Below are positions 1 through 64,000 of a stretch of DNA of 64,000 nt, piece after piece. The notes beneath the pieces were generated by a model. It saw only the letters and a list, made by a program, of their open reading frames with translations, was not told the DNA's origin and did not search any database. The stretch's first letter is position 1, and every line of letters starts with the position of its first letter. A program made the translations under genes and the position numbers. The stretch spans positions 1,116,001-1,180,000 of the forward strand of contig NZ_CP082205.1 in assembly GCF_019856455.1 (NCBI RefSeq), written 5' to 3'. The DNA is from Streptococcus suis (GTDB lineage Bacteria > Bacillota > Bacilli > Lactobacillales > Streptococcaceae).

Positions 1-32
1 GGGGCTGGTCAAAAAGCCTAATATAAACAAAA

Positions 33-80
33 CCGCATGAAATCTTTCATTTAAAAACGTTGATTTTATGCGATTTTTTA
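33..80 (+). terminator. Hairpin terminator upstream of lanF
   Basis: A 10-bp stem (GCATGAAATC at 35-44 against GATTTTATGC at 62-71, one mismatch) is followed by a T-rich run. It would end transcription coming from the left before the lanF promoter. Positions 1-20 resemble the start of the GAGGCTGGGCAAAAAGCC repeat family seen at 43579 and 52309. Confidence 0.5.
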
Positions 81-132
81 TTTCGAAAATTTGAAAAAAT
101 CAAAGAGATATCGACTTTTTGCTCAATTTTTT

Positions 133-168
133 TCTGAACAAATACTGAAATTTCTTTTGTATTATAAT
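133..168 (+). promoter_or_regulatory. nis-box-like promoter of lanFEG
   Basis: TCT at 133-135 and ACT at 144-146 are separated by eight bases, followed 13 bases later by TATTAT (160-165), with an overlapping TATAAT (163-168). The nisA promoter of Lactococcus has a TCT-N8-TCT box with the same 13-base gap to its -10, which NisR binds. I infer control of lanFEG by a NisRK-type two-component system that is not in this window. Confidence 0.6.
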
Positions 169-190
169 AAAAGAAATGGAGGCAGAAAAA

Positions 191-892
191 ATGGAAGTTA
201 TCATTCAAAATCTAAGAAAAAGCTATAAAGACAAAGAGGTTTTAAAAGACGTTTCATTTAAAATTGAAGAAGGTACTATTTGTGGTCTTCTGGGAGTAAA
301 TGGGGCTGGGAAATCCACCATTATGAAAATTCTTTTTGGGTTAGAAAGAGCTGATAGTGGAGAAGTCATTTTCAATGGAAAGCATAAGGATATTGTAGAA
401 GAAAATAGATTTGATATTGGAGCGTTGATAGAATCTCCTGCTATCTATTTGAATCTTTCTGCATTTGACAATTTAAAAACACGAGCATTGCTACATGATA
501 TTCCAGATGAAAGAATTTATGAGGTACTTCAGTTGGTTGGTTTATCTGATACTGGAAAAAAGAAGGCAGGGCACTTTTCATTAGGAATGAAGCAACGACT
601 TGGTTTAGGAATGGCAATTATTACCAATCCTGATTTATTAATTTTAGATGAGCCAACTAATGGTCTAGATCCAGATGGGATAAAAGAATTGCTAAATTTA
701 ATTAGGGATCTAAAAAAATCTGGAATGACAGTCCTCTTGTCCAGCCATCAACTAAGTGAAGTCAGCAAAATTGCGGATCAAATCGTTATACTGAATCAGG
801 GCAAGATTTTTTACGATGATATTAATAAGAATTCAAATGATTTAGAAAAACTATTCTTTAGAATTGTCCATGGAGGTGATGGAAATGACTAA
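191..892 (+). CDS. lanF: Lantibiotic immunity ABC transporter, ATP-binding subunit LanF
   Basis: ATPase of the LanFEG exporter that removes lantibiotic from the producer's own membrane. Walker A is GVNGAGKST at residues 35-43, the signature region is FSLGMKQR and Walker B is LLILDEPTNGLDP. Where most ABC proteins have a Q-loop this one reads ALIESPAIY, the E-loop reported for LanF proteins. I chose ATG 191 because GGAGG lies at 178-182. The upstream in-frame ATG at 176 overlaps that site and is almost at the inferred transcript start. The gene overlaps lanE by 8 bases. It corresponds to NisF/NsuF. Confidence 0.92.
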   Translation: MEVIIQNLRKSYKDKEVLKDVSFKIEEGTICGLLGVNGAGKSTIMKILFGLERADSGEVIFNGKHKDIVEENRFDIGALIESPAIYLNLSAFDNLKTRALLHDIPDERIYEVLQLVGLSDTGKKKAGHFSLGMKQRLGLGMAIITNPDLLILDEPTNGLDPDGIKELLNLIRDLKKSGMTVLLSSHQLSEVSKIADQIVILNQGKIFYDDINKNSNDLEKLFFRIVHGGDGND

Positions 893-1622
893 TATTTTTA
901 AATCTGAGTGGCTGAAGCAAAAATCTAGTTCTGATAAAAAATTACTAATCCTTATTCCTTTGCTAGCAATTTTTATAGCTTTCATACTAGCAGGACCTCT
1001 CAATTTAGAAAGTTTTTCAATTTATTGGTGGGAGGGAGGATTCCTTTTCACTCTCCTTGGGTTATTGTTTTTAGCTGATTATAGCGCGGAGGAGAATGCA
1101 GGTGCGTTTCAAAATATTAGCTTGGGTAGATATACGTTTACTATTTATTTAGCGAAGATACTGTTGAAGTTCAAGGATGTTTTGATTTCAACCTTTATTT
1201 TTACGATAATATTTTATGGCATCTCATTTCTTTTTTCAGGTGTGATATCAGTAGACATTGGTAAAGATTTGATTTGTTTATTACTTATTGGTGTTTCTTC
1301 TGCTTGGGTATTACCACTATTATATTTTCTAGCAAAGTGGATAAATCCCTACTTGTTGTTGGCTACAAATTCTCTTATTTGCTTATTAGTTGCTCCTCTA
1401 ATAGCTCAGACATCGGTTTGGTTCATATTTCCTTATACTTATCACTATAAAATTGCTTATGCTCTTTTACATTTAAAACCCTCAGGTGATTTAGAGGCAG
1501 CATTAAGTGGAGTTGAAATATCGACAATTTTAATATCAGTATCTCTTTCAATCTTAGTTTTTGTGAGTTTCCTTAGTTTGTTGAAGTGGAGGATAACTAA
1601 TGAACAAAATTCTAAAAAGTGA
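885..1622 (+). CDS. lanE: Lantibiotic immunity ABC permease LanE
   Basis: Membrane subunit of the immunity transporter, 246 residues. It has several long hydrophobic stretches, about six helices in all, with charged residues between them. The start at 885 is set by GGAGG at 872-876; the earlier in-frame ATGs fall inside or before this site. It overlaps the end of lanF and is overlapped by lanG for 23 bases, so translation is probably coupled. Assignment to NisE/NsuE rests on position between lanF and lanG and on the ABC-2 immunity-permease look. Confidence 0.85.
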   Translation: MTNIFKSEWLKQKSSSDKKLLILIPLLAIFIAFILAGPLNLESFSIYWWEGGFLFTLLGLLFLADYSAEENAGAFQNISLGRYTFTIYLAKILLKFKDVLISTFIFTIIFYGISFLFSGVISVDIGKDLICLLLIGVSSAWVLPLLYFLAKWINPYLLLATNSLICLLVAPLIAQTSVWFIFPYTYHYKIAYALLHLKPSGDLEAALSGVEISTILISVSLSILVFVSFLSLLKWRITNEQNSKK

Positions 1623-2286
1623 GTTGCTAAAGTTGAAAGGCTCTCTTACTTTAAATCTTATTTTAATTTTATCAATTATTCAATTATTCACAATTCCTCT
1701 TTATTTACAGTTTACAAATAATTCAGTTGTAATTGAAAATATCATTTTTTTACCTATGTTAGGATATTGTATATTAGCATCAATTTTCTCTATTTTTCTT
1801 CATGAACAAGAGGAAAAAGCAAATTTCTTTCAAAATATTAAAAGCGAAAAAAATAGTGGAATTATTTGGGGAATAAAGCTTATTTCGACAGACTTACTTA
1901 TGGTTTTATTGGGAGTTCCAGTTTGGATAGTGGTAGGAGTTGAATTTAATAGACTCTCTTACTTTGCGTATGTTGGTGTGATTACTTGGTTATTATTAGT
2001 CTTACTTAACCATTTCCATATGTTACTTAGTCTTATCATGGGAAAGGGAGGGAATCTAGTAATTTCTTTTATCGAATGTCTGTTTATTATATTTGCAACC
2101 AATAAAGTATTTTTAAATAACTTCTGGTTGCCTATCGTTTTACCTGTTAATATGATCCTAGAAATTGGGAAAAATGAAATTTTTATGATTCTAGTATACT
2201 TAATTGGTTTTATCATATTATCGTATTTTTGTAATTTAGCTGTTATGAATAATGTTGAAATTCAAAAAATATGTAAAAAGAGGTAA
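1600..2286 (+). CDS. lanG: Lantibiotic immunity ABC permease LanG
   Basis: Second membrane subunit of the immunity exporter, 228 residues with about six hydrophobic segments. It begins MNKILKSELLKLKG, the amphipathic start common in LanE/LanG permeases. ATG 1600 has a GGAGG about 8 bases upstream, inside lanE. It is the last gene of the FEG unit and is followed by a hairpin at 2329-2398. Sequence similarity between LanG proteins is low, so context supports this call more than motifs. Confidence 0.83.
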   Translation: MNKILKSELLKLKGSLTLNLILILSIIQLFTIPLYLQFTNNSVVIENIIFLPMLGYCILASIFSIFLHEQEEKANFFQNIKSEKNSGIIWGIKLISTDLLMVLLGVPVWIVVGVEFNRLSYFAYVGVITWLLLVLLNHFHMLLSLIMGKGGNLVISFIECLFIIFATNKVFLNNFWLPIVLPVNMILEIGKNEIFMILVYLIGFIILSYFCNLAVMNNVEIQKICKKR

Positions 2287-2328
2287 ATTGGTTAGAGGTC
2301 ACTAAAAGAGTAGAATACAACAAAATTC

Positions 2329-2398
2329 AATAGATAAAAAGCGAATGACAGCATATTTTGAAATCTAAAGATTGCAGATCATCCGCTTTTTATGTCTA
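2329..2398 (+). terminator. Terminator after lanFEG
   Basis: AAAAAGCG (2336-2343) pairs with CGCTTTTT (2384-2391). The stem extends inward (ATGA with TCAT) and outward (AATAGA with TCTATT), with a loop of about 30 bases. It separates the immunity unit from the lanA promoter. Confidence 0.6.
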
Positions 2399-2557
2399 TT
2401 TTATTATCTTTTCAAGACAGTATTGTTCATGATATTTTAAAAATATCAGACTTTTTCAGCAGTTTCATTGGTCAACTATCTTTTTATTTAATTGTCCAGA
2501 GTATCAGTATAAATATTTCATGCATTCTAAATAAAAAATTTGTTCATTCTCTATAAT

Positions 2558-2590
2558 TATGAACAAATTCTGAACTAGGTATCTTACAAT
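2558..2590 (+). promoter_or_regulatory. nis-box-like promoter of lanA
   Basis: TAT (2558-2560), eight bases, TCT (2569-2571), then 13 bases and TACAAT (2585-2590). Spacing and -10 are the same as in the nisA promoter as I recall it; only the first TCT has changed to TAT. It is inferred to be the autoinduced promoter of the lanABTCI operon. Confidence 0.65.
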
Positions 2591-2633
2591 ATATTTGTTC
2601 GAACAAAGAAAAAATAATTGGAGGAATTTTATT

Positions 2634-2801
2634 ATGAACAATGAAGATTTTAATTTGGATCTTGTCACAATCTCAAAGGAAAACAACTCAGGAGCTTCAC
2701 CTCGGGTAACTAGTAAATCATTATGTACTCCTGGATGTAAGACGGGTATTTTGATGACCTGTGCAATCAAAACTGCAACTTGTGGTTGCCATTTTGGATA
2801 A
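2634..2801 (+). CDS. lanA: Nisin U/P-type lantibiotic precursor peptide LanA
   Basis: A 55-residue prepeptide: a 24-residue leader with the FNLDLV box recognised by LanB/LanC, ending GASPR (the NisP-type cleavage site), then a 31-residue core. Core residues Ser3, Thr8, Thr13, Thr23 and Thr25 and Cys7, 11, 19, 26 and 28 are at the five nisin ring positions. Thr2 and Ser5 would give Dhb and Dha. The core starts VTSKSLCTPGCKTG and ends KTATCGCHFG, three residues shorter than nisin A. From memory it equals nisin P and differs from nisin U at positions 1, 20 and 21. ATG 2634 follows GGAGG at 2621-2625; an upstream TTG at 2595 is rejected. Confidence 0.96.
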   Translation: MNNEDFNLDLVTISKENNSGASPRVTSKSLCTPGCKTGILMTCAIKTATCGCHFG

Positions 2802-2851
2802 AATTTATTTGTTTAGTAACTATCTTTTTGCAAATCTTGACTAAGAAAGAA

Positions 2852-2981
2852 AGGGACTCTATATCTTTTCGAGTAAGGTCCCTCTAAATATTAGAATATT
2901 TGTTTAGGATATTACTCTTTAGACGAATATGTCTATTGCTAAAATAAAGGTAGTGGATAGTAGTCTACTACCTTTATTTTT
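2852..2981 (+). terminator. Hairpins between lanA and lanB (attenuator)
   Basis: Two hairpins lie in the 240-base gap. AGGGAC...GTCCCT spans 2852-2883 and has no T-run. A stronger one has AAAATAAAGGTAGT (2941-2954) against ACTACCTTTATTTT (2967-2980). In the nisin operon a leaky hairpin after nisA keeps precursor expression above that of the modification genes; I infer the same role. No second promoter was recognised before lanB. Confidence 0.65.
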
Positions 2982-3041
2982 ATAAATTTCCAAAATAATA
3001 TTTGAAGATTTATAAAAATAATTTAGAAGTTGGAGCTGCTA

Positions 3042-6017
3042 ATGGAACATAAATATACTACAAATAATTTTTTGGTTCGTAATGCAATCATTGGAATACA
3101 TGAATTGTTGGAATGTGATTATAATTCATTTTTAGAAACTATAAGAGAGAATAAGATATTCCAGGAGCAACTATTTGTAGCCAGCAGGAGTTTATATGAA
3201 TCGCTTCAAAAATATTATAGTGGTGATTCAATGAAAAGGAAAAAAATCAACCAATTATCAGAATCTGTATATAAATATTATAAGCGTAGTAAGGTGCGCT
3301 CAACACCATTTGGTTTATTTAGTGAAACTTCAATAGGTTCATTTTCTTCTACAGAGAAATTAAACTTGAATGGAAAAACATTAAAAAAAGTACTCTTGGA
3401 TTCAGAGTGGTTAATACGTCTAGTTTTTAAGATTGAGAAGGAATATTCTCGAGAATTAGCCTATAAAATAAATCCAGCCAACTATCAATTTGGAGATAGA
3501 GTTGTTCAATTGTTTTCTATAAATGATACTAAAATTGAAGAAGTCAACATAAAGTTCACTAAAGTTTATCAACTTATTGATGAGCTTTGTTGTGATAAAT
3601 ATGTATATTTTAACTGTATTATAGAAAAACTTGTTGAATCCTATGGTGAAGAGTATCGAGATATTGCAACATCATATATCATGAGTTTGATTGATAGTCA
3701 TTTTCTAATTTCAAATATTAATTCAGAATTAATAATGAATTTTAAGTTTGAAGAATTCATTTCTAAAGTCAAAGAAATCGATAAGCAAAATCTTTATTAT
3801 TTTAAACTAATAGCAATTAGCAACTTAATTGTTGAATATTCTGAATTGGAAATTGGGGATGGGATTGAAAAGCTTAAAGAAATCTACAAGTTAATGTCAT
3901 CGTTAGTTGAAACCCCTAATTTTCTTCAAATTGATCTTTATAATGATGGTCAAATCCAATTAGGTAATGAAAATAAAACTCAGATAGTAGAATTTGCTGA
4001 GTTTCTAGTAAGTAATTCAGATCATGTAAAGCGTACTTATTTAGATGATTATAAAGAAAAATTTTTAGATAAGTACGGAGTAAATAGAGAAGTTCAGTTG
4101 ATGGAGTTGTTTGATTCTAATTTAGGAATTGGTTCTCCATATGGATATCAGCACCCCAAAAATGATTTCTGGGAATCTTCGCCTTCTACTGTATATTTTA
4201 GTGAAAAAGAAGAATTAGAATATCTCAATAATTTTGAAAAAGCCTTAGAAACAGGTGGAAATATTCAACTTTATAATGAAGAAGATTTTTTTAATCAAGA
4301 CAAAGATAAAATCAATCTAGGATTTGAGTTGTTCTTTTATGTTAATAAAGTAGATGGTAAAAGCGTACTAAGCTTAACTAATACAGGATGTTCTAAGAAT
4401 TTAGGAGCTAGCTCAGGCAGGTTTTCTATTCTATCAGATAAGTTGGAACATTATCATCAAACTATCACTCAAATTGTTGAAAACAATAATCACGTATCAG
4501 GGTATAACTCTTGTGAAATAACATTTTTACCAGAGAATCTTCGTCATGCTAATGTTATGCGCACAACAAATGTCAGAGAAAAAGTATTATCACTTTTTAC
4601 GAATATGGATAAGAGAAGTCAAATTTTATCTGATATATATATTGGTATTGATTCTAAGAATAGTTTTTATGCTAGAAATTTTAAAACTAAGGAACTCTTA
4701 AAATTTTATAGTACAAATATGTATAACCAAATGATGTTTAGCAATGAATTACGGTTTTTATGTGAGATAGCTCAAGAAGATCATTTCGGAATATTCCCTT
4801 GGGAGATGGTTTATCAAAAATTTTCTCATATTCCTAGAATAGTATTTAAGGACATTATTGTTGCTCCTGAACGTTGGAGGCTTAGTGGAAGGATGTTGTC
4901 GAAGGATATTCATCAGATTATTCTTGAAAACAATCTTCCGACAAAATTGTATGTTGATAACAGTGATAATCGAATATTAATTAACCGTAATAATCCACTA
5001 GATAATCAACTTTTTGAAGATATTGTAAGAAAAAGTAGTAATAAAAATGAAGAATTATGTCTATCAGAGTGTATTTTTGATTCACACCTTGTAGAGAAGG
5101 AATCTACAACTCATATTTCTGATATAGTTGTTCCAGTATTTGCTAAGGATGAAATTAAGGAACCTAGGTACATAAAAGAAATATTACCAGAGGTTATTCC
5201 GACAAATGTTAGACAGAAAATACCATTTGATGAATGGCTCTACTTTAAATTGTATATGTCGGCAGATAGGCAAGAGGAATTTCTTTCGGATATAATGCCT
5301 CAAATTTTGAAGTTAGTAAATTTAGATGATGGGATGAGCTTCTATATCAGATATACTGATCCAAAATTTCATATCCGACTAAGGATAAGAACGCAGAATT
5401 TATATAAAAGTTTTGAAAAAATTCAAGAGATTTTTCAACTCTGCATACAAAACAAGTTAATATCAAATATAGATATTTCAACGTATGACAGAGAAATCGA
5501 AAGGTATGGGGGACTAGAAAGAATTCCTTTGGTAGAAGAAATTTTTTGTCTAGATACTGAAATAGTCATCAATTCATTAAGTTTAATTCGGCAGAAAAGA
5601 TTAGATTTAACCCTAGATGATTTAGCAATAATATTTAACTACTTTTATCTCAAATCATTTTTTAAAGATAACAATAAAGAAATAATACAATTTTTAGAAT
5701 TTGCTTGTCCAGAGCATTTAGACAGCCAAAATAGAGATAAAAATAGGAATACTGCATTAATTGATTTGTACTTAATAAAGGGATATTTAATAAATCTTCT
5801 TCCAGAACTATCTAAACTATGTCAAAGACTTAAGAAATTATCAGACAGTTGTATTCAATTATCAGATGACTATACATATATCATTTATGATAGTATCATT
5901 CATGTACACAATAATCGCTTATTTGGTATAAAGAGAGAAAATGAGACTAAGATTTATGCTATAATTCGCGGATTGATAATCAGTGAAGAATTTAGAAATG
6001 GGCACAATCATGGATAA
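3042..6017 (+). CDS. lanB: Lantibiotic dehydratase LanB
   Basis: Dehydrates Ser/Thr of the LanA core using glutamyl-tRNA. At 991 residues it is almost the length of NisB (993). By family architecture, roughly residues 1-700 are the glutamylation domain, where the motif KVRSTPFGLFSE near residue 87 is typical of LanB N-domains. The last 280 or so form the elimination (SpaB C-terminal) domain, with FYIRYTDPKFHIRLRIR. ATG 3042 follows GGAG at 3032; the in-frame TTG at 3030 is rejected. No frameshift or stop is seen. It overlaps lanT by 8 bases. Confidence 0.94.
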   Translation: MEHKYTTNNFLVRNAIIGIHELLECDYNSFLETIRENKIFQEQLFVASRSLYESLQKYYSGDSMKRKKINQLSESVYKYYKRSKVRSTPFGLFSETSIGSFSSTEKLNLNGKTLKKVLLDSEWLIRLVFKIEKEYSRELAYKINPANYQFGDRVVQLFSINDTKIEEVNIKFTKVYQLIDELCCDKYVYFNCIIEKLVESYGEEYRDIATSYIMSLIDSHFLISNINSELIMNFKFEEFISKVKEIDKQNLYYFKLIAISNLIVEYSELEIGDGIEKLKEIYKLMSSLVETPNFLQIDLYNDGQIQLGNENKTQIVEFAEFLVSNSDHVKRTYLDDYKEKFLDKYGVNREVQLMELFDSNLGIGSPYGYQHPKNDFWESSPSTVYFSEKEELEYLNNFEKALETGGNIQLYNEEDFFNQDKDKINLGFELFFYVNKVDGKSVLSLTNTGCSKNLGASSGRFSILSDKLEHYHQTITQIVENNNHVSGYNSCEITFLPENLRHANVMRTTNVREKVLSLFTNMDKRSQILSDIYIGIDSKNSFYARNFKTKELLKFYSTNMYNQMMFSNELRFLCEIAQEDHFGIFPWEMVYQKFSHIPRIVFKDIIVAPERWRLSGRMLSKDIHQIILENNLPTKLYVDNSDNRILINRNNPLDNQLFEDIVRKSSNKNEELCLSECIFDSHLVEKESTTHISDIVVPVFAKDEIKEPRYIKEILPEVIPTNVRQKIPFDEWLYFKLYMSADRQEEFLSDIMPQILKLVNLDDGMSFYIRYTDPKFHIRLRIRTQNLYKSFEKIQEIFQLCIQNKLISNIDISTYDREIERYGGLERIPLVEEIFCLDTEIVINSLSLIRQKRLDLTLDDLAIIFNYFYLKSFFKDNNKEIIQFLEFACPEHLDSQNRDKNRNTALIDLYLIKGYLINLLPELSKLCQRLKKLSDSCIQLSDDYTYIIYDSIIHVHNNRLFGIKRENETKIYAIIRGLIISEEFRNGHNHG

Positions 6018-7806
6018 ATTTACACTAAAAAATTTTTTTCAAACAATTTTGACAATTCCTAAAACAATAAGATTAATTTTTCGAATAGAAAGAAAATATG
6101 CTAGCTATCTAATAATTTTAAACATATTACAATCAATAATTCCTTTAGCAAGCTTATTTATCTATCAAGAATTAATCAATGCTGTTTTAAAAAAAGGAAG
6201 TAACATTTTTTCAGTATTAATTGTCTATATATTAATGCAAATGATGCTATCAATACTAAGTCAGTTAAACTCATATATAAGTGAGAAATTTAATATGAAC
6301 TTGTCCTATAATCTCAATTTGAAGTTATTGAAAAAAACATCATCTCTAAATTTAATAGATTTTGAACAAGCAGATACATACAATCTCATTGAAAATATTG
6401 TACAAGATAGTACATATAAGCCGTTCCAACTTTTCAATGCTATCATTGGTGTGATTACAGGGTTTCTATCTTTATTAACAAGTATTATTTATGTGTCCAC
6501 TTGGAATGTGGCAGTATCGACTTTTTTACTGATAATTCCTGTTATTTCCTTAGTAATTTTTATGCGTGTTGGCCAGCTAGAATTTTTGATTCAATGGGAG
6601 CGAGCAAATTCGGAGAGGGAAGTTTGGTACATCAATTATCTTCTTACTCATGATTTTTCATTTAAAGAGATTAAACTAAATGGTATTAGTCAATATTTCA
6701 TTGATAAATATGGAACATTGAAAAGAAATTTTATGAATCAGGATTTGAATATTTCGAAAAAGAAAGTTCTTTTCAGAGGAAGTTTGGATATTTTATTGAA
6801 TTTTATTAATGGTATAGCTATTTTTATGATGATACAGTCAATTCGAAGCGGTAAACTTTTAGTAGGTAATTTTGTAAGCCTTATTCAAGCAATAACTCGT
6901 GTAAATACCTACTCACAATCTATGATCCAAAATACTTATATCATCTATAACACAAGTTTATTCATGGAACAATTATTTAAATTTTTTGATATGGAAGTAA
7001 GTAATATTTCAATTCAGAATAGTAGAATCTCAAGAATTGAAAAGCGCATTGACAAAATAAAAGTCAATAATCTCTCTTTTATCTATCCAGGAAGTGTCAA
7101 AAAAACTTTAGAGGATATTAATGTTGAGTTTAATAAGGGTGAACTTGTAGCAATTGTGGGGAAGAATGGTTCTGGTAAGAGTACCTTAGTAAAATTACTA
7201 TCGGGATTATACCAACCTTCAGAGGGTCAAATATATTATAATAACGAATCTAGTGATGTCCTAGACTTGAGTTATTATCAAAATAATGTTTCTGTTCTTT
7301 TTCAGGACTTTGTGAAGTTTGAATTATCTGTGAGAGAAAATATTGGCCTAAGTGATGTAAACAGTATATCTGACTCCAAAATAAAGAAACATATTGATAA
7401 CTTAAAATTAAATTTCTTAACCGCAGAAAACAATTTCAACCTTAATCAACGTTTAGGGACCTGGTTTAACGATAGTAGACAAATTTCAGGAGGACAATGG
7501 CAAAAAGTAGCATTGGCTAGGACTTTCTTCAAGAATGCAAGCATATACATTTTGGATGAACCAAGTTCAGCGCTTGATCCTGTTTCAGAGAAAGAAATAT
7601 TTGATGAATTTGTAACTCGTTCTAGAGATAAGATTGCTTTGTTTGTGTCACATAATCTAATGGCTGCGAGTAGAGCAGATCGAATTATAGTTATGCAAGA
7701 TGGACGAATTATTGATGAAGGAAAACATGACGACCTTATAAGTAAATCTAAATATTATAGGGAACTTTACTATTCAGAAAAGTACGAGGAGGAGTCTGAT
7801 GGATGA
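6010..7806 (+). CDS. lanT: Lantibiotic exporter LanT (ABC transporter)
   Basis: Exports the modified precursor. It has 598 residues: an N-terminal six-helix membrane domain, then a nucleotide-binding domain with Walker A GKNGSGKST near residue 383, signature ISGGQ near 493, Walker B YILDEPSSALDP near 514 and a SHN H-loop. There is no N-terminal C39 peptidase, so the leader must be removed by a separate NisP-type protease, as the GASPR site also implies. ATG 6010 overlaps the lanB stop. Two earlier in-frame ATGs (5983, 5998) lie within lanB. It overlaps lanC by 8 bases. Confidence 0.92.
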   Translation: MDKFTLKNFFQTILTIPKTIRLIFRIERKYASYLIILNILQSIIPLASLFIYQELINAVLKKGSNIFSVLIVYILMQMMLSILSQLNSYISEKFNMNLSYNLNLKLLKKTSSLNLIDFEQADTYNLIENIVQDSTYKPFQLFNAIIGVITGFLSLLTSIIYVSTWNVAVSTFLLIIPVISLVIFMRVGQLEFLIQWERANSEREVWYINYLLTHDFSFKEIKLNGISQYFIDKYGTLKRNFMNQDLNISKKKVLFRGSLDILLNFINGIAIFMMIQSIRSGKLLVGNFVSLIQAITRVNTYSQSMIQNTYIIYNTSLFMEQLFKFFDMEVSNISIQNSRISRIEKRIDKIKVNNLSFIYPGSVKKTLEDINVEFNKGELVAIVGKNGSGKSTLVKLLSGLYQPSEGQIYYNNESSDVLDLSYYQNNVSVLFQDFVKFELSVRENIGLSDVNSISDSKIKKHIDNLKLNFLTAENNFNLNQRLGTWFNDSRQISGGQWQKVALARTFFKNASIYILDEPSSALDPVSEKEIFDEFVTRSRDKIALFVSHNLMAASRADRIIVMQDGRIIDEGKHDDLISKSKYYRELYYSEKYEEESDG

Positions 7807-9076
7807 AAATAAAGTTATTATTGATTTATCTGAGAAAGTATTTGCTAAATTTGATGAGCAGTTAAAAAGATATGCTGAACAACCGAATTATGATTTATTG
7901 ACCTTGTCTTCTGGTTTACCTGGATTGATATTATTATCTTCAGAATTGACAAGTTTAACTAGTGAAAGAAAATACTCCGCTAGAACGGGTAAATATGTTA
8001 ACTTTATGGTTAAACAAATGAGAAATTATGGTGTTTTATCGGATTCTTTATTTTCAGGAGTTTCTGGAATTGGAATAAGTATACTTCATTTAGTTGAAGA
8101 ACACCCAGAATATCATAACTTATTGATTAGTTTTAATGAGTACATTAAGTACTATACGTTAAGTAAGATTGAAAATATAGATATTAAGAAAATCTCTCCT
8201 ACAGATTATGACATCATAGAAGGAGTATCTGGAGTATTAGTTTATCTTTTATCTCAGGAGCAAGATGAAAATGATTATATAATAAACAGAATTATCAATT
8301 TCTTATCTGAGTTTTCACTAAAAAATTCTACTTTAACAGGCTTCTATGTGGAATCAAAGAATTAAATGTCCAAGACAGAGTCTAAGCTTTATCCGTTAGG
8401 ATGTCTAAATTTTGGTTTAGCACACGGCCTTGCGGGTGTTGGCGCAATGTTGTCTTATTCAAAATTAAAAGGCTATTCTAATGAAAAATCTATTGCAGCA
8501 ATCAAAAAAATTATAATGTTATACGAAAAACACGAGTTAAAAAATTATATGTGGAAAGAGGGATTAAGCGATATTGAACTAAAGAAAACAGAAAAAAGCA
8601 ATTTACAGTATGAATTTATTCGAGATGCGTGGTGCTACGGTAGCCCAGGAATTAGTTTACTATATCTGTATTCAAGTTTGGCTCTAGAAGATAAGAAACT
8701 AAAATCTAAAGCTTGTAACATCTTGAAAGCATCCATCAGGAGAAGTAATGGTTTGGAACAATCTATTTTATGTCACGGATTTTCTGGAGCAATTGAGATT
8801 TGCCTATTTTTTAAAAAAATTTATAAAACAACTGATTTTGATGACTGTATAAAATCTCTTAAGGAAAAGTTAATTAGTGATTTTAGAGAAGACATGACAT
8901 ATGGTTTTAATACTACCGCGGAATTTGAAAATATAAAAACAAAAGATAATCTTGGTTATTTAGATGGAATAATTGGAATTCTGTTAACAATGATCGAACT
9001 AAATAACTTAAAGGTTACAACAAATTGGCAAAGGGCACTCTTATTATTTGATGATGTTATAAAGGAGGTGAAGTAG
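7799..9076 (+). pseudogene. lanC: Lantibiotic cyclase lanC, split by an in-frame stop codon
   Basis: LanC is the zinc enzyme that forms the thioether rings. The reading frame covers 425 codons plus stop, but codon 189 (8363-8365) is TAA. The halves are 188 and 236 residues in the same frame, with ATG directly after the stop (TAAATG). The first half has SGVSGIG and EGVSGVLVYLL; the second has GLAHG, WCYG and LCHG, which supply the zinc ligands and catalytic His. A CAA-to-TAA change would explain it. No good ribosome site precedes the second ATG (only GGAA about 14 bases upstream), though stop-start coupling could give a little of the second half. Ring formation is probably lost. A sequencing error is possible. 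Confidence 0.88.
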
Positions 9077-9077
9077 C

Positions 9078-9794
9078 ATGAGGAAAATTTTATTTAGCTT
9101 AGTTGTTCTTATTGGAATTTGTACTTTAGTTGCATGTAGATTGGTAGACAATAAAACAATAGAGTTTCATGATCAATCATTTAATCAATTTACATATAAA
9201 GGAAATGATTATACAATCATGAATCAAATTGTTGATGAAAATGATCTAGGTACTGTGAAGGAATCTTTTTTTAAAACATTAGTAATTGATAGAAATAGCC
9301 AGAAAGTTGTTACTAAAAGTAATAGTGATACAGTATCATTAGCATATAGTGGGCTCTATAATTTTAGTGATGGTTTAGCTATTTCTATAAATGATTCTTA
9401 TTATAAGGTTTCTTTGAGTTCGGATGTGCAATCCAATAATGAAATGCTGAGCTTGGAAGAGTTCAATAATAATTCAGCAGGTGGGGAACTTGCAATTGAT
9501 CCATCTGATTGTAGGATAGTTAAATTTAATAATAAAAAATTTCGTATTTCATCTGATATTGTATCTGATGATAAACTAAAAGAATTTCTAGGAGTAATAG
9601 CAGATTCAAAAACATTTATTTTGAATACGGGACAAGAAATTTCTAAATCGGAACTAAATAAAATAGATTATTCTGGTTCTAATTCTAATGAAAAAAGAGA
9701 AGTTTGGGATTACGGAGAAGTTTATTTGTTAGCAGAAGAAGGAACCATAGCTGTTGAGATTAATAATGAATTTAGAATAGCGCGCATAGAATAA
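9078..9794 (+). CDS. lanI: Lantibiotic immunity lipoprotein LanI
   Basis: Predicted lipoprotein of 238 residues: lysine/arginine start, hydrophobic stretch and lipobox LVAC with Cys20 as lipidation site. The length is close to NisI (245 residues), which sequesters nisin at the cell surface. It starts one base after the lanC stop with GGAGG inside the lanC end, so it is the last gene of lanABTCI. The body is polar and Asn/Ser-rich with no recognisable catalytic motif. The call rests on position, size and lipobox. Confidence 0.82.
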   Translation: MRKILFSLVVLIGICTLVACRLVDNKTIEFHDQSFNQFTYKGNDYTIMNQIVDENDLGTVKESFFKTLVIDRNSQKVVTKSNSDTVSLAYSGLYNFSDGLAISINDSYYKVSLSSDVQSNNEMLSLEEFNNNSAGGELAIDPSDCRIVKFNNKKFRISSDIVSDDKLKEFLGVIADSKTFILNTGQEISKSELNKIDYSGSNSNEKREVWDYGEVYLLAEEGTIAVEINNEFRIARIE

Positions 9795-9880
9795 ATTATA
9801 GATTATCTAGGTATTACATTGCTTATATAGCAAAATATCTTATTGTTACCTACTAAACAGAAACTTATTAAAATATAGAT

Positions 9881-9911
9881 CAGCAAGTTCAGAAGAGCTT
9901 GCTGTTTTTTG
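9881..9911 (+). terminator. Terminator of the lantibiotic operon
   Basis: CAGCAAG (9881-9887) pairs with CTTGCTG (9898-9904), followed by six T. It closes lanABTCI. Confidence 0.75.
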
Positions 9912-10061
9912 GTACATATAATTTTTTTTGGAACAAGAGCACCATATTTTCACTCTTATAGTGAGGAGAACTCCTTGATTTGATAAAAGTGAGAAATAGC
10001 TATGGTTGAGATAAGGAGCCCTCCTTTTATGACTAAGAAAAAATCATAAACGGAGGCTGAA

Positions 10062-10466
10062 ATGAAATATTATATTCACGTTAGAGGTAGTAAAATCCCC
10101 GTAACAGAAACGGTTTATAAAAGCTACTGGCAATTGGTCAATCACGAGAAGTATCTGAATAGAAAAGATAGGAAATTTGGAGTATTACCTTTTTCATCAT
10201 TTGAAGTAGATGGGTTACTGCTAGCAAATGTACTGCCTGATACAACTGTTGATGTTGAACGTTTTATAGAAAACAAGCTCCTTATTGAGCAACTAAATGA
10301 GGCTTTATTAACCTTATCTGATAAAGAGTTTAAAATCATTGATGCTCTGTATTTTAGAGAGCATACCATCAGAGAAGTAGCAATAGAGCATGAGATGTCT
10401 GCGACTAGTCTATTTCGGATGAGAAATACAATTTTGGACAACCTACGAAAATTTTTTGAAAAATAA
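10062..10466 (+). CDS. Sigma-70 region 4-like DNA-binding protein of an integrative element
   Basis: A 134-residue protein of the small sigma-factor-like type found next to recombinase genes in Firmicutes conjugative elements. The N-terminal half (YYIHVRGSKIPVTETVYKSY) is typical of these proteins. The C-terminal half has LSDKEFKIIDALYF and TIREVAIEHEMSATSLFRMR, a helix-turn-helix like sigma region 4. GGAGG is 8 bases before the ATG. Near-identical CACTCT(T)TATAGTGAG motifs lie on both sides of the gene (9953 and 10489). It probably regulates excision or transfer genes, but the target is unknown. Confidence 0.72.
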   Translation: MKYYIHVRGSKIPVTETVYKSYWQLVNHEKYLNRKDRKFGVLPFSSFEVDGLLLANVLPDTTVDVERFIENKLLIEQLNEALLTLSDKEFKIIDALYFREHTIREVAIEHEMSATSLFRMRNTILDNLRKFFEK

Positions 10467-10474
10467 GGAAACAG

Positions 10475-10525
10475 GAGACTAAAAAATTCACTCTTTATAG
10501 TGAGAGGAATTTTTAGTCTCTTTTT
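10475..10525 (+). terminator. Terminator after the sigma-like gene
   Basis: A long stem, GAGACTAAAAAATTC (10475-10489) against GAATTTTTAGTCTC (10507-10520), encloses a small inner hairpin and is followed by TTTTTG. Confidence 0.75.
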
Positions 10526-10788
10526 GCCCTTTGACAATTGAATAATTCTAGGTGGGACTTTATTTATTTGTTGAGCAATAGAATGTAATGCGCCAGGAAA
10601 TGAGCGGAAATCATTTATTCAAAAATAGGATGGTGACCTATCTGCCATGACACAAATAATGATAATGATACTTCTGACCGTTCAGGCTGCCAACGTAAAA
10701 GGACAGCGGGTGAAATTCCCATGATTGATATAACCAGTCATACCCACAGAGAATAACTAAGAGTAACATGTTATCAGGAGGGTAAGTT
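10526..10788 (+). other. Gene-free segment with possible remnant of an element gene
   Basis: No complete gene was found. One short open frame ends at 10749 with the residues EIPMIDITSHTHRE, but it has no start codon or ribosome site and could be the tail of a decayed element gene. A 16-codon frame starting MSGNHLF (10600-10650) has a weak upstream AGG. Nothing further can be supported. Confidence 0.3.
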
Positions 10789-10917
10789 TTGGAACAATCA
10801 GTAGTAAAATATAGTATGCAACTTTCAATGCTTAATTTTTTATATTCCAGAAATATGTTGACTAAAAAGGAATATGAAAAAATTAAAAATAGACTGCGCA
10901 TTAAGTACACAAATTAG
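10789..10917 (+). CDS. Small SHOCT-like protein upstream of recombinase
   Basis: A 42-residue protein starting at TTG with AGGAGG 9 bases upstream. The C-terminal LTKKEYEKIKNRL is the SHOCT-like helix pair (a start such as 'L-T-x-E-E-Y') seen in small proteins directly before large serine recombinases in Gram-positive integrative elements. It lies 53 bases before the recombinase and is probably cotranscribed. The function of these proteins is not known. Confidence 0.65.
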   Translation: MEQSVVKYSMQLSMLNFLYSRNMLTKKEYEKIKNRLRIKYTN

Positions 10918-10970
10918 CTGACCTTTTGATTTGAACGCGGTAATATAGAATCAAAAGGAGGAATTTCAGT

Positions 10971-12788
10971 ATGAAAAAAAATAATGTTGAAATAATAAAA
11001 GCTGATTCTTTAGTTCGTCGTAGAGGCGACAATTTCGAAAGAGAGTCAAAAAGGGTTGCTGCTTATTGCCGAGTTAGTTCTGATAGCGAAGATCAGAAGA
11101 ACAGCTATGAATCTCAGGTGAGACATTATAAAGATTATATCTCTCAGCGGTCGGATTGGGAACTGGCAGGTATCTATGCAGATGAGGGGATTTCAGGAAC
11201 ACAAGTAGGAAAGAGACAAGATTTTCAACGATTAATAAATGATTGTGTAAATGGAGAAATAGATTACATTGTCACAAAGGCAATTGCTAGATTTGCCAGG
11301 AATACCCTAGATACTTTGAAATATGTCAGAATGTTAAAAGATATGCAAATTGGAGTATATTTTGAGGAAGAAAATATAGATACCCTAACAATGGATGGAG
11401 AATTGCTTTTGACTATTCTAAGCTCCGTTGCACAGCAAGAAGTAGAAAATACATCTGCTCATGTGAAAAAAGGATTAAAAATGAAGATGCAACGTGGTGA
11501 ATTGATAGGGTTTCAAGGATGCTTGGGGTATGACTATGATGTAGAAACCAAGCAACTTTCAATCAATAAAAAAGAAGCCAAAATAGTTCGCTATATCTTT
11601 GAAAGGTACTTAGAAGGTATTGGAGGAAAAGTAATTGCAAGGGAACTTGATGAACTAGGTTACAAATCGCCGAGAGGATTAGATCATTGGAATGATACAA
11701 CAGTCTTAGGAATCATAAAGAATGAAAAATATAAAGGCGATATTCTAATGGGCAAAACTTTTACAGTGGATCCAATAAGCAAGAGACGTTTAAGTAATTT
11801 TGGTGAAGAAGATAAGTACTACATCAAAGATAATCATGAACCTATAATATCTAAAGAAGACTTTGAGAAAGCTCAGGAGATAAGACTTCGTCGAGCAGGA
11901 AATAAGAAGACTGCTGCAAATGTAAATGGCAAGCGTGAACGCTATTCAAAAATGTATGCTTTTAGTAGCATGTTAGAATGTGGTTTTTGTGGTTCAATAT
12001 TATCTAGAAGAAGTTGGCACTGCCGTTCAGATTATCGCAAGGTTGTGTGGCACTGTGTTACATCGATAAAGAAAGGAAAGAAATTTTGTAAGCATAGTAA
12101 AGGATTAGAAGAGCTCGCTATTGAGGGGGCTTTCATGGAAGCTTACAGAAAACTTTATCATTCAAATGAAAACTTAATGACAGACTTACTTGAAACGATT
12201 GAATCTGAATTGAATGACAATAGCCTTAATAAGGAACTAAAAAGGATTACAAACAAACTTCGAACATTACTAAAAAAAGAGGAAAATCTTGTAAATCTAA
12301 GGCTCGAAGGGAAAATTAGCGATACCATATACAATGAAAAGTACAATGAAATTTCCTCAGAAAAAGAGTTTCTAGCAGAAGAGAAGGTAAATATTGAAAC
12401 AACCTTAAAATCAGAAATCGATGTAAAGAAAAGACTAACTGAGTTTAAGCACTTGCTATCTTCACAGAAAATGCTTACGGAGTTTGATCGTGCAGTTTTT
12501 GAAAGTATTGTTGAGAAAATTATTGTAGGTGGAGTTAATAGCGACGGAGAAATTGATCCTGCAATGTTAACCATAATATTCAAAACAGGTGAAACTCAAA
12601 ACAAGGATGGTAAACAATTTAAAAGTAAACGTAAAAATGCTAAACTAGAAACAGATAAATTGTGTCCTCAAAACAGTGACGAGGATAAAAAATTGTATTC
12701 TCAAGGAACAGACTACACACGTCGAGTGTGTTGCTCTGCTCGTAAAAGTCTAGAAACCTTTGAACGAAAGCATCTTAAAAAGCCTTGA
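10971..12788 (+). CDS. Large serine recombinase (TndX/TnpX-like integrase)
   Basis: Site-specific recombinase of 605 residues that would excise and integrate the element. The N-terminal resolvase domain has AAYCRVSSD (catalytic Ser36) and the helix region ARFARNTLD. A Recombinase domain follows (about residues 180-290), then a zinc ribbon with CGFCG at about 339-343 and further Cys/His, and a coiled-coil Lys/Glu-rich C-terminal part. AGGAGG precedes ATG 10971. The frame is intact. Such genes usually lie at the end of the element, so the attachment site should be close to 12800. Confidence 0.93.
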   Translation: MKKNNVEIIKADSLVRRRGDNFERESKRVAAYCRVSSDSEDQKNSYESQVRHYKDYISQRSDWELAGIYADEGISGTQVGKRQDFQRLINDCVNGEIDYIVTKAIARFARNTLDTLKYVRMLKDMQIGVYFEEENIDTLTMDGELLLTILSSVAQQEVENTSAHVKKGLKMKMQRGELIGFQGCLGYDYDVETKQLSINKKEAKIVRYIFERYLEGIGGKVIARELDELGYKSPRGLDHWNDTTVLGIIKNEKYKGDILMGKTFTVDPISKRRLSNFGEEDKYYIKDNHEPIISKEDFEKAQEIRLRRAGNKKTAANVNGKRERYSKMYAFSSMLECGFCGSILSRRSWHCRSDYRKVVWHCVTSIKKGKKFCKHSKGLEELAIEGAFMEAYRKLYHSNENLMTDLLETIESELNDNSLNKELKRITNKLRTLLKKEENLVNLRLEGKISDTIYNEKYNEISSEKEFLAEEKVNIETTLKSEIDVKKRLTEFKHLLSSQKMLTEFDRAVFESIVEKIIVGGVNSDGEIDPAMLTIIFKTGETQNKDGKQFKSKRKNAKLETDKLCPQNSDEDKKLYSQGTDYTRRVCCSARKSLETFERKHLKKP

Positions 12789-12802
12789 TTGCTTGGCTTT
12801 TT
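12777..12802 (+). terminator. Terminator overlapping the recombinase 3' end
   Basis: AAAAAGCC (12777-12784) pairs with GGCTTTTT (12795-12802). The left arm contains the last codons of the recombinase gene. Confidence 0.6.
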
Positions 12803-12996
12803 GCTTTATGGTGGGGAAGTATCAGAGTGAGAAAATTTTTGGAATGAGTAGAGGTGATAGCTAGAAATTATCAGTTTCTATTTCCATTTATCCACCTAAA
12901 ATTTTTAGAATATGTTAATTAATGTGCAAAATTAATGTTACTGCTTGCAAAAACTATTTATTATTAATAGAATGGAACAGATTGGATGGTAAAGGT

Positions 12997-13422
12997 ATGA
13001 TTAGAAAATTTCAAAATGAAGATATTGAAACAATTGTTCAACTTTGGTTGACTGGCAATGTTGAGCCCCATGCATTTATTCCAGCTGAGTATTGGGAATC
13101 AAAAATTGACTTTGTAACATCTCAGCTATTAGATGCAGAGATTTATGTTTATGTTATTGAAGAAAGAATTGTTGGATTCATTGGAATGCAAGGAACATAT
13201 CTAGCAGGAATTTTTGTTTCTAAAGATTTGCGTAGTAATGGTTTTGGTAGGGAGTTGCTTAATTTTGTAAAAGCAATTCATCCAACGCTTCAGTTAAATG
13301 TATATCAAAAAAACCAAAAAGCAATTTCATTTTACCTGAGAGAAGGATTTTCGATTATTTCAGAGAACATAGATGAAGATACTCAGGAAGTAGAATTGTT
13401 TATGTCATGGACAAATTTGTAA
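12997..13422 (+). CDS. GNAT family N-acetyltransferase
   Basis: A 141-residue single-domain acetyltransferase. It starts MIRKFQNEDIETIVQLW, and the acetyl-CoA-binding loop region reads GIFVSKDLRSNGFGRELL, with the R-x-x-G-x-G pattern partly met (RSNGFG). The tail NVYQKNQKAISFYLREGF is the usual GNAT beta6-alpha4 segment, resembling YjaB-type enzymes. ATG 12997 fits GNAT domain length; an upstream in-frame ATG at 12922 adds a non-GNAT stretch. Substrate is unknown. It lies 13 bases before a second GNAT gene. Confidence 0.8.
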   Translation: MIRKFQNEDIETIVQLWLTGNVEPHAFIPAEYWESKIDFVTSQLLDAEIYVYVIEERIVGFIGMQGTYLAGIFVSKDLRSNGFGRELLNFVKAIHPTLQLNVYQKNQKAISFYLREGFSIISENIDEDTQEVELFMSWTNL

Positions 13423-13435
13423 GGAAGGATGAATA

Positions 13436-13891
13436 ATGTCAAAAGAGATTAATATTAGACAGTATCTTCAAGAAGACTTTGAAAGGCTTTGCCAAATTCA
13501 TGACCCTGCACGTCAAGAAGAATTGGATTTAGCTAACTTATCAGAAGCATTTATTCCGCTTAGTATTGCTGCTGATAGGGAAGGGTTGTTTGATTACCAG
13601 ATTCTTGTGGCAGAGATGGAAGGATTTGTAGTTGGTTTTGTTGCATTTACAGATGATGAACTAGCATGGTTATATGTAGATAGGGAATATAGTCGGCTTG
13701 GGATTGGAACGAGGTTAGTGAATGTTGTTCTCAAAAAGATGCATGAACCTATTTCAATTGAAGTATTAACTGGAAATACCCCAGCACTTAATTTTTATCA
13801 AAAATTTGGTTTTGAAATAGTAAAAACAGAAAGTGGACAAATGCCAGGAAATGAAGAGTTCTCAGTTACCGTGCATATATTGAGAAAGTGA
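13436..13891 (+). CDS. GNAT family N-acetyltransferase
   Basis: A 151-residue acetyltransferase with AWLYVDREYSRLGIGTRLV (acetyl-CoA motif RLGIG) and TGNTPALNFYQKFGFEIV in the C-terminal part. GGAAGG precedes the ATG. It probably forms a two-gene unit with the preceding GNAT, as only 13 bases separate them. Substrate is unknown. Confidence 0.82.
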   Translation: MSKEINIRQYLQEDFERLCQIHDPARQEELDLANLSEAFIPLSIAADREGLFDYQILVAEMEGFVVGFVAFTDDELAWLYVDREYSRLGIGTRLVNVVLKKMHEPISIEVLTGNTPALNFYQKFGFEIVKTESGQMPGNEEFSVTVHILRK

Positions 13892-14090
13892 AGTAGCAAT
13901 GATTGAACGCCTAGTATGTAACTTTAGAGCTGAAAATTATTGTCATTTGAATTGGTTTTGATTTATCGTCACTTTCGGATTTTCGTATTCTACATAAGTG
14001 TCTCTCACTTCAGTTCTTTGTCTAAAAGAAATTCATTCATCTATAGAATATCGTCCTATTAATAGATACAAACGATAGATTAGAAGCAAA

Positions 14091-14114
14091 AAAGAGCCGC
14101 GAAAGCGACTCTTT
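14091..14114. terminator. Left copy of the hairpin flanking the IS1182-family element
   Basis: AAAGAGCCGC-GAAA-GCGACTCTTT, a stem with one mismatch and a GAAA loop. It is identical to 15653-15676 on the other side of the IS. Read on the minus strand this copy keeps a long T-run (GGCTCTTTTTTGC); on the plus strand the T-run is cut off by the IS. Confidence 0.8.
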
Positions 14115-15652
14115 CAGACTGAAGACAAAGTCCTTAGAATTGATTTTCTAAGGGCTTTTCTTCGTATTTAGGAGTATAATATAAGAAAAAGGACTTATGA
14201 GGTTCTCCTATGCTACACAAAGAAAAACCTGACTATAACCGCAATCAGTACGGTTTCTATACCCTTGACCAGCTTGTGCCTGCAGATCATTTCCTGCGCC
14301 AAGTGGAAGTTGTGATTGACTTCGACTTCATTTATGATCTAGTAGAAGATACCTATTCGTCTGATAATGGTCGTCCTAGTCTTGACCCTGTCATGTTAGT
14401 TAAAATTCCTCTGATTCAGTGCTTTTATGGTATTCGTTCCATGCGTCAGACCATCAAGGATATTGAAGTGAATACTGCCTATCGCTGGTTTCTTGGTTTA
14501 ACCCTAGATGACAAGGTGCCTCACTTCACGACATACGGCAAAAATTATTCCCGTCGCTTTCAAGAGAAAGGTTTGATTGAGTCCATTTTCACGCATATTC
14601 TTGGGCTGTGTATCAATGCAGGCCTAATTGACCCGACGGAGATTTTCATAGACGGAACTCATATTAAGGCTGCGGCTAATAATCGTAAGTTTATCAACCA
14701 AGAGGTGGAAAAGCAGGCCAAATTCATGAGTGAACAGCTGGAAATCGAAATTAATCAAGATCGGGTAAAGCACGGAAAAAAGCCACTAAAGCCCGTCGAA
14801 AAAAGAGAGGTTAAAAACCAGAAACTATCCACTACCGACCCAGAAAGTGGCTGGTTCCACAAAGGTGATCATAAGGAAGTTTTCGCTTATTCTGCCCAAG
14901 TTGCCTGTGATAAGTATGGCTGGGCACTTGCTTATAGTGTTGAGGCTGGCAATATCCATGACAGCCAGGCTTTTCCTGCACTTTTTGCCAAGCTTGAACC
15001 CTTGAAACCAGAGTATATCATTGCAGATTCGGGCTATAAAACTCCCAGTATTGCCAAGTTTCTAATTGATAAGGAAATCACTCCTGTCCTTCCCTACACC
15101 CGTCCCCGTGGGAAGAAGGGTCAACTTCGTCCTAAAGATTTTGTCTATGACGAACACTTCGATTGTGTCCTGTGTCCTGAACATCAGGCCTTGACCTATC
15201 GCACGACTACCCGAGAAGGCTACCGAGAATACAAAAGTGATCCAGCAATTTGTGCCAACTGTCCCCTATTATCTGTATGTACGACCAGTAAGAACCATCA
15301 AAAAGTTGTCACGCGGCATATTTGGAAGGAGTATTTGGAACAGTGCGAGGATATTCGTCACCAAAGAGGGATGAAGGAACTCTATCAACATCGGAAAGAG
15401 ACGATTGAACGGCTATTTGGCACAGCCAAGGAATACCATAATCTGCGCTACACGAGGGAAAAAGGCAAGTCCAAAATGGAGGATAAGATTGGACTGACTT
15501 TGGCGTGCTTAAATCTCAAAAAACTAGTTAAAAGGATGGCAAGAAGGCCTTTTTATTTTGTCCAGATGGGGTGGTTTCAGCATTAAAACAGCCATTTTTC
15601 TCTAAAAACAGTAAAAAAGACAAACACCAAAACGATGTTTGTCTGCAATCTG
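14115..15652 (+). mobile_element. IS1182-family insertion sequence with a 24-bp palindromic target repeat
   Basis: A 1538-bp element. The left end CAGACTGAAGACAAAG (14115-14130) matches the reverse complement of the right end, CAGATTGCAGACAAAC (15637-15652), at 13 of 16 positions. Immediately outside both ends is the same 24-bp hairpin (14091-14114 and 15653-15676). The simplest reading is insertion at a transcription terminator with duplication of the whole stem-loop. Long direct repeats are within what is described for the IS1182 family. Confidence 0.85.
14210..15586 (+). CDS. IS1182 family transposase
   Basis: A 458-residue DDE transposase. The N-terminal DUF772-type domain includes GRPSLDPVMLVKIPLIQ; catalytic region candidates are FIDGTHIKAAAN (first Asp), IIADSGYKTP (second Asp) and ETIERLFGTAKEYHNLRYTR (Glu). 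A CxxC-type cluster (CVLCPEH, CANCPLLSVC) sits near residues 320-365. The full-length frame and matching terminal repeats suggest an intact element. A promoter-like TATAAT lies about 30 bases upstream of the ATG. Confidence 0.93.
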   Translation: MLHKEKPDYNRNQYGFYTLDQLVPADHFLRQVEVVIDFDFIYDLVEDTYSSDNGRPSLDPVMLVKIPLIQCFYGIRSMRQTIKDIEVNTAYRWFLGLTLDDKVPHFTTYGKNYSRRFQEKGLIESIFTHILGLCINAGLIDPTEIFIDGTHIKAAANNRKFINQEVEKQAKFMSEQLEIEINQDRVKHGKKPLKPVEKREVKNQKLSTTDPESGWFHKGDHKEVFAYSAQVACDKYGWALAYSVEAGNIHDSQAFPALFAKLEPLKPEYIIADSGYKTPSIAKFLIDKEITPVLPYTRPRGKKGQLRPKDFVYDEHFDCVLCPEHQALTYRTTTREGYREYKSDPAICANCPLLSVCTTSKNHQKVVTRHIWKEYLEQCEDIRHQRGMKELYQHRKETIERLFGTAKEYHNLRYTREKGKSKMEDKIGLTLACLNLKKLVKRMARRPFYFVQMGWFQH

Positions 15653-15676
15653 AAAGAGCCGCGAAAGCGACTCTTT
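15653..15676. terminator. Right copy of the hairpin, at the 3' end of pgm
   Basis: The same 24 bases as 14091-14114, lying 15 bases after the pgm stop codon, so it is the natural pgm terminator. On the minus strand the stem is now followed by TTTCAGATTG of the IS instead of the original longer T-run. Read from the IS (plus strand) it ends in TTTTT. Confidence 0.8.
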
Positions 15677-15690
15677 TTGGTTTCAAATAT

Positions 15691-17409
15691 TTACCCAACA
15701 AATTCGTTGATTTCTTTTTCGATGTTGGCGATTTTTTCTTCTGCTTCAGCAAGGGCTTCACCGACTGTTGCAATGTAGAATTTGATTTTTGGTTCTGTTC
15801 CTGAAGGACGAACAGCAAACCAAGAATCATCTGCCAGGGTGTATTTCAAGACATCTGATGGAGGAGTAGTGAGTTTTTCAACATTTCCATCTTTGTCTGT
15901 CTTAGTTTGAAGGGCAAAGTCTTCAAAGATTGCGATGTCAGTTGCGTTAAATTGTGCTGGTGAGTTATCGCGGAATTTGGCCATGATTGCCTTGATTTGT
16001 TCCGCACCGTCTTTACCAGAAAGAGTGACAGAGATTGTTTTCTCAGCGAAGTAGCCATATTCTTTGAAGATTTCATCGATACCGTCAGCCAAGGTCATGC
16101 CACGTGAACGGTAGTAGGCAGCAATTTCAGCAACCATAAGCACAGCCTGGATAGCATCCTTGTCACGTACAAATGGCTTAATCAAATAGCCAAAGCTTTC
16201 TTCGAAACCAAACATGTAAGTATGGTTGTGTTTTTCTTCGAACTCTTGGATTTTCTCAGCGATGAATTTGAAACCAGTCAAGACGTTGAACATGGTAGCG
16301 CCATAGCTTTCAGCAATCTTAGTTACCAACTCAGTTGAAACGATTGACTTAGCTAGGGCAGCGTTTGCTGGAAGTGTGCCCGCTTGTTTGTGGGCTTCAA
16401 GGATGTACTTAGCAATGATAGCGCCGATTTGGTTACCAGAAAGGTTCCAGTATGAACCGTCAGCTTGACGAACTTCAACACCAACACGGTCAGCGTCAGG
16501 GTCAGTTGCAAGAAGGACATCTGCCCCGACTTCACGGCCCAATTCTTCTGCAAGGGCAAATGCAGCTTGGCTTTCTGGGTTTGGTGAAGCGACAGTAGAG
16601 AAGTCTGGGTCAGCAGTCGCCTGTGCTTCAACAACTTGAACAGATTCAAAACCAGCTTGTGCAAGAGCACGGCGAGCCAACATTTCACCAGTACCATGAA
16701 GCGGTGTATAGACAATCTTCATGTCCTTACCGTATTCAGCAATCAATTCAGGGTTGATGTTGAGGTCTTTGAGTTCTTCAAGATATTTAACGTCAGTTTC
16801 TTCGCCAAGAACCGTAATCAAACCATTTTCCTTACTTGCTTCAAGGTCAGCCAATTCAACAGCAAATGGATTGTCGATGGCACGGATGAAGTTGGTCAAT
16901 GCATCTGCATCAGCTGGTGGCATTTGTCCGCCGTCTTCACCGTAAACCTTGTAGCCGTTGAATTCTTTCGGGTTGTGGCTGGCAGTCACCATGATACCTG
17001 CGATGGCATTGTAATGGCGCACAGCGAATGACAACTCAGGAGTTGGACGAAGGCTTTCAAACACATAAGATTTGATACCATGCGCTGCCAAAACTTGAGC
17101 TGATTCAAAAGCAAATTCTGGCGAGAAGTGACGTGAATCGTAAGCGATGGCAACACCACGTTTTTTAGCTTCTTCACCTTTTGATTCTACCAATTTTGCC
17201 AAACCTTCAGTAGCTTGACGGACTACGAATACGTTGATGCGGTTGGTACCAGCGCCAATATAGCCACGCATACCAGCTGTACCAAATTCAAGATTTGTAT
17301 AGAAGGCATCTTCTTTTGTTTTTTCATCCATTGCGACTAATTCTTCACGCAAGTAATCTGGAAGGTCCGCAAAGTCGAGCCATGTTTGATAGGTTTCTTG
17401 ATAAGTCAT
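15691..17409 (-). CDS. pgm: Alpha-phosphoglucomutase
   Basis: Interconverts glucose 1-phosphate and glucose 6-phosphate, feeding UDP-glucose for capsule, glycolipid and wall polymers. It has 572 residues, the usual length of streptococcal PgmA. The active-site serine loop is TASHNPKEFNGYKVYGEDGG, the metal loop is DPDADR, the sugar-binding loop is FGFEESFGYL and the phosphate-binding loop near the C-terminus is RPSGTEPKIKFY. GGAGA precedes the ATG at 17409. It is monocistronic between two IS elements, with a cre-like site in the promoter. Confidence 0.96.
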   Translation of the reverse strand: MTYQETYQTWLDFADLPDYLREELVAMDEKTKEDAFYTNLEFGTAGMRGYIGAGTNRINVFVVRQATEGLAKLVESKGEEAKKRGVAIAYDSRHFSPEFAFESAQVLAAHGIKSYVFESLRPTPELSFAVRHYNAIAGIMVTASHNPKEFNGYKVYGEDGGQMPPADADALTNFIRAIDNPFAVELADLEASKENGLITVLGEETDVKYLEELKDLNINPELIAEYGKDMKIVYTPLHGTGEMLARRALAQAGFESVQVVEAQATADPDFSTVASPNPESQAAFALAEELGREVGADVLLATDPDADRVGVEVRQADGSYWNLSGNQIGAIIAKYILEAHKQAGTLPANAALAKSIVSTELVTKIAESYGATMFNVLTGFKFIAEKIQEFEEKHNHTYMFGFEESFGYLIKPFVRDKDAIQAVLMVAEIAAYYRSRGMTLADGIDEIFKEYGYFAEKTISVTLSGKDGAEQIKAIMAKFRDNSPAQFNATDIAIFEDFALQTKTDKDGNVEKLTTPPSDVLKYTLADDSWFAVRPSGTEPKIKFYIATVGEALAEAEEKIANIEKEINEFVG

Positions 17410-17434
17410 CGCATATCTCCTTAAAAATTTTTCT

Positions 17435-17453
17435 ATTAAACGCTTTCATTATA
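17435..17453 (-). promoter_or_regulatory. pgm promoter with cre-like site
   Basis: On the minus strand, extended -10 TGGTATAAT (hexamer at 17453-17448) runs directly into TGAAAGCGTTTAAT (17448-17435), which fits the CcpA cre consensus except at the last two bases. A CcpA site just downstream of the -10 would repress pgm. Confidence 0.5.
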
Positions 17454-17521
17454 CCATGTTTGAAAAGAAAAATCACGCTTTCACATGATTTTCTGATATT
17501 TATTTTTGAATGCTAAATTCC

Positions 17522-18871
17522 CAAAGTAAGTTCTAGTCTGTCTTAAAAACTGGAAATTAGACTGAGACAAAGAAATAAGGTAGAACTTACTATGGGACAA
17601 GTTGGTAACTGACAAAAAGGCTAAATGAAAAACAAACACTTAACCCTCTCTGATCGCAACGATATTCAAATAGGAATTGAACAACTTAAGCCCTTCTTAG
17701 CTATAGCAGCTAAGTTAGGTAAAGATCCTTCTACAATCTCAAAAGAAGTTCGGAGAAATCGAGTGGCTAAAGAAAATTCTGTGACATCCAATTGTGATTC
17801 TTGCCCTTTACTCAAAAAGGCTCCCTACGTTTGTAATGCCTGTCCGAAAAAGAGAAGCAACTGCGGATACCAGAAACAGTTCTACTACGCAAAAAGAGCT
17901 CAGCTTGATTATGAAACTAAGCTCTCAGACTCGAGAACGGGTGTTGCACTAAACAAGGAAGAATTCTATCGCATGGATGAGATTGTTTCTGCTGCCATCC
18001 AAAAGGGCCAACACCTCAACCACATCATCGCCTCAAACGAACTTTCGGCATCCAGAGCTTCTATCTACAGATACCTTGAAAAAGGCTATCTGTCCACAAA
18101 GCCCATTGATTTCCCCCGTGTCGTGAAATTCAGAAAGCGGAGAACCAGAAACCTACAACCCATTCCTAAAACTGCCAAAGATGGACGGTCTTACGAGGAC
18201 TTCCAACGCTTTCTCATAGAGAAAGGAATCAGCTATTGGCTGGAAATGGACACCGTTACTGGACGGATCGGTGGAAAGGTACTTCTCACCTTTAACCTCT
18301 CCTTCTGTAACTTTATCTTCGCTCGATTACTTGATAATAAAACAGCTAATGAGGTCGCTAAACATCTCTACGCTATCAAGAATGACCTGCATCAGAAAGA
18401 GATGGACTTCTGCGAACTATTCCCTGTCATTCTGACCGATAATGGCGGTGAATTCGCTAGAGTGGACGATATCGAAATGGATGTTCGTGGAGAATCTAAG
18501 CTATTCTTCTGTGACCCAAATCGTTCTGACCAGAAAGGGAGAATTGAGAAGAATCACACACTTATCAGAGATATTCTTCCTAAAGGAAGTTCGTTTGATA
18601 ACTTGACACAGGAGGACATCAACCTGGTTTGTTCGCATGTCAACAGCGTCAGACGAGCTTCTTTCAACGGAAAATCCGCCTATGAACTCTTTACATTTAC
18701 CTACGGTGAGGAATTGGCAACACTTTTGGGAATCTCTAAAATTGACCCTGAGAACGTCATCCAATCACCTCGATTATTGGATAAATAATCGTTAGTTTTT
18801 ATCAAAAAATAATTTCAAAATAGAAAGGAACTTGTCCCATCCAAAATTCCAGATAGCTAGAACTTACTTTG
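17522..18871 (+). mobile_element. IS30-family element lying within palindromic repeats
   Basis: Two nested inverted repeats bracket the transposase. The outer one is CAAAGTAAGTTCTAG (17522-17536) with its complement at 18857-18871. The inner one is ATGGGACAAGTT (17592-17603) with AACTTGTCCCAT (18829-18840), a perfect 12-bp match. The outer sequence also occurs without an IS at 19009-19049 and inverted at 17581-17593, so the true IS may be the inner 1.25-kb unit inserted into a palindrome. The boundary is therefore uncertain. Confidence 0.65.
17625..18788 (+). CDS. IS30 family transposase
   Basis: A 387-residue transposase. The N-terminal helix-turn-helix is HLTLSDRNDIQIGI...KDPSTISKEVRRNR, as in IS30-type proteins. 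A Cys-rich insert follows (CDSCPLL, CNACPKK). DDE core: LEMDTVTGRIG, ILTDNGGEF and GRIEKNHTLIRDILPKG (catalytic Glu). The reading frame is complete. Confidence 0.94.
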   Translation: MKNKHLTLSDRNDIQIGIEQLKPFLAIAAKLGKDPSTISKEVRRNRVAKENSVTSNCDSCPLLKKAPYVCNACPKKRSNCGYQKQFYYAKRAQLDYETKLSDSRTGVALNKEEFYRMDEIVSAAIQKGQHLNHIIASNELSASRASIYRYLEKGYLSTKPIDFPRVVKFRKRRTRNLQPIPKTAKDGRSYEDFQRFLIEKGISYWLEMDTVTGRIGGKVLLTFNLSFCNFIFARLLDNKTANEVAKHLYAIKNDLHQKEMDFCELFPVILTDNGGEFARVDDIEMDVRGESKLFFCDPNRSDQKGRIEKNHTLIRDILPKGSSFDNLTQEDINLVCSHVNSVRRASFNGKSAYELFTFTYGEELATLLGISKIDPENVIQSPRLLDK

Positions 18872-19050
18872 AGACGTCTCAGAGCCAGTAACTTTAGTGT
18901 ACTCTTTTTTTCAACATTTTCAACCCTAAAACTCACTATTATCAACATTTTTAGTCAAAAACAGAACTTAGTCTGAGACTAAATTCTGTTGATGTTATGC
19001 AGTTTTCTCAAAGTAACTTCTGGAAGGACGGGAACTAGAACTTACTTTGA
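18872..19050. repeat. Palindromic repeat remnant next to IS30
   Basis: It contains GAGACGTCTC (18871-18880), a hairpin CAGAACTTAGTCT-AGACTAAATTCTG (18962-18988), and a second hairpin CTCAAAGTAACTTCTGG (19007-19023) against CTAGAACTTACTTTGAG (19035-19051). The last shares its arm with the outer repeat of the IS30 element. No gene was found. Confidence 0.6.
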
Positions 19051-19060
19051 GAATTTACCT

Positions 19061-19633
19061 TTATTTTTGAATTTTCTGTAAAGTTGGAACAAGCGCTGCA
19101 GTTAATACAGAAGAAATGATCATTTCTGCAATTGAATTGGTACCTAAAACGGTTGCTAACATTGCTTGAATATTACCATCAAAGACAGAGGAGAAGAGGA
19201 AGAAAATACCTCCAAGTACAAAAATAGTATTGGTCATTGAACCAATTGCACCAGCAATAAATAATCCTTTACGATTTTTTATCCATTTGTAGACGAAATA
19301 AGGTGTAATCCCGACTAATATACGTGGGACAACTGCAATGATGATTGAATAAACATTACCATTTTCAACAAATGGGGAGAAAAGATAGCTGGTTGGTAGT
19401 AAGATAATAGTATTATGGGTCATACTCATTAAGCCCATGAGAGCCCCCAAACAAGCCCCAACACGTGGCCCGTATATAATAGAAGCAATAATGACTGGGA
19501 TATGTACGATGGTGGGTTTTATTGGAACAGGCAATATATTAAAAATAATTGAACTCAATATATTGATGATAATCATGACAGCAAAGAAGATTGCAATTGT
19601 AGCAATTTGAGTTGATTTATTTTTTTTCATCAA
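19061..19633 (-). CDS. panT: ECF transporter S component, probably pantothenate (PanT)
   Basis: A 190-residue integral membrane protein with about six hydrophobic helices. IPVIIASIIYGPRVGACLGALMGL is the typical S-component segment that contacts the energising T subunit. It overlaps coaC by 17 bases on the same strand. Placement after coaB and coaC, which use phosphopantothenate, points to pantothenate as the vitamin taken up; the substrate is inferred from this context. Confidence 0.8.
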   Translation of the reverse strand: MMKKNKSTQIATIAIFFAVMIIINILSSIIFNILPVPIKPTIVHIPVIIASIIYGPRVGACLGALMGLMSMTHNTIILLPTSYLFSPFVENGNVYSIIIAVVPRILVGITPYFVYKWIKNRKGLFIAGAIGSMTNTIFVLGGIFFLFSSVFDGNIQAMLATVLGTNSIAEMIISSVLTAALVPTLQKIQK

Positions 19634-20165
19634 GGGTGTTACTCACTTTCTCTAAAATATCAGTTACCTCAGCCAAGGCCCCAGTTCCAAAATCTCCACA
19701 AGCAAGCAGGGCTTCACGCGGTTTGATTTCCTCAAAACCATACTCTATGAGGGTTTTGAGATTTTTCTGGGTAGCAGGATTAAGGTACATGTTAGTATTC
19801 ATAGCAGGTGCCAGCAGTTTTTTAGTACCAATTGGCAGAGCCAGAGCTGTTGCCGTAATAATGTTGTCAGCCATACCATTAGCTAATTTAGCTATCGTAT
19901 TGGCAGAAGCAGGGGCAACTAAAAATACGTCTGTTTCTTTGGCAATATCGATATGCTTGATAAGAGTAGGATTTTCTTCAATCATGACATCTGTGTGAAC
20001 CAGATTTTTTGCCAAGGATTGGAGAGTCAAAGGTGTGATGAAGTCCATAGCAGAGCGACTCATGAGGACTGTAACCTGATGACCGAGCTTGGTCAATTGG
20101 CTAGTTAGGTCAGCTGCTTTGTAGGCAGATATGGAGCCAGATACTGCAAGTGTAATCTTTGCCAT
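19617..20165 (-). CDS. coaC: Phosphopantothenoylcysteine decarboxylase
   Basis: FMN-dependent decarboxylation of phosphopantothenoylcysteine to phosphopantetheine in coenzyme A synthesis. 182 residues. It starts MAKITLAVSGSISAYKAADL, the flavoprotein motif; NTNMYLNPATQKNL and the substrate-clamp ACGDFGTGALAE follow. ATG 20165 is one base after the coaB stop, with AGGAAAG inside coaB. A longer frame reaching 20330 lies in coaB and is rejected. In streptococci CoaB and CoaC are separate proteins, as here. Confidence 0.94.
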   Translation of the reverse strand: MAKITLAVSGSISAYKAADLTSQLTKLGHQVTVLMSRSAMDFITPLTLQSLAKNLVHTDVMIEENPTLIKHIDIAKETDVFLVAPASANTIAKLANGMADNIITATALALPIGTKKLLAPAMNTNMYLNPATQKNLKTLIEYGFEEIKPREALLACGDFGTGALAEVTDILEKVSNTLDEKK

Positions 20166-20166
20166 T

Positions 20167-20856
20167 TTACTTTCCTTCTTTCTGCACAGTTTTGAGTAGA
20201 AGCTCTGCAATTTCTTCCTTGGTATTGGCGCTGACTGCATCGTCTGTGGACACCAGGTAGGCACGGTGCTGGTTTGGCCCAATCTGGACCAGGTCATTGG
20301 CCAAGATGTAGTCAGCCTTGTTCTGGACAAGACTTTCCCGAGCTACGCTCAGCAGTTCTTCCTTGGATACATCAACCAAGAGCTTGAAGCCAAAGAGTGT
20401 GATAGCTGGATTCCATTTTTTTACATAGGAAATGACCTTGGGAGTTTTTTTCAAGAAAAGAACTTGGTAGTCATCCTTGGATGAAATCTTACTTTCTGTA
20501 TTCTGTTTTTTTAGTAGACTAGAGATATCTTCAGTTGCTCTTAGTTCATCTAAACCAGCCATATAAACAGGTGTATAATCGGATACAGCCATGCTATGAA
20601 TCAGAGCCTGGTGTGATTTGACTAAAGGTTCTAATGTTTCTTTCAAACTATCAACATTTGTGATTTCGATAATGGTTAAATTCTTCTGAGAATCTGGTTT
20701 AACAGCCTGTCTTGTAGTTACAAGAGTAACTTCATGACCGCGTTTCAAGGCTTGTTCGGCAATGATTTTTCCAAGATTTCCAGAAGCATGGTTTGTAATA
20801 GCGCGGACTTGATCGATAGCTTCGCTTGTTCCGCCTGATGTAATCAATAGTTTCAT
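20167..20856 (-). CDS. coaB: Phosphopantothenate-cysteine ligase
   Basis: Joins cysteine to 4'-phosphopantothenate, the step before CoaC. It has 229 residues from MKLLITSGGTSEAIDQVR, the nucleotide-binding start, with NHASGNLGK next and the conserved region MAVSDYTPVYM; the tail KADYILANDLVQIGPNQHRAYL is diagnostic. An in-frame ATG two codons earlier (20862) touches the -10 hexamer, so 20856 is preferred; the mRNA is probably leaderless. First gene of coaB-coaC-panT. Confidence 0.92.
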   Translation of the reverse strand: MKLLITSGGTSEAIDQVRAITNHASGNLGKIIAEQALKRGHEVTLVTTRQAVKPDSQKNLTIIEITNVDSLKETLEPLVKSHQALIHSMAVSDYTPVYMAGLDELRATEDISSLLKKQNTESKISSKDDYQVLFLKKTPKVISYVKKWNPAITLFGFKLLVDVSKEELLSVARESLVQNKADYILANDLVQIGPNQHRAYLVSTDDAVSANTKEEIAELLLKTVQKEGK

Positions 20857-20862
20857 GTTCAT

Positions 20863-20891
20863 ATTTTACTAGAATTTCTATTTTTCGTAAA
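20863..20891 (-). promoter_or_regulatory. coaB promoter placing the transcript start on the start codon
   Basis: -35 TTTACG (20891-20886), 17-bp spacer and -10 TAAAAT (20868-20863). The expected transcript start, 6-7 bases downstream, coincides with the ATG at 20856. No Shine-Dalgarno sequence is present. Confidence 0.55.
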
Positions 20892-20963
20892 GTTTGCACT
20901 AATCGATTTGCTAATCAATCTGTGACACTGGAAAATGATGCTGCTAATACAAAAAAATATAAG

Positions 20964-21073
20964 GGCCTGTATTATCGTCATTTAGTTTTTTTTTATTACT
21001 TCGTTAACTCGCCTTGCCTAACTTCAGTTATGCCTGCGGCTCATTGCCTCGTACTAAAAGTAAACTAAAAGAC
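20964..21073. repeat. Intergenic repeat adjoining the first IS110 copy
   Basis: TGTATTATCGTCATTTAG near the left and GTACTAAAAGTAAACTAAAAG at the right are both found, in reverse complement, as the ends of the inner repeat at 46976-47246. The IS110-type element is inserted at its right-hand end. Confidence 0.6.
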
Positions 21074-21085
21074 TGATATGTAAAG

Positions 21086-21449
21086 CCCTTTGTCAAGTAA
21101 AAACAATCGAACTGATTAAAAAATGAAAAGTATCTAGAAAGAGCCTAGTTCTTAGCTTCGGGCATTGGCCACTCTGATATTCGTGGATTGGTTACCTACA
21201 GGTCAATGGTTCTGCCGCGAGTCCTACTCTCTATAAGCGTGGATCACAATTGTGCCACTTAGTCGTTTCGTAGATGACTCAAACCTTGAAGTCCTAAACT
21301 CCTTCAAGATACTTTCCATTCAAACATGATTTCAATCCTTATTTCTGTCCAAATTCACCCAGTGATTTTGGATAGAAATAGGGATTCCTCATCGCTCTGC
21401 GATGATAAAACTTAATGGTCAAAAGTGTACATGAAAACAAGCGCTAACT
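21086..21449 (-). ncRNA. Candidate guide (bridge/seek) RNA region of IS110 copy 1
   Basis: 364 bases between the transposase stop and the IS end have no gene but are rich in stems on the minus strand. A long one has CCCTATTTCTATCCAAA against TTTGGACAGAAATAAGG; others are CATCGC-AGA-GCGATG and CTTGAAG...CTTCAAG. IS1111-type elements are known to encode a target-guiding RNA here. Both copies of the IS carry the region unchanged where I compared them. A TTATAGAGAGT segment resembles the target TATAGACAGT. RNA production is inferred. Confidence 0.5.
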
Positions 21450-22571
21450 TCAAGCTATTCTTCCTGTCATCATCCCCCAAATAAAACCAGACAATTCTCG
21501 TGCAATAGCTGTTTTAGCAACATTTTGTTTCTTATTTTTTCCTAGAACAAGTGTGCGATAACGTCTTCTTAAGCGTTCATTAGCCTTATCCGCATAAGCA
21601 ATCACCTCCACTCGGTTTCCACTTTGTCTCCTTTTCAATTCTTTGGATTTATACCCAATCGTCCCCTTAGCCAATGATTGTGCAGCTTCTATCAGAAGTC
21701 GTCTCACATGGCTATTCCCAGCTTTGGTGATAGCACCTCTTCTCTCCTTGTCGCCGCTAGAATTTTCGCTAGGAGTTAGCCCAAGATAAGAAGCAAAATG
21801 TTGAGCTGTCGCAAAGCGATTAAAATCACCGATTTCTGTCACAATGGAAAGAGCAGTTAGTGTTTTAATGCCAATAAAGCAAGAAAGCCGTGAGACCTTC
21901 TCTTGATAACTGTCGCTTTGACCCAGTTGCTCAATTCGTGCATCATACCGTTCTATTTGATCTACTAATTTCTCATAGGTCAATAGATATTCTGTCAAAA
22001 TCTCTGCGTAAAGTCCCTCAGGTTTTAGGGAACGGAGCCAGCGAACATGTTTCTGTGTCCAATTACTGCTTCCCTCGGTATAGCGAAAATCATGTCGGAG
22101 ACAGAAGGCAAGAATTTGTTGTTTGATTTTCTTCAGAGCCACTTTGTGGTCTGTTCTCATACGGATATATTCTTTGACTTGTTCATCCTCAGCAGTAGGA
22201 ATATGAACAGGCTGATAGCTACGAAAGGCCAGAGCTTTTGCGAGCTGAGCCGCATCTTTCTTATCAGTCTTAACACGCTTAGATCCTTCCTTCATTACCG
22301 TTGTAGGTGCCATCACGATACAGGGAATCCCGTGAGCTTGTAGCTGGTGATATAGGGTAAATCCGAGGCATCCAGCTTCGTAGCCACATAACACTTCTGC
22401 ATCTTGACCATATAAACGACGAAGCTCATTCACATAGTTCACAATATAGCTAACATTTGGACTAACTTTAGTGCTATGTTTGAATTGATTGGTCATCATA
22501 TCATAATAGCAGAGTGAAAAACTTTCTTTGTGAACATCCATTCCGATGAAAAGTGTGGTAAAATGAAACAT
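21450..22571 (-). CDS. IS110 family transposase (DEDD recombinase), copy 1
   Basis: A 373-residue protein. The N-terminal RuvC-like DEDD domain has FIGMDVHKE (first Asp), CGYEAG (Glu) and KTDKKDAAQLA (two Asp). The C-terminal Transposase_20 domain has GIKTLTALSIVTEIGDFNRF and SYLGLTPSENSSGDKERRG, followed by the region of the catalytic serine, KAGNSHVRRLLIEAA. It differs from copy 2 by a handful of substitutions (for example MTNQF here, MANQF there). Confidence 0.95.
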   Translation of the reverse strand: MFHFTTLFIGMDVHKESFSLCYYDMMTNQFKHSTKVSPNVSYIVNYVNELRRLYGQDAEVLCGYEAGCLGFTLYHQLQAHGIPCIVMAPTTVMKEGSKRVKTDKKDAAQLAKALAFRSYQPVHIPTAEDEQVKEYIRMRTDHKVALKKIKQQILAFCLRHDFRYTEGSSNWTQKHVRWLRSLKPEGLYAEILTEYLLTYEKLVDQIERYDARIEQLGQSDSYQEKVSRLSCFIGIKTLTALSIVTEIGDFNRFATAQHFASYLGLTPSENSSGDKERRGAITKAGNSHVRRLLIEAAQSLAKGTIGYKSKELKRRQSGNRVEVIAYADKANERLRRRYRTLVLGKNKKQNVAKTAIARELSGFIWGMMTGRIA

Positions 22572-22927
22572 ATAAGACCTCCAATTGAGTGTGGTAATTC
22601 CTGTTAGAAGTTGATTGTTTTTTTATTCTAGTGTACAGGTAAATCCACGAATTCTCAACTGGGGGTCTTTACATATTGTCTATATAAGTGAAGTGCTTTA
22701 TGCAAGCGGTCGTTTGCTTGCTCATCAAGGCAATTTTTAAAGGAATACTGACTCTCTTTTGGAAAAACTAACTAAAACTAGTCTTAGATGGAAGTGTATA
22801 GCTATGATGAGAATGCAGTTTTTAAAAATTTGTATCTGTTTAAGTAAGGAAACCTGTAGTTTTTCTGAAAATTCCGTACGTTAGTGAATAAATAGTAAAA
22901 AATATGCGAAAATAAGCTGTGGTATGG

Positions 22928-22933
22928 TATAAT
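22928..22933 (+). promoter_or_regulatory. Extended -10 of fhs
   Basis: TATGGTATAAT with hexamer at 22928-22933, about 33 bases before the fhs start. No clear -35 is visible. Confidence 0.55.
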
Positions 22934-22965
22934 GTCCATAAAAAATAAGGAAATTAGGAGCTTTC

Positions 22966-24636
22966 ATGAAAACAGATATTGAAATTGCACAAAGTGTAAC
23001 CTTGAAACCTATTACTGAAATCGTTGAAAAAGTCGGTATCGGCTTTGATGATATTGAATTATACGGAAAATACAAGGCAAAATTATCTTTTGATAAAATC
23101 AATGCCGTTAAGGAAAATGCGCCTGGTAAGTTGATTTTAGTAACAGCTATCAACCCAACGCCTGCTGGTGAAGGCAAGTCAACAGTAACCATTGGTCTGG
23201 CGGATGCTTTGTCTAAAATTGGAAAGAAAACTATGATTGCCCTCCGTGAGCCTTCTTTGGGGCCTGTTATGGGAATCAAGGGCGGAGCTGCTGGTGGTGG
23301 TTTTGCACAAGTCTTGCCCATGGAAGATATCAACCTGCATTTTACAGGCGATATGCATGCCATTACCACAGCTAACAACGCTCTTTCAGCCTTGATTGAC
23401 AACCATATCCATCAAGGAAATACGATTGGGATTGACCAGCGACGTATTATCTGGAAACGTGTTGTGGACCTTAATGACCGTGCTTTGCGTAAAGTAACTG
23501 TTGGATTGGGTGGTCCGCTCAATGGTATTCCGCGTGAAGATGGATTCGATATTACCGTAGCTTCTGAAATCATGGCGATTTTATGCTTGGCGACAGACAT
23601 CAATGACTTGAAAGAACGTTTGGCAAATATTGTGATTGGTTATCGTTTCGATCGCAGTCCTGTCTATGTGCGTGATTTGGCGGTGGAAGGTGCTTTGACT
23701 CTTATTTTGAAGGATGCTATCAAACCAAACCTTGTTCAAACCATCTATGGCACGCCAGCTTTTGTCCACGGTGGTCCATTTGCCAACATCGCCCATGGCT
23801 GTAACTCAGTGCTCGCTACCACAACAGCTCTGCGTTTGGCCGACTATACCGTAACAGAAGCAGGTTTTGGTGCAGACCTTGGAGCAGAGAAATTCCTTGA
23901 TATTAAGGTGCCGAACTTGCCTAAGGCTCCAGATGCTGTGGTGATTGTAGCAACCCTGCGTGCGCTTAAAATGCACGGTGGTGTAGCCAAGACAGAACTT
24001 TCTGCTGAAAATGTAGAGGCAGTGAAAGCTGGTTTTTCTAACTTGAAGCGTCACGTTGAAAATATTCAGAAATACGGTATTCCAGCAGTCGTTGCTATCA
24101 ATGAATTCGTCTCAGATACAGCTGATGAAATCGCCGCGTTGAAAGAACTTTGCGCTGAAATTGGCGTACCTGTCGAGTTGGCAAGTGTTTGGGCAAATGG
24201 CGCTGATGGTGGTATTGAATTGGCTGAGACAGTTGTTGCTACTATTGATAACCAAGCAGTAAACTACCAACGTCTTTACAAGGCTGAGGATAGCTTGGAA
24301 GAGAAAGTGACCAAGATTGTTACGCAGATTTATGGTGGCTCAGGTGTGGTTTTCGAGAAGAAAGCTCGTAACCAGCTGACTGAATTTGCTAAGAATGGTT
24401 GGGACAAGTTGCCAGTCTGCATGGCCAAGACCCAATACAGCTTCTCAGATGATCAGTTTGCCCTTGGAGCGCCGACAGACTTTGACATTACAGTCCGTGA
24501 ATTTGTTCCAAAATTGGGAGCAGGCTTCATCGTTGCCTTAACAGGTGATGTCATGACTATGCCTGGTTTGCCAAAAGCACCCGCAGCTCTCAACATGGAT
24601 GTGGCAGAAGATGGGACAGCTATCGGCTTGTTCTAA
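22966..24636 (+). CDS. fhs: Formate-tetrahydrofolate ligase
   Basis: Makes 10-formyl-THF from formate, THF and ATP for purine synthesis and initiator tRNA formylation. 556 residues, the usual family length. P-loop TPAGEGKST at residues 65-73, then [20 protein letters not shown] and the central [16 protein letters not shown] precedes the ATG. It is monocistronic, ended by the terminator at 24651. Confidence 0.97.
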
Positions 24637-24650
24637 CAAGAATGAATATA

Positions 24651-24676
24651 AAAAATCCGCTCAAAGGCGGATTTTT
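24651..24676. terminator. Bidirectional terminator between fhs and prsW-like gene
   Basis: AAAAATCCGC (24651-24660) pairs with GCGGATTTTT (24667-24676); A-runs and T-runs on both sides serve the two converging genes. Confidence 0.85.
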
Positions 24677-24679
24677 TGT

Positions 24680-25489
24680 CTATTCAGACAGTTTCTCAAC
24701 CGTTTGATAGGCAAGTAAGCCAAGGAAAATACTCAAGATAGGAAACACCGTCTGGAAGATACCTGTGTTGAATGGTGAATTAAAGAGAAAATGGATTCCA
24801 AAGCTTGCACCAATCCAAAATACTCCCTGTGCTTTTGACATACCTGTATTTTTCGTGAGAAGGGCTACTAAGCCAATGGCAAAGAGAAGCGTGAAAACCC
24901 AATGGGCCCAACCAGCTTGACCAACGCGTTCAAGAATGGTTTCAAAGCCGTCTAATTTATTCATGAACATGTCTCTAAAAACAAAGGTGATGTCTTCCAT
25001 GATTTGGAAACCTAATCCAACAATCACTCCGCTTACCAATGCATTTTTTAGTGTCATTTTTCTACAAATGAGCAGTACAAGTAGAACAGTTAGCCCTTTT
25101 CCGATTTCTTCTGCCAATGGACCTGAAATAGCTGCGCCCCAGTCATTTAGGAAATTATTACTAGCTTTAACGATTTCGAGCAGGAAATATCCGATAGCTG
25201 TATGTCCCAGTTCAGAAAAAGAGATGCTACTTGTTAAGCCTAAAAGCCAGCTAAGCCCTATAACTTGTTTGGAGATGTTATAGCGTTTAGCTAAGGAATA
25301 TGTCAGTACTAGTAGGGGGATGATGTAAATAGCGACCAAGGAAATGGTTAGGAGAAAGAGAGGATATTTAGCTTCCATGCCATTTGGCTTACCTAATTCT
25401 CCAAAGATAATTTTGCAACCGTTGACAAATCCAATCGTTGCTAAGACGACTGGAAGATAAGTTTTACACATTTGAAATTTTTCTTTCAT
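24680..25489 (-). CDS. PrsW family intramembrane metalloprotease-like protein
   Basis: A multi-pass membrane protein of 269 residues, with about eight hydrophobic segments. The conserved PrsW motifs are present: GPLAEEIGKG (glutamate pair), GLGFQIMEDITF, WAHWVFTL and IHFLFNS. B. subtilis PrsW cleaves the anti-sigma factor RsiW; no such partner is visible here, so the substrate is unknown. Start at 25489 is preferred because AAAGG lies just upstream; an in-frame ATG at 25567 would add a non-homologous polar stretch. Confidence 0.8.
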   Translation of the reverse strand: MKEKFQMCKTYLPVVLATIGFVNGCKIIFGELGKPNGMEAKYPLFLLTISLVAIYIIPLLVLTYSLAKRYNISKQVIGLSWLLGLTSSISFSELGHTAIGYFLLEIVKASNNFLNDWGAAISGPLAEEIGKGLTVLLVLLICRKMTLKNALVSGVIVGLGFQIMEDITFVFRDMFMNKLDGFETILERVGQAGWAHWVFTLLFAIGLVALLTKNTGMSKAQGVFWIGASFGIHFLFNSPFNTGIFQTVFPILSIFLGLLAYQTVEKLSE

Positions 25490-25704
25490 AGTTTTACCTT
25501 TCTGTATTAATAAACTGGTGTATGGATACATTGTATCAAAAATAAGTACATTTCGTCTATTATTCACCTATTTTTTATCTAAACCTTCTCAGTTATTGTA
25601 ATGTTTTTTTCTGCAACCAGGACTCCATAATAGGCCGTAGCAGAATTGTGCCAAAAATTTTCTTTTTTGATAGACTAATGTTAAAAAAATAAAAGGAGTA
25701 TCTT

Positions 25705-27021
25705 ATGGAACAATTTGATTTGTTAGTTATCGGTTTTGGTAAGGCTGGAAAGACCTTAGCAGGTAAGCTTTCTGTGGCAGGTAAAAAGGTTGCCTTGGTC
25801 GAGGAAAATCCTGCTATGTTTGGTGGTACCTGTATCAATATTGGCTGTATTCCAACCAAGATTCTCTTGGTAGCAGCAGATAAAAACTGGACTTTTGAGC
25901 AGGTAATGGAGCAAAAGGAAACAGTCACCACTCGTCTACGAAACAAAAATGAAGCGGTCTTGAAAGGCAGCGGTGCCAATCTTTATCAAGGTCACGCACG
26001 TTTTGTTGCGGACAAAGTTGTTGAAGTGTCGGCCGGTGAAGAGTCGATCCAACTGACTGCGGAAACTATTGTCATCAATACAGGTGCTAAGTCGCGCGTG
26101 CTTCCAATTCCAGGTTTGTTGGATACAGCTCACGTTTATGATAGTACAGGCATTCAGAACTTGGAAACCCGTCCTGACAAGTTGGCAATTATCGGTGGTG
26201 GTAACATTGGACTTGAATTTGCTGGACTTTACAGCAAACTCGGCAGTCAGGTGACAGTATATGAAGCCAGCTCTGCTATTTTACCAAGAGAAGAGGAAGT
26301 AGTTGCCAAGTTAGCCAAGGAGTATATGGAAGAAGCTGGCGTGACCTTCGTCTTGGGTGCTAAAATTGAGCAAGTCGCAGCAACAGGTGATCAAGTTGCT
26401 GTGACAGTCAATGGTCAAACAGCAATTTTCGATGCCGTCCTCTATGCGACAGGTCGGGTGCCGAACACTGCTGACTTGGGCTTGGAACATACGGCGATTG
26501 AGCTTTTGGAAAATGGTGCTGTTAAGGTGGATGACTACTGCGAAACGACTGTTCCAGGTGTCTATGCGGTGGGAGATGTCAATGGCGGACCACAATTTAC
26601 TTACACATCCCTAGACGACTTCCGTATCGTTTTTGGTAAATTGACTGGGACTGGTACTTACAACTTGAGCCAACGCAAGTCTATTCCAACCAGCGTCTTT
26701 ATTACGCCTGTGCTGTCTCGTGTTGGTCTGACCGAGAAGGAAGCCATGGAAGCAGGTTACGACTATATTGCCAACGAATTGCCTGTTGCCAATATGCCAC
26801 GTGCCCATGTCAATAATGACCTCAAAGGTATCTTCAAGGTTATCGTGGATAAGGAAAGCAAACTGGTTCTTGGAGCAACTCTCTTTGGTCGAAATTCAGA
26901 AGAGTTGATTAACTTGATTGCTATGGCTATTGATAATAAAATCCCTTATACCTACTTCAAAACACAGATTTTCACCCATCCGACCATGGCTGAGAATTTG
27001 AATGATGTCTTTAATTTTTAA
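25705..27021 (+). CDS. FAD-dependent disulfide reductase, RclA/hypothiocyanite reductase (Har)-like
   Basis: A 438-residue class I flavin disulfide reductase: FAD motif VIGFGKAGKTLAG at residues 9-21, redox pair GGTCINIGCIPTK (Cys43, Cys48), NAD motif IGGGNIGLEFAG, FAD motif VYAVGDVNGGPQ and C-terminal FTHPTMAENL with the catalytic His. Size and the GFGKAGKTLAGKL start match RclA and the pneumococcal Har protein, which reduces hypothiocyanous acid made by host peroxidases. Mercury- or dihydrolipoyl-type reductases are less likely. The function is inferred from similarity. Confidence 0.8.
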   Translation: MEQFDLLVIGFGKAGKTLAGKLSVAGKKVALVEENPAMFGGTCINIGCIPTKILLVAADKNWTFEQVMEQKETVTTRLRNKNEAVLKGSGANLYQGHARFVADKVVEVSAGEESIQLTAETIVINTGAKSRVLPIPGLLDTAHVYDSTGIQNLETRPDKLAIIGGGNIGLEFAGLYSKLGSQVTVYEASSAILPREEEVVAKLAKEYMEEAGVTFVLGAKIEQVAATGDQVAVTVNGQTAIFDAVLYATGRVPNTADLGLEHTAIELLENGAVKVDDYCETTVPGVYAVGDVNGGPQFTYTSLDDFRIVFGKLTGTGTYNLSQRKSIPTSVFITPVLSRVGLTEKEAMEAGYDYIANELPVANMPRAHVNNDLKGIFKVIVDKESKLVLGATLFGRNSEELINLIAMAIDNKIPYTYFKTQIFTHPTMAENLNDVFNF

Positions 27022-27030
27022 TGGTGTAAT

Positions 27031-27054
27031 GACCGTCCGATAGGGCGGTTTTTC
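27031..27054 (+). terminator. Terminator after the RclA/Har-like gene
   Basis: GACCGTCC, a short loop, then GGGCGGTTTTTC; a compact GC stem with a T-run. Confidence 0.75.
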
Positions 27055-27097
27055 TTTTTCCATGTTACAATAAGGTATCAACCATTGGAGGTTTTAT

Positions 27098-27715
27098 ATG
27101 AAATGGAATAAAAAACTAGCCCTTAGTGCCGTCTTAGTCGCAAGTTTGTTTACTTTGTCAGCCTGTCAATCAATTTCAAATTGGTGGAAGAATACCAAGG
27201 AAGAATGGATTGGCTTGGAAATGACAGTTCGGACATTTGATGAGAATTCTCAGTTAATCGATGAAATGTCTGGCAAGTCCTTATCGATTTCGCGGAATCA
27301 GGAATTTGACTCGGTGGATGCCGAAGGCTATTCCAATGCGGATTCATCTGTTTTGAAGGTCACACTTGGCAATTATGAAATTGACCATGTTGGTTCTTCC
27401 TTGATTGCTGCCGAAGAGGGCTTGGAGGATTTATTTGCTAAGTATCAATCGACTGTAGATATTGCCAACTATGATCGTTCTATTCCCTTGGTTAATCGGA
27501 TGGTTTCGAGCTTGAAAAATGATTTTACTGGTAAGGCTAAGGTTGTTTTAATTCGTTCGCAAAATGGCACACCATTAGCGACCTATGTTGGTGATAAGGT
27601 ATCCCTTTATGCTTCTGATGCGCCCAAAACATCAGAACTACTGATAGATGGTAAACGCTTGATTATCTATCGTTGTGACTATACGATTTATGACAGAGAG
27701 TTGTTGGAGAACTAG
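27098..27715 (+). CDS. Small lipoprotein (DUF5052-like)
   Basis: A predicted lipoprotein of 205 residues: MKWNKK start, hydrophobic segment and lipobox LSAC with Cys23. The mature part begins SISNWWKNTKEEWIGL and includes VRTFDENSQLIDEMSGKS. It resembles the DUF5052 lipoproteins of streptococci and lactococci, whose function is unknown. GGAGG precedes the ATG. It abuts the following GNAT gene (TAG then ATG), so the two are cotranscribed. Confidence 0.75.
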   Translation: MKWNKKLALSAVLVASLFTLSACQSISNWWKNTKEEWIGLEMTVRTFDENSQLIDEMSGKSLSISRNQEFDSVDAEGYSNADSSVLKVTLGNYEIDHVGSSLIAAEEGLEDLFAKYQSTVDIANYDRSIPLVNRMVSSLKNDFTGKAKVVLIRSQNGTPLATYVGDKVSLYASDAPKTSELLIDGKRLIIYRCDYTIYDRELLEN

Positions 27716-28225
27716 ATGATAAAAATTCAGTCAGCACAGATAGAAGATGCCGCAGATTTGGTGGCTATCTACGCTCCTTATGTTGAAAACACAGCCATTA
27801 CTTTTGAAACAGAGATACCGACAGTTGCAGACTTTGCCAGTCGGATTGAAAAGACCTTGGAGAAGTTTCCCTATCTGGTAGCAGTAGAAGAAGGACAAAT
27901 TCTAGGCTATGCTTATGCTTCAACCTACTATGCCCGTGCGGCTTACGATTGGACGGTGGAATTATCCGTATATATCAAGCAAGAAGCACGCGGAAAAGGC
28001 ATTGGAACTCTTCTCTACAATGCTTTGGAAAGGGAACTGACAGCGCGTGGTTTTAAAAATTTCTTAGCCTGTATCGCCCTGCCCAATCCAGCCTCTATAG
28101 CCCTCCATGAGAAGAGGGGCTATGAACAGGTAGCTCATTTCAAGAAAGTTGGCTACAAATTCGATACCTGGCATGATATTGTCTGGCTCCAAAAGTCTCT
28201 TGTAGGTAAGCAAAATGAAGATTGA
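27716..28225 (+). CDS. GNAT N-acetyltransferase, phosphinothricin/methionine-sulfone acetyltransferase type
   Basis: A 169-residue GNAT. The start with DLVAIYAPYVENTAITFE and AYASTYYARAAYDWTVELSVY is characteristic of the PAT/Bar/MddA group. The acetyl-CoA loop is EARGKGIGTLLY, and NPASIALHEKRGY follows. Related proteins act on amino-acid analogues such as methionine sulfone; the natural substrate here is unknown. It overlaps the next gene by 11 bases. Confidence 0.85.
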   Translation: MIKIQSAQIEDAADLVAIYAPYVENTAITFETEIPTVADFASRIEKTLEKFPYLVAVEEGQILGYAYASTYYARAAYDWTVELSVYIKQEARGKGIGTLLYNALERELTARGFKNFLACIALPNPASIALHEKRGYEQVAHFKKVGYKFDTWHDIVWLQKSLVGKQNED

Positions 28226-28868
28226 TGAATTAGAAAAACGATTATTACTAGTAGCAGATGTTAGTCAAGCCCAACCGATGAAAGCCTACATGAAAAACAA
28301 CTTTGACTTTTTGGGTGTTCGGACACCTGACCGTCGAACAGTTGCCAAGCAGTTTTTCAAAGACTTTAAGGCTCAGGGAATTGATTGGGACTTTGTAGAG
28401 GCTTGTTGGGACAAACCCTACCGCGAGTTTCAGTATATCGCTATTGATTACCTGGTCACCAAGAAAAAAGATCTGGTCTTAGCTGACCTGCCCCGCTTGA
28501 AAAAGCTTGCTCAGGAAAAGTCATGGTGGGATAGTATTGACGGACTGGACAAGCTAGTCGGTAAGATTGTTTTGGACAATCCAGAGGCCAAGCAGACCAT
28601 TTTGGAATGGAGTGTAGATGACGATTTCTGGCTGAGACGAATTGCCATTGACCACCAACTCTTGCAAAAAGAAAAGACAGATACGAAACTGTTGGAACAA
28701 ATCCTAATCAATAATCTTAATCAGACTGAATTTTTCATCAATAAGGCGATTGGTTGGAGTTTGCGAGATTATTCTAAGACCAATCCTGAATGGGTACGGA
28801 CTTTTCTTGACACCTACCGGTCCCAAATGGCAGGTCTGTCCATTCGTGAAGCCAGTAAGTACATCTAG
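28215..28868 (+). CDS. DNA alkylation repair enzyme, AlkD-like
   Basis: A 217-residue helical-repeat (HEAT-like) protein with MKNNFDFLGVRTPDRRTV near the start, WDKPYREFQYIAIDYL, KSWWDSIDGLDKLVG and FWLRRIAIDHQLLQK, and ending FFINKAIGWSLRDYSKTNPEWV. These are hallmark segments of the DNA alkylation repair (AlkC/AlkD) family, DNA glycosylases that remove alkylated purines. It overlaps the preceding GNAT gene and is close to the following DUF1905 gene. Confidence 0.9.
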   Translation: MKIDELEKRLLLVADVSQAQPMKAYMKNNFDFLGVRTPDRRTVAKQFFKDFKAQGIDWDFVEACWDKPYREFQYIAIDYLVTKKKDLVLADLPRLKKLAQEKSWWDSIDGLDKLVGKIVLDNPEAKQTILEWSVDDDFWLRRIAIDHQLLQKEKTDTKLLEQILINNLNQTEFFINKAIGWSLRDYSKTNPEWVRTFLDTYRSQMAGLSIREASKYI

Positions 28869-28876
28869 GAGGATCC

Positions 28877-29164
28877 ATGTCAAAAATCTATGAGTTTGAA
28901 GCAGTCATTCATCCAGTACCAGATAAGGGCGGAGCCTACGTTATTTTTCCCTATGATATACGAGAGGAATTTGGAAAAGGCAGAGTAAAGGTACATGCGA
29001 CTTTTGATGAACATCCTTATGATGGTTCAATCATCAATATGGGAATCAAGGATGAAGCAGGCAATGTTTGCTATATCATCGGTATTCAGAAGGCTATTCG
29101 AGCTACCATAGGTAAAGAGGCTGGTGATAGAGTTCAGGTGACTATTCAAGAACGACTGGAGTAA
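28877..29164 (+). CDS. DUF1905 domain protein
   Basis: A 95-residue single-domain protein: YEFEAVIHPVPDKGGAYVIFPYDI, KVHATFDEHPYDGSI and IGIQKAIRATIGKEAGDRV. This is the DUF1905 fold. Its function is not established. AGGAGG precedes the ATG. Last gene of the unit 27098-29164, which would join a lipoprotein, an acetyltransferase, a DNA glycosylase and this protein. Confidence 0.85.
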   Translation: MSKIYEFEAVIHPVPDKGGAYVIFPYDIREEFGKGRVKVHATFDEHPYDGSIINMGIKDEAGNVCYIIGIQKAIRATIGKEAGDRVQVTIQERLE

Positions 29165-29209
29165 CAGGCTTGCAAATCCTTGAGATTATGGTAGAATGGT
29201 TACATGCGA

Positions 29210-29420
29210 TGAGCCCGAGTAGTGGGGGGGATTAAGGTTCAGCACACTTCTAAGAGTTCGTGTCAACATCTCAGCGCAGTGGTTGATTGGCAGATTTGTT
29301 CGTATTTTATACTCCAAATCTGACCTAATCAACTGTGCGGGGGTGGGAAGACGAACTCTTGGTTGACAAGTTGAGTTCTTTCCCACTCCCTTCGACGCTA
29401 GGGAGGTCTTCATTAGATTG
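29210..29420. repeat. Composite intergenic repeat, copy A
   Basis: Shares AGAGTTCGTGTCAACATCTC, CGCAGTGGTTGATTGGCAG and CTCCAAATCTGA with copies at 43579 and 52309, and ends like them with GAGTTCTTTCCCACTCCC. No protein gene was found here. A TATGGTAGAAT sequence near 29188 could be a promoter, so a transcribed RNA is possible but not shown. Confidence 0.6.
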
Positions 29421-29484
29421 AAACGCAGGAGCGGACCTTGGATAGTTGTGTGAACCTTCTATTCTCATCAGAAATGATGCCCTT

Positions 29485-29506
29485 GCCCACTTAGGTGGGC
29501 TTTTTT
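29485..29506 (+). terminator. Terminator upstream of asd
   Basis: GCCCAC-TTAG-GTGGGC followed by six T. Confidence 0.85.
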
Positions 29507-29539
29507 GCATTTCAGACTTTCCATTTATTGAAATTGTGG

Positions 29540-29545
29540 TATAAT
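29540..29545 (+). promoter_or_regulatory. Extended -10 of asd
   Basis: TGTGGTATAAT, hexamer 29540-29545, 55 bases before the asd start; the -35 is weak. Confidence 0.5.
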
Positions 29546-29600
29546 TATGAAATAACAAATATTTAGAAAATTTTGAAGAATTGATTTAAAGGAGATTTCT

Positions 29601-30677
29601 ATGGCTTATGTAGTAGCTGTTGTTGGTGCGACTGGTGCAGTTGGTGCCCAAATGATTAAAATGTTGGAAGAATCAACTCTTCCAATCGAGAAAGTGCGTT
29701 TCTTGGCTTCTGCTCGTTCAGCAGGCAAGACCTTGCAGTTCAAGGGACAGGACATTGTCATCGAAGAAACAACAGAGACAGCTTTTGAAGGAGTGGATAT
29801 TGCCCTCTTTTCAGCTGGTGGTTCTACATCTGCCAAATATGCTCCTTACGCAGTAAAAGCTGGCGCAGTTGTGGTGGATAACACATCTTATTTCCGTCAA
29901 AATCCAGATGTACCTTTGGTTGTTCCTGAGGTGAATGCTCACGCGCTTGATAATCACAATGGTATCATCGCCTGCCCTAACTGTTCAACTATTCAAATGA
30001 TGGTCGCGCTTGAACCTGTCCGTCAGAAATGGGGCTTGGAGCGGATTATCGTATCGACCTATCAGGCGGTTTCTGGTGCAGGTATGGGAGCTATCTTGGA
30101 AACCCAAGCTCAATTGCGTGCAGTCTTGAATGATGGAGTAGAGCCAAAAGCGGTAGAAGCAAATATTCTTCCTTCTGGTGGCGATAAGAAGCACTATCCA
30201 ATCGGCTTCAACGCTATTCCTCAAATCGATCTCTTCACTGAAAATGACTATACTTATGAAGAGATGAAGATGACAAAAGAAACCAAGAAAATCATGGAAG
30301 ACGATAGTATTGCTGTTTCTGCAACCTGCGTCCGTATTCCAGTCTTGTCAGCTCATTCAGAGTCTGTTTACATTGAAACAAAAGAAATTGCTCCAATTGA
30401 TGAGGTAAAAGCAGCCATTGCAGCTTTCCCAGGCGCAGTTTTGGAAGATGATGTGGCAAACCAAGTCTATCCACAAGCTGTCAATGCAGTTGGTAGCCGA
30501 GATACCTTTGTCGGTCGCATCCGTAAGGACTTGGACAAGGAAAACGGTATTCATATGTGGGTTGTCTCTGACAACTTGCTTAAAGGTGCAGCATGGAACT
30601 CTGTTCAAATCGCTGAAACCCTCCACGAACGTGGTCTTGTTCGTCCAACGGCAGAATTGAAGTTTGAATTGAAATAA
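29601..30677 (+). CDS. asd: Aspartate-semialdehyde dehydrogenase
   Basis: Reduces aspartyl phosphate to aspartate semialdehyde, the branch point to lysine/diaminopimelate and Thr/Met. 358 residues. NADP motif VVGATGAVG at residues 7-15, [12 protein letters not shown], catalytic cysteine in [10 protein letters not shown] and substrate region [19 protein letters not shown] precedes the ATG. The next gene, dapA, uses its product, though a hairpin separates them. Confidence 0.97.
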
Positions 30678-30700
30678 TTTTATTAACCAAAAGTACACAA

Positions 30701-30722
30701 AAGGCTGCACTCAGCCTTTTTT
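30701..30722 (+). terminator. Hairpin between asd and dapA
   Basis: AAGGCTG-CACT-CAGCCTT with a T-run. It probably reduces readthrough from asd into dapA, since no strong separate dapA promoter is obvious in the 28 bases that remain. Confidence 0.75.
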
Positions 30723-30749
30723 AGCAACAATCAGTAAGAGAGGAAGCCT

Positions 30750-31685
30750 ATGTCTATTCAAGATTTACGTGATGTAAAAATCATAACAGCCATGATTACG
30801 CCCTTTAAAGAAGATGGTGCAATTAACTATGATGTGTTGCCAGAATTGGTCGAACATTTATTGGCTCATCATACGGAAGGAATTTTGTTGGCAGGAACAA
30901 CTGCCGAAAGTCCAACACTTACACACGCGGAAGAATTAGAATTGTTTGCGGCGGTACAAAAAATTGTCAACGGTCGTGTTCCATTGATTGCAGGTATCGG
31001 TACCAATGATACGCGCGATTCGATTGAGTTTGCTAAGGAAGTAGCGGCCTTCGGAGGATTTGCGGCAGGTCTTGCCATTGTGCCTTATTACAACAAACCT
31101 TCTCAAGAGGGAATGTATCAACACTTCAAGGCTATTGCGGATGCCTCTGATTTGCCAATCATTATCTACAATATTCCAGGTCGTGTTGTCGTTGAAATGA
31201 CGCCAGAAACCATGTTACGTTTGGCAGAGCATCCAAACATCATCGGTGTTAAAGAGTGTACAAGCCTTGCCAACATGGCTTACCTAATTGAGCATAAACC
31301 AGAAGACTTCTTGATTTATACAGGTGAGGACGGCGATGCCTTTCATGCTATGAACCTTGGAGCCGATGGTGTGATCTCCGTTGCTTCACATACCAATGGT
31401 GATGAAATGTATGAGATGTTTACTGCTATTGAGCAGCAAGATATCCGAACAGCAGCTGCCATTCAACGCAAGTTCATTCCGAAAGTCAATGCCCTCTTCT
31501 CCTATCCAAGTCCTGCACCAGTTAAGGCGGTTCTTAATTACCTTGGATTTGAAGTTGGTCCACTTCGCTTGCCGTTGGTTCCATGCCCAGAAGAAGATGC
31601 TAAACGCATTATTAAAGTAGTCGTTGACGGCGACTACGAAGCGACCAAAGCCACAGTAACAGGAGTCGTAAGACCGGATTATTAA
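30750..31685 (+). CDS. dapA: 4-hydroxy-tetrahydrodipicolinate synthase
   Basis: Condenses pyruvate with aspartate semialdehyde, the first step of lysine synthesis. 311 residues. The motif [14 protein letters not shown] is the DapA signature (GTTGE in most, here GTTAE). [17 protein letters not shown] has the catalytic Tyr, GVKECTS the Schiff-base Lys and YTGEDGDA the substrate loop. AGAGAGGAAG precedes the ATG. The stop codon overlaps the first repeat hairpin downstream. Confidence 0.96.
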
Positions 31686-32060
31686 AATAGTCAGGGGAGT
31701 GACTATTTTAACGTGAGCCTTGAAATAAGAGAGCGAACAATGTCTGGGGGAGTGGATTAAAACAGTCAGGGAAGTGACTGTTTTAACCCGAGCCTGAAAA
31801 TACGACAGCGAGGCTTGTTTGGGGGATACGAATAAACCGGTGGTCTATTCGTACCTGAGCCTGAAAACAAAAAAGTGAAGTACATCAGCTGGTCACCAAG
31901 AAATATGAAAGTGACCATAGAAGACCCGAGCCAAGAAATGCGACAGCGAGGACAGTCAGGGGAGTGACTATTTTAACGTGAGTTAGAGCATAAAGAGTGA
32001 GGTGTTTAGAAAAACATTAATCTAGAGGAGCTTCTGGCCATCTTCCTCGTTTTATTTAAG
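31684..32060. repeat. Array of variable-stem hairpins downstream of dapA
   Basis: No gene is present. Consecutive hairpins have different but self-complementary stems: AAAATAGTCA/TGACTATTTT (31684-31709), TTAAAACAGTCA/TGACTGTTTTAA (31757-31786), TACGAATA/TATTCGTA (31827-31853) and TGGTCAC/GTGACCA (31890-31917). They are separated by a recurring spacer of the type CGAGCC...GACAGCGAGG. The same modules recur at 62416-62640. The first hairpin may end dapA transcription. Confidence 0.7.
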
Positions 32061-32139
32061 TTTACACAAGCACATCAGTTATCTGGTGTGCTTTTTAGTT
32101 GCAAGCCTTTTCAATTTTTTGGCATTCTTGATATAATGA

Positions 32140-34969
<2,830 letters not shown>

Positions 34970-35035
34970 ATGATGTCAGATAGTCTTTGTGAAAAATGTA
35001 AGTGCATTTAACCTTGAAAAATTTATTTTATAAAC

Positions 35036-35097
35036 TCTGATAACAGTTGATAGAATCATCTTTCTAGCCACTGCTTATCAGATTTTTTTATTTTTTT
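35036..35097 (+). terminator. Terminator before the glp operon
   Basis: CTGATAA (35037-35043) pairs with TTATCAG (35075-35081) across a 31-base loop, followed by a long T-run. Confidence 0.6.
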
Positions 35098-35135
35098 GAA
35101 AAAAATGATAGGAAAAATTCACAAGAATGGGTTAG

Positions 35136-36713
<1,578 letters not shown>

Positions 36714-36788
36714 AGGACTTGTTAGCTAGGGGAAAGAAGAATTTCCTCTTGCTAGACAGTCCTATTCGAAAGTTAGGAAGTGAATCGT

Positions 36789-38618
36789 ATGGAATTTTCA
36801 AAAGAAACAAGACGCTTAGCTATTGAGCGAATGCAGGATCGTCAACTTGACCTCTTGATTATCGGGGGAGGTATTACAGGTGCTGGTGTGGCTTTGCAGG
36901 CAGCAGCAAGCGGTATGGAAACAGCCTTGATTGAAATGCAAGACTTTGCAGAAGGAACATCCAGCCGTTCAACAAAATTGGTTCACGGTGGTCTTCGCTA
37001 CCTCAAACAATTTGACGTGGAAGTGGTATCCGATACCGTATCTGAACGTGCTGTAGTACAAAATATTGCCCCACATATTCCAAAGCCAGACCCGATGCTC
37101 TTGCCAGTCTACGACGAGCCAGGTTCAACCTTCAGTCTTTTCCGTTTGAAAGTGGCTATGGACCTCTATGATCTCTTGGCTGGTGTTAACAATACGGACC
37201 TTGCCAATAAGGTGTTGACAAGAGAAGAAGTGCTGGAACGTGAACCAAACTTGAAGCAAGAAGGATTGATTGGTGGAGGAGTTTATCTTGACTTCCGTAA
37301 CAATGATGCCCGCTTGGTTATTGAAAATATCAAACGTGCAGCCAAGGATGGCGCCTTGATTGCCAGCCGTGTCAAAGCTGAGAAATTCATCAAAGATGAG
37401 GTTGGAAAAGTTGTCGGTATCATTGCTCGTGATTTGCTGACAGACCGCACCTTTGAAATCCGTGCGCGTTTGGTCATCAATACAACAGGACCATGGAGTG
37501 ATGAAGTGCGTAATCTGGATGGAGAAGGTTCAGGCGTTCTCCAGATGCGTCCGACCAAGGGTGTGCACCTAGTTGTCGATAGCTCTCGCTTGTCTGTACC
37601 ACAGCCGACTTACTTTGATACTGGCTATGCGGATGGTCGAATGGTCTTTGTCCTTCCACGTGAAAATAAAACTTATTTTGGTACGACAGATACAGACTAT
37701 ACTGGTGATTTGGCAAATCCAATGGTAACCCAAGAAGATGTTGACTACCTGCTTGATATTGTCAATAATCGCTTCCCAGAATCAAACTTGACCTTGGATG
37801 ACATTGAGAGCGGTTGGGCAGGTCTTCGTCCCCTCTTGTCTGGAAATGGTGCTTCTGACTACAACGGTGGAAATAATGGTAAGCTCAGCGATGACAGCTT
37901 TAATGGCTTGATTGAAACAGTTAAAGGTTATTTGAACAATGAAAAGACACGTGACGATGTGGAACATGATTTGACACATTTGGAAGGTAGCGTTTCTGAA
38001 AAACACTTGGATCCTTCAGCTGTATCACGTGGCTCTGCCCTTGACCGTGATGACAATGGTTTGCTGACTCTTGCTGGTGGTAAGATTACTGACTTCCGTA
38101 AGATGGCGGAAGGTGCAATTGAAAAAGTGGCAGACATTCTCAAAGAAGAACATGGTCGCAGCTTCAAACTCATCAATTCTAAGACCTATCCAGTCTCTGG
38201 TGGTGAATTGAACCCAGCTAATGTAGCAGAAGAAATAGAACACTTGGCTCAATTAGGTGTGAAAAAAGGTTTGGACTACGAGGATGCACTCTACCTTGCT
38301 AACTTGTACGGTTCAAATGCGCCAAAAGTATTTGCCTTGAACCATAAAGTAGAAGCCGTTTCTGGCTTGAACAAGCGTGACTTGCTTTCCCTTCATTATG
38401 CTATGAAGGAAGAGATGACCTTGACCGCAGTTGACTATCTTCTCCGTCGTACCAACTACATGCTCTTTATGCGTGAGCAGTTGGATGCGGTAGCACCAGA
38501 CGTTTTGAAAGAAATGGCGGCTTACTATGCTTGGTCAGAAGAAGAAGTTGCTCAACAGGAACAATTGTTGGCAGATACACTTGTTAAGAATGATTTGACC
38601 TATTTGAAAGAAAAATAG
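36789..38618 (+). CDS. glpO: Alpha-glycerophosphate oxidase
   Basis: FAD enzyme oxidising glycerol 3-phosphate to dihydroxyacetone phosphate with O2, releasing hydrogen peroxide, a cytotoxic product of streptococci. 609 residues, the oxidase length rather than that of bacterial dehydrogenases. FAD motif DLLIIGGGITGAGVAL near residues 21-36, then EGTSSRSTKLVHGGLRYL and YFGTTDTDYTGD. ATG 36789 follows AGGAAG; an in-frame GTG at 36780 overlaps that site. Confidence 0.95.
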   Translation: MEFSKETRRLAIERMQDRQLDLLIIGGGITGAGVALQAAASGMETALIEMQDFAEGTSSRSTKLVHGGLRYLKQFDVEVVSDTVSERAVVQNIAPHIPKPDPMLLPVYDEPGSTFSLFRLKVAMDLYDLLAGVNNTDLANKVLTREEVLEREPNLKQEGLIGGGVYLDFRNNDARLVIENIKRAAKDGALIASRVKAEKFIKDEVGKVVGIIARDLLTDRTFEIRARLVINTTGPWSDEVRNLDGEGSGVLQMRPTKGVHLVVDSSRLSVPQPTYFDTGYADGRMVFVLPRENKTYFGTTDTDYTGDLANPMVTQEDVDYLLDIVNNRFPESNLTLDDIESGWAGLRPLLSGNGASDYNGGNNGKLSDDSFNGLIETVKGYLNNEKTRDDVEHDLTHLEGSVSEKHLDPSAVSRGSALDRDDNGLLTLAGGKITDFRKMAEGAIEKVADILKEEHGRSFKLINSKTYPVSGGELNPANVAEEIEHLAQLGVKKGLDYEDALYLANLYGSNAPKVFALNHKVEAVSGLNKRDLLSLHYAMKEEMTLTAVDYLLRRTNYMLFMREQLDAVAPDVLKEMAAYYAWSEEEVAQQEQLLADTLVKNDLTYLKEK

Positions 38619-38628
38619 AAAGAGGTGC

Positions 38629-39339
38629 ATGATGACAAATGAATTAATCGGTGAAGTACTGGGTACTGCCTTGCTGATATTACTTGGTAACGGTGTTGTA
38701 GCAGGGGTAGTGCTAGATAAGAGTAAGGCCAAGGATGCTGGTTGGATTGTAATCACAATTGGTTGGGGTCTAGCAGTAGCCATGGCGGCCTTTGTGAGTG
38801 GTTTATTGGGCCCAGCCCACCTCAACCCAGCTGTATCAATTGCCATGGCCTTGGCAGGAAATCTCCCATGGGGGTCTGTAGTCCCTTATATCCTTGCTCA
38901 ATTTATCGGAGCTTTTATCGGTAGTATCCTAGTTTACCTCATGTACAAGGATCACTATGATGCAACAGAAGACACTGGTGCTGTATTGGCAACCTTCTCT
39001 ACTGGACCTGCCATCCGGAACTTAGTTTCTAATACAATTAGCGAAGCAATCGGAACCTTTGTTTTGGTCTTGGGATTACTGGCTTTCGGTCAGTATGATT
39101 TTCCAACAGGGCTAGGCACTTTAATCGTCGGTGGTTTGATTGTTTCCCTCGGAGTTTCTCTTGGTGGTCCAACAGGATATGCCCTAAACCCTGCGCGTGA
39201 TCTTGGTCCTCGTATCATGCATGCCATCCTTCCATTGAAGCACAAGGGAGATTCGGATTGGGGCTATGCATGGGTACCAGTAGTTGGTCCAATCATCGGA
39301 GGCTTGCTTGCGGCTCTCCTTTATGGTTTCATTTTTTAA
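38629..39339 (+). CDS. glpF: Glycerol uptake facilitator (aquaglyceroporin)
   Basis: A membrane channel of 236 residues with six helices and the two half-helices marked by NPA: HLNPAVSIAMA (NPA at 66-68) and YALNPARDLGPRI. The Asp after the second NPAR is the glycerol-facilitator signature. GAGGTG is 6 bases upstream of the first of two adjacent ATGs. It follows glpO by 10 bases and brings in the glycerol used by GlpK. Confidence 0.95.
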   Translation: MMTNELIGEVLGTALLILLGNGVVAGVVLDKSKAKDAGWIVITIGWGLAVAMAAFVSGLLGPAHLNPAVSIAMALAGNLPWGSVVPYILAQFIGAFIGSILVYLMYKDHYDATEDTGAVLATFSTGPAIRNLVSNTISEAIGTFVLVLGLLAFGQYDFPTGLGTLIVGGLIVSLGVSLGGPTGYALNPARDLGPRIMHAILPLKHKGDSDWGYAWVPVVGPIIGGLLAALLYGFIF

Positions 39340-39347
39340 AAAATATC

Positions 39348-39382
39348 CTTCTCTAATCAGCAATGGTTAGGGAAGTTTTTTA
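39348..39382 (+). terminator. Terminator of glpKOF
   Basis: CTTCTCTAATC pairs with GGTTAGGGAAG (one wobble), followed by TTTTTTATT. Confidence 0.8.
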
Positions 39383-39470
39383 TTACTTGGCTGTCAATCG
39401 TGAGCAAAAGATTGTTGTTTATCAATAATTAGCGATAAAATAAGTCTATCAACATCAGTGAGGTCATCTT

Positions 39471-40428
39471 ATGAACAATACAGGTATTCATCACATTTCA
39501 AGCTTGGTAGGAAATATTCATCAAGCCTATCATTTTTATCATCATATTCTTGGTTTGAAATTGACCTTGAAAACTGTCAATCAAGAAGATTCAAGCATGT
39601 ATCATCTCTTTTTCGGTGATGATGAAGGTCGTTTTGGAACGGAATATACCATTTTTGATATGCCTAACCATCCCAATCATCGAAACGGAACCAATCGTTT
39701 GGAAAGAACTGTTTTTCTGGTAAAAGATTTGGAGGCATTAGAATTTTGGCAGAAAAGACTGACAGAGTTTGAAGTGGAGAATGAAGGAATTCAGGCTTTT
39801 GGAAATGGGCATATTCTTAATTTCCAAGATGAAGATGGCCAGCTGCTTGGCTTGACTTACGACTTACCATGAATCAGTCGGAGAAATGTTTCCGTATAAA
39901 ATAGATGAAATTCCGTCAGAATACGCTATTCTTGGCATCGCCAGTCTACATATGCGGATTCGTGAAGAAAAGGCATTGTTATCTTTACTGACAGAGACTT
40001 TTGGTTTCGTCGAGGAAGGTCGATTTGTCTTTGAGGATAAGTTAGTGATTTCTCTGCTCTTTGATAACACCTTCCAGAATCGCCTTTATTTGATTTTAGA
40101 CCAAGAGTCTCCAATCAGCGTGATGGGAGTCGGGGCCATTCATCATATTGCATTTGGTGTCCTAGATAAGTCTGATTTGGAAGATCTGATTAGCCGATTA
40201 AATCTCATCAATCGTCCACATTCTGGTATCATTAATCGAGATTTCATTCATTCCTTGTACTTCCGCGCGCCAAATTACCTTATGTTTGAGGTGGCAACCA
40301 TGACTGGTGAGCGCGAATCGGAAATGCCAGCTCAGAATGAAGAGTTGGATCAGGTAGACCTATTTTTGCCAAGTTTCTTTGAGGAGGAGCGGCAGGATAT
40401 CGAAAAAACTCTCTCCCAACGTTATTAG
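39471..40428 (+). pseudogene. MhqO-like ring-cleaving dioxygenase, frameshifted
   Basis: Two vicinal-oxygen-chelate modules in different frames. The first (39471-39872, 133 residues) has GIHHISSLVGNIHQAYHFY and ends at TGA 39870-39872. The second frame is open before its ATG at 39886 and reads YHESVGEMFPYKIDEIP across the junction, as in intact homologues. The module includes GVGAIHHIAFGV and IHSLYFRAPNYLMFEV. Total length is 958 bases, so removing one base restores a 318-residue protein typical of MhqO/PcpA-type glyoxalase-fold dioxygenases. The shift lies near 39860. It could be a true mutation or an assembly error. Confidence 0.75.
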
Positions 40429-40440
40429 GAGAAATGAAGT

Positions 40441-41058
40441 ATGGATTATCGCTTCATCAAAGGGACCAGTCCCCGTCTTTTGGTCTTTTTCCACGGCACA
40501 GGTGGAAACAAGGAATCCATGCTCTTTCTCCGCCAACAGCTGGCCCCTGAAGCTTCTGTCTTTTCTTTCGATGGAAGTTGGGGTCAAGGCAGGGAAAGGC
40601 GTTTCTTTGCACCGCTGATCGACGGTCAGTTGGATCTCGTCGATTTTGAAAAGCGTTTGACTGCTTTTCTGGATTTTTGGCAGGACTTAGATATTCAGCC
40701 CTACCAGCAGATTACCTTTGTTGGCTTTTCAAACGGTGCCAACTTTATCATGGGCTTGTTGACCAAACAGTCAAACCTGGTGGACAATTATATCTTGCTC
40801 CACCCTTCGGCCTTAGATTACGCTTTTCCTATGGAAAATAGCAGAGCAGAGATTTTATTTACACTGGGGCAGAATGACCAACTCGTCGACCAAGTCGCTC
40901 TTGAAAATCTTGTAGATGACTGGCAAGCGTCAGCTTTTCCCAGTGCCAACCTAGTTCGTTTTGACAAGGGCCATTTTTTAATACTCAATGAAAATCAAAA
41001 TCAGACTAGCTCCAAAGGTTTGGGGAACCTTTGGAGGTTGGAGATAGAGCGAACGTAG
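40441..41058 (+). CDS. MhqD-like carboxylesterase with a repeat-encoded C-terminus
   Basis: An alpha/beta hydrolase of 205 residues: LLVFFHGTGGNKESML (oxyanion region), nucleophile elbow GFSNGA, acid residue in LGQNDQLVD and His in DKGHFL. In B. subtilis the MhqD hydrolase is paired with the MhqO dioxygenase in quinone resistance, as in this gene pair. From residue 181 the sequence (ILNENQNQTSS onward) is read from the left end of a miniature repeat (40981-41187), so about 25 residues are not native. The catalytic residues lie before this point, so activity may survive. Confidence 0.8.
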   Translation: MDYRFIKGTSPRLLVFFHGTGGNKESMLFLRQQLAPEASVFSFDGSWGQGRERRFFAPLIDGQLDLVDFEKRLTAFLDFWQDLDIQPYQQITFVGFSNGANFIMGLLTKQSNLVDNYILLHPSALDYAFPMENSRAEILFTLGQNDQLVDQVALENLVDDWQASAFPSANLVRFDKGHFLILNENQNQTSSKGLGNLWRLEIERT

Positions 41059-41187
41059 TTCGTTTCTACTCAGCAGATAGAACCCTGTTACTATTTTGTT
41101 TCAAGGTAACAGGCTGAAAGGCTCCACTGGAGCCTTTCACTCATCAAATCAAGTCAACAACGTCTGATTTTGATTTTCGAAGAGTAT
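40981..41187. repeat. RUP-like miniature inverted-repeat element
   Basis: 207 bp with 26-bp inverted ends: left ATACTCAATGAAAATCAAAA (40981 on), right complement starting ATACTCTTCGAAAATCAAAA (41187 back). It contains the variable hairpin GAAAGGCTCC-ACT-GGAGCCTTTC. The ends match the IS630-family element at 62958 and resemble pneumococcal RUP, which IS630-type transposases can mobilise. It supplies the stop codon of the esterase gene. Confidence 0.8.
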
Positions 41188-41240
41188 AAGTCAGGATGAA
41201 TTGACCTATATCAAAAATTGGTATCAAGAAAGAATAGACA

Positions 41241-41272
41241 AAAAGACCTGAACAAATAAGTTCAAGTCTTTT
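41241..41272 (-). terminator. Terminator of pepF
   Basis: On the minus strand AAAAGACTTGAAC pairs with GTTCAGGTCTTTT; the A-rich other side makes it usable in both directions. Confidence 0.8.
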
Positions 41273-41279
41273 ATGTGTC

Positions 41280-43070
41280 TTAGATTAGTGATTCCAATTT
41301 ATCCACCAATGAACCGACATAAGCAATAGTTTCTTTAAGTGGTTGATCAGTCGAAACATCAACACCTGCGTGCTTAGCAAGGTCTTGGGCAGAAAGACTT
41401 GCACCAAGTGACAAGGTTTCCAACCATTTTTCAACAACTTCTTCAGGATGTTCTTCCAATTGCTTAGCCATAGCTGTACCGATGGTCAAACCAGCTGAGT
41501 AGGTATATGGATACAAACCAATGTAGTAGTGCGGTTGACGCATCCAGATAAGACCTGCATCGTCACCGATTTCAAAGTCTTCACCCCAGAATTCCTTGAT
41601 GACATCCAACTTGATTTGGCAGAGAATATCACCGTTGAGGTATTCTTCATTGTCCAAACGAGTGTAGACTTCACGTTGGAAGGCTGCTTCAAGCAAGTGA
41701 GTGACCATGTTGTGGAAGTATGTACGGCTGATCAGTTCGCTAATCAAGTAAGCCTGGAAGCCAGGATCTTGGTTGTTTTTCAAAAGGGTGTTACATGTCA
41801 AGACTTCATTGGCAGTAGATGGAGCCTCGATGAAGTAGAGGGATGGATCGTAGCTGAGGACGCTTTGTTTCTTAGCCAATTGGAAATGTCCTGCGTGACC
41901 CAATTCGTGAGCCAATACCAAGACCTCGTTCATCAATCCTGTCCATGAAAGTAAGATGTAAGATGGTCCATCATAAAGAGTAGCGCAGAAGCCTCCTGTT
42001 GCTTTACCTTCGTTTTGAGCAAAGTCGATCCAACGCTCATCAAATGATTGTTCAATCATTTTCACATAATCTTCACCAAGAATGCCCAAGCAGTCAATCA
42101 AGAATTGCTTAGATTCTTCAGGTGTAATGCGTTGGTTGTATTCTGATGGCAAGCTGATTTTCAAATCGGCATGGGTGATTTTTTCCAAGCCATGAGCCTT
42201 GGCAACCAATTTTACATAGCGGCGCATGTGAGGTGCCAATTCCTTCATGATGACATCAATCTGACGGTCGAAGAGATCACGAGAGACATTTTGACTATGC
42301 AAGAGGAAGTCAATGGTATTTTCAAATCCACGCAAGCGAGCTTCGATTTGCTCATTCTTGATATGAGATAAATAAGTCGCTGCAGTAGTATTCTTGTATT
42401 TTTTCAAGGTTGAATAGAAACCAGCAGCTGAATTACGACGGATTTCGGTATCATGGCTGAGCTCATAATCATTTTCAAAGAGAACATAGCTATTACCAAG
42501 TGTTTCACCATTTGCCTCGAAGTTGTCAAAGGTCATATCCTCAAACTTGGTCACACCGTAGTTGCTATAGGGCTGACCAAATGTTGGTGCAAAATTTGAT
42601 AAAAGTTCTTCTTGAAGTGGGTGCAGTTGATGCGGCTTGTCACGGAGAATAGCATCAAAGAATGCAGCCCATTGTGGTTGTTCTTCTTTTAATTCAAGAA
42701 GAAAGGCTTCATCTAATTGCCCAAGTTCTGAATAGAGGAAATCTCGTTGAGGACGTGCCTTGGCAGAAACGAGGTCGTATTCGTTGGCCAGGCTCGCCAA
42801 TTCAGTATTCATCTTATCGACTTCCAAAGGAAGGAAGGCATAGTGGGAAAGTCTGCTATCAAGAATAACGATTTTTTCGTATTCTGTTAAGGCGGAAACG
42901 ATGGTATCCTTATCAGTTAGCTTCCCTTTGTAATTCGATTCGAAAGCTGTCACTTGCTTAGCGTAGGCTGCTAAATTTTCTTTGTAGTTGTCAGGGGTCG
43001 GAAATAAAATGTCCGTATCCCAGGTTAATTGCACATCAATTTCTTGACGTTTAGGCATTGCGTTTGTCAT
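41280..43070 (-). CDS. pepF: Oligoendopeptidase F
   Basis: A cytoplasmic M3B zinc peptidase that cuts short peptides. 596 residues. Zinc motif AHELGHAGHF (HExxH near residues 387-391) and the second-ligand region FIEAPSTANEV are both present. The N-terminal part starts MPKRQEIDVQLTWDTD. AGGAG precedes the ATG. It is a single-gene unit by spacing. Confidence 0.95.
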   Translation of the reverse strand: MTNAMPKRQEIDVQLTWDTDILFPTPDNYKENLAAYAKQVTAFESNYKGKLTDKDTIVSALTEYEKIVILDSRLSHYAFLPLEVDKMNTELASLANEYDLVSAKARPQRDFLYSELGQLDEAFLLELKEEQPQWAAFFDAILRDKPHQLHPLQEELLSNFAPTFGQPYSNYGVTKFEDMTFDNFEANGETLGNSYVLFENDYELSHDTEIRRNSAAGFYSTLKKYKNTTAATYLSHIKNEQIEARLRGFENTIDFLLHSQNVSRDLFDRQIDVIMKELAPHMRRYVKLVAKAHGLEKITHADLKISLPSEYNQRITPEESKQFLIDCLGILGEDYVKMIEQSFDERWIDFAQNEGKATGGFCATLYDGPSYILLSWTGLMNEVLVLAHELGHAGHFQLAKKQSVLSYDPSLYFIEAPSTANEVLTCNTLLKNNQDPGFQAYLISELISRTYFHNMVTHLLEAAFQREVYTRLDNEEYLNGDILCQIKLDVIKEFWGEDFEIGDDAGLIWMRQPHYYIGLYPYTYSAGLTIGTAMAKQLEEHPEEVVEKWLETLSLGASLSAQDLAKHAGVDVSTDQPLKETIAYVGSLVDKLESLI

Positions 43071-43236
43071 GATTTTCTCCTTATTTCATTTTAATAGGTC
43101 CATTATATCATACTAAAGGGCTTTCAGCGAAAATAAGCCAAGGCAAAATTTATGAAACAGAATACTTGACAAAATACACAAAAACCTAGATAATATAAGT
43201 ATGAAAGGGTTTACTGAAAACCAGAAAGGAGCTTTT

Positions 43237-43575
43237 ATGCAAGTCATTAAACGTAGTGGAGAGATTGTTGAATTTGACCCAGATAAAATCTACCAAGCCA
43301 TCATTAAAGCTGCACAGACAGTCTATGTCATTGATGAAACTTGGCGGAAAAATCTTGCTCAGGTCACAAAGAAAGTCGTGCTTGACTTGGAAGAAGCTCA
43401 TACAGAGCGACCAACGATAAGCATGGTTCAGTCGCAAGTTGAACACCGTCTTTTAGATGCAGGGTATATTTCTATTGCTGAGCATTACATTTCCTATCGC
43501 TTGCAACGTGATTTGGAACGTAACGGCTATGGCGATAAGATTATTGTACATCTGCGTTTTGAACAAGTACGTTAA
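43237..43575 (+). CDS. Stand-alone ATP-cone domain protein
   Basis: A 112-residue protein consisting of one ATP-cone: MQVIKRSGEIVEFDPDKIYQ, VTKKVVLDLEE and RPTISMVQSQVEHRLLDAGY. In ribonucleotide reductases and NrdR this domain senses ATP/dATP; here there is no catalytic or zinc domain, so a regulatory role is only a guess. The start at 43237 follows AGAAAGGAG; a longer frame from 43201 would precede the site. Confidence 0.82.
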   Translation: MQVIKRSGEIVEFDPDKIYQAIIKAAQTVYVIDETWRKNLAQVTKKVVLDLEEAHTERPTISMVQSQVEHRLLDAGYISIAEHYISYRLQRDLERNGYGDKIIVHLRFEQVR

Positions 43576-43578
43576 GAG

Positions 43579-43921
43579 AAGAGGCTGGGCAAAAGGCCCA
43601 GGACCACTACTCAGAGTTCGTGTCAACATCTCAGCGCAGTGGTTGATTGGCAGATTTGTTCGTGTTTTGCACTCCAAATCTGATCATTACGACTGTTGCG
43701 AACAAAGTTCGCTTCATCTCCAACCTCAAACTGTCTCCCAGACAGTTTTGTAGCGAACTTTGTTCGCTCTATTTCCAACTTCCAACTGTCCCCCAGACAG
43801 TTGGAACTATGCGGGGGTGGGAGTGAAACAGTCTGGGGATAGACTGTTTCAGCTCAACAACTAGAAATAAAGACTTGTTGACGAACTCTTTTTATCTTGG
43901 TCGAGTTCTTTCCCACTCCCT
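43579..43921. repeat. Composite intergenic repeat, copy B
   Basis: Starts GAGGCTGGGCAAAAGGCCCAGG and ends GAGTTCTTTCCCACTCCC. In between are the core shared with 29210 and 52309 and several hairpins: GCGAACAAAGTTCGC, AACTGTC/GACAGTT twice, AAACAGTC/GACTGTTT, and TCAACAA/TTGTTGA. No gene was found. Confidence 0.7.
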
Positions 43922-44008
43922 TTTTGCTTTTATATATCTTTACATTGTTTAAAGAAAATAGCATTTTAAAAACTTTTTGAAAAAAATGTGATATTCTGAG
44001 CAAAAATT

Positions 44009-44038
44009 TTGTAATCGGTATCATTTTTAGTGTATAAT
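44009..44038 (+). promoter_or_regulatory. nox promoter
   Basis: -35 TTGTAA (44009-44014), 18-bp spacer and extended -10 TGTATAAT (hexamer 44033-44038), 44 bases before the start codon. Confidence 0.6.
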
Positions 44039-44082
44039 AGACTTTGTAAAAAAATATATTTTCGAAAGTGAGATTTCACATT

Positions 44083-45450
44083 ATGGCTAAAATCGTTGTT
44101 GTCGGTGCTAACCATGCTGGTACTGCCGCAATCAAAACTATGTTGACAAATTATGGTCAAGAAAACGAAATCGTTGTATTTGACCAAAACTCAAATATTT
44201 CATTCTTGGGTTGTGGTATGGCTTTGTGGATTGGTGAGCAAATTGGCGGTCCTGAAGGACTTTTCTACTCAAACAAAGAAGAGTTGGAGAGCTTGGGCGC
44301 GACAGTATACATGGAGTCACCTGTTACAAATATTGACTACGATGCAAAAACAGTTACTGCACTTGTAAATGGTCAAGAACATGTTGAATCATTTGAAAAA
44401 CTTCTTTTCGCAACTGGTTCACAACCTATCTTGCCACCAATCAAAGGAGCTGAAATCAAAGAAGGTTCTCTTGAATTTGAAGCAACTCTTGAAAACTTGC
44501 AATTCGTAAAATTGTACCAAAACTCAGCAGATGTTATTGAAAAATTGAAAAACAAAGACATCAACCGCGTAGCAGTAGTTGGTGCTGGTTACATCGGTGT
44601 TGAGCTTGCGGAAGCATTCCAACGTAAAGGTAAAGAAGTTATCCTTATCGACGTTGTAGATACATGTTTGGCTGGTTACTATGACCGCGACTTGTCAGAC
44701 CTTATGGCTAAAAACTTGGAAGAGCATGGTATTCAACTTGCCTTTGGCGAAACTGTTAAAGAAGTTGCGGGTAATGGTAAAGTTGAGAAAATCATCACTG
44801 ACAAGAACGAATACGATGTTGACATGGTTATCTTGGCTGTTGGTTTCCGTCCAAACACTGCATTTGCAGGTGAAGGAATCGAGCGTTTCCGTAACGGTGC
44901 CTTCCTTGTAAACAAACGTCAAGAAACTTCAATCCCAGGCGTTTACGCTATCGGTGACTGTGCAACTATCTACGACAACGCTACTGGCGACACAAGCTAC
45001 ATCGCTTTGGCTTCAAACGCAGTACGTACTGGTATCGTAGCAGCTCACAACATCTGTGGTACTGACCTTGAAGGTATCGGTGTACAAGGTTCTAACGGTA
45101 TCTCTATCTACGGACTTAACCTTGTATCAACAGGTTTGACACTTGAAAAAGCTACTCGTCTTGGTTTGAACGCTACTGTTACTGAAGTAACAGACAACCA
45201 AAAACCAGAATTCATGGAGCATGGTAACTTCCCTGTTACTATCAAGATTGTTTACGATAAAGATTCACGTCGTATCCTTGGTGCGCAAATGGCTGCTCGT
45301 GAAGACATCTCATTGGGTATCCACCTCTTCTCATTGGCAATCCAAGAAGGCGTAACAATCGAAAAATTAGCATTGACAGACTTGTTCTTCTTGCCACACT
45401 TCAACAAACCATACAACTACATCACAGTAGCTGCCTTGGGTGCTGAATAA
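44083..45450 (+). CDS. nox: NADH oxidase (H2O-forming)
   Basis: Reduces O2 to water with NADH, restoring NAD+ and removing oxygen. 455 residues: FAD motif [12 protein letters not shown] at 5-16, redox Cys44 in [19 protein letters not shown] motif [15 protein letters not shown] and [17 protein letters not shown]. The protein uses strongly biased codons, suggesting high expression. ATG 44083 is preceded by GAAAGTGAG; an in-frame ATG at 44068 is less likely. Confidence 0.95.
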
Positions 45451-45462
45451 TTAATTGAATAC

Positions 45463-45492
45463 AAAAGCTCAGAGATGACTCTGGGCTTTTTT
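45463..45492 (+). terminator. Terminator of nox
   Basis: AAAGCTCAGAG, a short loop, then CTCTGGGCTTTTTT. Confidence 0.8.
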
Positions 45493-45592
45493 AGTAAAAA
45501 TTGAAATTATATTTAAAAATATCAAAAAAACTTGAATTTAATTTTTAAAAATGGTAAAATTTTAGAAATTCAAAAACAAAAGAGGTGTTTTT

Positions 45593-46804
45593 ATGTACAA
45601 AAGACTAGAAATTGTGAGTTATTCTGATTTTGATAATTATGAAGCGGAATATCAAAAACGCTTTGATAGTCTAGCTACCATAAAAACAGGATTGACAATC
45701 AATCCTGTTTCAAAGAGGGAACAAAGAAGGTTGGCAGATAAACACCAATTGTTCTATGTATTGCTTCCGAACCATGTCATGGATATTGAAAAGATTTATA
45801 AAAATAGCCAACTTCTTTCTAATTTTGATTTATCAAGCGTTCAGATGCAAAAGCTATTCTATTTGCAAATCATTGATGAAATCCAAAGTACCAATGATAT
45901 GGAAGGAGTCAAATCTACTCGTAAAGAAATAAAGGAGGCATATAACTCTCTAGATAAAAATAAAAGGTTTTCTGGAATCGTTTCGATGTACCATTCTATT
46001 TTGAAAAATGAATTTGAGAAAATAGATTCTTTGTCTAAATTTAGAAATATTTATGATCAATTATTTTTAGATGAGATGTCAGAAGATGAAAAGCCTGATG
46101 GAGAGCTTTTTAGAAAAAAAGTGATTTATGTCGGAGATGGAAATTCCTATGTTCACCAAGGAAATTCCTCGGAGTTTTCGATTAATGAAGATTTAACGAA
46201 GTTAATCATTTTTATGAACAATCCGGAGATTCCTCTTATTATCAAATCAATTATTACGCACTATTTTTTTGAGTATGTACATCCCTTCTATGATGGAAAT
46301 GGTAGAATGGGGCGTTTCCTAATGTCATCCTATCTGTCTAGAAAATTAGATTTTTTAACAGGGTTGTCTCTGTCGGAGTCTGTTTTGCAAAATAAGAGTA
46401 AGTATGAGGAGGGTTTCTCAATTACTTCTCACCCTAAAAATAGAGGTGATTTGACCCCGTTTGTAGGGACCATGCTAGAAATCATTTTAAATGCACAAGA
46501 GAACATGAAGACTAAGTTGGGCAAGTTGAAGTCACAATTAGATAGAGTGTGGATCTTGATAGATGGTCTAGACCTGACGGGACCTCAAAAAGAATTGTTG
46601 TTTATACTTTCCCAAGATAAGCTTTTTGATGTTTTGCATACTGGCGTCAGCAACAAGGAATTAACGGAAGCATTCGGCGGAAAATACAAAAGGACGAGAA
46701 TTGATTCTACTCTGAAAACACTGGAAGGAATGGGCTTAGTGACAAAAGTGAAATCATCCCCAGTCATTTATGAAGTTAGTTCTAATTTGATAAAAGATAT
46801 TTAA
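45593..46804 (+). CDS. Fic domain protein
   Basis: A 403-residue protein with catalytic Fic motif HPFYDGNGRMGR (His, then the phosphate loop), typical of AMP-transferring enzymes. Upstream, STNDMEGVKS fits the (S/T)xxxE(G/N) inhibitory helix, so it would be a self-inhibited Fic with N-terminal inhibitor (class II). The C-terminal part, KELTEAFGGKYKRTRIDSTLKTL, looks like a winged helix. No antitoxin gene is next to it. Target is unknown. GAGGTG precedes the ATG. Confidence 0.88.
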   Translation: MYKRLEIVSYSDFDNYEAEYQKRFDSLATIKTGLTINPVSKREQRRLADKHQLFYVLLPNHVMDIEKIYKNSQLLSNFDLSSVQMQKLFYLQIIDEIQSTNDMEGVKSTRKEIKEAYNSLDKNKRFSGIVSMYHSILKNEFEKIDSLSKFRNIYDQLFLDEMSEDEKPDGELFRKKVIYVGDGNSYVHQGNSSEFSINEDLTKLIIFMNNPEIPLIIKSIITHYFFEYVHPFYDGNGRMGRFLMSSYLSRKLDFLTGLSLSESVLQNKSKYEEGFSITSHPKNRGDLTPFVGTMLEIILNAQENMKTKLGKLKSQLDRVWILIDGLDLTGPQKELLFILSQDKLFDVLHTGVSNKELTEAFGGKYKRTRIDSTLKTLEGMGLVTKVKSSPVIYEVSSNLIKDI

Positions 46805-46805
46805 T

Positions 46806-46831
46806 AGCACCGGCCTCGGCTGGGCTTTTTT
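46806..46831 (+). terminator. Terminator of the fic gene
   Basis: AGC-CCGGCC pairs with GGCTGG-GCT (one bulged A and one wobble), followed by a T-run. Confidence 0.6.
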
Positions 46832-46904
46832 ACTTGCCATCTATCACATTGCAACTGCTTATCGAGTGATTTTTTGGTATAATGGAGAGAATGATTATAA
46901 CGAA

Positions 46905-47322
46905 CCTGTATTCACAGTGTAGTACTTCCATCTAAGCCTAGTTTTTCAGCTACTCATCGTTAGTTTTTTCAAAATATAGTCTTTTAGTTTACTTTTAGTA
47001 CTCGCTCCAACTATCTGGTAGATAGTTGGAGGTTGGAAATAAAGCGAACAAAGTTCGCATCAACAGCCGCAGGCATAACTCAATGCTTTCTTGTTTCTAG
47101 ACATTGACTTGAAACAGTCCCCCAGACTGTTTCAATCAGGCAAGGCGAGTTCAAACACTCCAGTGGAGTGTTTGAAGTTGGAAATAGGGAAACGAAGTTT
47201 TCTCGTACGTCGAAGTAATAACAGAAAAACTAAATGACGATACAGTTGGTATTCCTTCAAAAAACTACCTTGATTAGCGAAAAACTATCTCTTATTTAAA
47301 AGCACTCCACTTGTAATACATG
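46905..47322. repeat. Nested intergenic repeats between fic and pcrA
   Basis: The outer ends CCTGTATTCACAG (46905) and CACTTGTAATACATG (47322 back) belong to the same family as the complete small element at 60905-61053. A second repeat (46976-47246), with ends ATAGTCTTTTAGTTTAC and CTAAATGACGATACAG, is inserted inside and carries hairpins GAAACAGTC/GACTGTTTC and CAAACACTCC/GGAGTGTTTG. No gene was found in this 538-base gap. Confidence 0.65.
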
Positions 47323-47342
47323 TTCTAAGAAAGTATGAGAAA

Positions 47343-49622
47343 ATGAACCCATTATTAAACGGAATGAATGACAGACAGGCAGAAGCGGTGCAGACGACGG
47401 AAGGTCCGCTCTTGATTATGGCAGGGGCTGGATCGGGTAAGACGCGAGTCCTGACTCACCGTATCGCTTATTTGATTGATGAAAAAATGGTCAATCCTTG
47501 GAATATCTTAGCCATTACCTTTACCAATAAAGCGGCGCGTGAGATGAAGGAGCGGGCCTACGCCCTCAATCCTGCTACGCAAGACTGTTTGATTGCTACC
47601 TTCCACTCCATGTGTGTGCGGATTTTGCGTCGGGATGCTGACCATATTGGTTATAATCGCAATTTTACCATTGTCGATCCAGGCGAGCAACGTAGCCTCA
47701 TGAAACGGATTTTAAAAAGTCTCAATCTAGATCCGAAAAAGTGGAGTGAACGTTCTATTCTAGGAACCATTTCCAATGCCAAAAATGACTTGATTGATGA
47801 CAAGGCGTTTGAAGCGCAGGCAGGTGACCTATACACGCAGATTGTTGCTAAATGCTACACGGCTTATCAAAAGGAACTAAGACAGTCAGAGGCCGTTGAC
47901 TTTGATGATTTGATCATGTTGACGCTCCGCCTTTTTGACCAAAATCCAGAGGTCCTGACCTATTACCAGCAGAAATTCCAGTATATCCATGTCGATGAGT
48001 ATCAGGATACCAACCATGCCCAGTACCAATTAGTCAAGCTCCTGGCATCACGTTTCAAGAATATCTGCGTGGTCGGTGATGCGGACCAGTCGATCTATGG
48101 TTGGCGTGGTGCGGATATGCAAAATATCCTGGACTTTGAAAAGGACTATCCAGAGAGCAAGGTTGTGCTTTTGGAGGAAAACTATCGTTCGACCAAGAAC
48201 GTCTTGCAGGCTGCCAATGAGGTCATCGAAAACAACCGCAATCGACGTCCCAAAAAACTCTGGACACAGAATGCCCAAGGGGATTTGATTACCTACTATC
48301 GTGCTCGGGATGAAAATGACGAGGCGATTTTTGTCGCAGGGCAGATTGACCAGTTGCACCGAGAAGGCAAGGCTTATAAGGATTTTGCAGTTCTCTACCG
48401 TACCAATGCCCAATCCCGTACCATTGAAGAAGCCTTGCTCAAATCTAATATCCCTTATACCATGGTTGGAGGCACCAAGTTCTACAGTCGTAAGGAAATC
48501 CGGGATGTGATTTCTTATTTGAATATCATCGCAAATCCATCGGATAATATTTCCTATGAACGCATTGTCAATGAGCCAAAACGTGGCGTTGGACCTGGCA
48601 CGGTTGACAAACTCCGTGATTTTGCGACCAGCCACAGCATGTCCTTGCTAGAAGCTTCTCAGGATATTATGTTATCGCCGATTAAAGGTAAGGCAGCACA
48701 GGCAGTCTTTGACCTAGCCAATCTCCTCTATAATCTTCGCAATCAATTAGACAATTTGACGGTTACCCAAGTAGTCGAGGCAGTATTGAACCAAACAGGC
48801 TACATCGATGCCCTTGCAGCACAAAATACGCTGGAAGCCAATGCTCGCATAGAAAACATTCAAGAATTCCTGTCTGTTACCAAAAACTTTGACGAAAAGG
48901 ATACAGAGGAAGAAGAGACAGGTCTGGATCGCTTGACACGCTTCCTGCTTGATTTGGCACTGATTGCTGACACAGATGATGGCGATACAGAATCTTCAGA
49001 AGTGACTCTTATGACCCTCCACGCAGCCAAAGGTCTGGAATTTCCAGTTGTCTTCCTGATTGGCATGGAAGAAAATGTCTTCCCGCTCAGCCGTGCTTCA
49101 GAAGAGGAAGCTGAGTTGGAGGAGGAACGCCGTCTGGCCTACGTGGGCATCACCCGTGCTGAGCAGATCCTCTACCTGACCAATGCCAACTCCCGCCTGC
49201 TCTTTGGTCGGACCAATTACAACCAACCTAGCCGTTTCATTCGGGAGATTTCCAGCGACCTCCTCGACTACCAAGGTCTTGCCCGCCCAGCCAATACTAG
49301 CTTTAAGGCTTCTTATGTCAATGGCAGAGCGACACAGTTTGGACAAGGCATGAGTTTGCAACAAGCCATGCAAAGTCGAAAAGCATCCGTACAACCATCG
49401 GCTAAGCTCGGAGGTAGCATGCCTTTCGCATCAAGTAACAAATCGTCTGGCTCAGGCACCAACTGGTCAGTTGGTGACATCGCAGTCCACAAGAAATGGG
49501 GCCGCGGAACAGTCCTTGAAGTATCAGGCTCAGGCAGCAACCAAGAACTCAAAATCAATTTCCCAGAAATGGGACTCAAAAAAGTCTTGGCAAGCTTAGC
49601 ACCGATTAGTAAGGAAGAGTAG
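47343..49622 (+). CDS. pcrA: ATP-dependent DNA helicase PcrA/UvrD
   Basis: A superfamily 1A 3'-5' helicase acting in repair and in clearing RecA and stalled polymerase. 759 residues. Walker A AGAGSGKT at 27-34, motif II VDEYQDTNHAQ, motif III VVGDADQSIYGWRGA, motif V TLMTLHAAKGLEFPVVF and motif VI EERRLAYVGITRA. The C-terminal tail has the Tudor-like GDIAVHKKWGRGTVLEV that in PcrA contacts RNA polymerase. Complete and intact. Confidence 0.97.
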   Translation: MNPLLNGMNDRQAEAVQTTEGPLLIMAGAGSGKTRVLTHRIAYLIDEKMVNPWNILAITFTNKAAREMKERAYALNPATQDCLIATFHSMCVRILRRDADHIGYNRNFTIVDPGEQRSLMKRILKSLNLDPKKWSERSILGTISNAKNDLIDDKAFEAQAGDLYTQIVAKCYTAYQKELRQSEAVDFDDLIMLTLRLFDQNPEVLTYYQQKFQYIHVDEYQDTNHAQYQLVKLLASRFKNICVVGDADQSIYGWRGADMQNILDFEKDYPESKVVLLEENYRSTKNVLQAANEVIENNRNRRPKKLWTQNAQGDLITYYRARDENDEAIFVAGQIDQLHREGKAYKDFAVLYRTNAQSRTIEEALLKSNIPYTMVGGTKFYSRKEIRDVISYLNIIANPSDNISYERIVNEPKRGVGPGTVDKLRDFATSHSMSLLEASQDIMLSPIKGKAAQAVFDLANLLYNLRNQLDNLTVTQVVEAVLNQTGYIDALAAQNTLEANARIENIQEFLSVTKNFDEKDTEEEETGLDRLTRFLLDLALIADTDDGDTESSEVTLMTLHAAKGLEFPVVFLIGMEENVFPLSRASEEEAELEEERRLAYVGITRAEQILYLTNANSRLLFGRTNYNQPSRFIREISSDLLDYQGLARPANTSFKASYVNGRATQFGQGMSLQQAMQSRKASVQPSAKLGGSMPFASSNKSSGSGTNWSVGDIAVHKKWGRGTVLEVSGSGSNQELKINFPEMGLKKVLASLAPISKEE

Positions 49623-49624
49623 GG

Positions 49625-50011
49625 ATGAATCTTCAGGTACAATTTTTTCAAAATGATGTTATAAAAGCCATCAAGGGAGGAGTATATCAAATATCGCTTC
49701 AGAAAGATGATGGTGAACGACGAGTTTTGTATATCGGTGAATCATTTTCTATGCTGATAAGATGTGCACAACATTTATATCAGTTGAGAAAATACCCAGA
49801 GTATTTAGGGATGACCACTGAAACCCTTCGTGATCAAAACCTTATCTTAATGTTTGAAATTCTAGAGCTTGAAGAAGCGATGGGAATCAGAAGAAAAAAA
49901 GAAAAGGAGTACATTAAGAAGTATAGGCCCTTGTTACAGAGTGGACTTAGTGATCGTATGTTACCCATTTTTAGAAAAAAAGAAGCGGTGGCTAATTTTC
50001 TGGAAATATAG
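49625..50011 (+). CDS. GIY-YIG nuclease-like small protein
   Basis: A 128-residue protein with the two halves of a GIY-YIG motif: GGVYQISLQ and LYIGESFSMLIRCAQHL, then an Arg in place (IRC) and a Glu-bearing helix KEKEYIKKYRPLLQSG like the family's C-terminal ligand. It starts 2 bases after the pcrA stop, so it is probably cotranscribed with the helicase. Role is unknown; a DNA-processing function beside pcrA is plausible. Confidence 0.65.
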   Translation: MNLQVQFFQNDVIKAIKGGVYQISLQKDDGERRVLYIGESFSMLIRCAQHLYQLRKYPEYLGMTTETLRDQNLILMFEILELEEAMGIRRKKEKEYIKKYRPLLQSGLSDRMLPIFRKKEAVANFLEI

Positions 50012-50059
50012 ATAGTGATTAAAATACAATGCATTAAATGTGTTGTATTTTTTTTATTC

Positions 50060-50202
50060 ATACTCTTCGAAAATCAAAAGTAGCCTAGGAAACGAAGCCG
50101 ATGATAGAACTCTGTTGCTTTCTTATTTCAAGGAAACAGGCTAAAAAGCTCCACAGGAGCTTTTCACTCATCGAGGCAAGTTGACAACGTTTTAAAGAGT
50201 AT
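50060..50202. repeat. RUP-like miniature element, second copy
   Basis: Starts ATACTCTTCGAAAATCAAAA and ends AAAGAGTAT. The right half (CAGGCTAAAAAGCTCC to TTGACAACGT) closely follows the copy at 40981-41187, but the hairpin stem differs (AAAAGCTCC/GGAGCTTTT). The right end is degenerate. Confidence 0.7.
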
Positions 50203-50326
50203 GAAATCTGAAAAACAGTATAATAGAGTCTAGGACACAGAGATATTTTTTTAGAAACTGTGGTATACTTTAGATATACTGCCTGACATCGTTTCAGTAG
50301 TTTCTGCTTAGAAAGGACTTATCATC

Positions 50327-51010
50327 TTGCAATACAAACACTTACTCTTTGATCTTGACCATACTCTTCTTGACTTTAATCGTGGAGAAGAAGTAGCCTT
50401 AACCCAGTTTTTGACAGCTATGGAGGTTGAAGATATTCAAGCTTTTAAAGAAGTCTATCGACCGCTCAATCAGGGTATGTGGAAGGATTTGGAAAAAGGG
50501 AACATTACAAAGAAAGAGCTAATAAACACCCGCTTTTCACGGACCTTTGCCCACTTTGGTCGGCAAGTTGATGGAAGGGAGATGGCCTTGCGCTACCAAG
50601 AATTTATTGGGCGGCAGGGACAAATTTTTACAGGTGCAGATAAGCTTTTGCAGGAATTGACACACCGAGGCTACCAGATTTATGCAGCGACCAACGGCGT
50701 GACCTATATACAGGAAAATCGCTTGCTTCACTCACCGATTCAATCGTATTTTAAAGAAGTATTTATTTCTGAGCAGATGGGGACGCAAAAGCCTGCGGCT
50801 GATTTTTATGAAAAAATAGCAGATCAGATTGCAGGTTTTCAGTTTGACCAAGCCTTAATGATTGGAGACAGTTTGACATCAGATATTCAAGGTGGCAATA
50901 ATGCGGGCATGGATACTGTTTGGTACAATCCGACTCATATGATAAACAATAGTAAGGCAGTTCCAACCTATACCATTCATAGCTATCAAGAATTATTAGA
51001 TTTGTTATAA
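50327..51010 (+). CDS. HAD hydrolase, YjjG/YfnB-type pyrimidine nucleotidase
   Basis: A 227-residue HAD phosphatase: motif I FDLDHTLLDF (nucleophile Asp9, Asp11), motif II AATNGV, motif III Lys in GTQKPAADFYEK and motif IV MIGDSLTSDIQGG. The sequence FDLDHTLLDFNRGEE and the helical cap match YjjG/YfnB, house-cleaning nucleotidases for non-canonical pyrimidine nucleotides. It starts at TTG with AGAAAGGA upstream. Single gene by spacing. Confidence 0.88.
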   Translation: MQYKHLLFDLDHTLLDFNRGEEVALTQFLTAMEVEDIQAFKEVYRPLNQGMWKDLEKGNITKKELINTRFSRTFAHFGRQVDGREMALRYQEFIGRQGQIFTGADKLLQELTHRGYQIYAATNGVTYIQENRLLHSPIQSYFKEVFISEQMGTQKPAADFYEKIADQIAGFQFDQALMIGDSLTSDIQGGNNAGMDTVWYNPTHMINNSKAVPTYTIHSYQELLDLL

Positions 51011-51088
51011 GATATTTTAAGAAACTTATAAGGATTTTAGTATATAATTATACAGAAAGAATATGTACAAAAATATAAGGAGGAAAAA

Positions 51089-51853
51089 GTGAAAAGCTTA
51101 CTGAGACGTATTCGTCCAACCAAGCCCCTAAAAGAACTCACTTGGATAGATTTGATTATTATCACAACGATTTTATGTGGTAATGCTATTTATACCTCAA
51201 CCATGCAATGGATAGCATCATTTTCCGCAACAGAAACCGTTGAAACAGGGGTTTTATCGTTTAGTCCAGCCGATAATTGGTGGGCTCTAGCCAATCAAGG
51301 AAAATTATTCCTGTTTGCCCTGGTGTATTTATTGATTCGGAATTATGATTTCAAGCAGCTAAAAGTAAAATTAGAGTGGAGAGTTTTGCTCTGGGGACCA
51401 CTGATTTTCATCGGTGCGGGCCTGATTAGCGATTTGGCATTTACAGCTTTTTCATATATTCCAGGTCTGTCTGGTGGGTATAATTTCCTCGGATACTTGC
51501 CTTATTATGACTGGAATATCATGACGGTGCTCAACCGTTTCCTAGCCGTTGACTACAGCACAGTTATCTATTCCTTGTTTAATGGCTTCTATGAAGAGTT
51601 CTTTTTCTTAGGCTTATTGTTGAGTACAGATAAGCAAAAGCGTTCGCTGGTCTTACTCTTTTCAACAATTGTCCGTATATCTTTCCATACCTATCAAGGA
51701 ATGGTATCTGCTCTTGTTATTGGTGTAGCCTTCGGCCTTTTCTATTACTACATGTACACAAGGAAAAATGATAATTTATTACCATATTTCTTAGGGCATG
51801 CTCTTGCGGATATGGTTGGTACAAGTTTCTTCTCATTGTTTATTGCAGGGTAA
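51089..51853 (+). CDS. CPBP-like intramembrane protease homologue
   Basis: A 254-residue membrane protein with about seven hydrophobic segments, starting at GTG with AAGGAGG upstream. CPBP (Rce1-like) motif 1 appears as YEEFFFLGLL; the Glu pair is present but the usual Arg (EExxxR) is Leu. Motif 2 is reduced to ISFHTYQG and the last motif is LGHALADMVG (HxxxD kept). It may be an altered or inactive member. Such proteins are often linked to bacteriocin immunity, but nothing here supports that. Confidence 0.75.
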   Translation: MKSLLRRIRPTKPLKELTWIDLIIITTILCGNAIYTSTMQWIASFSATETVETGVLSFSPADNWWALANQGKLFLFALVYLLIRNYDFKQLKVKLEWRVLLWGPLIFIGAGLISDLAFTAFSYIPGLSGGYNFLGYLPYYDWNIMTVLNRFLAVDYSTVIYSLFNGFYEEFFFLGLLLSTDKQKRSLVLLFSTIVRISFHTYQGMVSALVIGVAFGLFYYYMYTRKNDNLLPYFLGHALADMVGTSFFSLFIAG

Positions 51854-51913
51854 ATAATGAGAAGAACGGATATCAAGCTAATCGAATAAAATTTCTTTCT
51901 CCCTACAGCTGAC

Positions 51914-51966
51914 AAACGGATGATGATATGTAGTTTCTATCAACTCGGTATCATCACCCGTTTTAT
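51914..51966 (+). terminator. Terminator of the CPBP-like gene
   Basis: AACGG-GATGATA on the left pairs with TATCATC-CCGTT on the right, followed by TTA; the loop is about 20 bases. Confidence 0.6.
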
Positions 51967-51999
51967 TGTGCTGATATATTTAATCTGTTCAGTCAAATT

Positions 52000-52308
52000 T
52001 CGATTGCTTTATCATAAAACCAAATCGAGCAGACGATTTGTGTCATCCTTAGTATTCTTGTATTTTTAGGAGTGCTAAATAATAAACCGGATGTGAAGGT
52101 AGAAGACATCATAAAAAACGGTATGTCATCTAAAAATCAACAATAATGTTTGTTTAGAAACTACTGATGAGGTATCTAGTTGTACTTACAGTTCAGTATC
52201 TCTAGCTAAGACGGAGTTTTCAAAACATAGTCAGTATTTCCTAAAAAACTATTTTGTATATAAATCACTTTACTTGTGAATACGACTATTTAACATCATA
52301 TATGTCCG
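52000..52308 (+). other. Gene-poor segment with a possible membrane-gene remnant
   Basis: A frame without a start codon runs about 45 codons to TAA near 52146, with a hydrophobic stretch (ICVILSILVFLGVL) and a polar tail (KVEDIIKNGMSSKNQQ). It looks like the end of a lost small membrane protein. The rest, 52160-52290, resembles the repeat family with ends like those at 60905-61053. Confidence 0.35.
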
Positions 52309-52642
52309 AGGCTGGGCAAAAAGCCCAGGACCACTACTCAGAGTTCGTGTCAACATCTCAGCGCAGTGGTTGATTGGGGTTAACAGTCACTACTCTGACT
52401 TAACGACTGTTGCGAACTTCGTTCGCTCTATTTCCAACCTCAAACTGTCCCCCAGACAGTTTGAGCTATACGGGAGTGGGAGTTTAAAAGGTCTGGGAGA
52501 CCTTTTAAAGTGGGAGATATAAGCTGACGGCAGTCAGCTCACATAAATTGATGTCTGGGAATAGACTGTTTCAGCTCAACAACTAGAAATAAAGACTTGT
52601 TGACCAACTCTTTTTATTTTGGTCGAGTTCTTTCCCACTCCC
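52309..52642. repeat. Composite intergenic repeat, copy C
   Basis: Starts GAGGCTGGGCAAAAAGCC and ends GAGTTCTTTCCCACTCCC. It shares the core of copies A and B but has other hairpin inserts, including TTTAAAAGGTC/GACCTTTTAAA. Its stem pair near 52553 is broken (left ATGTC, right GACTGTTTC), as if the left arm had been replaced. Confidence 0.7.
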
Positions 52643-52819
52643 GTTTCTATTTATGACATGTATGTTATCGTGGATACCAATATTTTAAAGGGAAAGAATC
52701 GAGAGAAATTCAATGAACACTAAAAATATCAATAGTAGTTAAAATCATAAGCCGTTATTAGACGGGGTCTTATGATTGTGCTACAATAGACATAATTATA
52801 AGAGAACGGGGTGATGATA

Positions 52820-53569
52820 ATGAAACGTACTATTCTGTTATGCTTGCCGACAATACTGTTACTAGCAGCATGTCATCAAAATACAAATCAGGCCAATACT
52901 ACAAAAAATTCGTCAACAGTTGTTTCGACTACTTCAAGTCAGTCTGCTTCAACAACTTCGGAGCAGTCAACAAGCAGCTCTACATCGGCGGAAACGAATC
53001 AAGAAGTAACAAGTACAGAGACTCAGGTCAATTTTAACGGTTCCTATTATAGTGTACAAGGAAAATATGGCGAAGTGATTATCGCAAATAAAAAGCATCC
53101 GCTTGCAGCTGATTATGCACCGAGCGAAAATCCTGAAGCCTTAGCAGCTTTTCAACGATTAATAGCAGATATGCAGGCGCTAGGATTTGGTGTCTCCAAT
53201 AACTACAGTGGATTTCGTTCCTATGAAACTCAGGCAAGTCTCTACCAGTCTTATGTAAATCAGGAAGGACAAGCAGCGGCAGATAGGTATTCTGCAAGAG
53301 CTGGATATAGTGAACATCAGACAGGATTAGCCTTTGATTTATTGGATACAAGTGGTAATTTATTAGAAGAACCCAATGCTTCTCAGTGGTTGGCTACGAA
53401 TGCACATCTATATGGCTTTATTGTCCGCTATCTTCCAGGAAAAGAGTCTAGCACAGGCTATATGGCAGAATCCTGGCATGTACGATATATTGGTCAAGAA
53501 GCGACAGATATTTACAATTCAGGCTTGACCTTGGAAGAATATTTTGGTGTACCAGGTGGAGATTACTAA
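52820..53569 (+). CDS. Peptidoglycan carboxypeptidase lipoprotein, LdcB/VanY family (M15B)
   Basis: A predicted lipoprotein (lipobox LAAC, Cys18) with a long Ser/Thr-rich linker (about residues 25-70), then a zinc peptidase domain: YSGFRSYETQASLYQ, SEHQTGLAFDLLD (zinc His and Asp) and ESWHVRYIG (third ligand His). This matches LdcB/DacB-type enzymes that trim stem peptides of the cell wall. ATG 52820 follows GGGGTGATG. Single gene. Confidence 0.9.
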   Translation: MKRTILLCLPTILLLAACHQNTNQANTTKNSSTVVSTTSSQSASTTSEQSTSSSTSAETNQEVTSTETQVNFNGSYYSVQGKYGEVIIANKKHPLAADYAPSENPEALAAFQRLIADMQALGFGVSNNYSGFRSYETQASLYQSYVNQEGQAAADRYSARAGYSEHQTGLAFDLLDTSGNLLEEPNASQWLATNAHLYGFIVRYLPGKESSTGYMAESWHVRYIGQEATDIYNSGLTLEEYFGVPGGDY

Positions 53570-53657
53570 TTTTACATTTAGTCAGAAATAAGTCGAAAAA
53601 TTTGTCTGTATAACTAACTCGTGATATAATAAACCATCATAATTTTGGAGGTCCATC

Positions 53658-54101
53658 ATGCTTAAAGCAATGGAAGTATACTTGGTTACTAATGGTAATG
53701 GTTTGGAAGCCATCGAGTTTTATAAAAATGCTCTTGGGGCAACAGTTGAGCAAGTAAATCTATTTAAAGATTTCTTACCAGACTGTCCTGCTGAACTAGA
53801 AAATTACGTGATGAATGCACAGTTTCGTTTGAATGGTCAACGTTTTATGTTGTCAGACAACAACCCAGAAATGCCTTATACAGTAGGTGACAATATTACA
53901 GTTGCGCTTATCACAGACGATGCTGAGACAGCGCAGGAACTATACAGCAAGTTATCCGTAGATGCAACGGCTATCAATATGGAACTTCAAGCAGTTCCTT
54001 GGTCTCCTGCCTATGGTAATGTAACAGACAAGTTTGGTATCTCTTGGCAAATCAATGCTGAAGTAGAAGGCTACGGTCAGGAATATTACGCAGAAAACTA
54101 A
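53658..54101 (+). CDS. VOC superfamily protein, PhnB-like
   Basis: A 147-residue glyoxalase-fold protein: MEVYLVTNGNGLEAIEFYKNAL at the start, NAQFRLNGQRFMLSDN, and AYGNVTDKFGISWQIN near the end, the PhnB/3-demethylubiquinone-methyltransferase-like signature. Function is unknown. GGAGG precedes the ATG. Its stop codon lies in the large palindrome at 54094-54141. Confidence 0.85.
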   Translation: MLKAMEVYLVTNGNGLEAIEFYKNALGATVEQVNLFKDFLPDCPAELENYVMNAQFRLNGQRFMLSDNNPEMPYTVGDNITVALITDDAETAQELYSKLSVDATAINMELQAVPWSPAYGNVTDKFGISWQINAEVEGYGQEYYAEN

Positions 54102-54141
54102 AATAGATTGGACAAGGCCTTGTCCAATCTATTTTAGTTTT
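54094..54141. terminator. Perfect 48-bp palindrome, bidirectional terminator
   Basis: AAAACTAAAATAGATTGGAC... (24 bases, 54094-54117) is exactly complementary to the next 24 bases with no loop bases beyond the fold. It contains the stop codon of the VOC gene on the plus strand and that of the permease gene on the minus strand. Confidence 0.85.
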
Positions 54142-55549
54142 TGCCAATAAGCTTTGTAGATATAAAGTTGAAGAGCAGCAGATAGAACAAATAGTAAGGT
54201 CATCAAGGCTGAGCTTACATAAGCTGCACCAATAGTGCCAGCTAATATGATGCTGACAACTAGAATAATGGCTCCGAGAAACATTGTTCCTATGATCGAT
54301 CCAGCAATCAACCATTGACCCGCTCCGCGACCAAATAACTGGTTACTATTTTGCCAGTTGAGCATGAGGAGTCGTTGGTCACGCCAGTAATAAATCTGAC
54401 CAGTTAGCAGGGCTGAAATGATGATGCCGACTGTAAAGAAGAATGCTAGAATGAGTTTGACTTTCATGAAACCTAGAGCCAAAGCAAAGTAAAGTAGAGT
54501 TGGTAGTGCAAATTGCACGGCAGCCAATACCCAGAATTTTTGAATGATAAATTTTTTGAAACTAATAGGAAGCGTTCGAATGAAATGATAATTTTCCTTT
54601 TCCAATGACATGGCTACTCCGATGAAGGTTGTAGAACCAGCAAATAGACTGCCAAGCAAGAATCCAGCTAATAGAGCAATACCAAAGAAATCCCATCCAA
54701 CTGAACTTAGACCACCATTCTCCGTGAAACGGCTAAAACTTGGAAACAGTGCCACCCCCATGATGATAGGTTGTATCATTGTTTGGACCATGAGGTTGCT
54801 ATCTTTAAGAGTAGATAGGTGGTGTTTCACTAAAGCCTGATTGAGATTGCTAGGAATCTTGGCAGACTTAGCATTATTGGTCCGTTTTGTCGAAGCATTT
54901 TCAATCGCCAAAACTTGATTAAAGTAGTTGGGGATGACAGTTTTAAACGCAAACACAATAAGTCCAAACATCAAAATGAGAGGAAGTCCAAAATGAAGGA
55001 GTGTTTCTAGTGATATAGTATGGCTGACCAGGTAATGGAATCCAGCAAATATGGGTATGATAGGAAAATCAACAAAGCCACCGGATTCGAGTGAAACGGT
55101 CTGCTGAGATTGCAGGAACATGAGCGCAGCAAAAGCCATCAAGGAAGAACCTGTCATCAGGATTGTAGAAATCAATGTTTTACGAGGGCTTTTTGTCAGA
55201 ACTTCCCCAACAAAGTGCATGATAATCAGGTTGACTAAATTAACTAAAATCCAGAGAATCAAAAAGGAAGGAATGGAAGCTAAGGCGAGGAGCGGACCGC
55301 CAATTTGCCAGTAAGTGATTAGAAGTAAAGACAGACACGGCATGAGGAAGGGTAGGACCATCCCTTGTGCAGAGAGGATTTTAGCGAGGAAGACTTCTTG
55401 TGGCTTCAGGGGAAGTGCTAAATACAACTTTGTATCCTTACTATCGTAGAAAACGGAGAAGAAACCTGTAAAACCGTAGACAATGGCAATAATGGTAAAG
55501 AGCGCTAGTTGCAGAGAAAAGAAACCGATAGACTGACTGATATGTAAAG

Positions 55550-55913
55550 CCCTTTGTCAAGTAAAAACAATCGAACTGATTAAAAAATGAAAAGTATCTA
55601 GAAAGAGCCTAGTTCTTAGCTTCGGGCATTGGCCACTCTGATATTCGTGGATTGGTTACCTACAGGTCAATGGTTCTGCCGCGAGTCCTACTCTCTATAA
55701 GCGTGGATCACAATTGTGCCACTTAGTCGTTTCGTAGATGACTCAAACCTTGAAGTCCTAAACTCCTTCAAGATACTTTCCATTCAAACATGATTTCAAT
55801 CCTTATTTCTGTCCAAATTCACCCAGTGATTTTGGATAGAAATAGGGATTCCTCATCGCTCTGCGATGATAAAACTTAATGGTCAAAAGTGTACATGAAA
55901 ACAAGCGCTAACT
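55550..55913 (-). ncRNA. Candidate guide RNA region of IS110 copy 2
   Basis: Same sequence and hairpins as 21086-21449, downstream of the transposase on the minus strand. It is conserved while the transposase genes have several substitutions, which suggests the segment is under constraint. Confidence 0.5.
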
Positions 55914-57035
55914 TCAAGCTATTCTTCCTGTCATCATCCCCCAAATAAAACCAGACAATTCTCGTGCAATAGCTGTTTTAGCAACATTTTGTTTCTTATT
56001 TTTTCCTAGAACAAGTGTGCGATAACGTCTTCTTAAGCGTTCATTAGCCTTATCCGCATAAGCAATCACCTCCACTCGGTTTCCACTTTGTCTCCGTTTC
56101 AATTCTTTGGATTTATACCCAATCGTCCCCTTAGCCAATGATTGTGCAGCTTCTATCAGAAGTCGTCTCACATGGCTATTCCCAGCTTTGGTGATAGCAC
56201 CTCTTCTCTCCTTGTCGCCGCTAGAATTTTCGCTAGGAGTTAGCCCAAGATAAGAAGCAAAATGTTGAGCTGTCGCAAAGCGATTAAAATCACCGATTTC
56301 TGTCACAATGGAAAGAGCAGTTAGTGTTTTAATGCCAATAAAGCAAGAAAGCCGTGAGACCTTCTCTTGGTAACTGTCGCTTTGACCCAGTTGCTCAATT
56401 CGTGCATCATACCGTTCTATTTGATCTACTAATTTCTCATAGGTCAATAGATATTCTGTCAAAATCTCTGCGTAAAGTCCATCAGGATTTAGGGAACGGA
56501 GCCAGCGGACATGTTTCTGTGTCCAATTACTGCTTCCCTCGGTATAGCGAAAATCATGTCGGAGACAGAAGGCAAGAATTTGTTGTTTGATTTTCTTCAG
56601 AGCCACTTTGTGGTCTGTTCTCATGCGGATATATTCTTTGACTTGTTCATCCTCAACAGTAGGAATATGAACAGGCCGATAGCTACGAAAGGCCAGAGCT
56701 TTTGCGAGCTGAGCTGCATCTTTTTTATCAGTCTTAACACGCTTAGATCCTTCCTTCATCACCGTTGTAGGCGCCATCACGATACAGGGAATCCCGTGAG
56801 CTTGTAGCTGGTGATATAGGGTAAATCCAAGACATCCGGCTTCGTAGCCACATAACACTTCTGCATCTTGACCATATAAACGACGAAGCTCATTCACATA
56901 GTTCACAATATAGCTAACATTTGGACCAACTTTAGTGCTATGTTTGAATTGATTCGCCATCATATCATAATAGCAGAGTGAAAAACTTTCTTTGTGAACA
57001 TCCATTCCGATGAAAAGTGTGGTAAAATGAAACAT
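55914..57035 (-). CDS. IS110 family transposase, copy 2
   Basis: 373 residues, intact, with the same DEDD and C-terminal serine regions as copy 1. Differences include Thr/Ala in MANQF, Ser/Gly in KVGPN, Gln/Arg in SYRPV, Ala/Val in PTVEDE and KPEG/NPDG. A ribosome site (GGAGG) lies 8 bases upstream of the ATG. Confidence 0.95.
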   Translation of the reverse strand: MFHFTTLFIGMDVHKESFSLCYYDMMANQFKHSTKVGPNVSYIVNYVNELRRLYGQDAEVLCGYEAGCLGFTLYHQLQAHGIPCIVMAPTTVMKEGSKRVKTDKKDAAQLAKALAFRSYRPVHIPTVEDEQVKEYIRMRTDHKVALKKIKQQILAFCLRHDFRYTEGSSNWTQKHVRWLRSLNPDGLYAEILTEYLLTYEKLVDQIERYDARIEQLGQSDSYQEKVSRLSCFIGIKTLTALSIVTEIGDFNRFATAQHFASYLGLTPSENSSGDKERRGAITKAGNSHVRRLLIEAAQSLAKGTIGYKSKELKRRQSGNRVEVIAYADKANERLRRRYRTLVLGKNKKQNVAKTAIARELSGFIWGMMTGRIA

Positions 57036-57342
57036 ATAAGACCTCCAATTGAGTGTGGTAATTCCTGTTAGAAGTTGATTGTTTTTTTATTCTAGTGTAC
57101 AGGTAAATCCACGAATTCTCAACTGGGGGTCTTTACATATTGTCTATAATCTACTCCCATGAAAAAGACAGAATAGAGAAGTCCGAAACTCAAAACCATA
57201 AATACTTGTTGCAAGAGTATACTTTTATAGGCTGAAAAGGAGGCGTCTTTGCGCTTACTTTGTTTCTTCTTGACGGAAGCTAGAAGTTGAGGATTGGAAT
57301 AAAGAATATTAATCTTTACTAGTTCCCAAATGATGGATTTAC

Positions 57343-58086
57343 TCATACTTCCTCACCTGCCTTCACTTGTTGGCGTCCAGCTAATTCCAAATAGATGGTC
57401 TCCAAATCTTTATCTGGATACTGTGATTTGAGTTCATCAAGACTTCCTACGAAAATGAGTTGCCCTTTTCGGAGAATAGCAATGCGGTCACAGAGTTGTT
57501 CAGCTACTGAAAGGACGTGTGTAGAAAATAGAACGGTGTGACCAGATTGAGCATGTTCTTTCATCATTTGTTTTAGGTCGAATGAAGCCTGAGGATCCAG
57601 TCCAGTTAGGGGTTCATCCAAAATCCAAATATCAGGGTTAGGGATTAATGCACCAATAATAATGGTTTTCTGACGCATACCGTGTGAAAAACTATCAATA
57701 GGCTCATGCTGGCGCGCTGTCATATCAAATAGACTAGATAGTTTAGCGATACGGTCATCAACTGTATCCTTTTCTACACCATAGACCTTGCCCATAAAGT
57801 GCCAGTATTCAAATGCTGTTAAGTGTAGGAAGATGTCTGGCGAATCTGGAACATAGGCTATCCGTTTTTTGACTTCATCGCGGTTCTCCTCTAGGTTTAA
57901 ACCATCAACAGAGATAGTTCCATAACTGGCTTCGATTATCGAAGTCAGTAGACTGATTGTCGTTGTTTTTCCTGCCCCATTGTGACCAATTAAACCGAAA
58001 ATCTCGCCGCTTTCAATTGTCAAATTTAGGTCATCAAGTGCGATTGTTTCGCCGTATGTTTTTGTGATATGGTCAAATTGTATCAT
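57343..58086 (-). CDS. ABC transporter ATP-binding protein (YthP-like)
   Basis: A 247-residue ATPase. Walker A GHNGAGKTT at 34-42, signature SFSHGMRQK, Walker B IWILDEPLTGLDP, H-loop STHVLS. The C-terminal LETIYLELAG is typical of YthP/EcsA-type subunits. GGAGG precedes the ATG. Its permease partner directly downstream is broken by the IS, so this ATPase may be an orphan. Confidence 0.93.
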   Translation of the reverse strand: MIQFDHITKTYGETIALDDLNLTIESGEIFGLIGHNGAGKTTTISLLTSIIEASYGTISVDGLNLEENRDEVKKRIAYVPDSPDIFLHLTAFEYWHFMGKVYGVEKDTVDDRIAKLSSLFDMTARQHEPIDSFSHGMRQKTIIIGALIPNPDIWILDEPLTGLDPQASFDLKQMMKEHAQSGHTVLFSTHVLSVAEQLCDRIAILRKGQLIFVGSLDELKSQYPDKDLETIYLELAGRQQVKAGEEV

Positions 58087-58251
58087 AGTAACCTCCTTGT
58101 TATTCGTGAACTAAAAGTAGGGGCTTTCTAGGTATTCCAAGCCGTATTCCAAATGTCCTTCGAATAATATATACAATTAATTACATTTATTATACTGCTA
58201 CCTTAGTACAAAAGCAATAGTTTTTTAGAAAAATGTTTAGAATTTCACAAG

Positions 58252-58280
58252 TTAATGATTGAAGAAAAATCTGCTATAAT
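58252..58280 (+). promoter_or_regulatory. uvrC promoter, probably giving a leaderless transcript
   Basis: -35-like TTAATG (58252-58257), 17-bp spacer and perfect TATAAT (58275-58280). The ATG at 58287 lies where the transcript should start, and no Shine-Dalgarno sequence fits between them. Confidence 0.6.
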
Positions 58281-58286
58281 AGACCT

Positions 58287-60056
58287 ATGAACGATTTAAT
58301 CAAGCATAAATTGGAGTTGCTGCCGGACAGTCCTGGCTGTTACCTCCATAAAAACAAGTACGGTAAGATTATCTATGTGGGCAAGGCCAAAAACCTGCGC
58401 AATCGGGTGCGGTCTTATTTTCGTGGTGCCCATGATACCAAGACAGAGGCCTTAGTGTCTGAAATTGCCGATTTTGAATTCATCGTAACGGATTCTAATA
58501 TCGAGGCACTCTTGTTGGAAATCAATCTGATTCAGGAAAACAAGCCTCGCTATAACATCATGCTCAAGGACGACAAGTCTTATCCTTTTATCAAGATTAC
58601 CAAGGAACGTCACCCACGGCTGATTATTACTCGGCAGATTAAGAAGGATGGCGGTCAGTATTTTGGTCCCTATCCAGATGTGGGTGCGGCCAACCAGACC
58701 CTCAAACTGCTGGAACGCCTCTATCCTTTCCGTAAGTGTAAATTGCCTGAGAACAAGTATTGTCTTTATTATCATTTGGGGCAATGTTTGGCTCATGGGG
58801 AAAACCTGCCCAGCCTGTCTGACTATGACAAGATGGCCAAGGAAGTTGCCCAGTTCTTGACAGGTCATGATGATAAGATTGTCAAGGAAGTGCAGGAAAA
58901 GATGAAGGCGGCTGCTGGCAATTTGGAATTTGAAAAGGCTGCGGAATACCGTGATGTCCTGCAATCCATTTCTACCCTACGGACCAAGCAACGAGTGATG
59001 GCTCATGACTTGCAAAACCGCGATGTCTTTGGCTACTACGTGGACAAGGGCTGGATGTGTGTGCAGGTTTTCTTTGTTCGGCAGGGGAAACTGATTGAGC
59101 GGAATGTCAATCTCTTTCCCTACTATAATGATGCGGACGAAGATTTTTTGACCTACATCGGTCAGTTTTACAGGGACCAGCAACATTTGATTCCCTCAGA
59201 GGTCTTAATACCGCAGGATATTGACCAAGAAGCCGTAGAAGCTCTGGTCGATACCAAGGTCATCAAGCCCCAGCGTGGCGAGAAGAAGCAGCTCATAGCT
59301 CTTGCCACCAAGAATGCGCGTGTCAGTCTGGAGCAGAAGTTTAATCTTTTGGAGAAAAATCTGGAGAAGACCTACGGTGCTGTGGAGAATATCGGTCAGC
59401 TTTTGGGGATTCCGACGCCTGTGCGGATTGAGGCTTTTGATAACTCCAACATTATGGGGACCAGTCCTGTGTCGGCCATGGTGGTCTTTGAAAATGGGGT
59501 GCCTAATAAAAAAGAATACCGCAAGTATAAGATTAAGACGGTGGAGGGACCGGATGACTATGCTTCCATGCGAGAAGTTTTGCAGCGGCGGTACAGTCGG
59601 GTACTGCGGGACGGTTTGACACCGCCTGATTTGATTATCATTGACGGTGGTCAGGGGCAGGTCAATGTCGCCAAGCAGGTCATCGAGCAGGAGTTGGGTA
59701 TGTCCATTCCCATTGCAGGTTTGCAGAAGAATGACAAGCACCAGACACACGAATTGCTCTTTGGAAATCCATTGGAAGTAGTGGAATTACCCCGTAATTC
59801 ACAGGAATTTTTCCTCCTTCATCGGATTCAAGATGAGGTTCACCGCTTTGCTATTGAGTTTCATCGTCAGGTTCGGTCAAAAAATTCCTTCTCATCTAAA
59901 TTGGACGGCATAGAAGGCTTGGGACCAAAACGCAAGCAGGCTTTGATGAAGCATTTCAAGTCCATTGGCAATATCCAGTCGGCCAGTCTGCAAGAAATCG
60001 CAGAAGCAGGTGTTCCCTATAAGGTGGCTGAGTTGGTCAAGGAGAAGTTGAAGTAA
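58287..60056 (+). CDS. uvrC: Excinuclease ABC subunit C
   Basis: Makes the two incisions in nucleotide excision repair after UvrAB loading. 589 residues. GIY-YIG domain at the start ([22 protein letters not shown]), a UVR motif region ([19 protein letters not shown]) for UvrB, RNase H-like UvrC endonuclease domain ([33 protein letters not shown]) and a C-terminal helix-hairpin-helix ([16 protein letters not shown]). Intact. Confidence 0.97.
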
Positions 60057-60216
60057 AACTAAATGGTGTAATAATATCCAAAAATCTAATAAAAATACAT
60101 CGAAATACTTCATAATCTTGGTGATATATATTATAATATACACATAAAGCACTTGATAAGCTTCAATTTATTACTAATACAATGATGCTAGTAAAATAGA
60201 GAGTTAGGTAAAGGCT

Positions 60217-60600
60217 ATGCAAAGATATATCACTCATGCAGTTGGACTATTGTTCATATTGTGTATGCTACTGCCGTTTGGATATACTACGGACAGTGAA
60301 AGTTATTCTGTTATCCTTGTGTCAGGTTGGCGGTATTTCAGCCAAAACTTGTTTTCTTTGTCCTCTATTCTAATCTTTTTAGCTTTCTTTTTCATTAATT
60401 ACCAAGCTGATAAAAATATTCAACTGATTATTTTTATCATGACTTTTATGGTCACATTGTATTTTTATTGCTTATCCATTCTGGCTCTAGGAGAAGAATT
60501 CTGGAGTCGTATAATCGAATTGCCTGTTGCTTATTACATTTGTAGTTTGCTTATGATTGTTGGAGTTGGATTAAAAGTAAAACGTTTGGTATCTGGTTGA
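60217..60600 (+). CDS. Four-helix membrane protein of unknown function
   Basis: 127 residues with four hydrophobic segments (starting LLFILCMLLPFGY; then SSILIFLAFFFI; LIIFIMTFMVTLYFY; and a C-terminal ICSLLMIVGVGL). I do not recognise a family. A promoter-like TATAAT lies near 60132. Only a weak ribosome site (TAGGTAAAGG) precedes the ATG, which supports this start moderately. Confidence 0.65.
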   Translation: MQRYITHAVGLLFILCMLLPFGYTTDSESYSVILVSGWRYFSQNLFSLSSILIFLAFFFINYQADKNIQLIIFIMTFMVTLYFYCLSILALGEEFWSRIIELPVAYYICSLLMIVGVGLKVKRLVSG

Positions 60601-60771
60601 TTGTCTAATATTTCTGAAAAGCACGAGGACTGTCTTTCTAGTCAAAAGCTGGAAAGCAGTACTTTTAAGATAATCTGGTAAATCTTGTCTTCTGGCAGGT
60701 AGAGATGAGATTTGAAAGCTCTACTAATTTATGGTAAAATGAATTATCAATGACTGATTAAGGAGAAAGCA

Positions 60772-60900
60772 ATGGCGTTCGGCGAAGAAAAACACAAGAA
60801 AACAACATTTGAAAAAGTAACTTTAGTAATTGTTGTCGTGATGGTTGTCGCGACATTAGCTGGCTTGATTTTACCAGCCATTAATGCATTGATGAATTAA
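60772..60900 (+). CDS. Small single-pass membrane protein (DUF4044-like)
   Basis: 42 residues: polar start MAFGEEKHKKTTFEKV and one hydrophobic helix (VIVVVMVVATLAGLIL). It matches the DUF4044 small proteins found before obgE in streptococci. AAGGAG precedes the ATG. Function is unknown. Confidence 0.8.
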   Translation: MAFGEEKHKKTTFEKVTLVIVVVMVVATLAGLILPAINALMN

Positions 60901-60904
60901 GAAT

Positions 60905-61053
60905 CTGTATTCACTGTTCAGCACTTCTATACTAAGGCTAGTTTTTAAACACTCATCGTTAGTTTTTTCAGCATACAGTCTGTATTTTGAAACAACTACC
61001 TTGATTAGCTAAAAACGATTTCTTATATATGAGCACTTCGCTTGTGAATACAG
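60905..61053. repeat. Miniature inverted-repeat element upstream of obgE
   Basis: 149 bp with ends CTGTATTCAC (60905-60914) and GTGAATACAG (61044-61053), and inner AGCACTTC/GAGCACTTCG segments also inverted. It is related to the interrupted copy at 46905-47322. Confidence 0.75.
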
Positions 61054-61057
61054 GTCT

Positions 61058-61079
61058 AAAACGCTTTTAAGCGTTTTTT
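61058..61079 (+). terminator. Terminator before obgE
   Basis: AAAACGCTT-TT-AAGCGTTTT followed by TT, directly after the miniature element. Confidence 0.75.
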
Positions 61080-61101
61080 CTAGGAAAGAATAGGGTAAAT
61101 T

Positions 61102-62415
61102 ATGAGTATGTTTTTAGATACTGCCAAGATTAAGGTCAAGGCAGGGAAAGGTGGCGACGGGATGGTCGCCTTCCGCCGTGAAAAGTATGTACCTAATGGC
61201 GGTCCTTGGGGCGGTGATGGTGGCCGTGGCGGAGACGTTGTTTTTGTTGTAGATGAAGGCTTGCGTACTCTCATGGACTTTCGTTACAACCGTCGTTTTA
61301 AAGCTGACGATGGCGAAAAAGGGATGACCAAGGGCATGCATGGTCGTGGTGCGGAAGACCTGATTGTTCGAGTACCACAGGGGACAACTGTTCGTGATGC
61401 GGATACTGGCAAGGTCATCACCGACTTGGTTGAAAATGGTCAAGAATTTGTCATTGTCCACGGTGGTCGTGGTGGTCGTGGAAATATTCGTTTTGCGACA
61501 CCTAAGAATCCAGCGCCTGAGATTTCTGAAAATGGAGAACCAGGTGAGGAGCGCAATCTTGAATTAGAATTGAAAGTGTTGGCTGATGTAGGTCTTGTAG
61601 GTTTCCCATCAGTTGGAAAATCAACGCTTCTCAGTGTTATTACAGCAGCTAAACCTAAAATTGGTGCCTACCATTTTACAACCATTGTGCCAAATTTGGG
61701 AATGGTTCGGACCAAATCTGGCGAGTCATTTGCTGTGGCAGACTTACCAGGTTTGATTGAGGGTGCTAGTCAAGGTGTTGGATTGGGAACGCAATTCCTT
61801 CGTCACATCGAGCGGACACGTGTTATCTTGCATGTTTTGGACATGTCAGCAAGTGAAGGTCGTGATCCTTATGAAGATTACGTAGCCATCAACAATGAAT
61901 TGGAAACCTACAATCTTCGCCTCATGGAGCGTCCTCAGATTATCGTTGCCAACAAAATGGATATGCCAGAAGCGGCAGAAAATCTGGAAGAGTTCAAGAA
62001 AAAATTGGCAGCCAACTATGATGAGTTTGAAGAATTGCCACAGATTTTCCCAATCTCAGGGATTGCTCACCAAGGTTTGGAAAATCTTTTGGATGCCACA
62101 GCTGAGTTGCTAGAGAAAACTCCTGAATTCTTGCTCTACGAGGAATCAGATTTCCAAGAAGAGGAGGCTTACTATGGCTTTAACCCAGATGAGCCAGAAT
62201 TTGACATCAGCCGTGCAGACGATGCAAGCTGGGTTCTATCTGGTGACAAATTAGAAAAACTCTTCACCATGACTAACTTTGATCGTGACGAATCTGTCAT
62301 GAAATTTGCTCGCCAGTTGCGTGGCATGGGTGTCGATGAAGCCCTCCGTGCCCGTGGAGCCAAAGATGGTGACACCGTTCGCATCGGCAAGTTCGAATTT
62401 GAGTTTGTGGATTAG
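61102..62415 (+). CDS. obgE: Obg family GTPase
   Basis: An essential ribosome-assembly and stress GTPase. 437 residues: glycine-rich Obg domain (about 1-158; [20 protein letters not shown]), G domain with G1 GFPSVGKST near 168-176, G3 [10 protein letters not shown]4 NKMD and G5 ISG, and a C-terminal OCT domain (about 355-437). It starts at ATG 61102 with only a weak AGGAAAG upstream. It precedes a conserved 54-residue gene. Confidence 0.97.
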
Positions 62416-62640
62416 TGAAAAAGTCCAGTGGACTTTTTCAGCTGGTCGCCTTGAAATACGAAAGCGACCATGTCCGTTGAACAGTTTTAACCCGAGCCTA
62501 AAAATTCGATAGCGAGGTAGTCTGGGGATAGACTGTCTCAGCCCGAGCCTCGAAGCGAGGTAAGCAGTTTGACTGCAAGTTAACTTGCTAGTCAAACTAC
62601 GCCAAGTCCTAGGGGGACCTTGGCTAGCTACCTTACTAAT
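62416..62640. repeat. Variable-stem hairpin array downstream of obgE
   Basis: TGAAAAAGTCC/GGACTTTTTCA (62416-62440; may end obgE transcription), GGTCGC/GCGACC (62444-62470) and CGAGCCT...AGCGAGG modules (62494-62562), of the same design as 31684-32060. No gene was found. Confidence 0.65.
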
Positions 62641-62694
62641 TTCATTCAGTTAATGATCGTTTGTATACAGTCTATAAAATAGTTGGAGGTTAAT

Positions 62695-62859
62695 ATGGGC
62701 GATAAACCAATATCCTTCAAGGATAAGGATGGAAATTTTGTCTCAGCAGCCGATGTATGGAATGCTGAGAAATTAGAAGAACTTTTTAATACACTTAATC
62801 CTAATCGGAAATTACGTTTGGAGAGGGAGCGTTTGGCAAGAAAATCGGAAAATGAATAA
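62695..62859 (+). CDS. Small hypothetical protein downstream of obgE
   Basis: 54 residues, soluble and charged: MGDKPISFKDKDGNFVSAAD at the start, then WNAEKLEELFNTLNPN and an Arg/Glu-rich end. GGAGG at 62685-62689 precedes ATG 62695. I recall a protein of this size after obgE in other streptococci, which supports it being real. Function is unknown. Confidence 0.78.
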   Translation: MGDKPISFKDKDGNFVSAADVWNAEKLEELFNTLNPNRKLRLERERLARKSENE

Positions 62860-62986
62860 TTAGAGATCTGTTAGTTTCAAAAGACTAGCAGGTTTTTATT
62901 AAGAATTTTAAAAATATGATTGTTTGTTCTGTAGTAATCTTATCGTCGAATGAATTAATACTCAACAAAAATCAAAATCAAACCAA

Positions 62987-63484
62987 TCAAGTGTTTTTTA
63001 ACCATCGTCTACTAACAATTGGTTTTAAAATAGACCAATCTAACTCTCGTATCACTTCTTGAAGCTTGTTTATCACATCATCTAGTGTTTTAAAAGCTTT
63101 ATTCTTAAACCCTCTCTTTCGAATCTCAGCCCAAACTTGTTCAATTGGATTCATTTCAGGAGTATAGGGAGGAATAAACTCAAAACCAATATTATGTGGT
63201 TTCTCTAAGGTACTTGATTTATGCCAAACGGCATTGTCCATCACTAATAAAATATAATCGTCAGGATAAGCTTCAGATAGTTGTTTGAGAAAAACATTCA
63301 TCCAATCTGTATTGCAACCCCCAGCGATAATGAAGAAGGACTCTCCTGTATGGGCATCAATAGCACCATAGCAATAGCGATACTCACGAATATAGTGGCT
63401 ATGTACATGCGGTCTCACCCCTTTTGGTGCCCAGGCCTTTCCAATTTTACTAATCCGACCGAAACCCGCCTCATCTTGATACAT
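62987..63484 (-). CDS. IS630 transposase, C-terminal catalytic part (OrfB)
   Basis: 165 residues from ATG 63484, but the frame is open upstream to about 63545 (reading KIGKRFKNSRRYHKVRL before the Met). It contains the DDE core: LMYQDEAGFGR (Asp), LLVMDNAVWHKS (Asp) and PPYTPEMNPIEQVWAEIRKR (Glu). A +1 shift relative to OrfA joins the two; this may be programmed or a mutation. Confidence 0.85.
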   Translation of the reverse strand: MYQDEAGFGRISKIGKAWAPKGVRPHVHSHYIREYRYCYGAIDAHTGESFFIIAGGCNTDWMNVFLKQLSEAYPDDYILLVMDNAVWHKSSTLEKPHNIGFEFIPPYTPEMNPIEQVWAEIRKRGFKNKAFKTLDDVINKLQEVIRELDWSILKPIVSRRWLKNT

Positions 63485-63509
63485 TAGTCTGACTTTATGA
63501 TAGCGACGA

Positions 63510-64000
63510 CTATTCTTGAAGCGCTTTCCTATTTTCGTGAATGAAGATTTTATTTTTAGACGCTAGAATCGTTTCGGCGTCTGCTTTTTTAGGGTGTTCT
63601 GGTCTTGGCGTCACTTTGCGCCAACCATGGCGTTTCAGAAGGGCATAGAATCCTTCCTTGGTCGTAGGGTGTCCAACCCGTTTCTGATAAGTTTCGTAGA
63701 GAGAGTTTATGGTCACAAATTCGCCATTTAGTGAAGCTGTTAACTGTTCTTTTAGAAATGCTTCCTCTTCTTGAAGGGTTAAATATTGACGGTTCCGTCC
63801 ACCTCGCGTTTCTCTTACTAGAGCTGAAATCCCACCAAGCTCATACTTGCCTTGTAAGGACCAGATTGTATACTTTGAATAGCCGATAAGGTTAGTGATT
63901 TCCTTATAACTAAGCCCTTCTGCTCTGAATAGGATTACTTGAAGTCGTCTATGAAATGGGGAATAGGTTTTATCTTTCAAATAAGTTTTTAATTCGTTTG
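63510..64000 (-). CDS. IS630 transposase, N-terminal DNA-binding part (OrfA), partial
   Basis: The frame is open to the window edge, so the start is not seen; the TTG at 63980 is probably internal. Helix-turn-helix AEGLSYKEITNLIGYSKYTI and a winged-helix part (GHPTTKEGFYALLKRHGWRK) are visible. It ends at TAG 63510-63512, after the point where OrfB begins in the +1 frame. Confidence 0.85.
   Translation of the reverse strand, partial: NELKTYLKDKTYSPFHRRLQVILFRAEGLSYKEITNLIGYSKYTIWSLQGKYELGGISALVRETRGGRNRQYLTLQEEEAFLKEQLTASLNGEFVTINSLYETYQKRVGHPTTKEGFYALLKRHGWRKVTPRPEHPKKADAETILASKNKIFIHENRKALQE

Follow-up and report, generated by a model that had tools for sequence, protein, structure and literature searches.

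A very abundant IS110-family jumping gene, probably guided to its insertion sites by a non-coding RNA of its own

The element described here is a bacterial jumping gene of very high abundance. A non-coding RNA that it carries itself appears to direct where its enzyme inserts it. We found two copies, both on the minus strand, in the window (the whole 64-kb stretch of DNA that was analysed) and 40 full-length copies in the window's own genome of 2,561,054 bases, and we put the probability that this is an IS110-family, IS1111-like insertion sequence (IS) moving by RNA-guided recombination at about 0.93. Comparison of the copies suggests which letters of the RNA read which letters of the target.

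The full-length copies (40 of the 63 first-look candidates scored there) are 97-100% identical to copy 1 and are accompanied by fragments; an internal-site pattern occurs 45 times in the genome, a number that equals the sum of 40 full copies, four tail fragments and one transposase-free locus. The initial annotation had claimed two copies with, in transposase orientation, TATAGACA and ATATGTAAAG at the left end and CTTTACATAT and CAGT at the right, and both copies are indeed present with these ends, at 21074-22678 and 55538-57142. All 40 copies end as ..AGA[CA-IS-CA]G.., and the subterminal inverted repeat (sTIR) of 10 bp, perfect in 39 of them, lies within the 7-17 bp of the IS1111 group. The features of the element and its surroundings are as follows.

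21073-22679, minus strand: IS copy 1, 1607 bp (earlier limits 21074-22678), arranged as ACA..sTIR..tnp..NCR..sTIR..C plus one AG core; from the 40-copy comparison and the empty sites of other copies
55537-57143, minus strand: IS copy 2 (earlier limits 55538-57142), at TATAG^TCAGTC (^ separates the left and right flanks); empty allele in five relatives
21450-22571, minus strand: transposase/recombinase gene, 373 aa; D12, E65, D103, D106 and S272-G273 do not vary among the 9 proteins aligned
22667-22676, minus strand: left sTIR, ATATGTAAAG, in 40/40 copies
21076-21085, minus strand: right sTIR, CTTTACATAT, in 39/40 copies
22680-22684, minus strand: left target half TATAG, ending in the core AG (22680-22681); from flank comparison and empty sites
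21067-21074, minus strand: right target half AGTCTTTT, starting with the core AG (21073-21074); from flank comparison and empty sites
20971-21073, no strand given: MITE-like repeat (family 2); copy 1 is inserted at its end; approximate limits, set by eye

One IS copy in the genome (L280, G000:C1:319000-322500) has an internal deletion that removes part of the transposase gene and the target loop and is joined at a 5-base repeat, ATCCA, not at AG. Another (L007, G000:C1:1066616-1068220) disrupts a gene of AbiEii type (Pfam PF08843), one half of a toxin-antitoxin pair for phage defence; uninterrupted alleles are present in relatives. Near the element, the window holds an ORF at 17625-18788 that resembles an IS30 transposase, as judged by eye only.

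The transposase carries the Pfam domains DEDD_Tnp_IS110 and Transposase_20 (Tnp_20), matches the NCBIfam entry for IS110 family RNA-guided transposases, and has the D/E/D/D and S-G residues of the broad IS110 family; as in that family, nothing of the target except the core is duplicated on insertion, as seen in the 28 empty alleles (8 of 16 sites). Its nearest named records are from Streptococcus azizii and S. suis, and when 395 genomes of the order were searched with the protein, none of the listed matches from outside the genus exceeded 42% identity (over part of its length). A search of viral contigs with the window transposase found no relative; six loci were found there with a relative from Butyrivibrio, and a phage collection yielded two records. 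The layout is that of the IS1111 group, with 376 nt of non-coding sequence after the stop codon and ~107 nt before the start, and with the match to the top strand (21261-21268) lying 5' of the match to the bottom strand (21231-21236) on the minus strand. At 373 aa the transposase is longer than the 330-350 aa reported for the IS1111 clade, and in place of that group's 7-bp left and 3-bp right extensions beyond the sTIR we found ACA and CAG, a 3+3 rather than 7+3 arrangement that follows from taking the 10-bp repeat as the sTIR. Our own initial reading of 7+3 extensions was dropped once the empty sites were known. Judged by its sequence, the element is of the IS110 family and IS1111-like in arrangement. 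The earlier assignment to an IS110/IS1111 type is supported by recombinase and layout; protein length and end extensions differ from those reported for strict IS1111 members.

The target was read from flanks and empty alleles. On both sides of all 40 copies the element is bordered by AG; TATAG is found on the left of 35, and the left flanks have no shared bases beyond about seven. The joined flanks of 16 sites, window copy 2 included and copy 1 left out, were searched against 12 relatives, and among the 30 loci retrieved were 28 empty alleles at eight of the sites (one of the eight is a repeat, whose five alleles are not all one locus). All are as short as TATAGTCA and none has an inserted ACA or C, so ACA and C belong to the IS and AG is common to donor and target. 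Deviations are few: three of the 28 in the left half (TGTAG once, GACAG twice) and one with AA rather than AG at the core. The typical intact target is TATAG^TC(A/G)TTT, with an AG core shared with the donor. The initial annotation was right that a target could be deduced; its intact target, TATAGACAGTCT, was wrong, since the empty alleles read like TATAGTC..

The non-coding tail, from the stop codon to the element end, folds better than shuffled versions of itself (z = -3.85; 0/100 as good), which bears out the earlier proposal of a structured tail downstream of the transposase. Among streptococcal relatives a tail core of ~130 nt is conserved, apart from two short variable segments within it. 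One of these, AAACGACT, gives AGTCGTTT when reverse-complemented; the other, TTATAG, equals the left target; the AG core is part of both. In the predicted fold the two segments are opposed in an internal loop between conserved stems. The parts of the predicted RNA are these.

21122-21324, minus strand: predicted bridge RNA/seekRNA, made up of a closing stem, a target-binding loop and a donor-binding part; its ends are deduced from the fold
21261-21268, minus strand: predicted right target guide, AAACGACT, pairing with the top strand AGTC(G/A)TTT; identical in 40/40 copies
21231-21236, minus strand: predicted left target guide, TTATAG, pairing with the bottom strand of TTATAG; identical in 40/40 copies
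21200-21208, minus strand: candidate right donor guide, CATTGACCT, pairing, with an interruption, with AG and CAAT of the left end; an inference, and the weakest of the four
21173-21180, minus strand: predicted left donor guide, ATATCAGA, matching ATATC-AG-A of the circle junction; from sequence match
21333-21406, minus strand: two upstream hairpins, holding the GGACAGAAA arm; outside the conserved bridge-RNA core

The initial annotation had placed a candidate guide RNA here, and the comparison of sequences supports it, target guides included, with changes in detail. Its segment TTATAGAGAGT (21226-21236, minus strand) does hold the left guide, of which only TTATAG (21231-21236) would act as such. 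Its stem arm GGACAGAAA (21342-21350, minus strand), thought to read the target, is not a guide, the second guide being AAACGACT; the arm belongs to a different hairpin further upstream, and the G161 relative, which is still found at TATAG, lacks it.

Covariance folding, which had been suggested as a check, gave two-sided changes in six pairs among ten sequences, where shuffles average 3.2 and 16 of 500 reach six. In the same ten sequences 91.8% of 220 cells are paired, against 35-42% in slid versions, and the covariation score was reached by 0/500 shuffles; pair types number nine, a value equalled or exceeded in 497/500 shuffles. Compensatory changes support the predicted fold. A long closing stem is possible in all seven elements considered, at -37 to -46 kcal/mol and partly with unrelated sequence, the stretches having been picked by eye with no shuffled control. 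At the level of sequence the element has what marks a bridge RNA or seekRNA: a predicted structured non-coding RNA, parts of which are complementary to each of the two target strands. Membership in a known Rfam family was considered and dropped, the matches all lying below the gathering score. An RNA-model search across the class matched 6 of 398 genomes, our own included; of the five others three were compared by tblastn, and the remaining two are G224 and G814.

An isolated, decayed guide-RNA module (L165 1455-1560; L255; L167 1665-1770) keeps its donor part and has lost the outer target stem. It has no adjoining transposase match in G256 and G262, lies near an Obg-like ORF in G256 (by eye) and adjoins an IS copy in G000. 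At L250 and L165, again by eye, about ten or more G in a row stand between -35-like and -10-like boxes, possibly marking length-variable promoters.

Relatives provide a natural series of retargeting. The G009 variant (L106) is 95% identical in DNA and 94% in protein, has the guides CATTTAG and AATAAACT and sits at CGTTTAG^TTTATC, eight bases deeper in the same kind of repeat, a target that differs on both sides; two more left and two more right ends in the draft G009 genome share its register, their guides being unassembled. In G161, whose protein is 64% identical, the guide AAACAACT goes with one copy at AGTTGTTT (full match) and one at AGTTACTC (5/8), and in G012 the guide AGTTCACT is found at AGTGAATT, a further right end being AGTGGATT with its guide unassembled. 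The same plan recurs in distant relatives from Butyrivibrio (L256), a Deltaproteobacteria MAG (L049), Clostridiales (L057), a faecal phage (L257) and viral contigs (L258-L263). In some copies of the viral-contig elements L259-L263 the joined left and right targets resemble, by eye, a ribosome binding site before ATG, for example GGGAG^GTGA..ATG.

Pairing of guide and flank was compared with shuffled assignments, using one row per distinct guide and only the flanks of copies with their own guide read. The eight left guides match 3.61 of 4 non-core positions against 1.57 when shuffled (8 of 300,000 shuffles as good), and the ten right guides 4.57 of 6 against 2.16 (1 of 300,000). A flank's own guide is best or tied in 8/8 cases on the left and 9/10 on the right, the exception being L258. 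These figures come from guide positions first located by eye with the flanks known, with a one-base shift allowed for L261, and they leave out L053 (GG, not AG, at the right end), L051 (tail unrecognised), L056, L060 and others; earlier versions that included some flanks of copies with unassembled guides gave about the same result. The weakest matches are G247 (6/8 pairs), one of the two G161 copies (5/8) and L258 (5/8), whose flank is fitted better by another guide. The initial annotation had suggested looking for covariation between loop bases and flanking targets, and such covariation is found: swapped guides are matched by changed flanks in streptococci and in distant relatives. The comparison supports a link by which a change in guide letters would change the target. 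If so, the G009B loops placed in this element would shift its target from TATAGTCGTTT to TTTAGTTTATC.

Within the genome itself the fit is imperfect at one position. At the 34 sites whose right flank is not the element's own sequence, the fourth base after the IS is A in 22, G in nine, C in two and T in one; facing it, the element's right guide carries C. Relatives have a U-variant guide, and its fit to these sites is slightly better than that of the resident guide (6.79 against 6.41 of 8). The excess of A opposite the guide C could be explained by a tolerated mismatch, by the abundance of MITEs or by another guide.

The MITE-like repeats and the enzyme itself each suggest another origin for the conserved flanks. 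Recognition of TATAG/TC by contacts between recombinase and DNA alone, with a tail that is regulatory or stabilising and matches it by chance, can draw on the IS621 enzyme, described in PMC11208158 as contacting the core through protein, and on the cheapness of a 6-base match in 376 nt. Such recognition is difficult to reconcile with flanks that track guide changes over eight left and ten right guides, or with the 94% identical protein of L106 at a target that differs on both sides, and we consider it very improbable. The flanks might also be conserved by hitch-hiking, the IS having been copied along with a MITE that contains it. In 10 of the 40 copies the right flank is the left end of a ~106 bp MITE-like repeat. 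For the MITE with ends TATAGTCATTT and TATAGTCGAAT, ten of the 40 copies lie in the first end and none in the second, a preference that speaks for guided choice. By the patterns used, 10 of the 34 non-self right flanks belong to one MITE family and five resemble a second. The other 19 match neither, several sites outside MITEs have empty alleles reading TATAG^TC or similar, and the left flanks have nothing in common beyond about seven bases; hitch-hiking alone is barely credible. RNA-guided choice of the target remains the reading we prefer.

Two further segments of the tail probably read the donor. The predicted left donor guide tracks the donor in two groups, ATATC with AUAUCAGA and ATAAC with AUAACAGA; in L259-L263 both read ATAAC-AG-A, and in the single G247 copy a C to T change in the guide breaks the donor match by one base. 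For the candidate right donor guide, CATTGACCT, an RNA change of G to A goes with a donor change of C to T, one G-C to A-T change.

These parts can be assembled into a proposed cycle. The element would leave as a circle, and we infer from the sequence that its junction is CTTTACATATC-AG-ACAATATGTAAAG and forms a promoter, TTGACA-17-GACAAT. The transcript would yield the transposase and, from its 3' tail, the bridge RNA. In the target loop, in line with the covariation, AAACGACT would pair with the top strand on the right side of the core, and TTATAG, on the left side, with the bottom strand, the AG core being included in both pairings; to read the circle junction the donor part would use ATATCAGA and, with less certainty, CATTGACCT. 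By analogy with the chemistry of IS621, the DEDD/serine recombinase would then swap strands at the shared AG to give TAT-AG-ACA..IS..C-AG-TCATTT, the very arrangement seen when empty and filled sites are compared.

In six of the 40 copies a stretch of the element's own sequence comes after the right end. The joins fall at five internal sites, each of which is AG in the parent, and a transposase-free locus with two RNA tails adds a sixth internal site and another use of the first. With AG making up 7.1% of the element's dinucleotides, six of six would arise by chance at ~1e-7, though a microhomology rule in ordinary recombination could bias the count. One self-join falls exactly within the left-guide DNA, TTATAG, and the outermost right end of all six self-joined copies has a normal, target-like genomic flank. 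The transposase-free locus (L279, G000:C1:377000-382000) has tandem guide-RNA tails, with modules at 379202-379329 and 379407-379534; it carries the right guide AAATGACT in place of AAACGACT, and at its left TATAG is joined directly to an internal AG site. It is the one tail-only locus recognised, and lies in the window's own genome; a pattern search matched 17 of 284 Streptococcus genomes (matches not inspected singly), and the idea of tail-only units as a mobile family is not supported.

The tandem tails, where only tail fragments are concerned, may have come from homologous recombination after one copy inserted into another rather than from recombinase joins, and we give this roughly even odds. 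The six target-like outer right ends fit it, and long direct repeats would permit such a collapse; against it, none of the 40 left flanks is element-internal, no uncollapsed nested copy is seen among them, and at one locus TATAG runs straight into an internal AG. A more speculative and rather unlikely proposal is that AG sites of the element itself, the left-guide DNA included, are substrates for the recombinase, which would so build tandem or transposase-free tails whose orphan guides (AAATGACT, G000:C1:379202-379534) act in trans and widen the targets of resident copies. Were it true, guides in trans would account for the excess of A over G at the fourth target base despite C in all 40 resident guides. 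The joins at internal AG hint that self-recombination may have a part in shaping such elements and in producing orphan guide RNAs.

Use of repeats as landing sites has parallels. IS4321 and IS5075 reportedly target the terminal repeats of Tn21, likewise the terminal repeat of another mobile element; for the present element the repeat is that of a MITE, with many further sites used besides. ISPa11 targets REP sequences (PMC11187229) and so resembles this element in inserting into repeat sequences.

RNA-guided target choice by IS110/IS1111 elements is already established (PMC11187229, PMC11208160, PMC11208158), and a guide swap between relatives has been reported for ISEc11 and ISXne4 (PMC11187229). 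With the IS1111 seekRNA elements ISEc11, ISKpn4 and ISPa11 the present element shares a DEDD transposase with the GL-P----SG motif, sTIRs, a junction promoter, and a non-coding region downstream of the transposase gene in which the top-strand match lies 5' of the bottom-strand match; it differs from their 330-350 aa and 7+3 bp in its 373 aa and in having ACA and CAG beside a 10-bp sTIR, and is known here from sequence alone. The IS621 system (PMC11208160, PMC11208158) has, as predicted here, four guides in one RNA, a shared dinucleotide core inside the pairings and an interrupted right-donor pairing, and its enzyme has the same conserved D/E/D/D and S residues, whereas here the RNA is placed at the 3' end instead of the 5' end, the right target guide precedes the left, and the core is AG on the strand read here instead of CT; the sequence match to IS621 is only 29.7 bits, over residues 204-300. 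ISSsu7, an IS110-family IS described as common in Streptococcus suis (PMC12982343, PMC10807230), a species of which two genomes are reported with 51 and 38 IS110-family IS (PMC10886379), shares the family and the likely host group, a likeness drawn from description rather than from sequence. Keyword searches of the open literature found no description of this element's guide. The RNA-guided principle being known, the element stands as an unusually clear natural example and offers a good series of retargeting in nature. One guide in 40 copies, swapped guides in relatives and empty alleles together provide natural data on the strictness with which a target is read and on how guides change in evolution.
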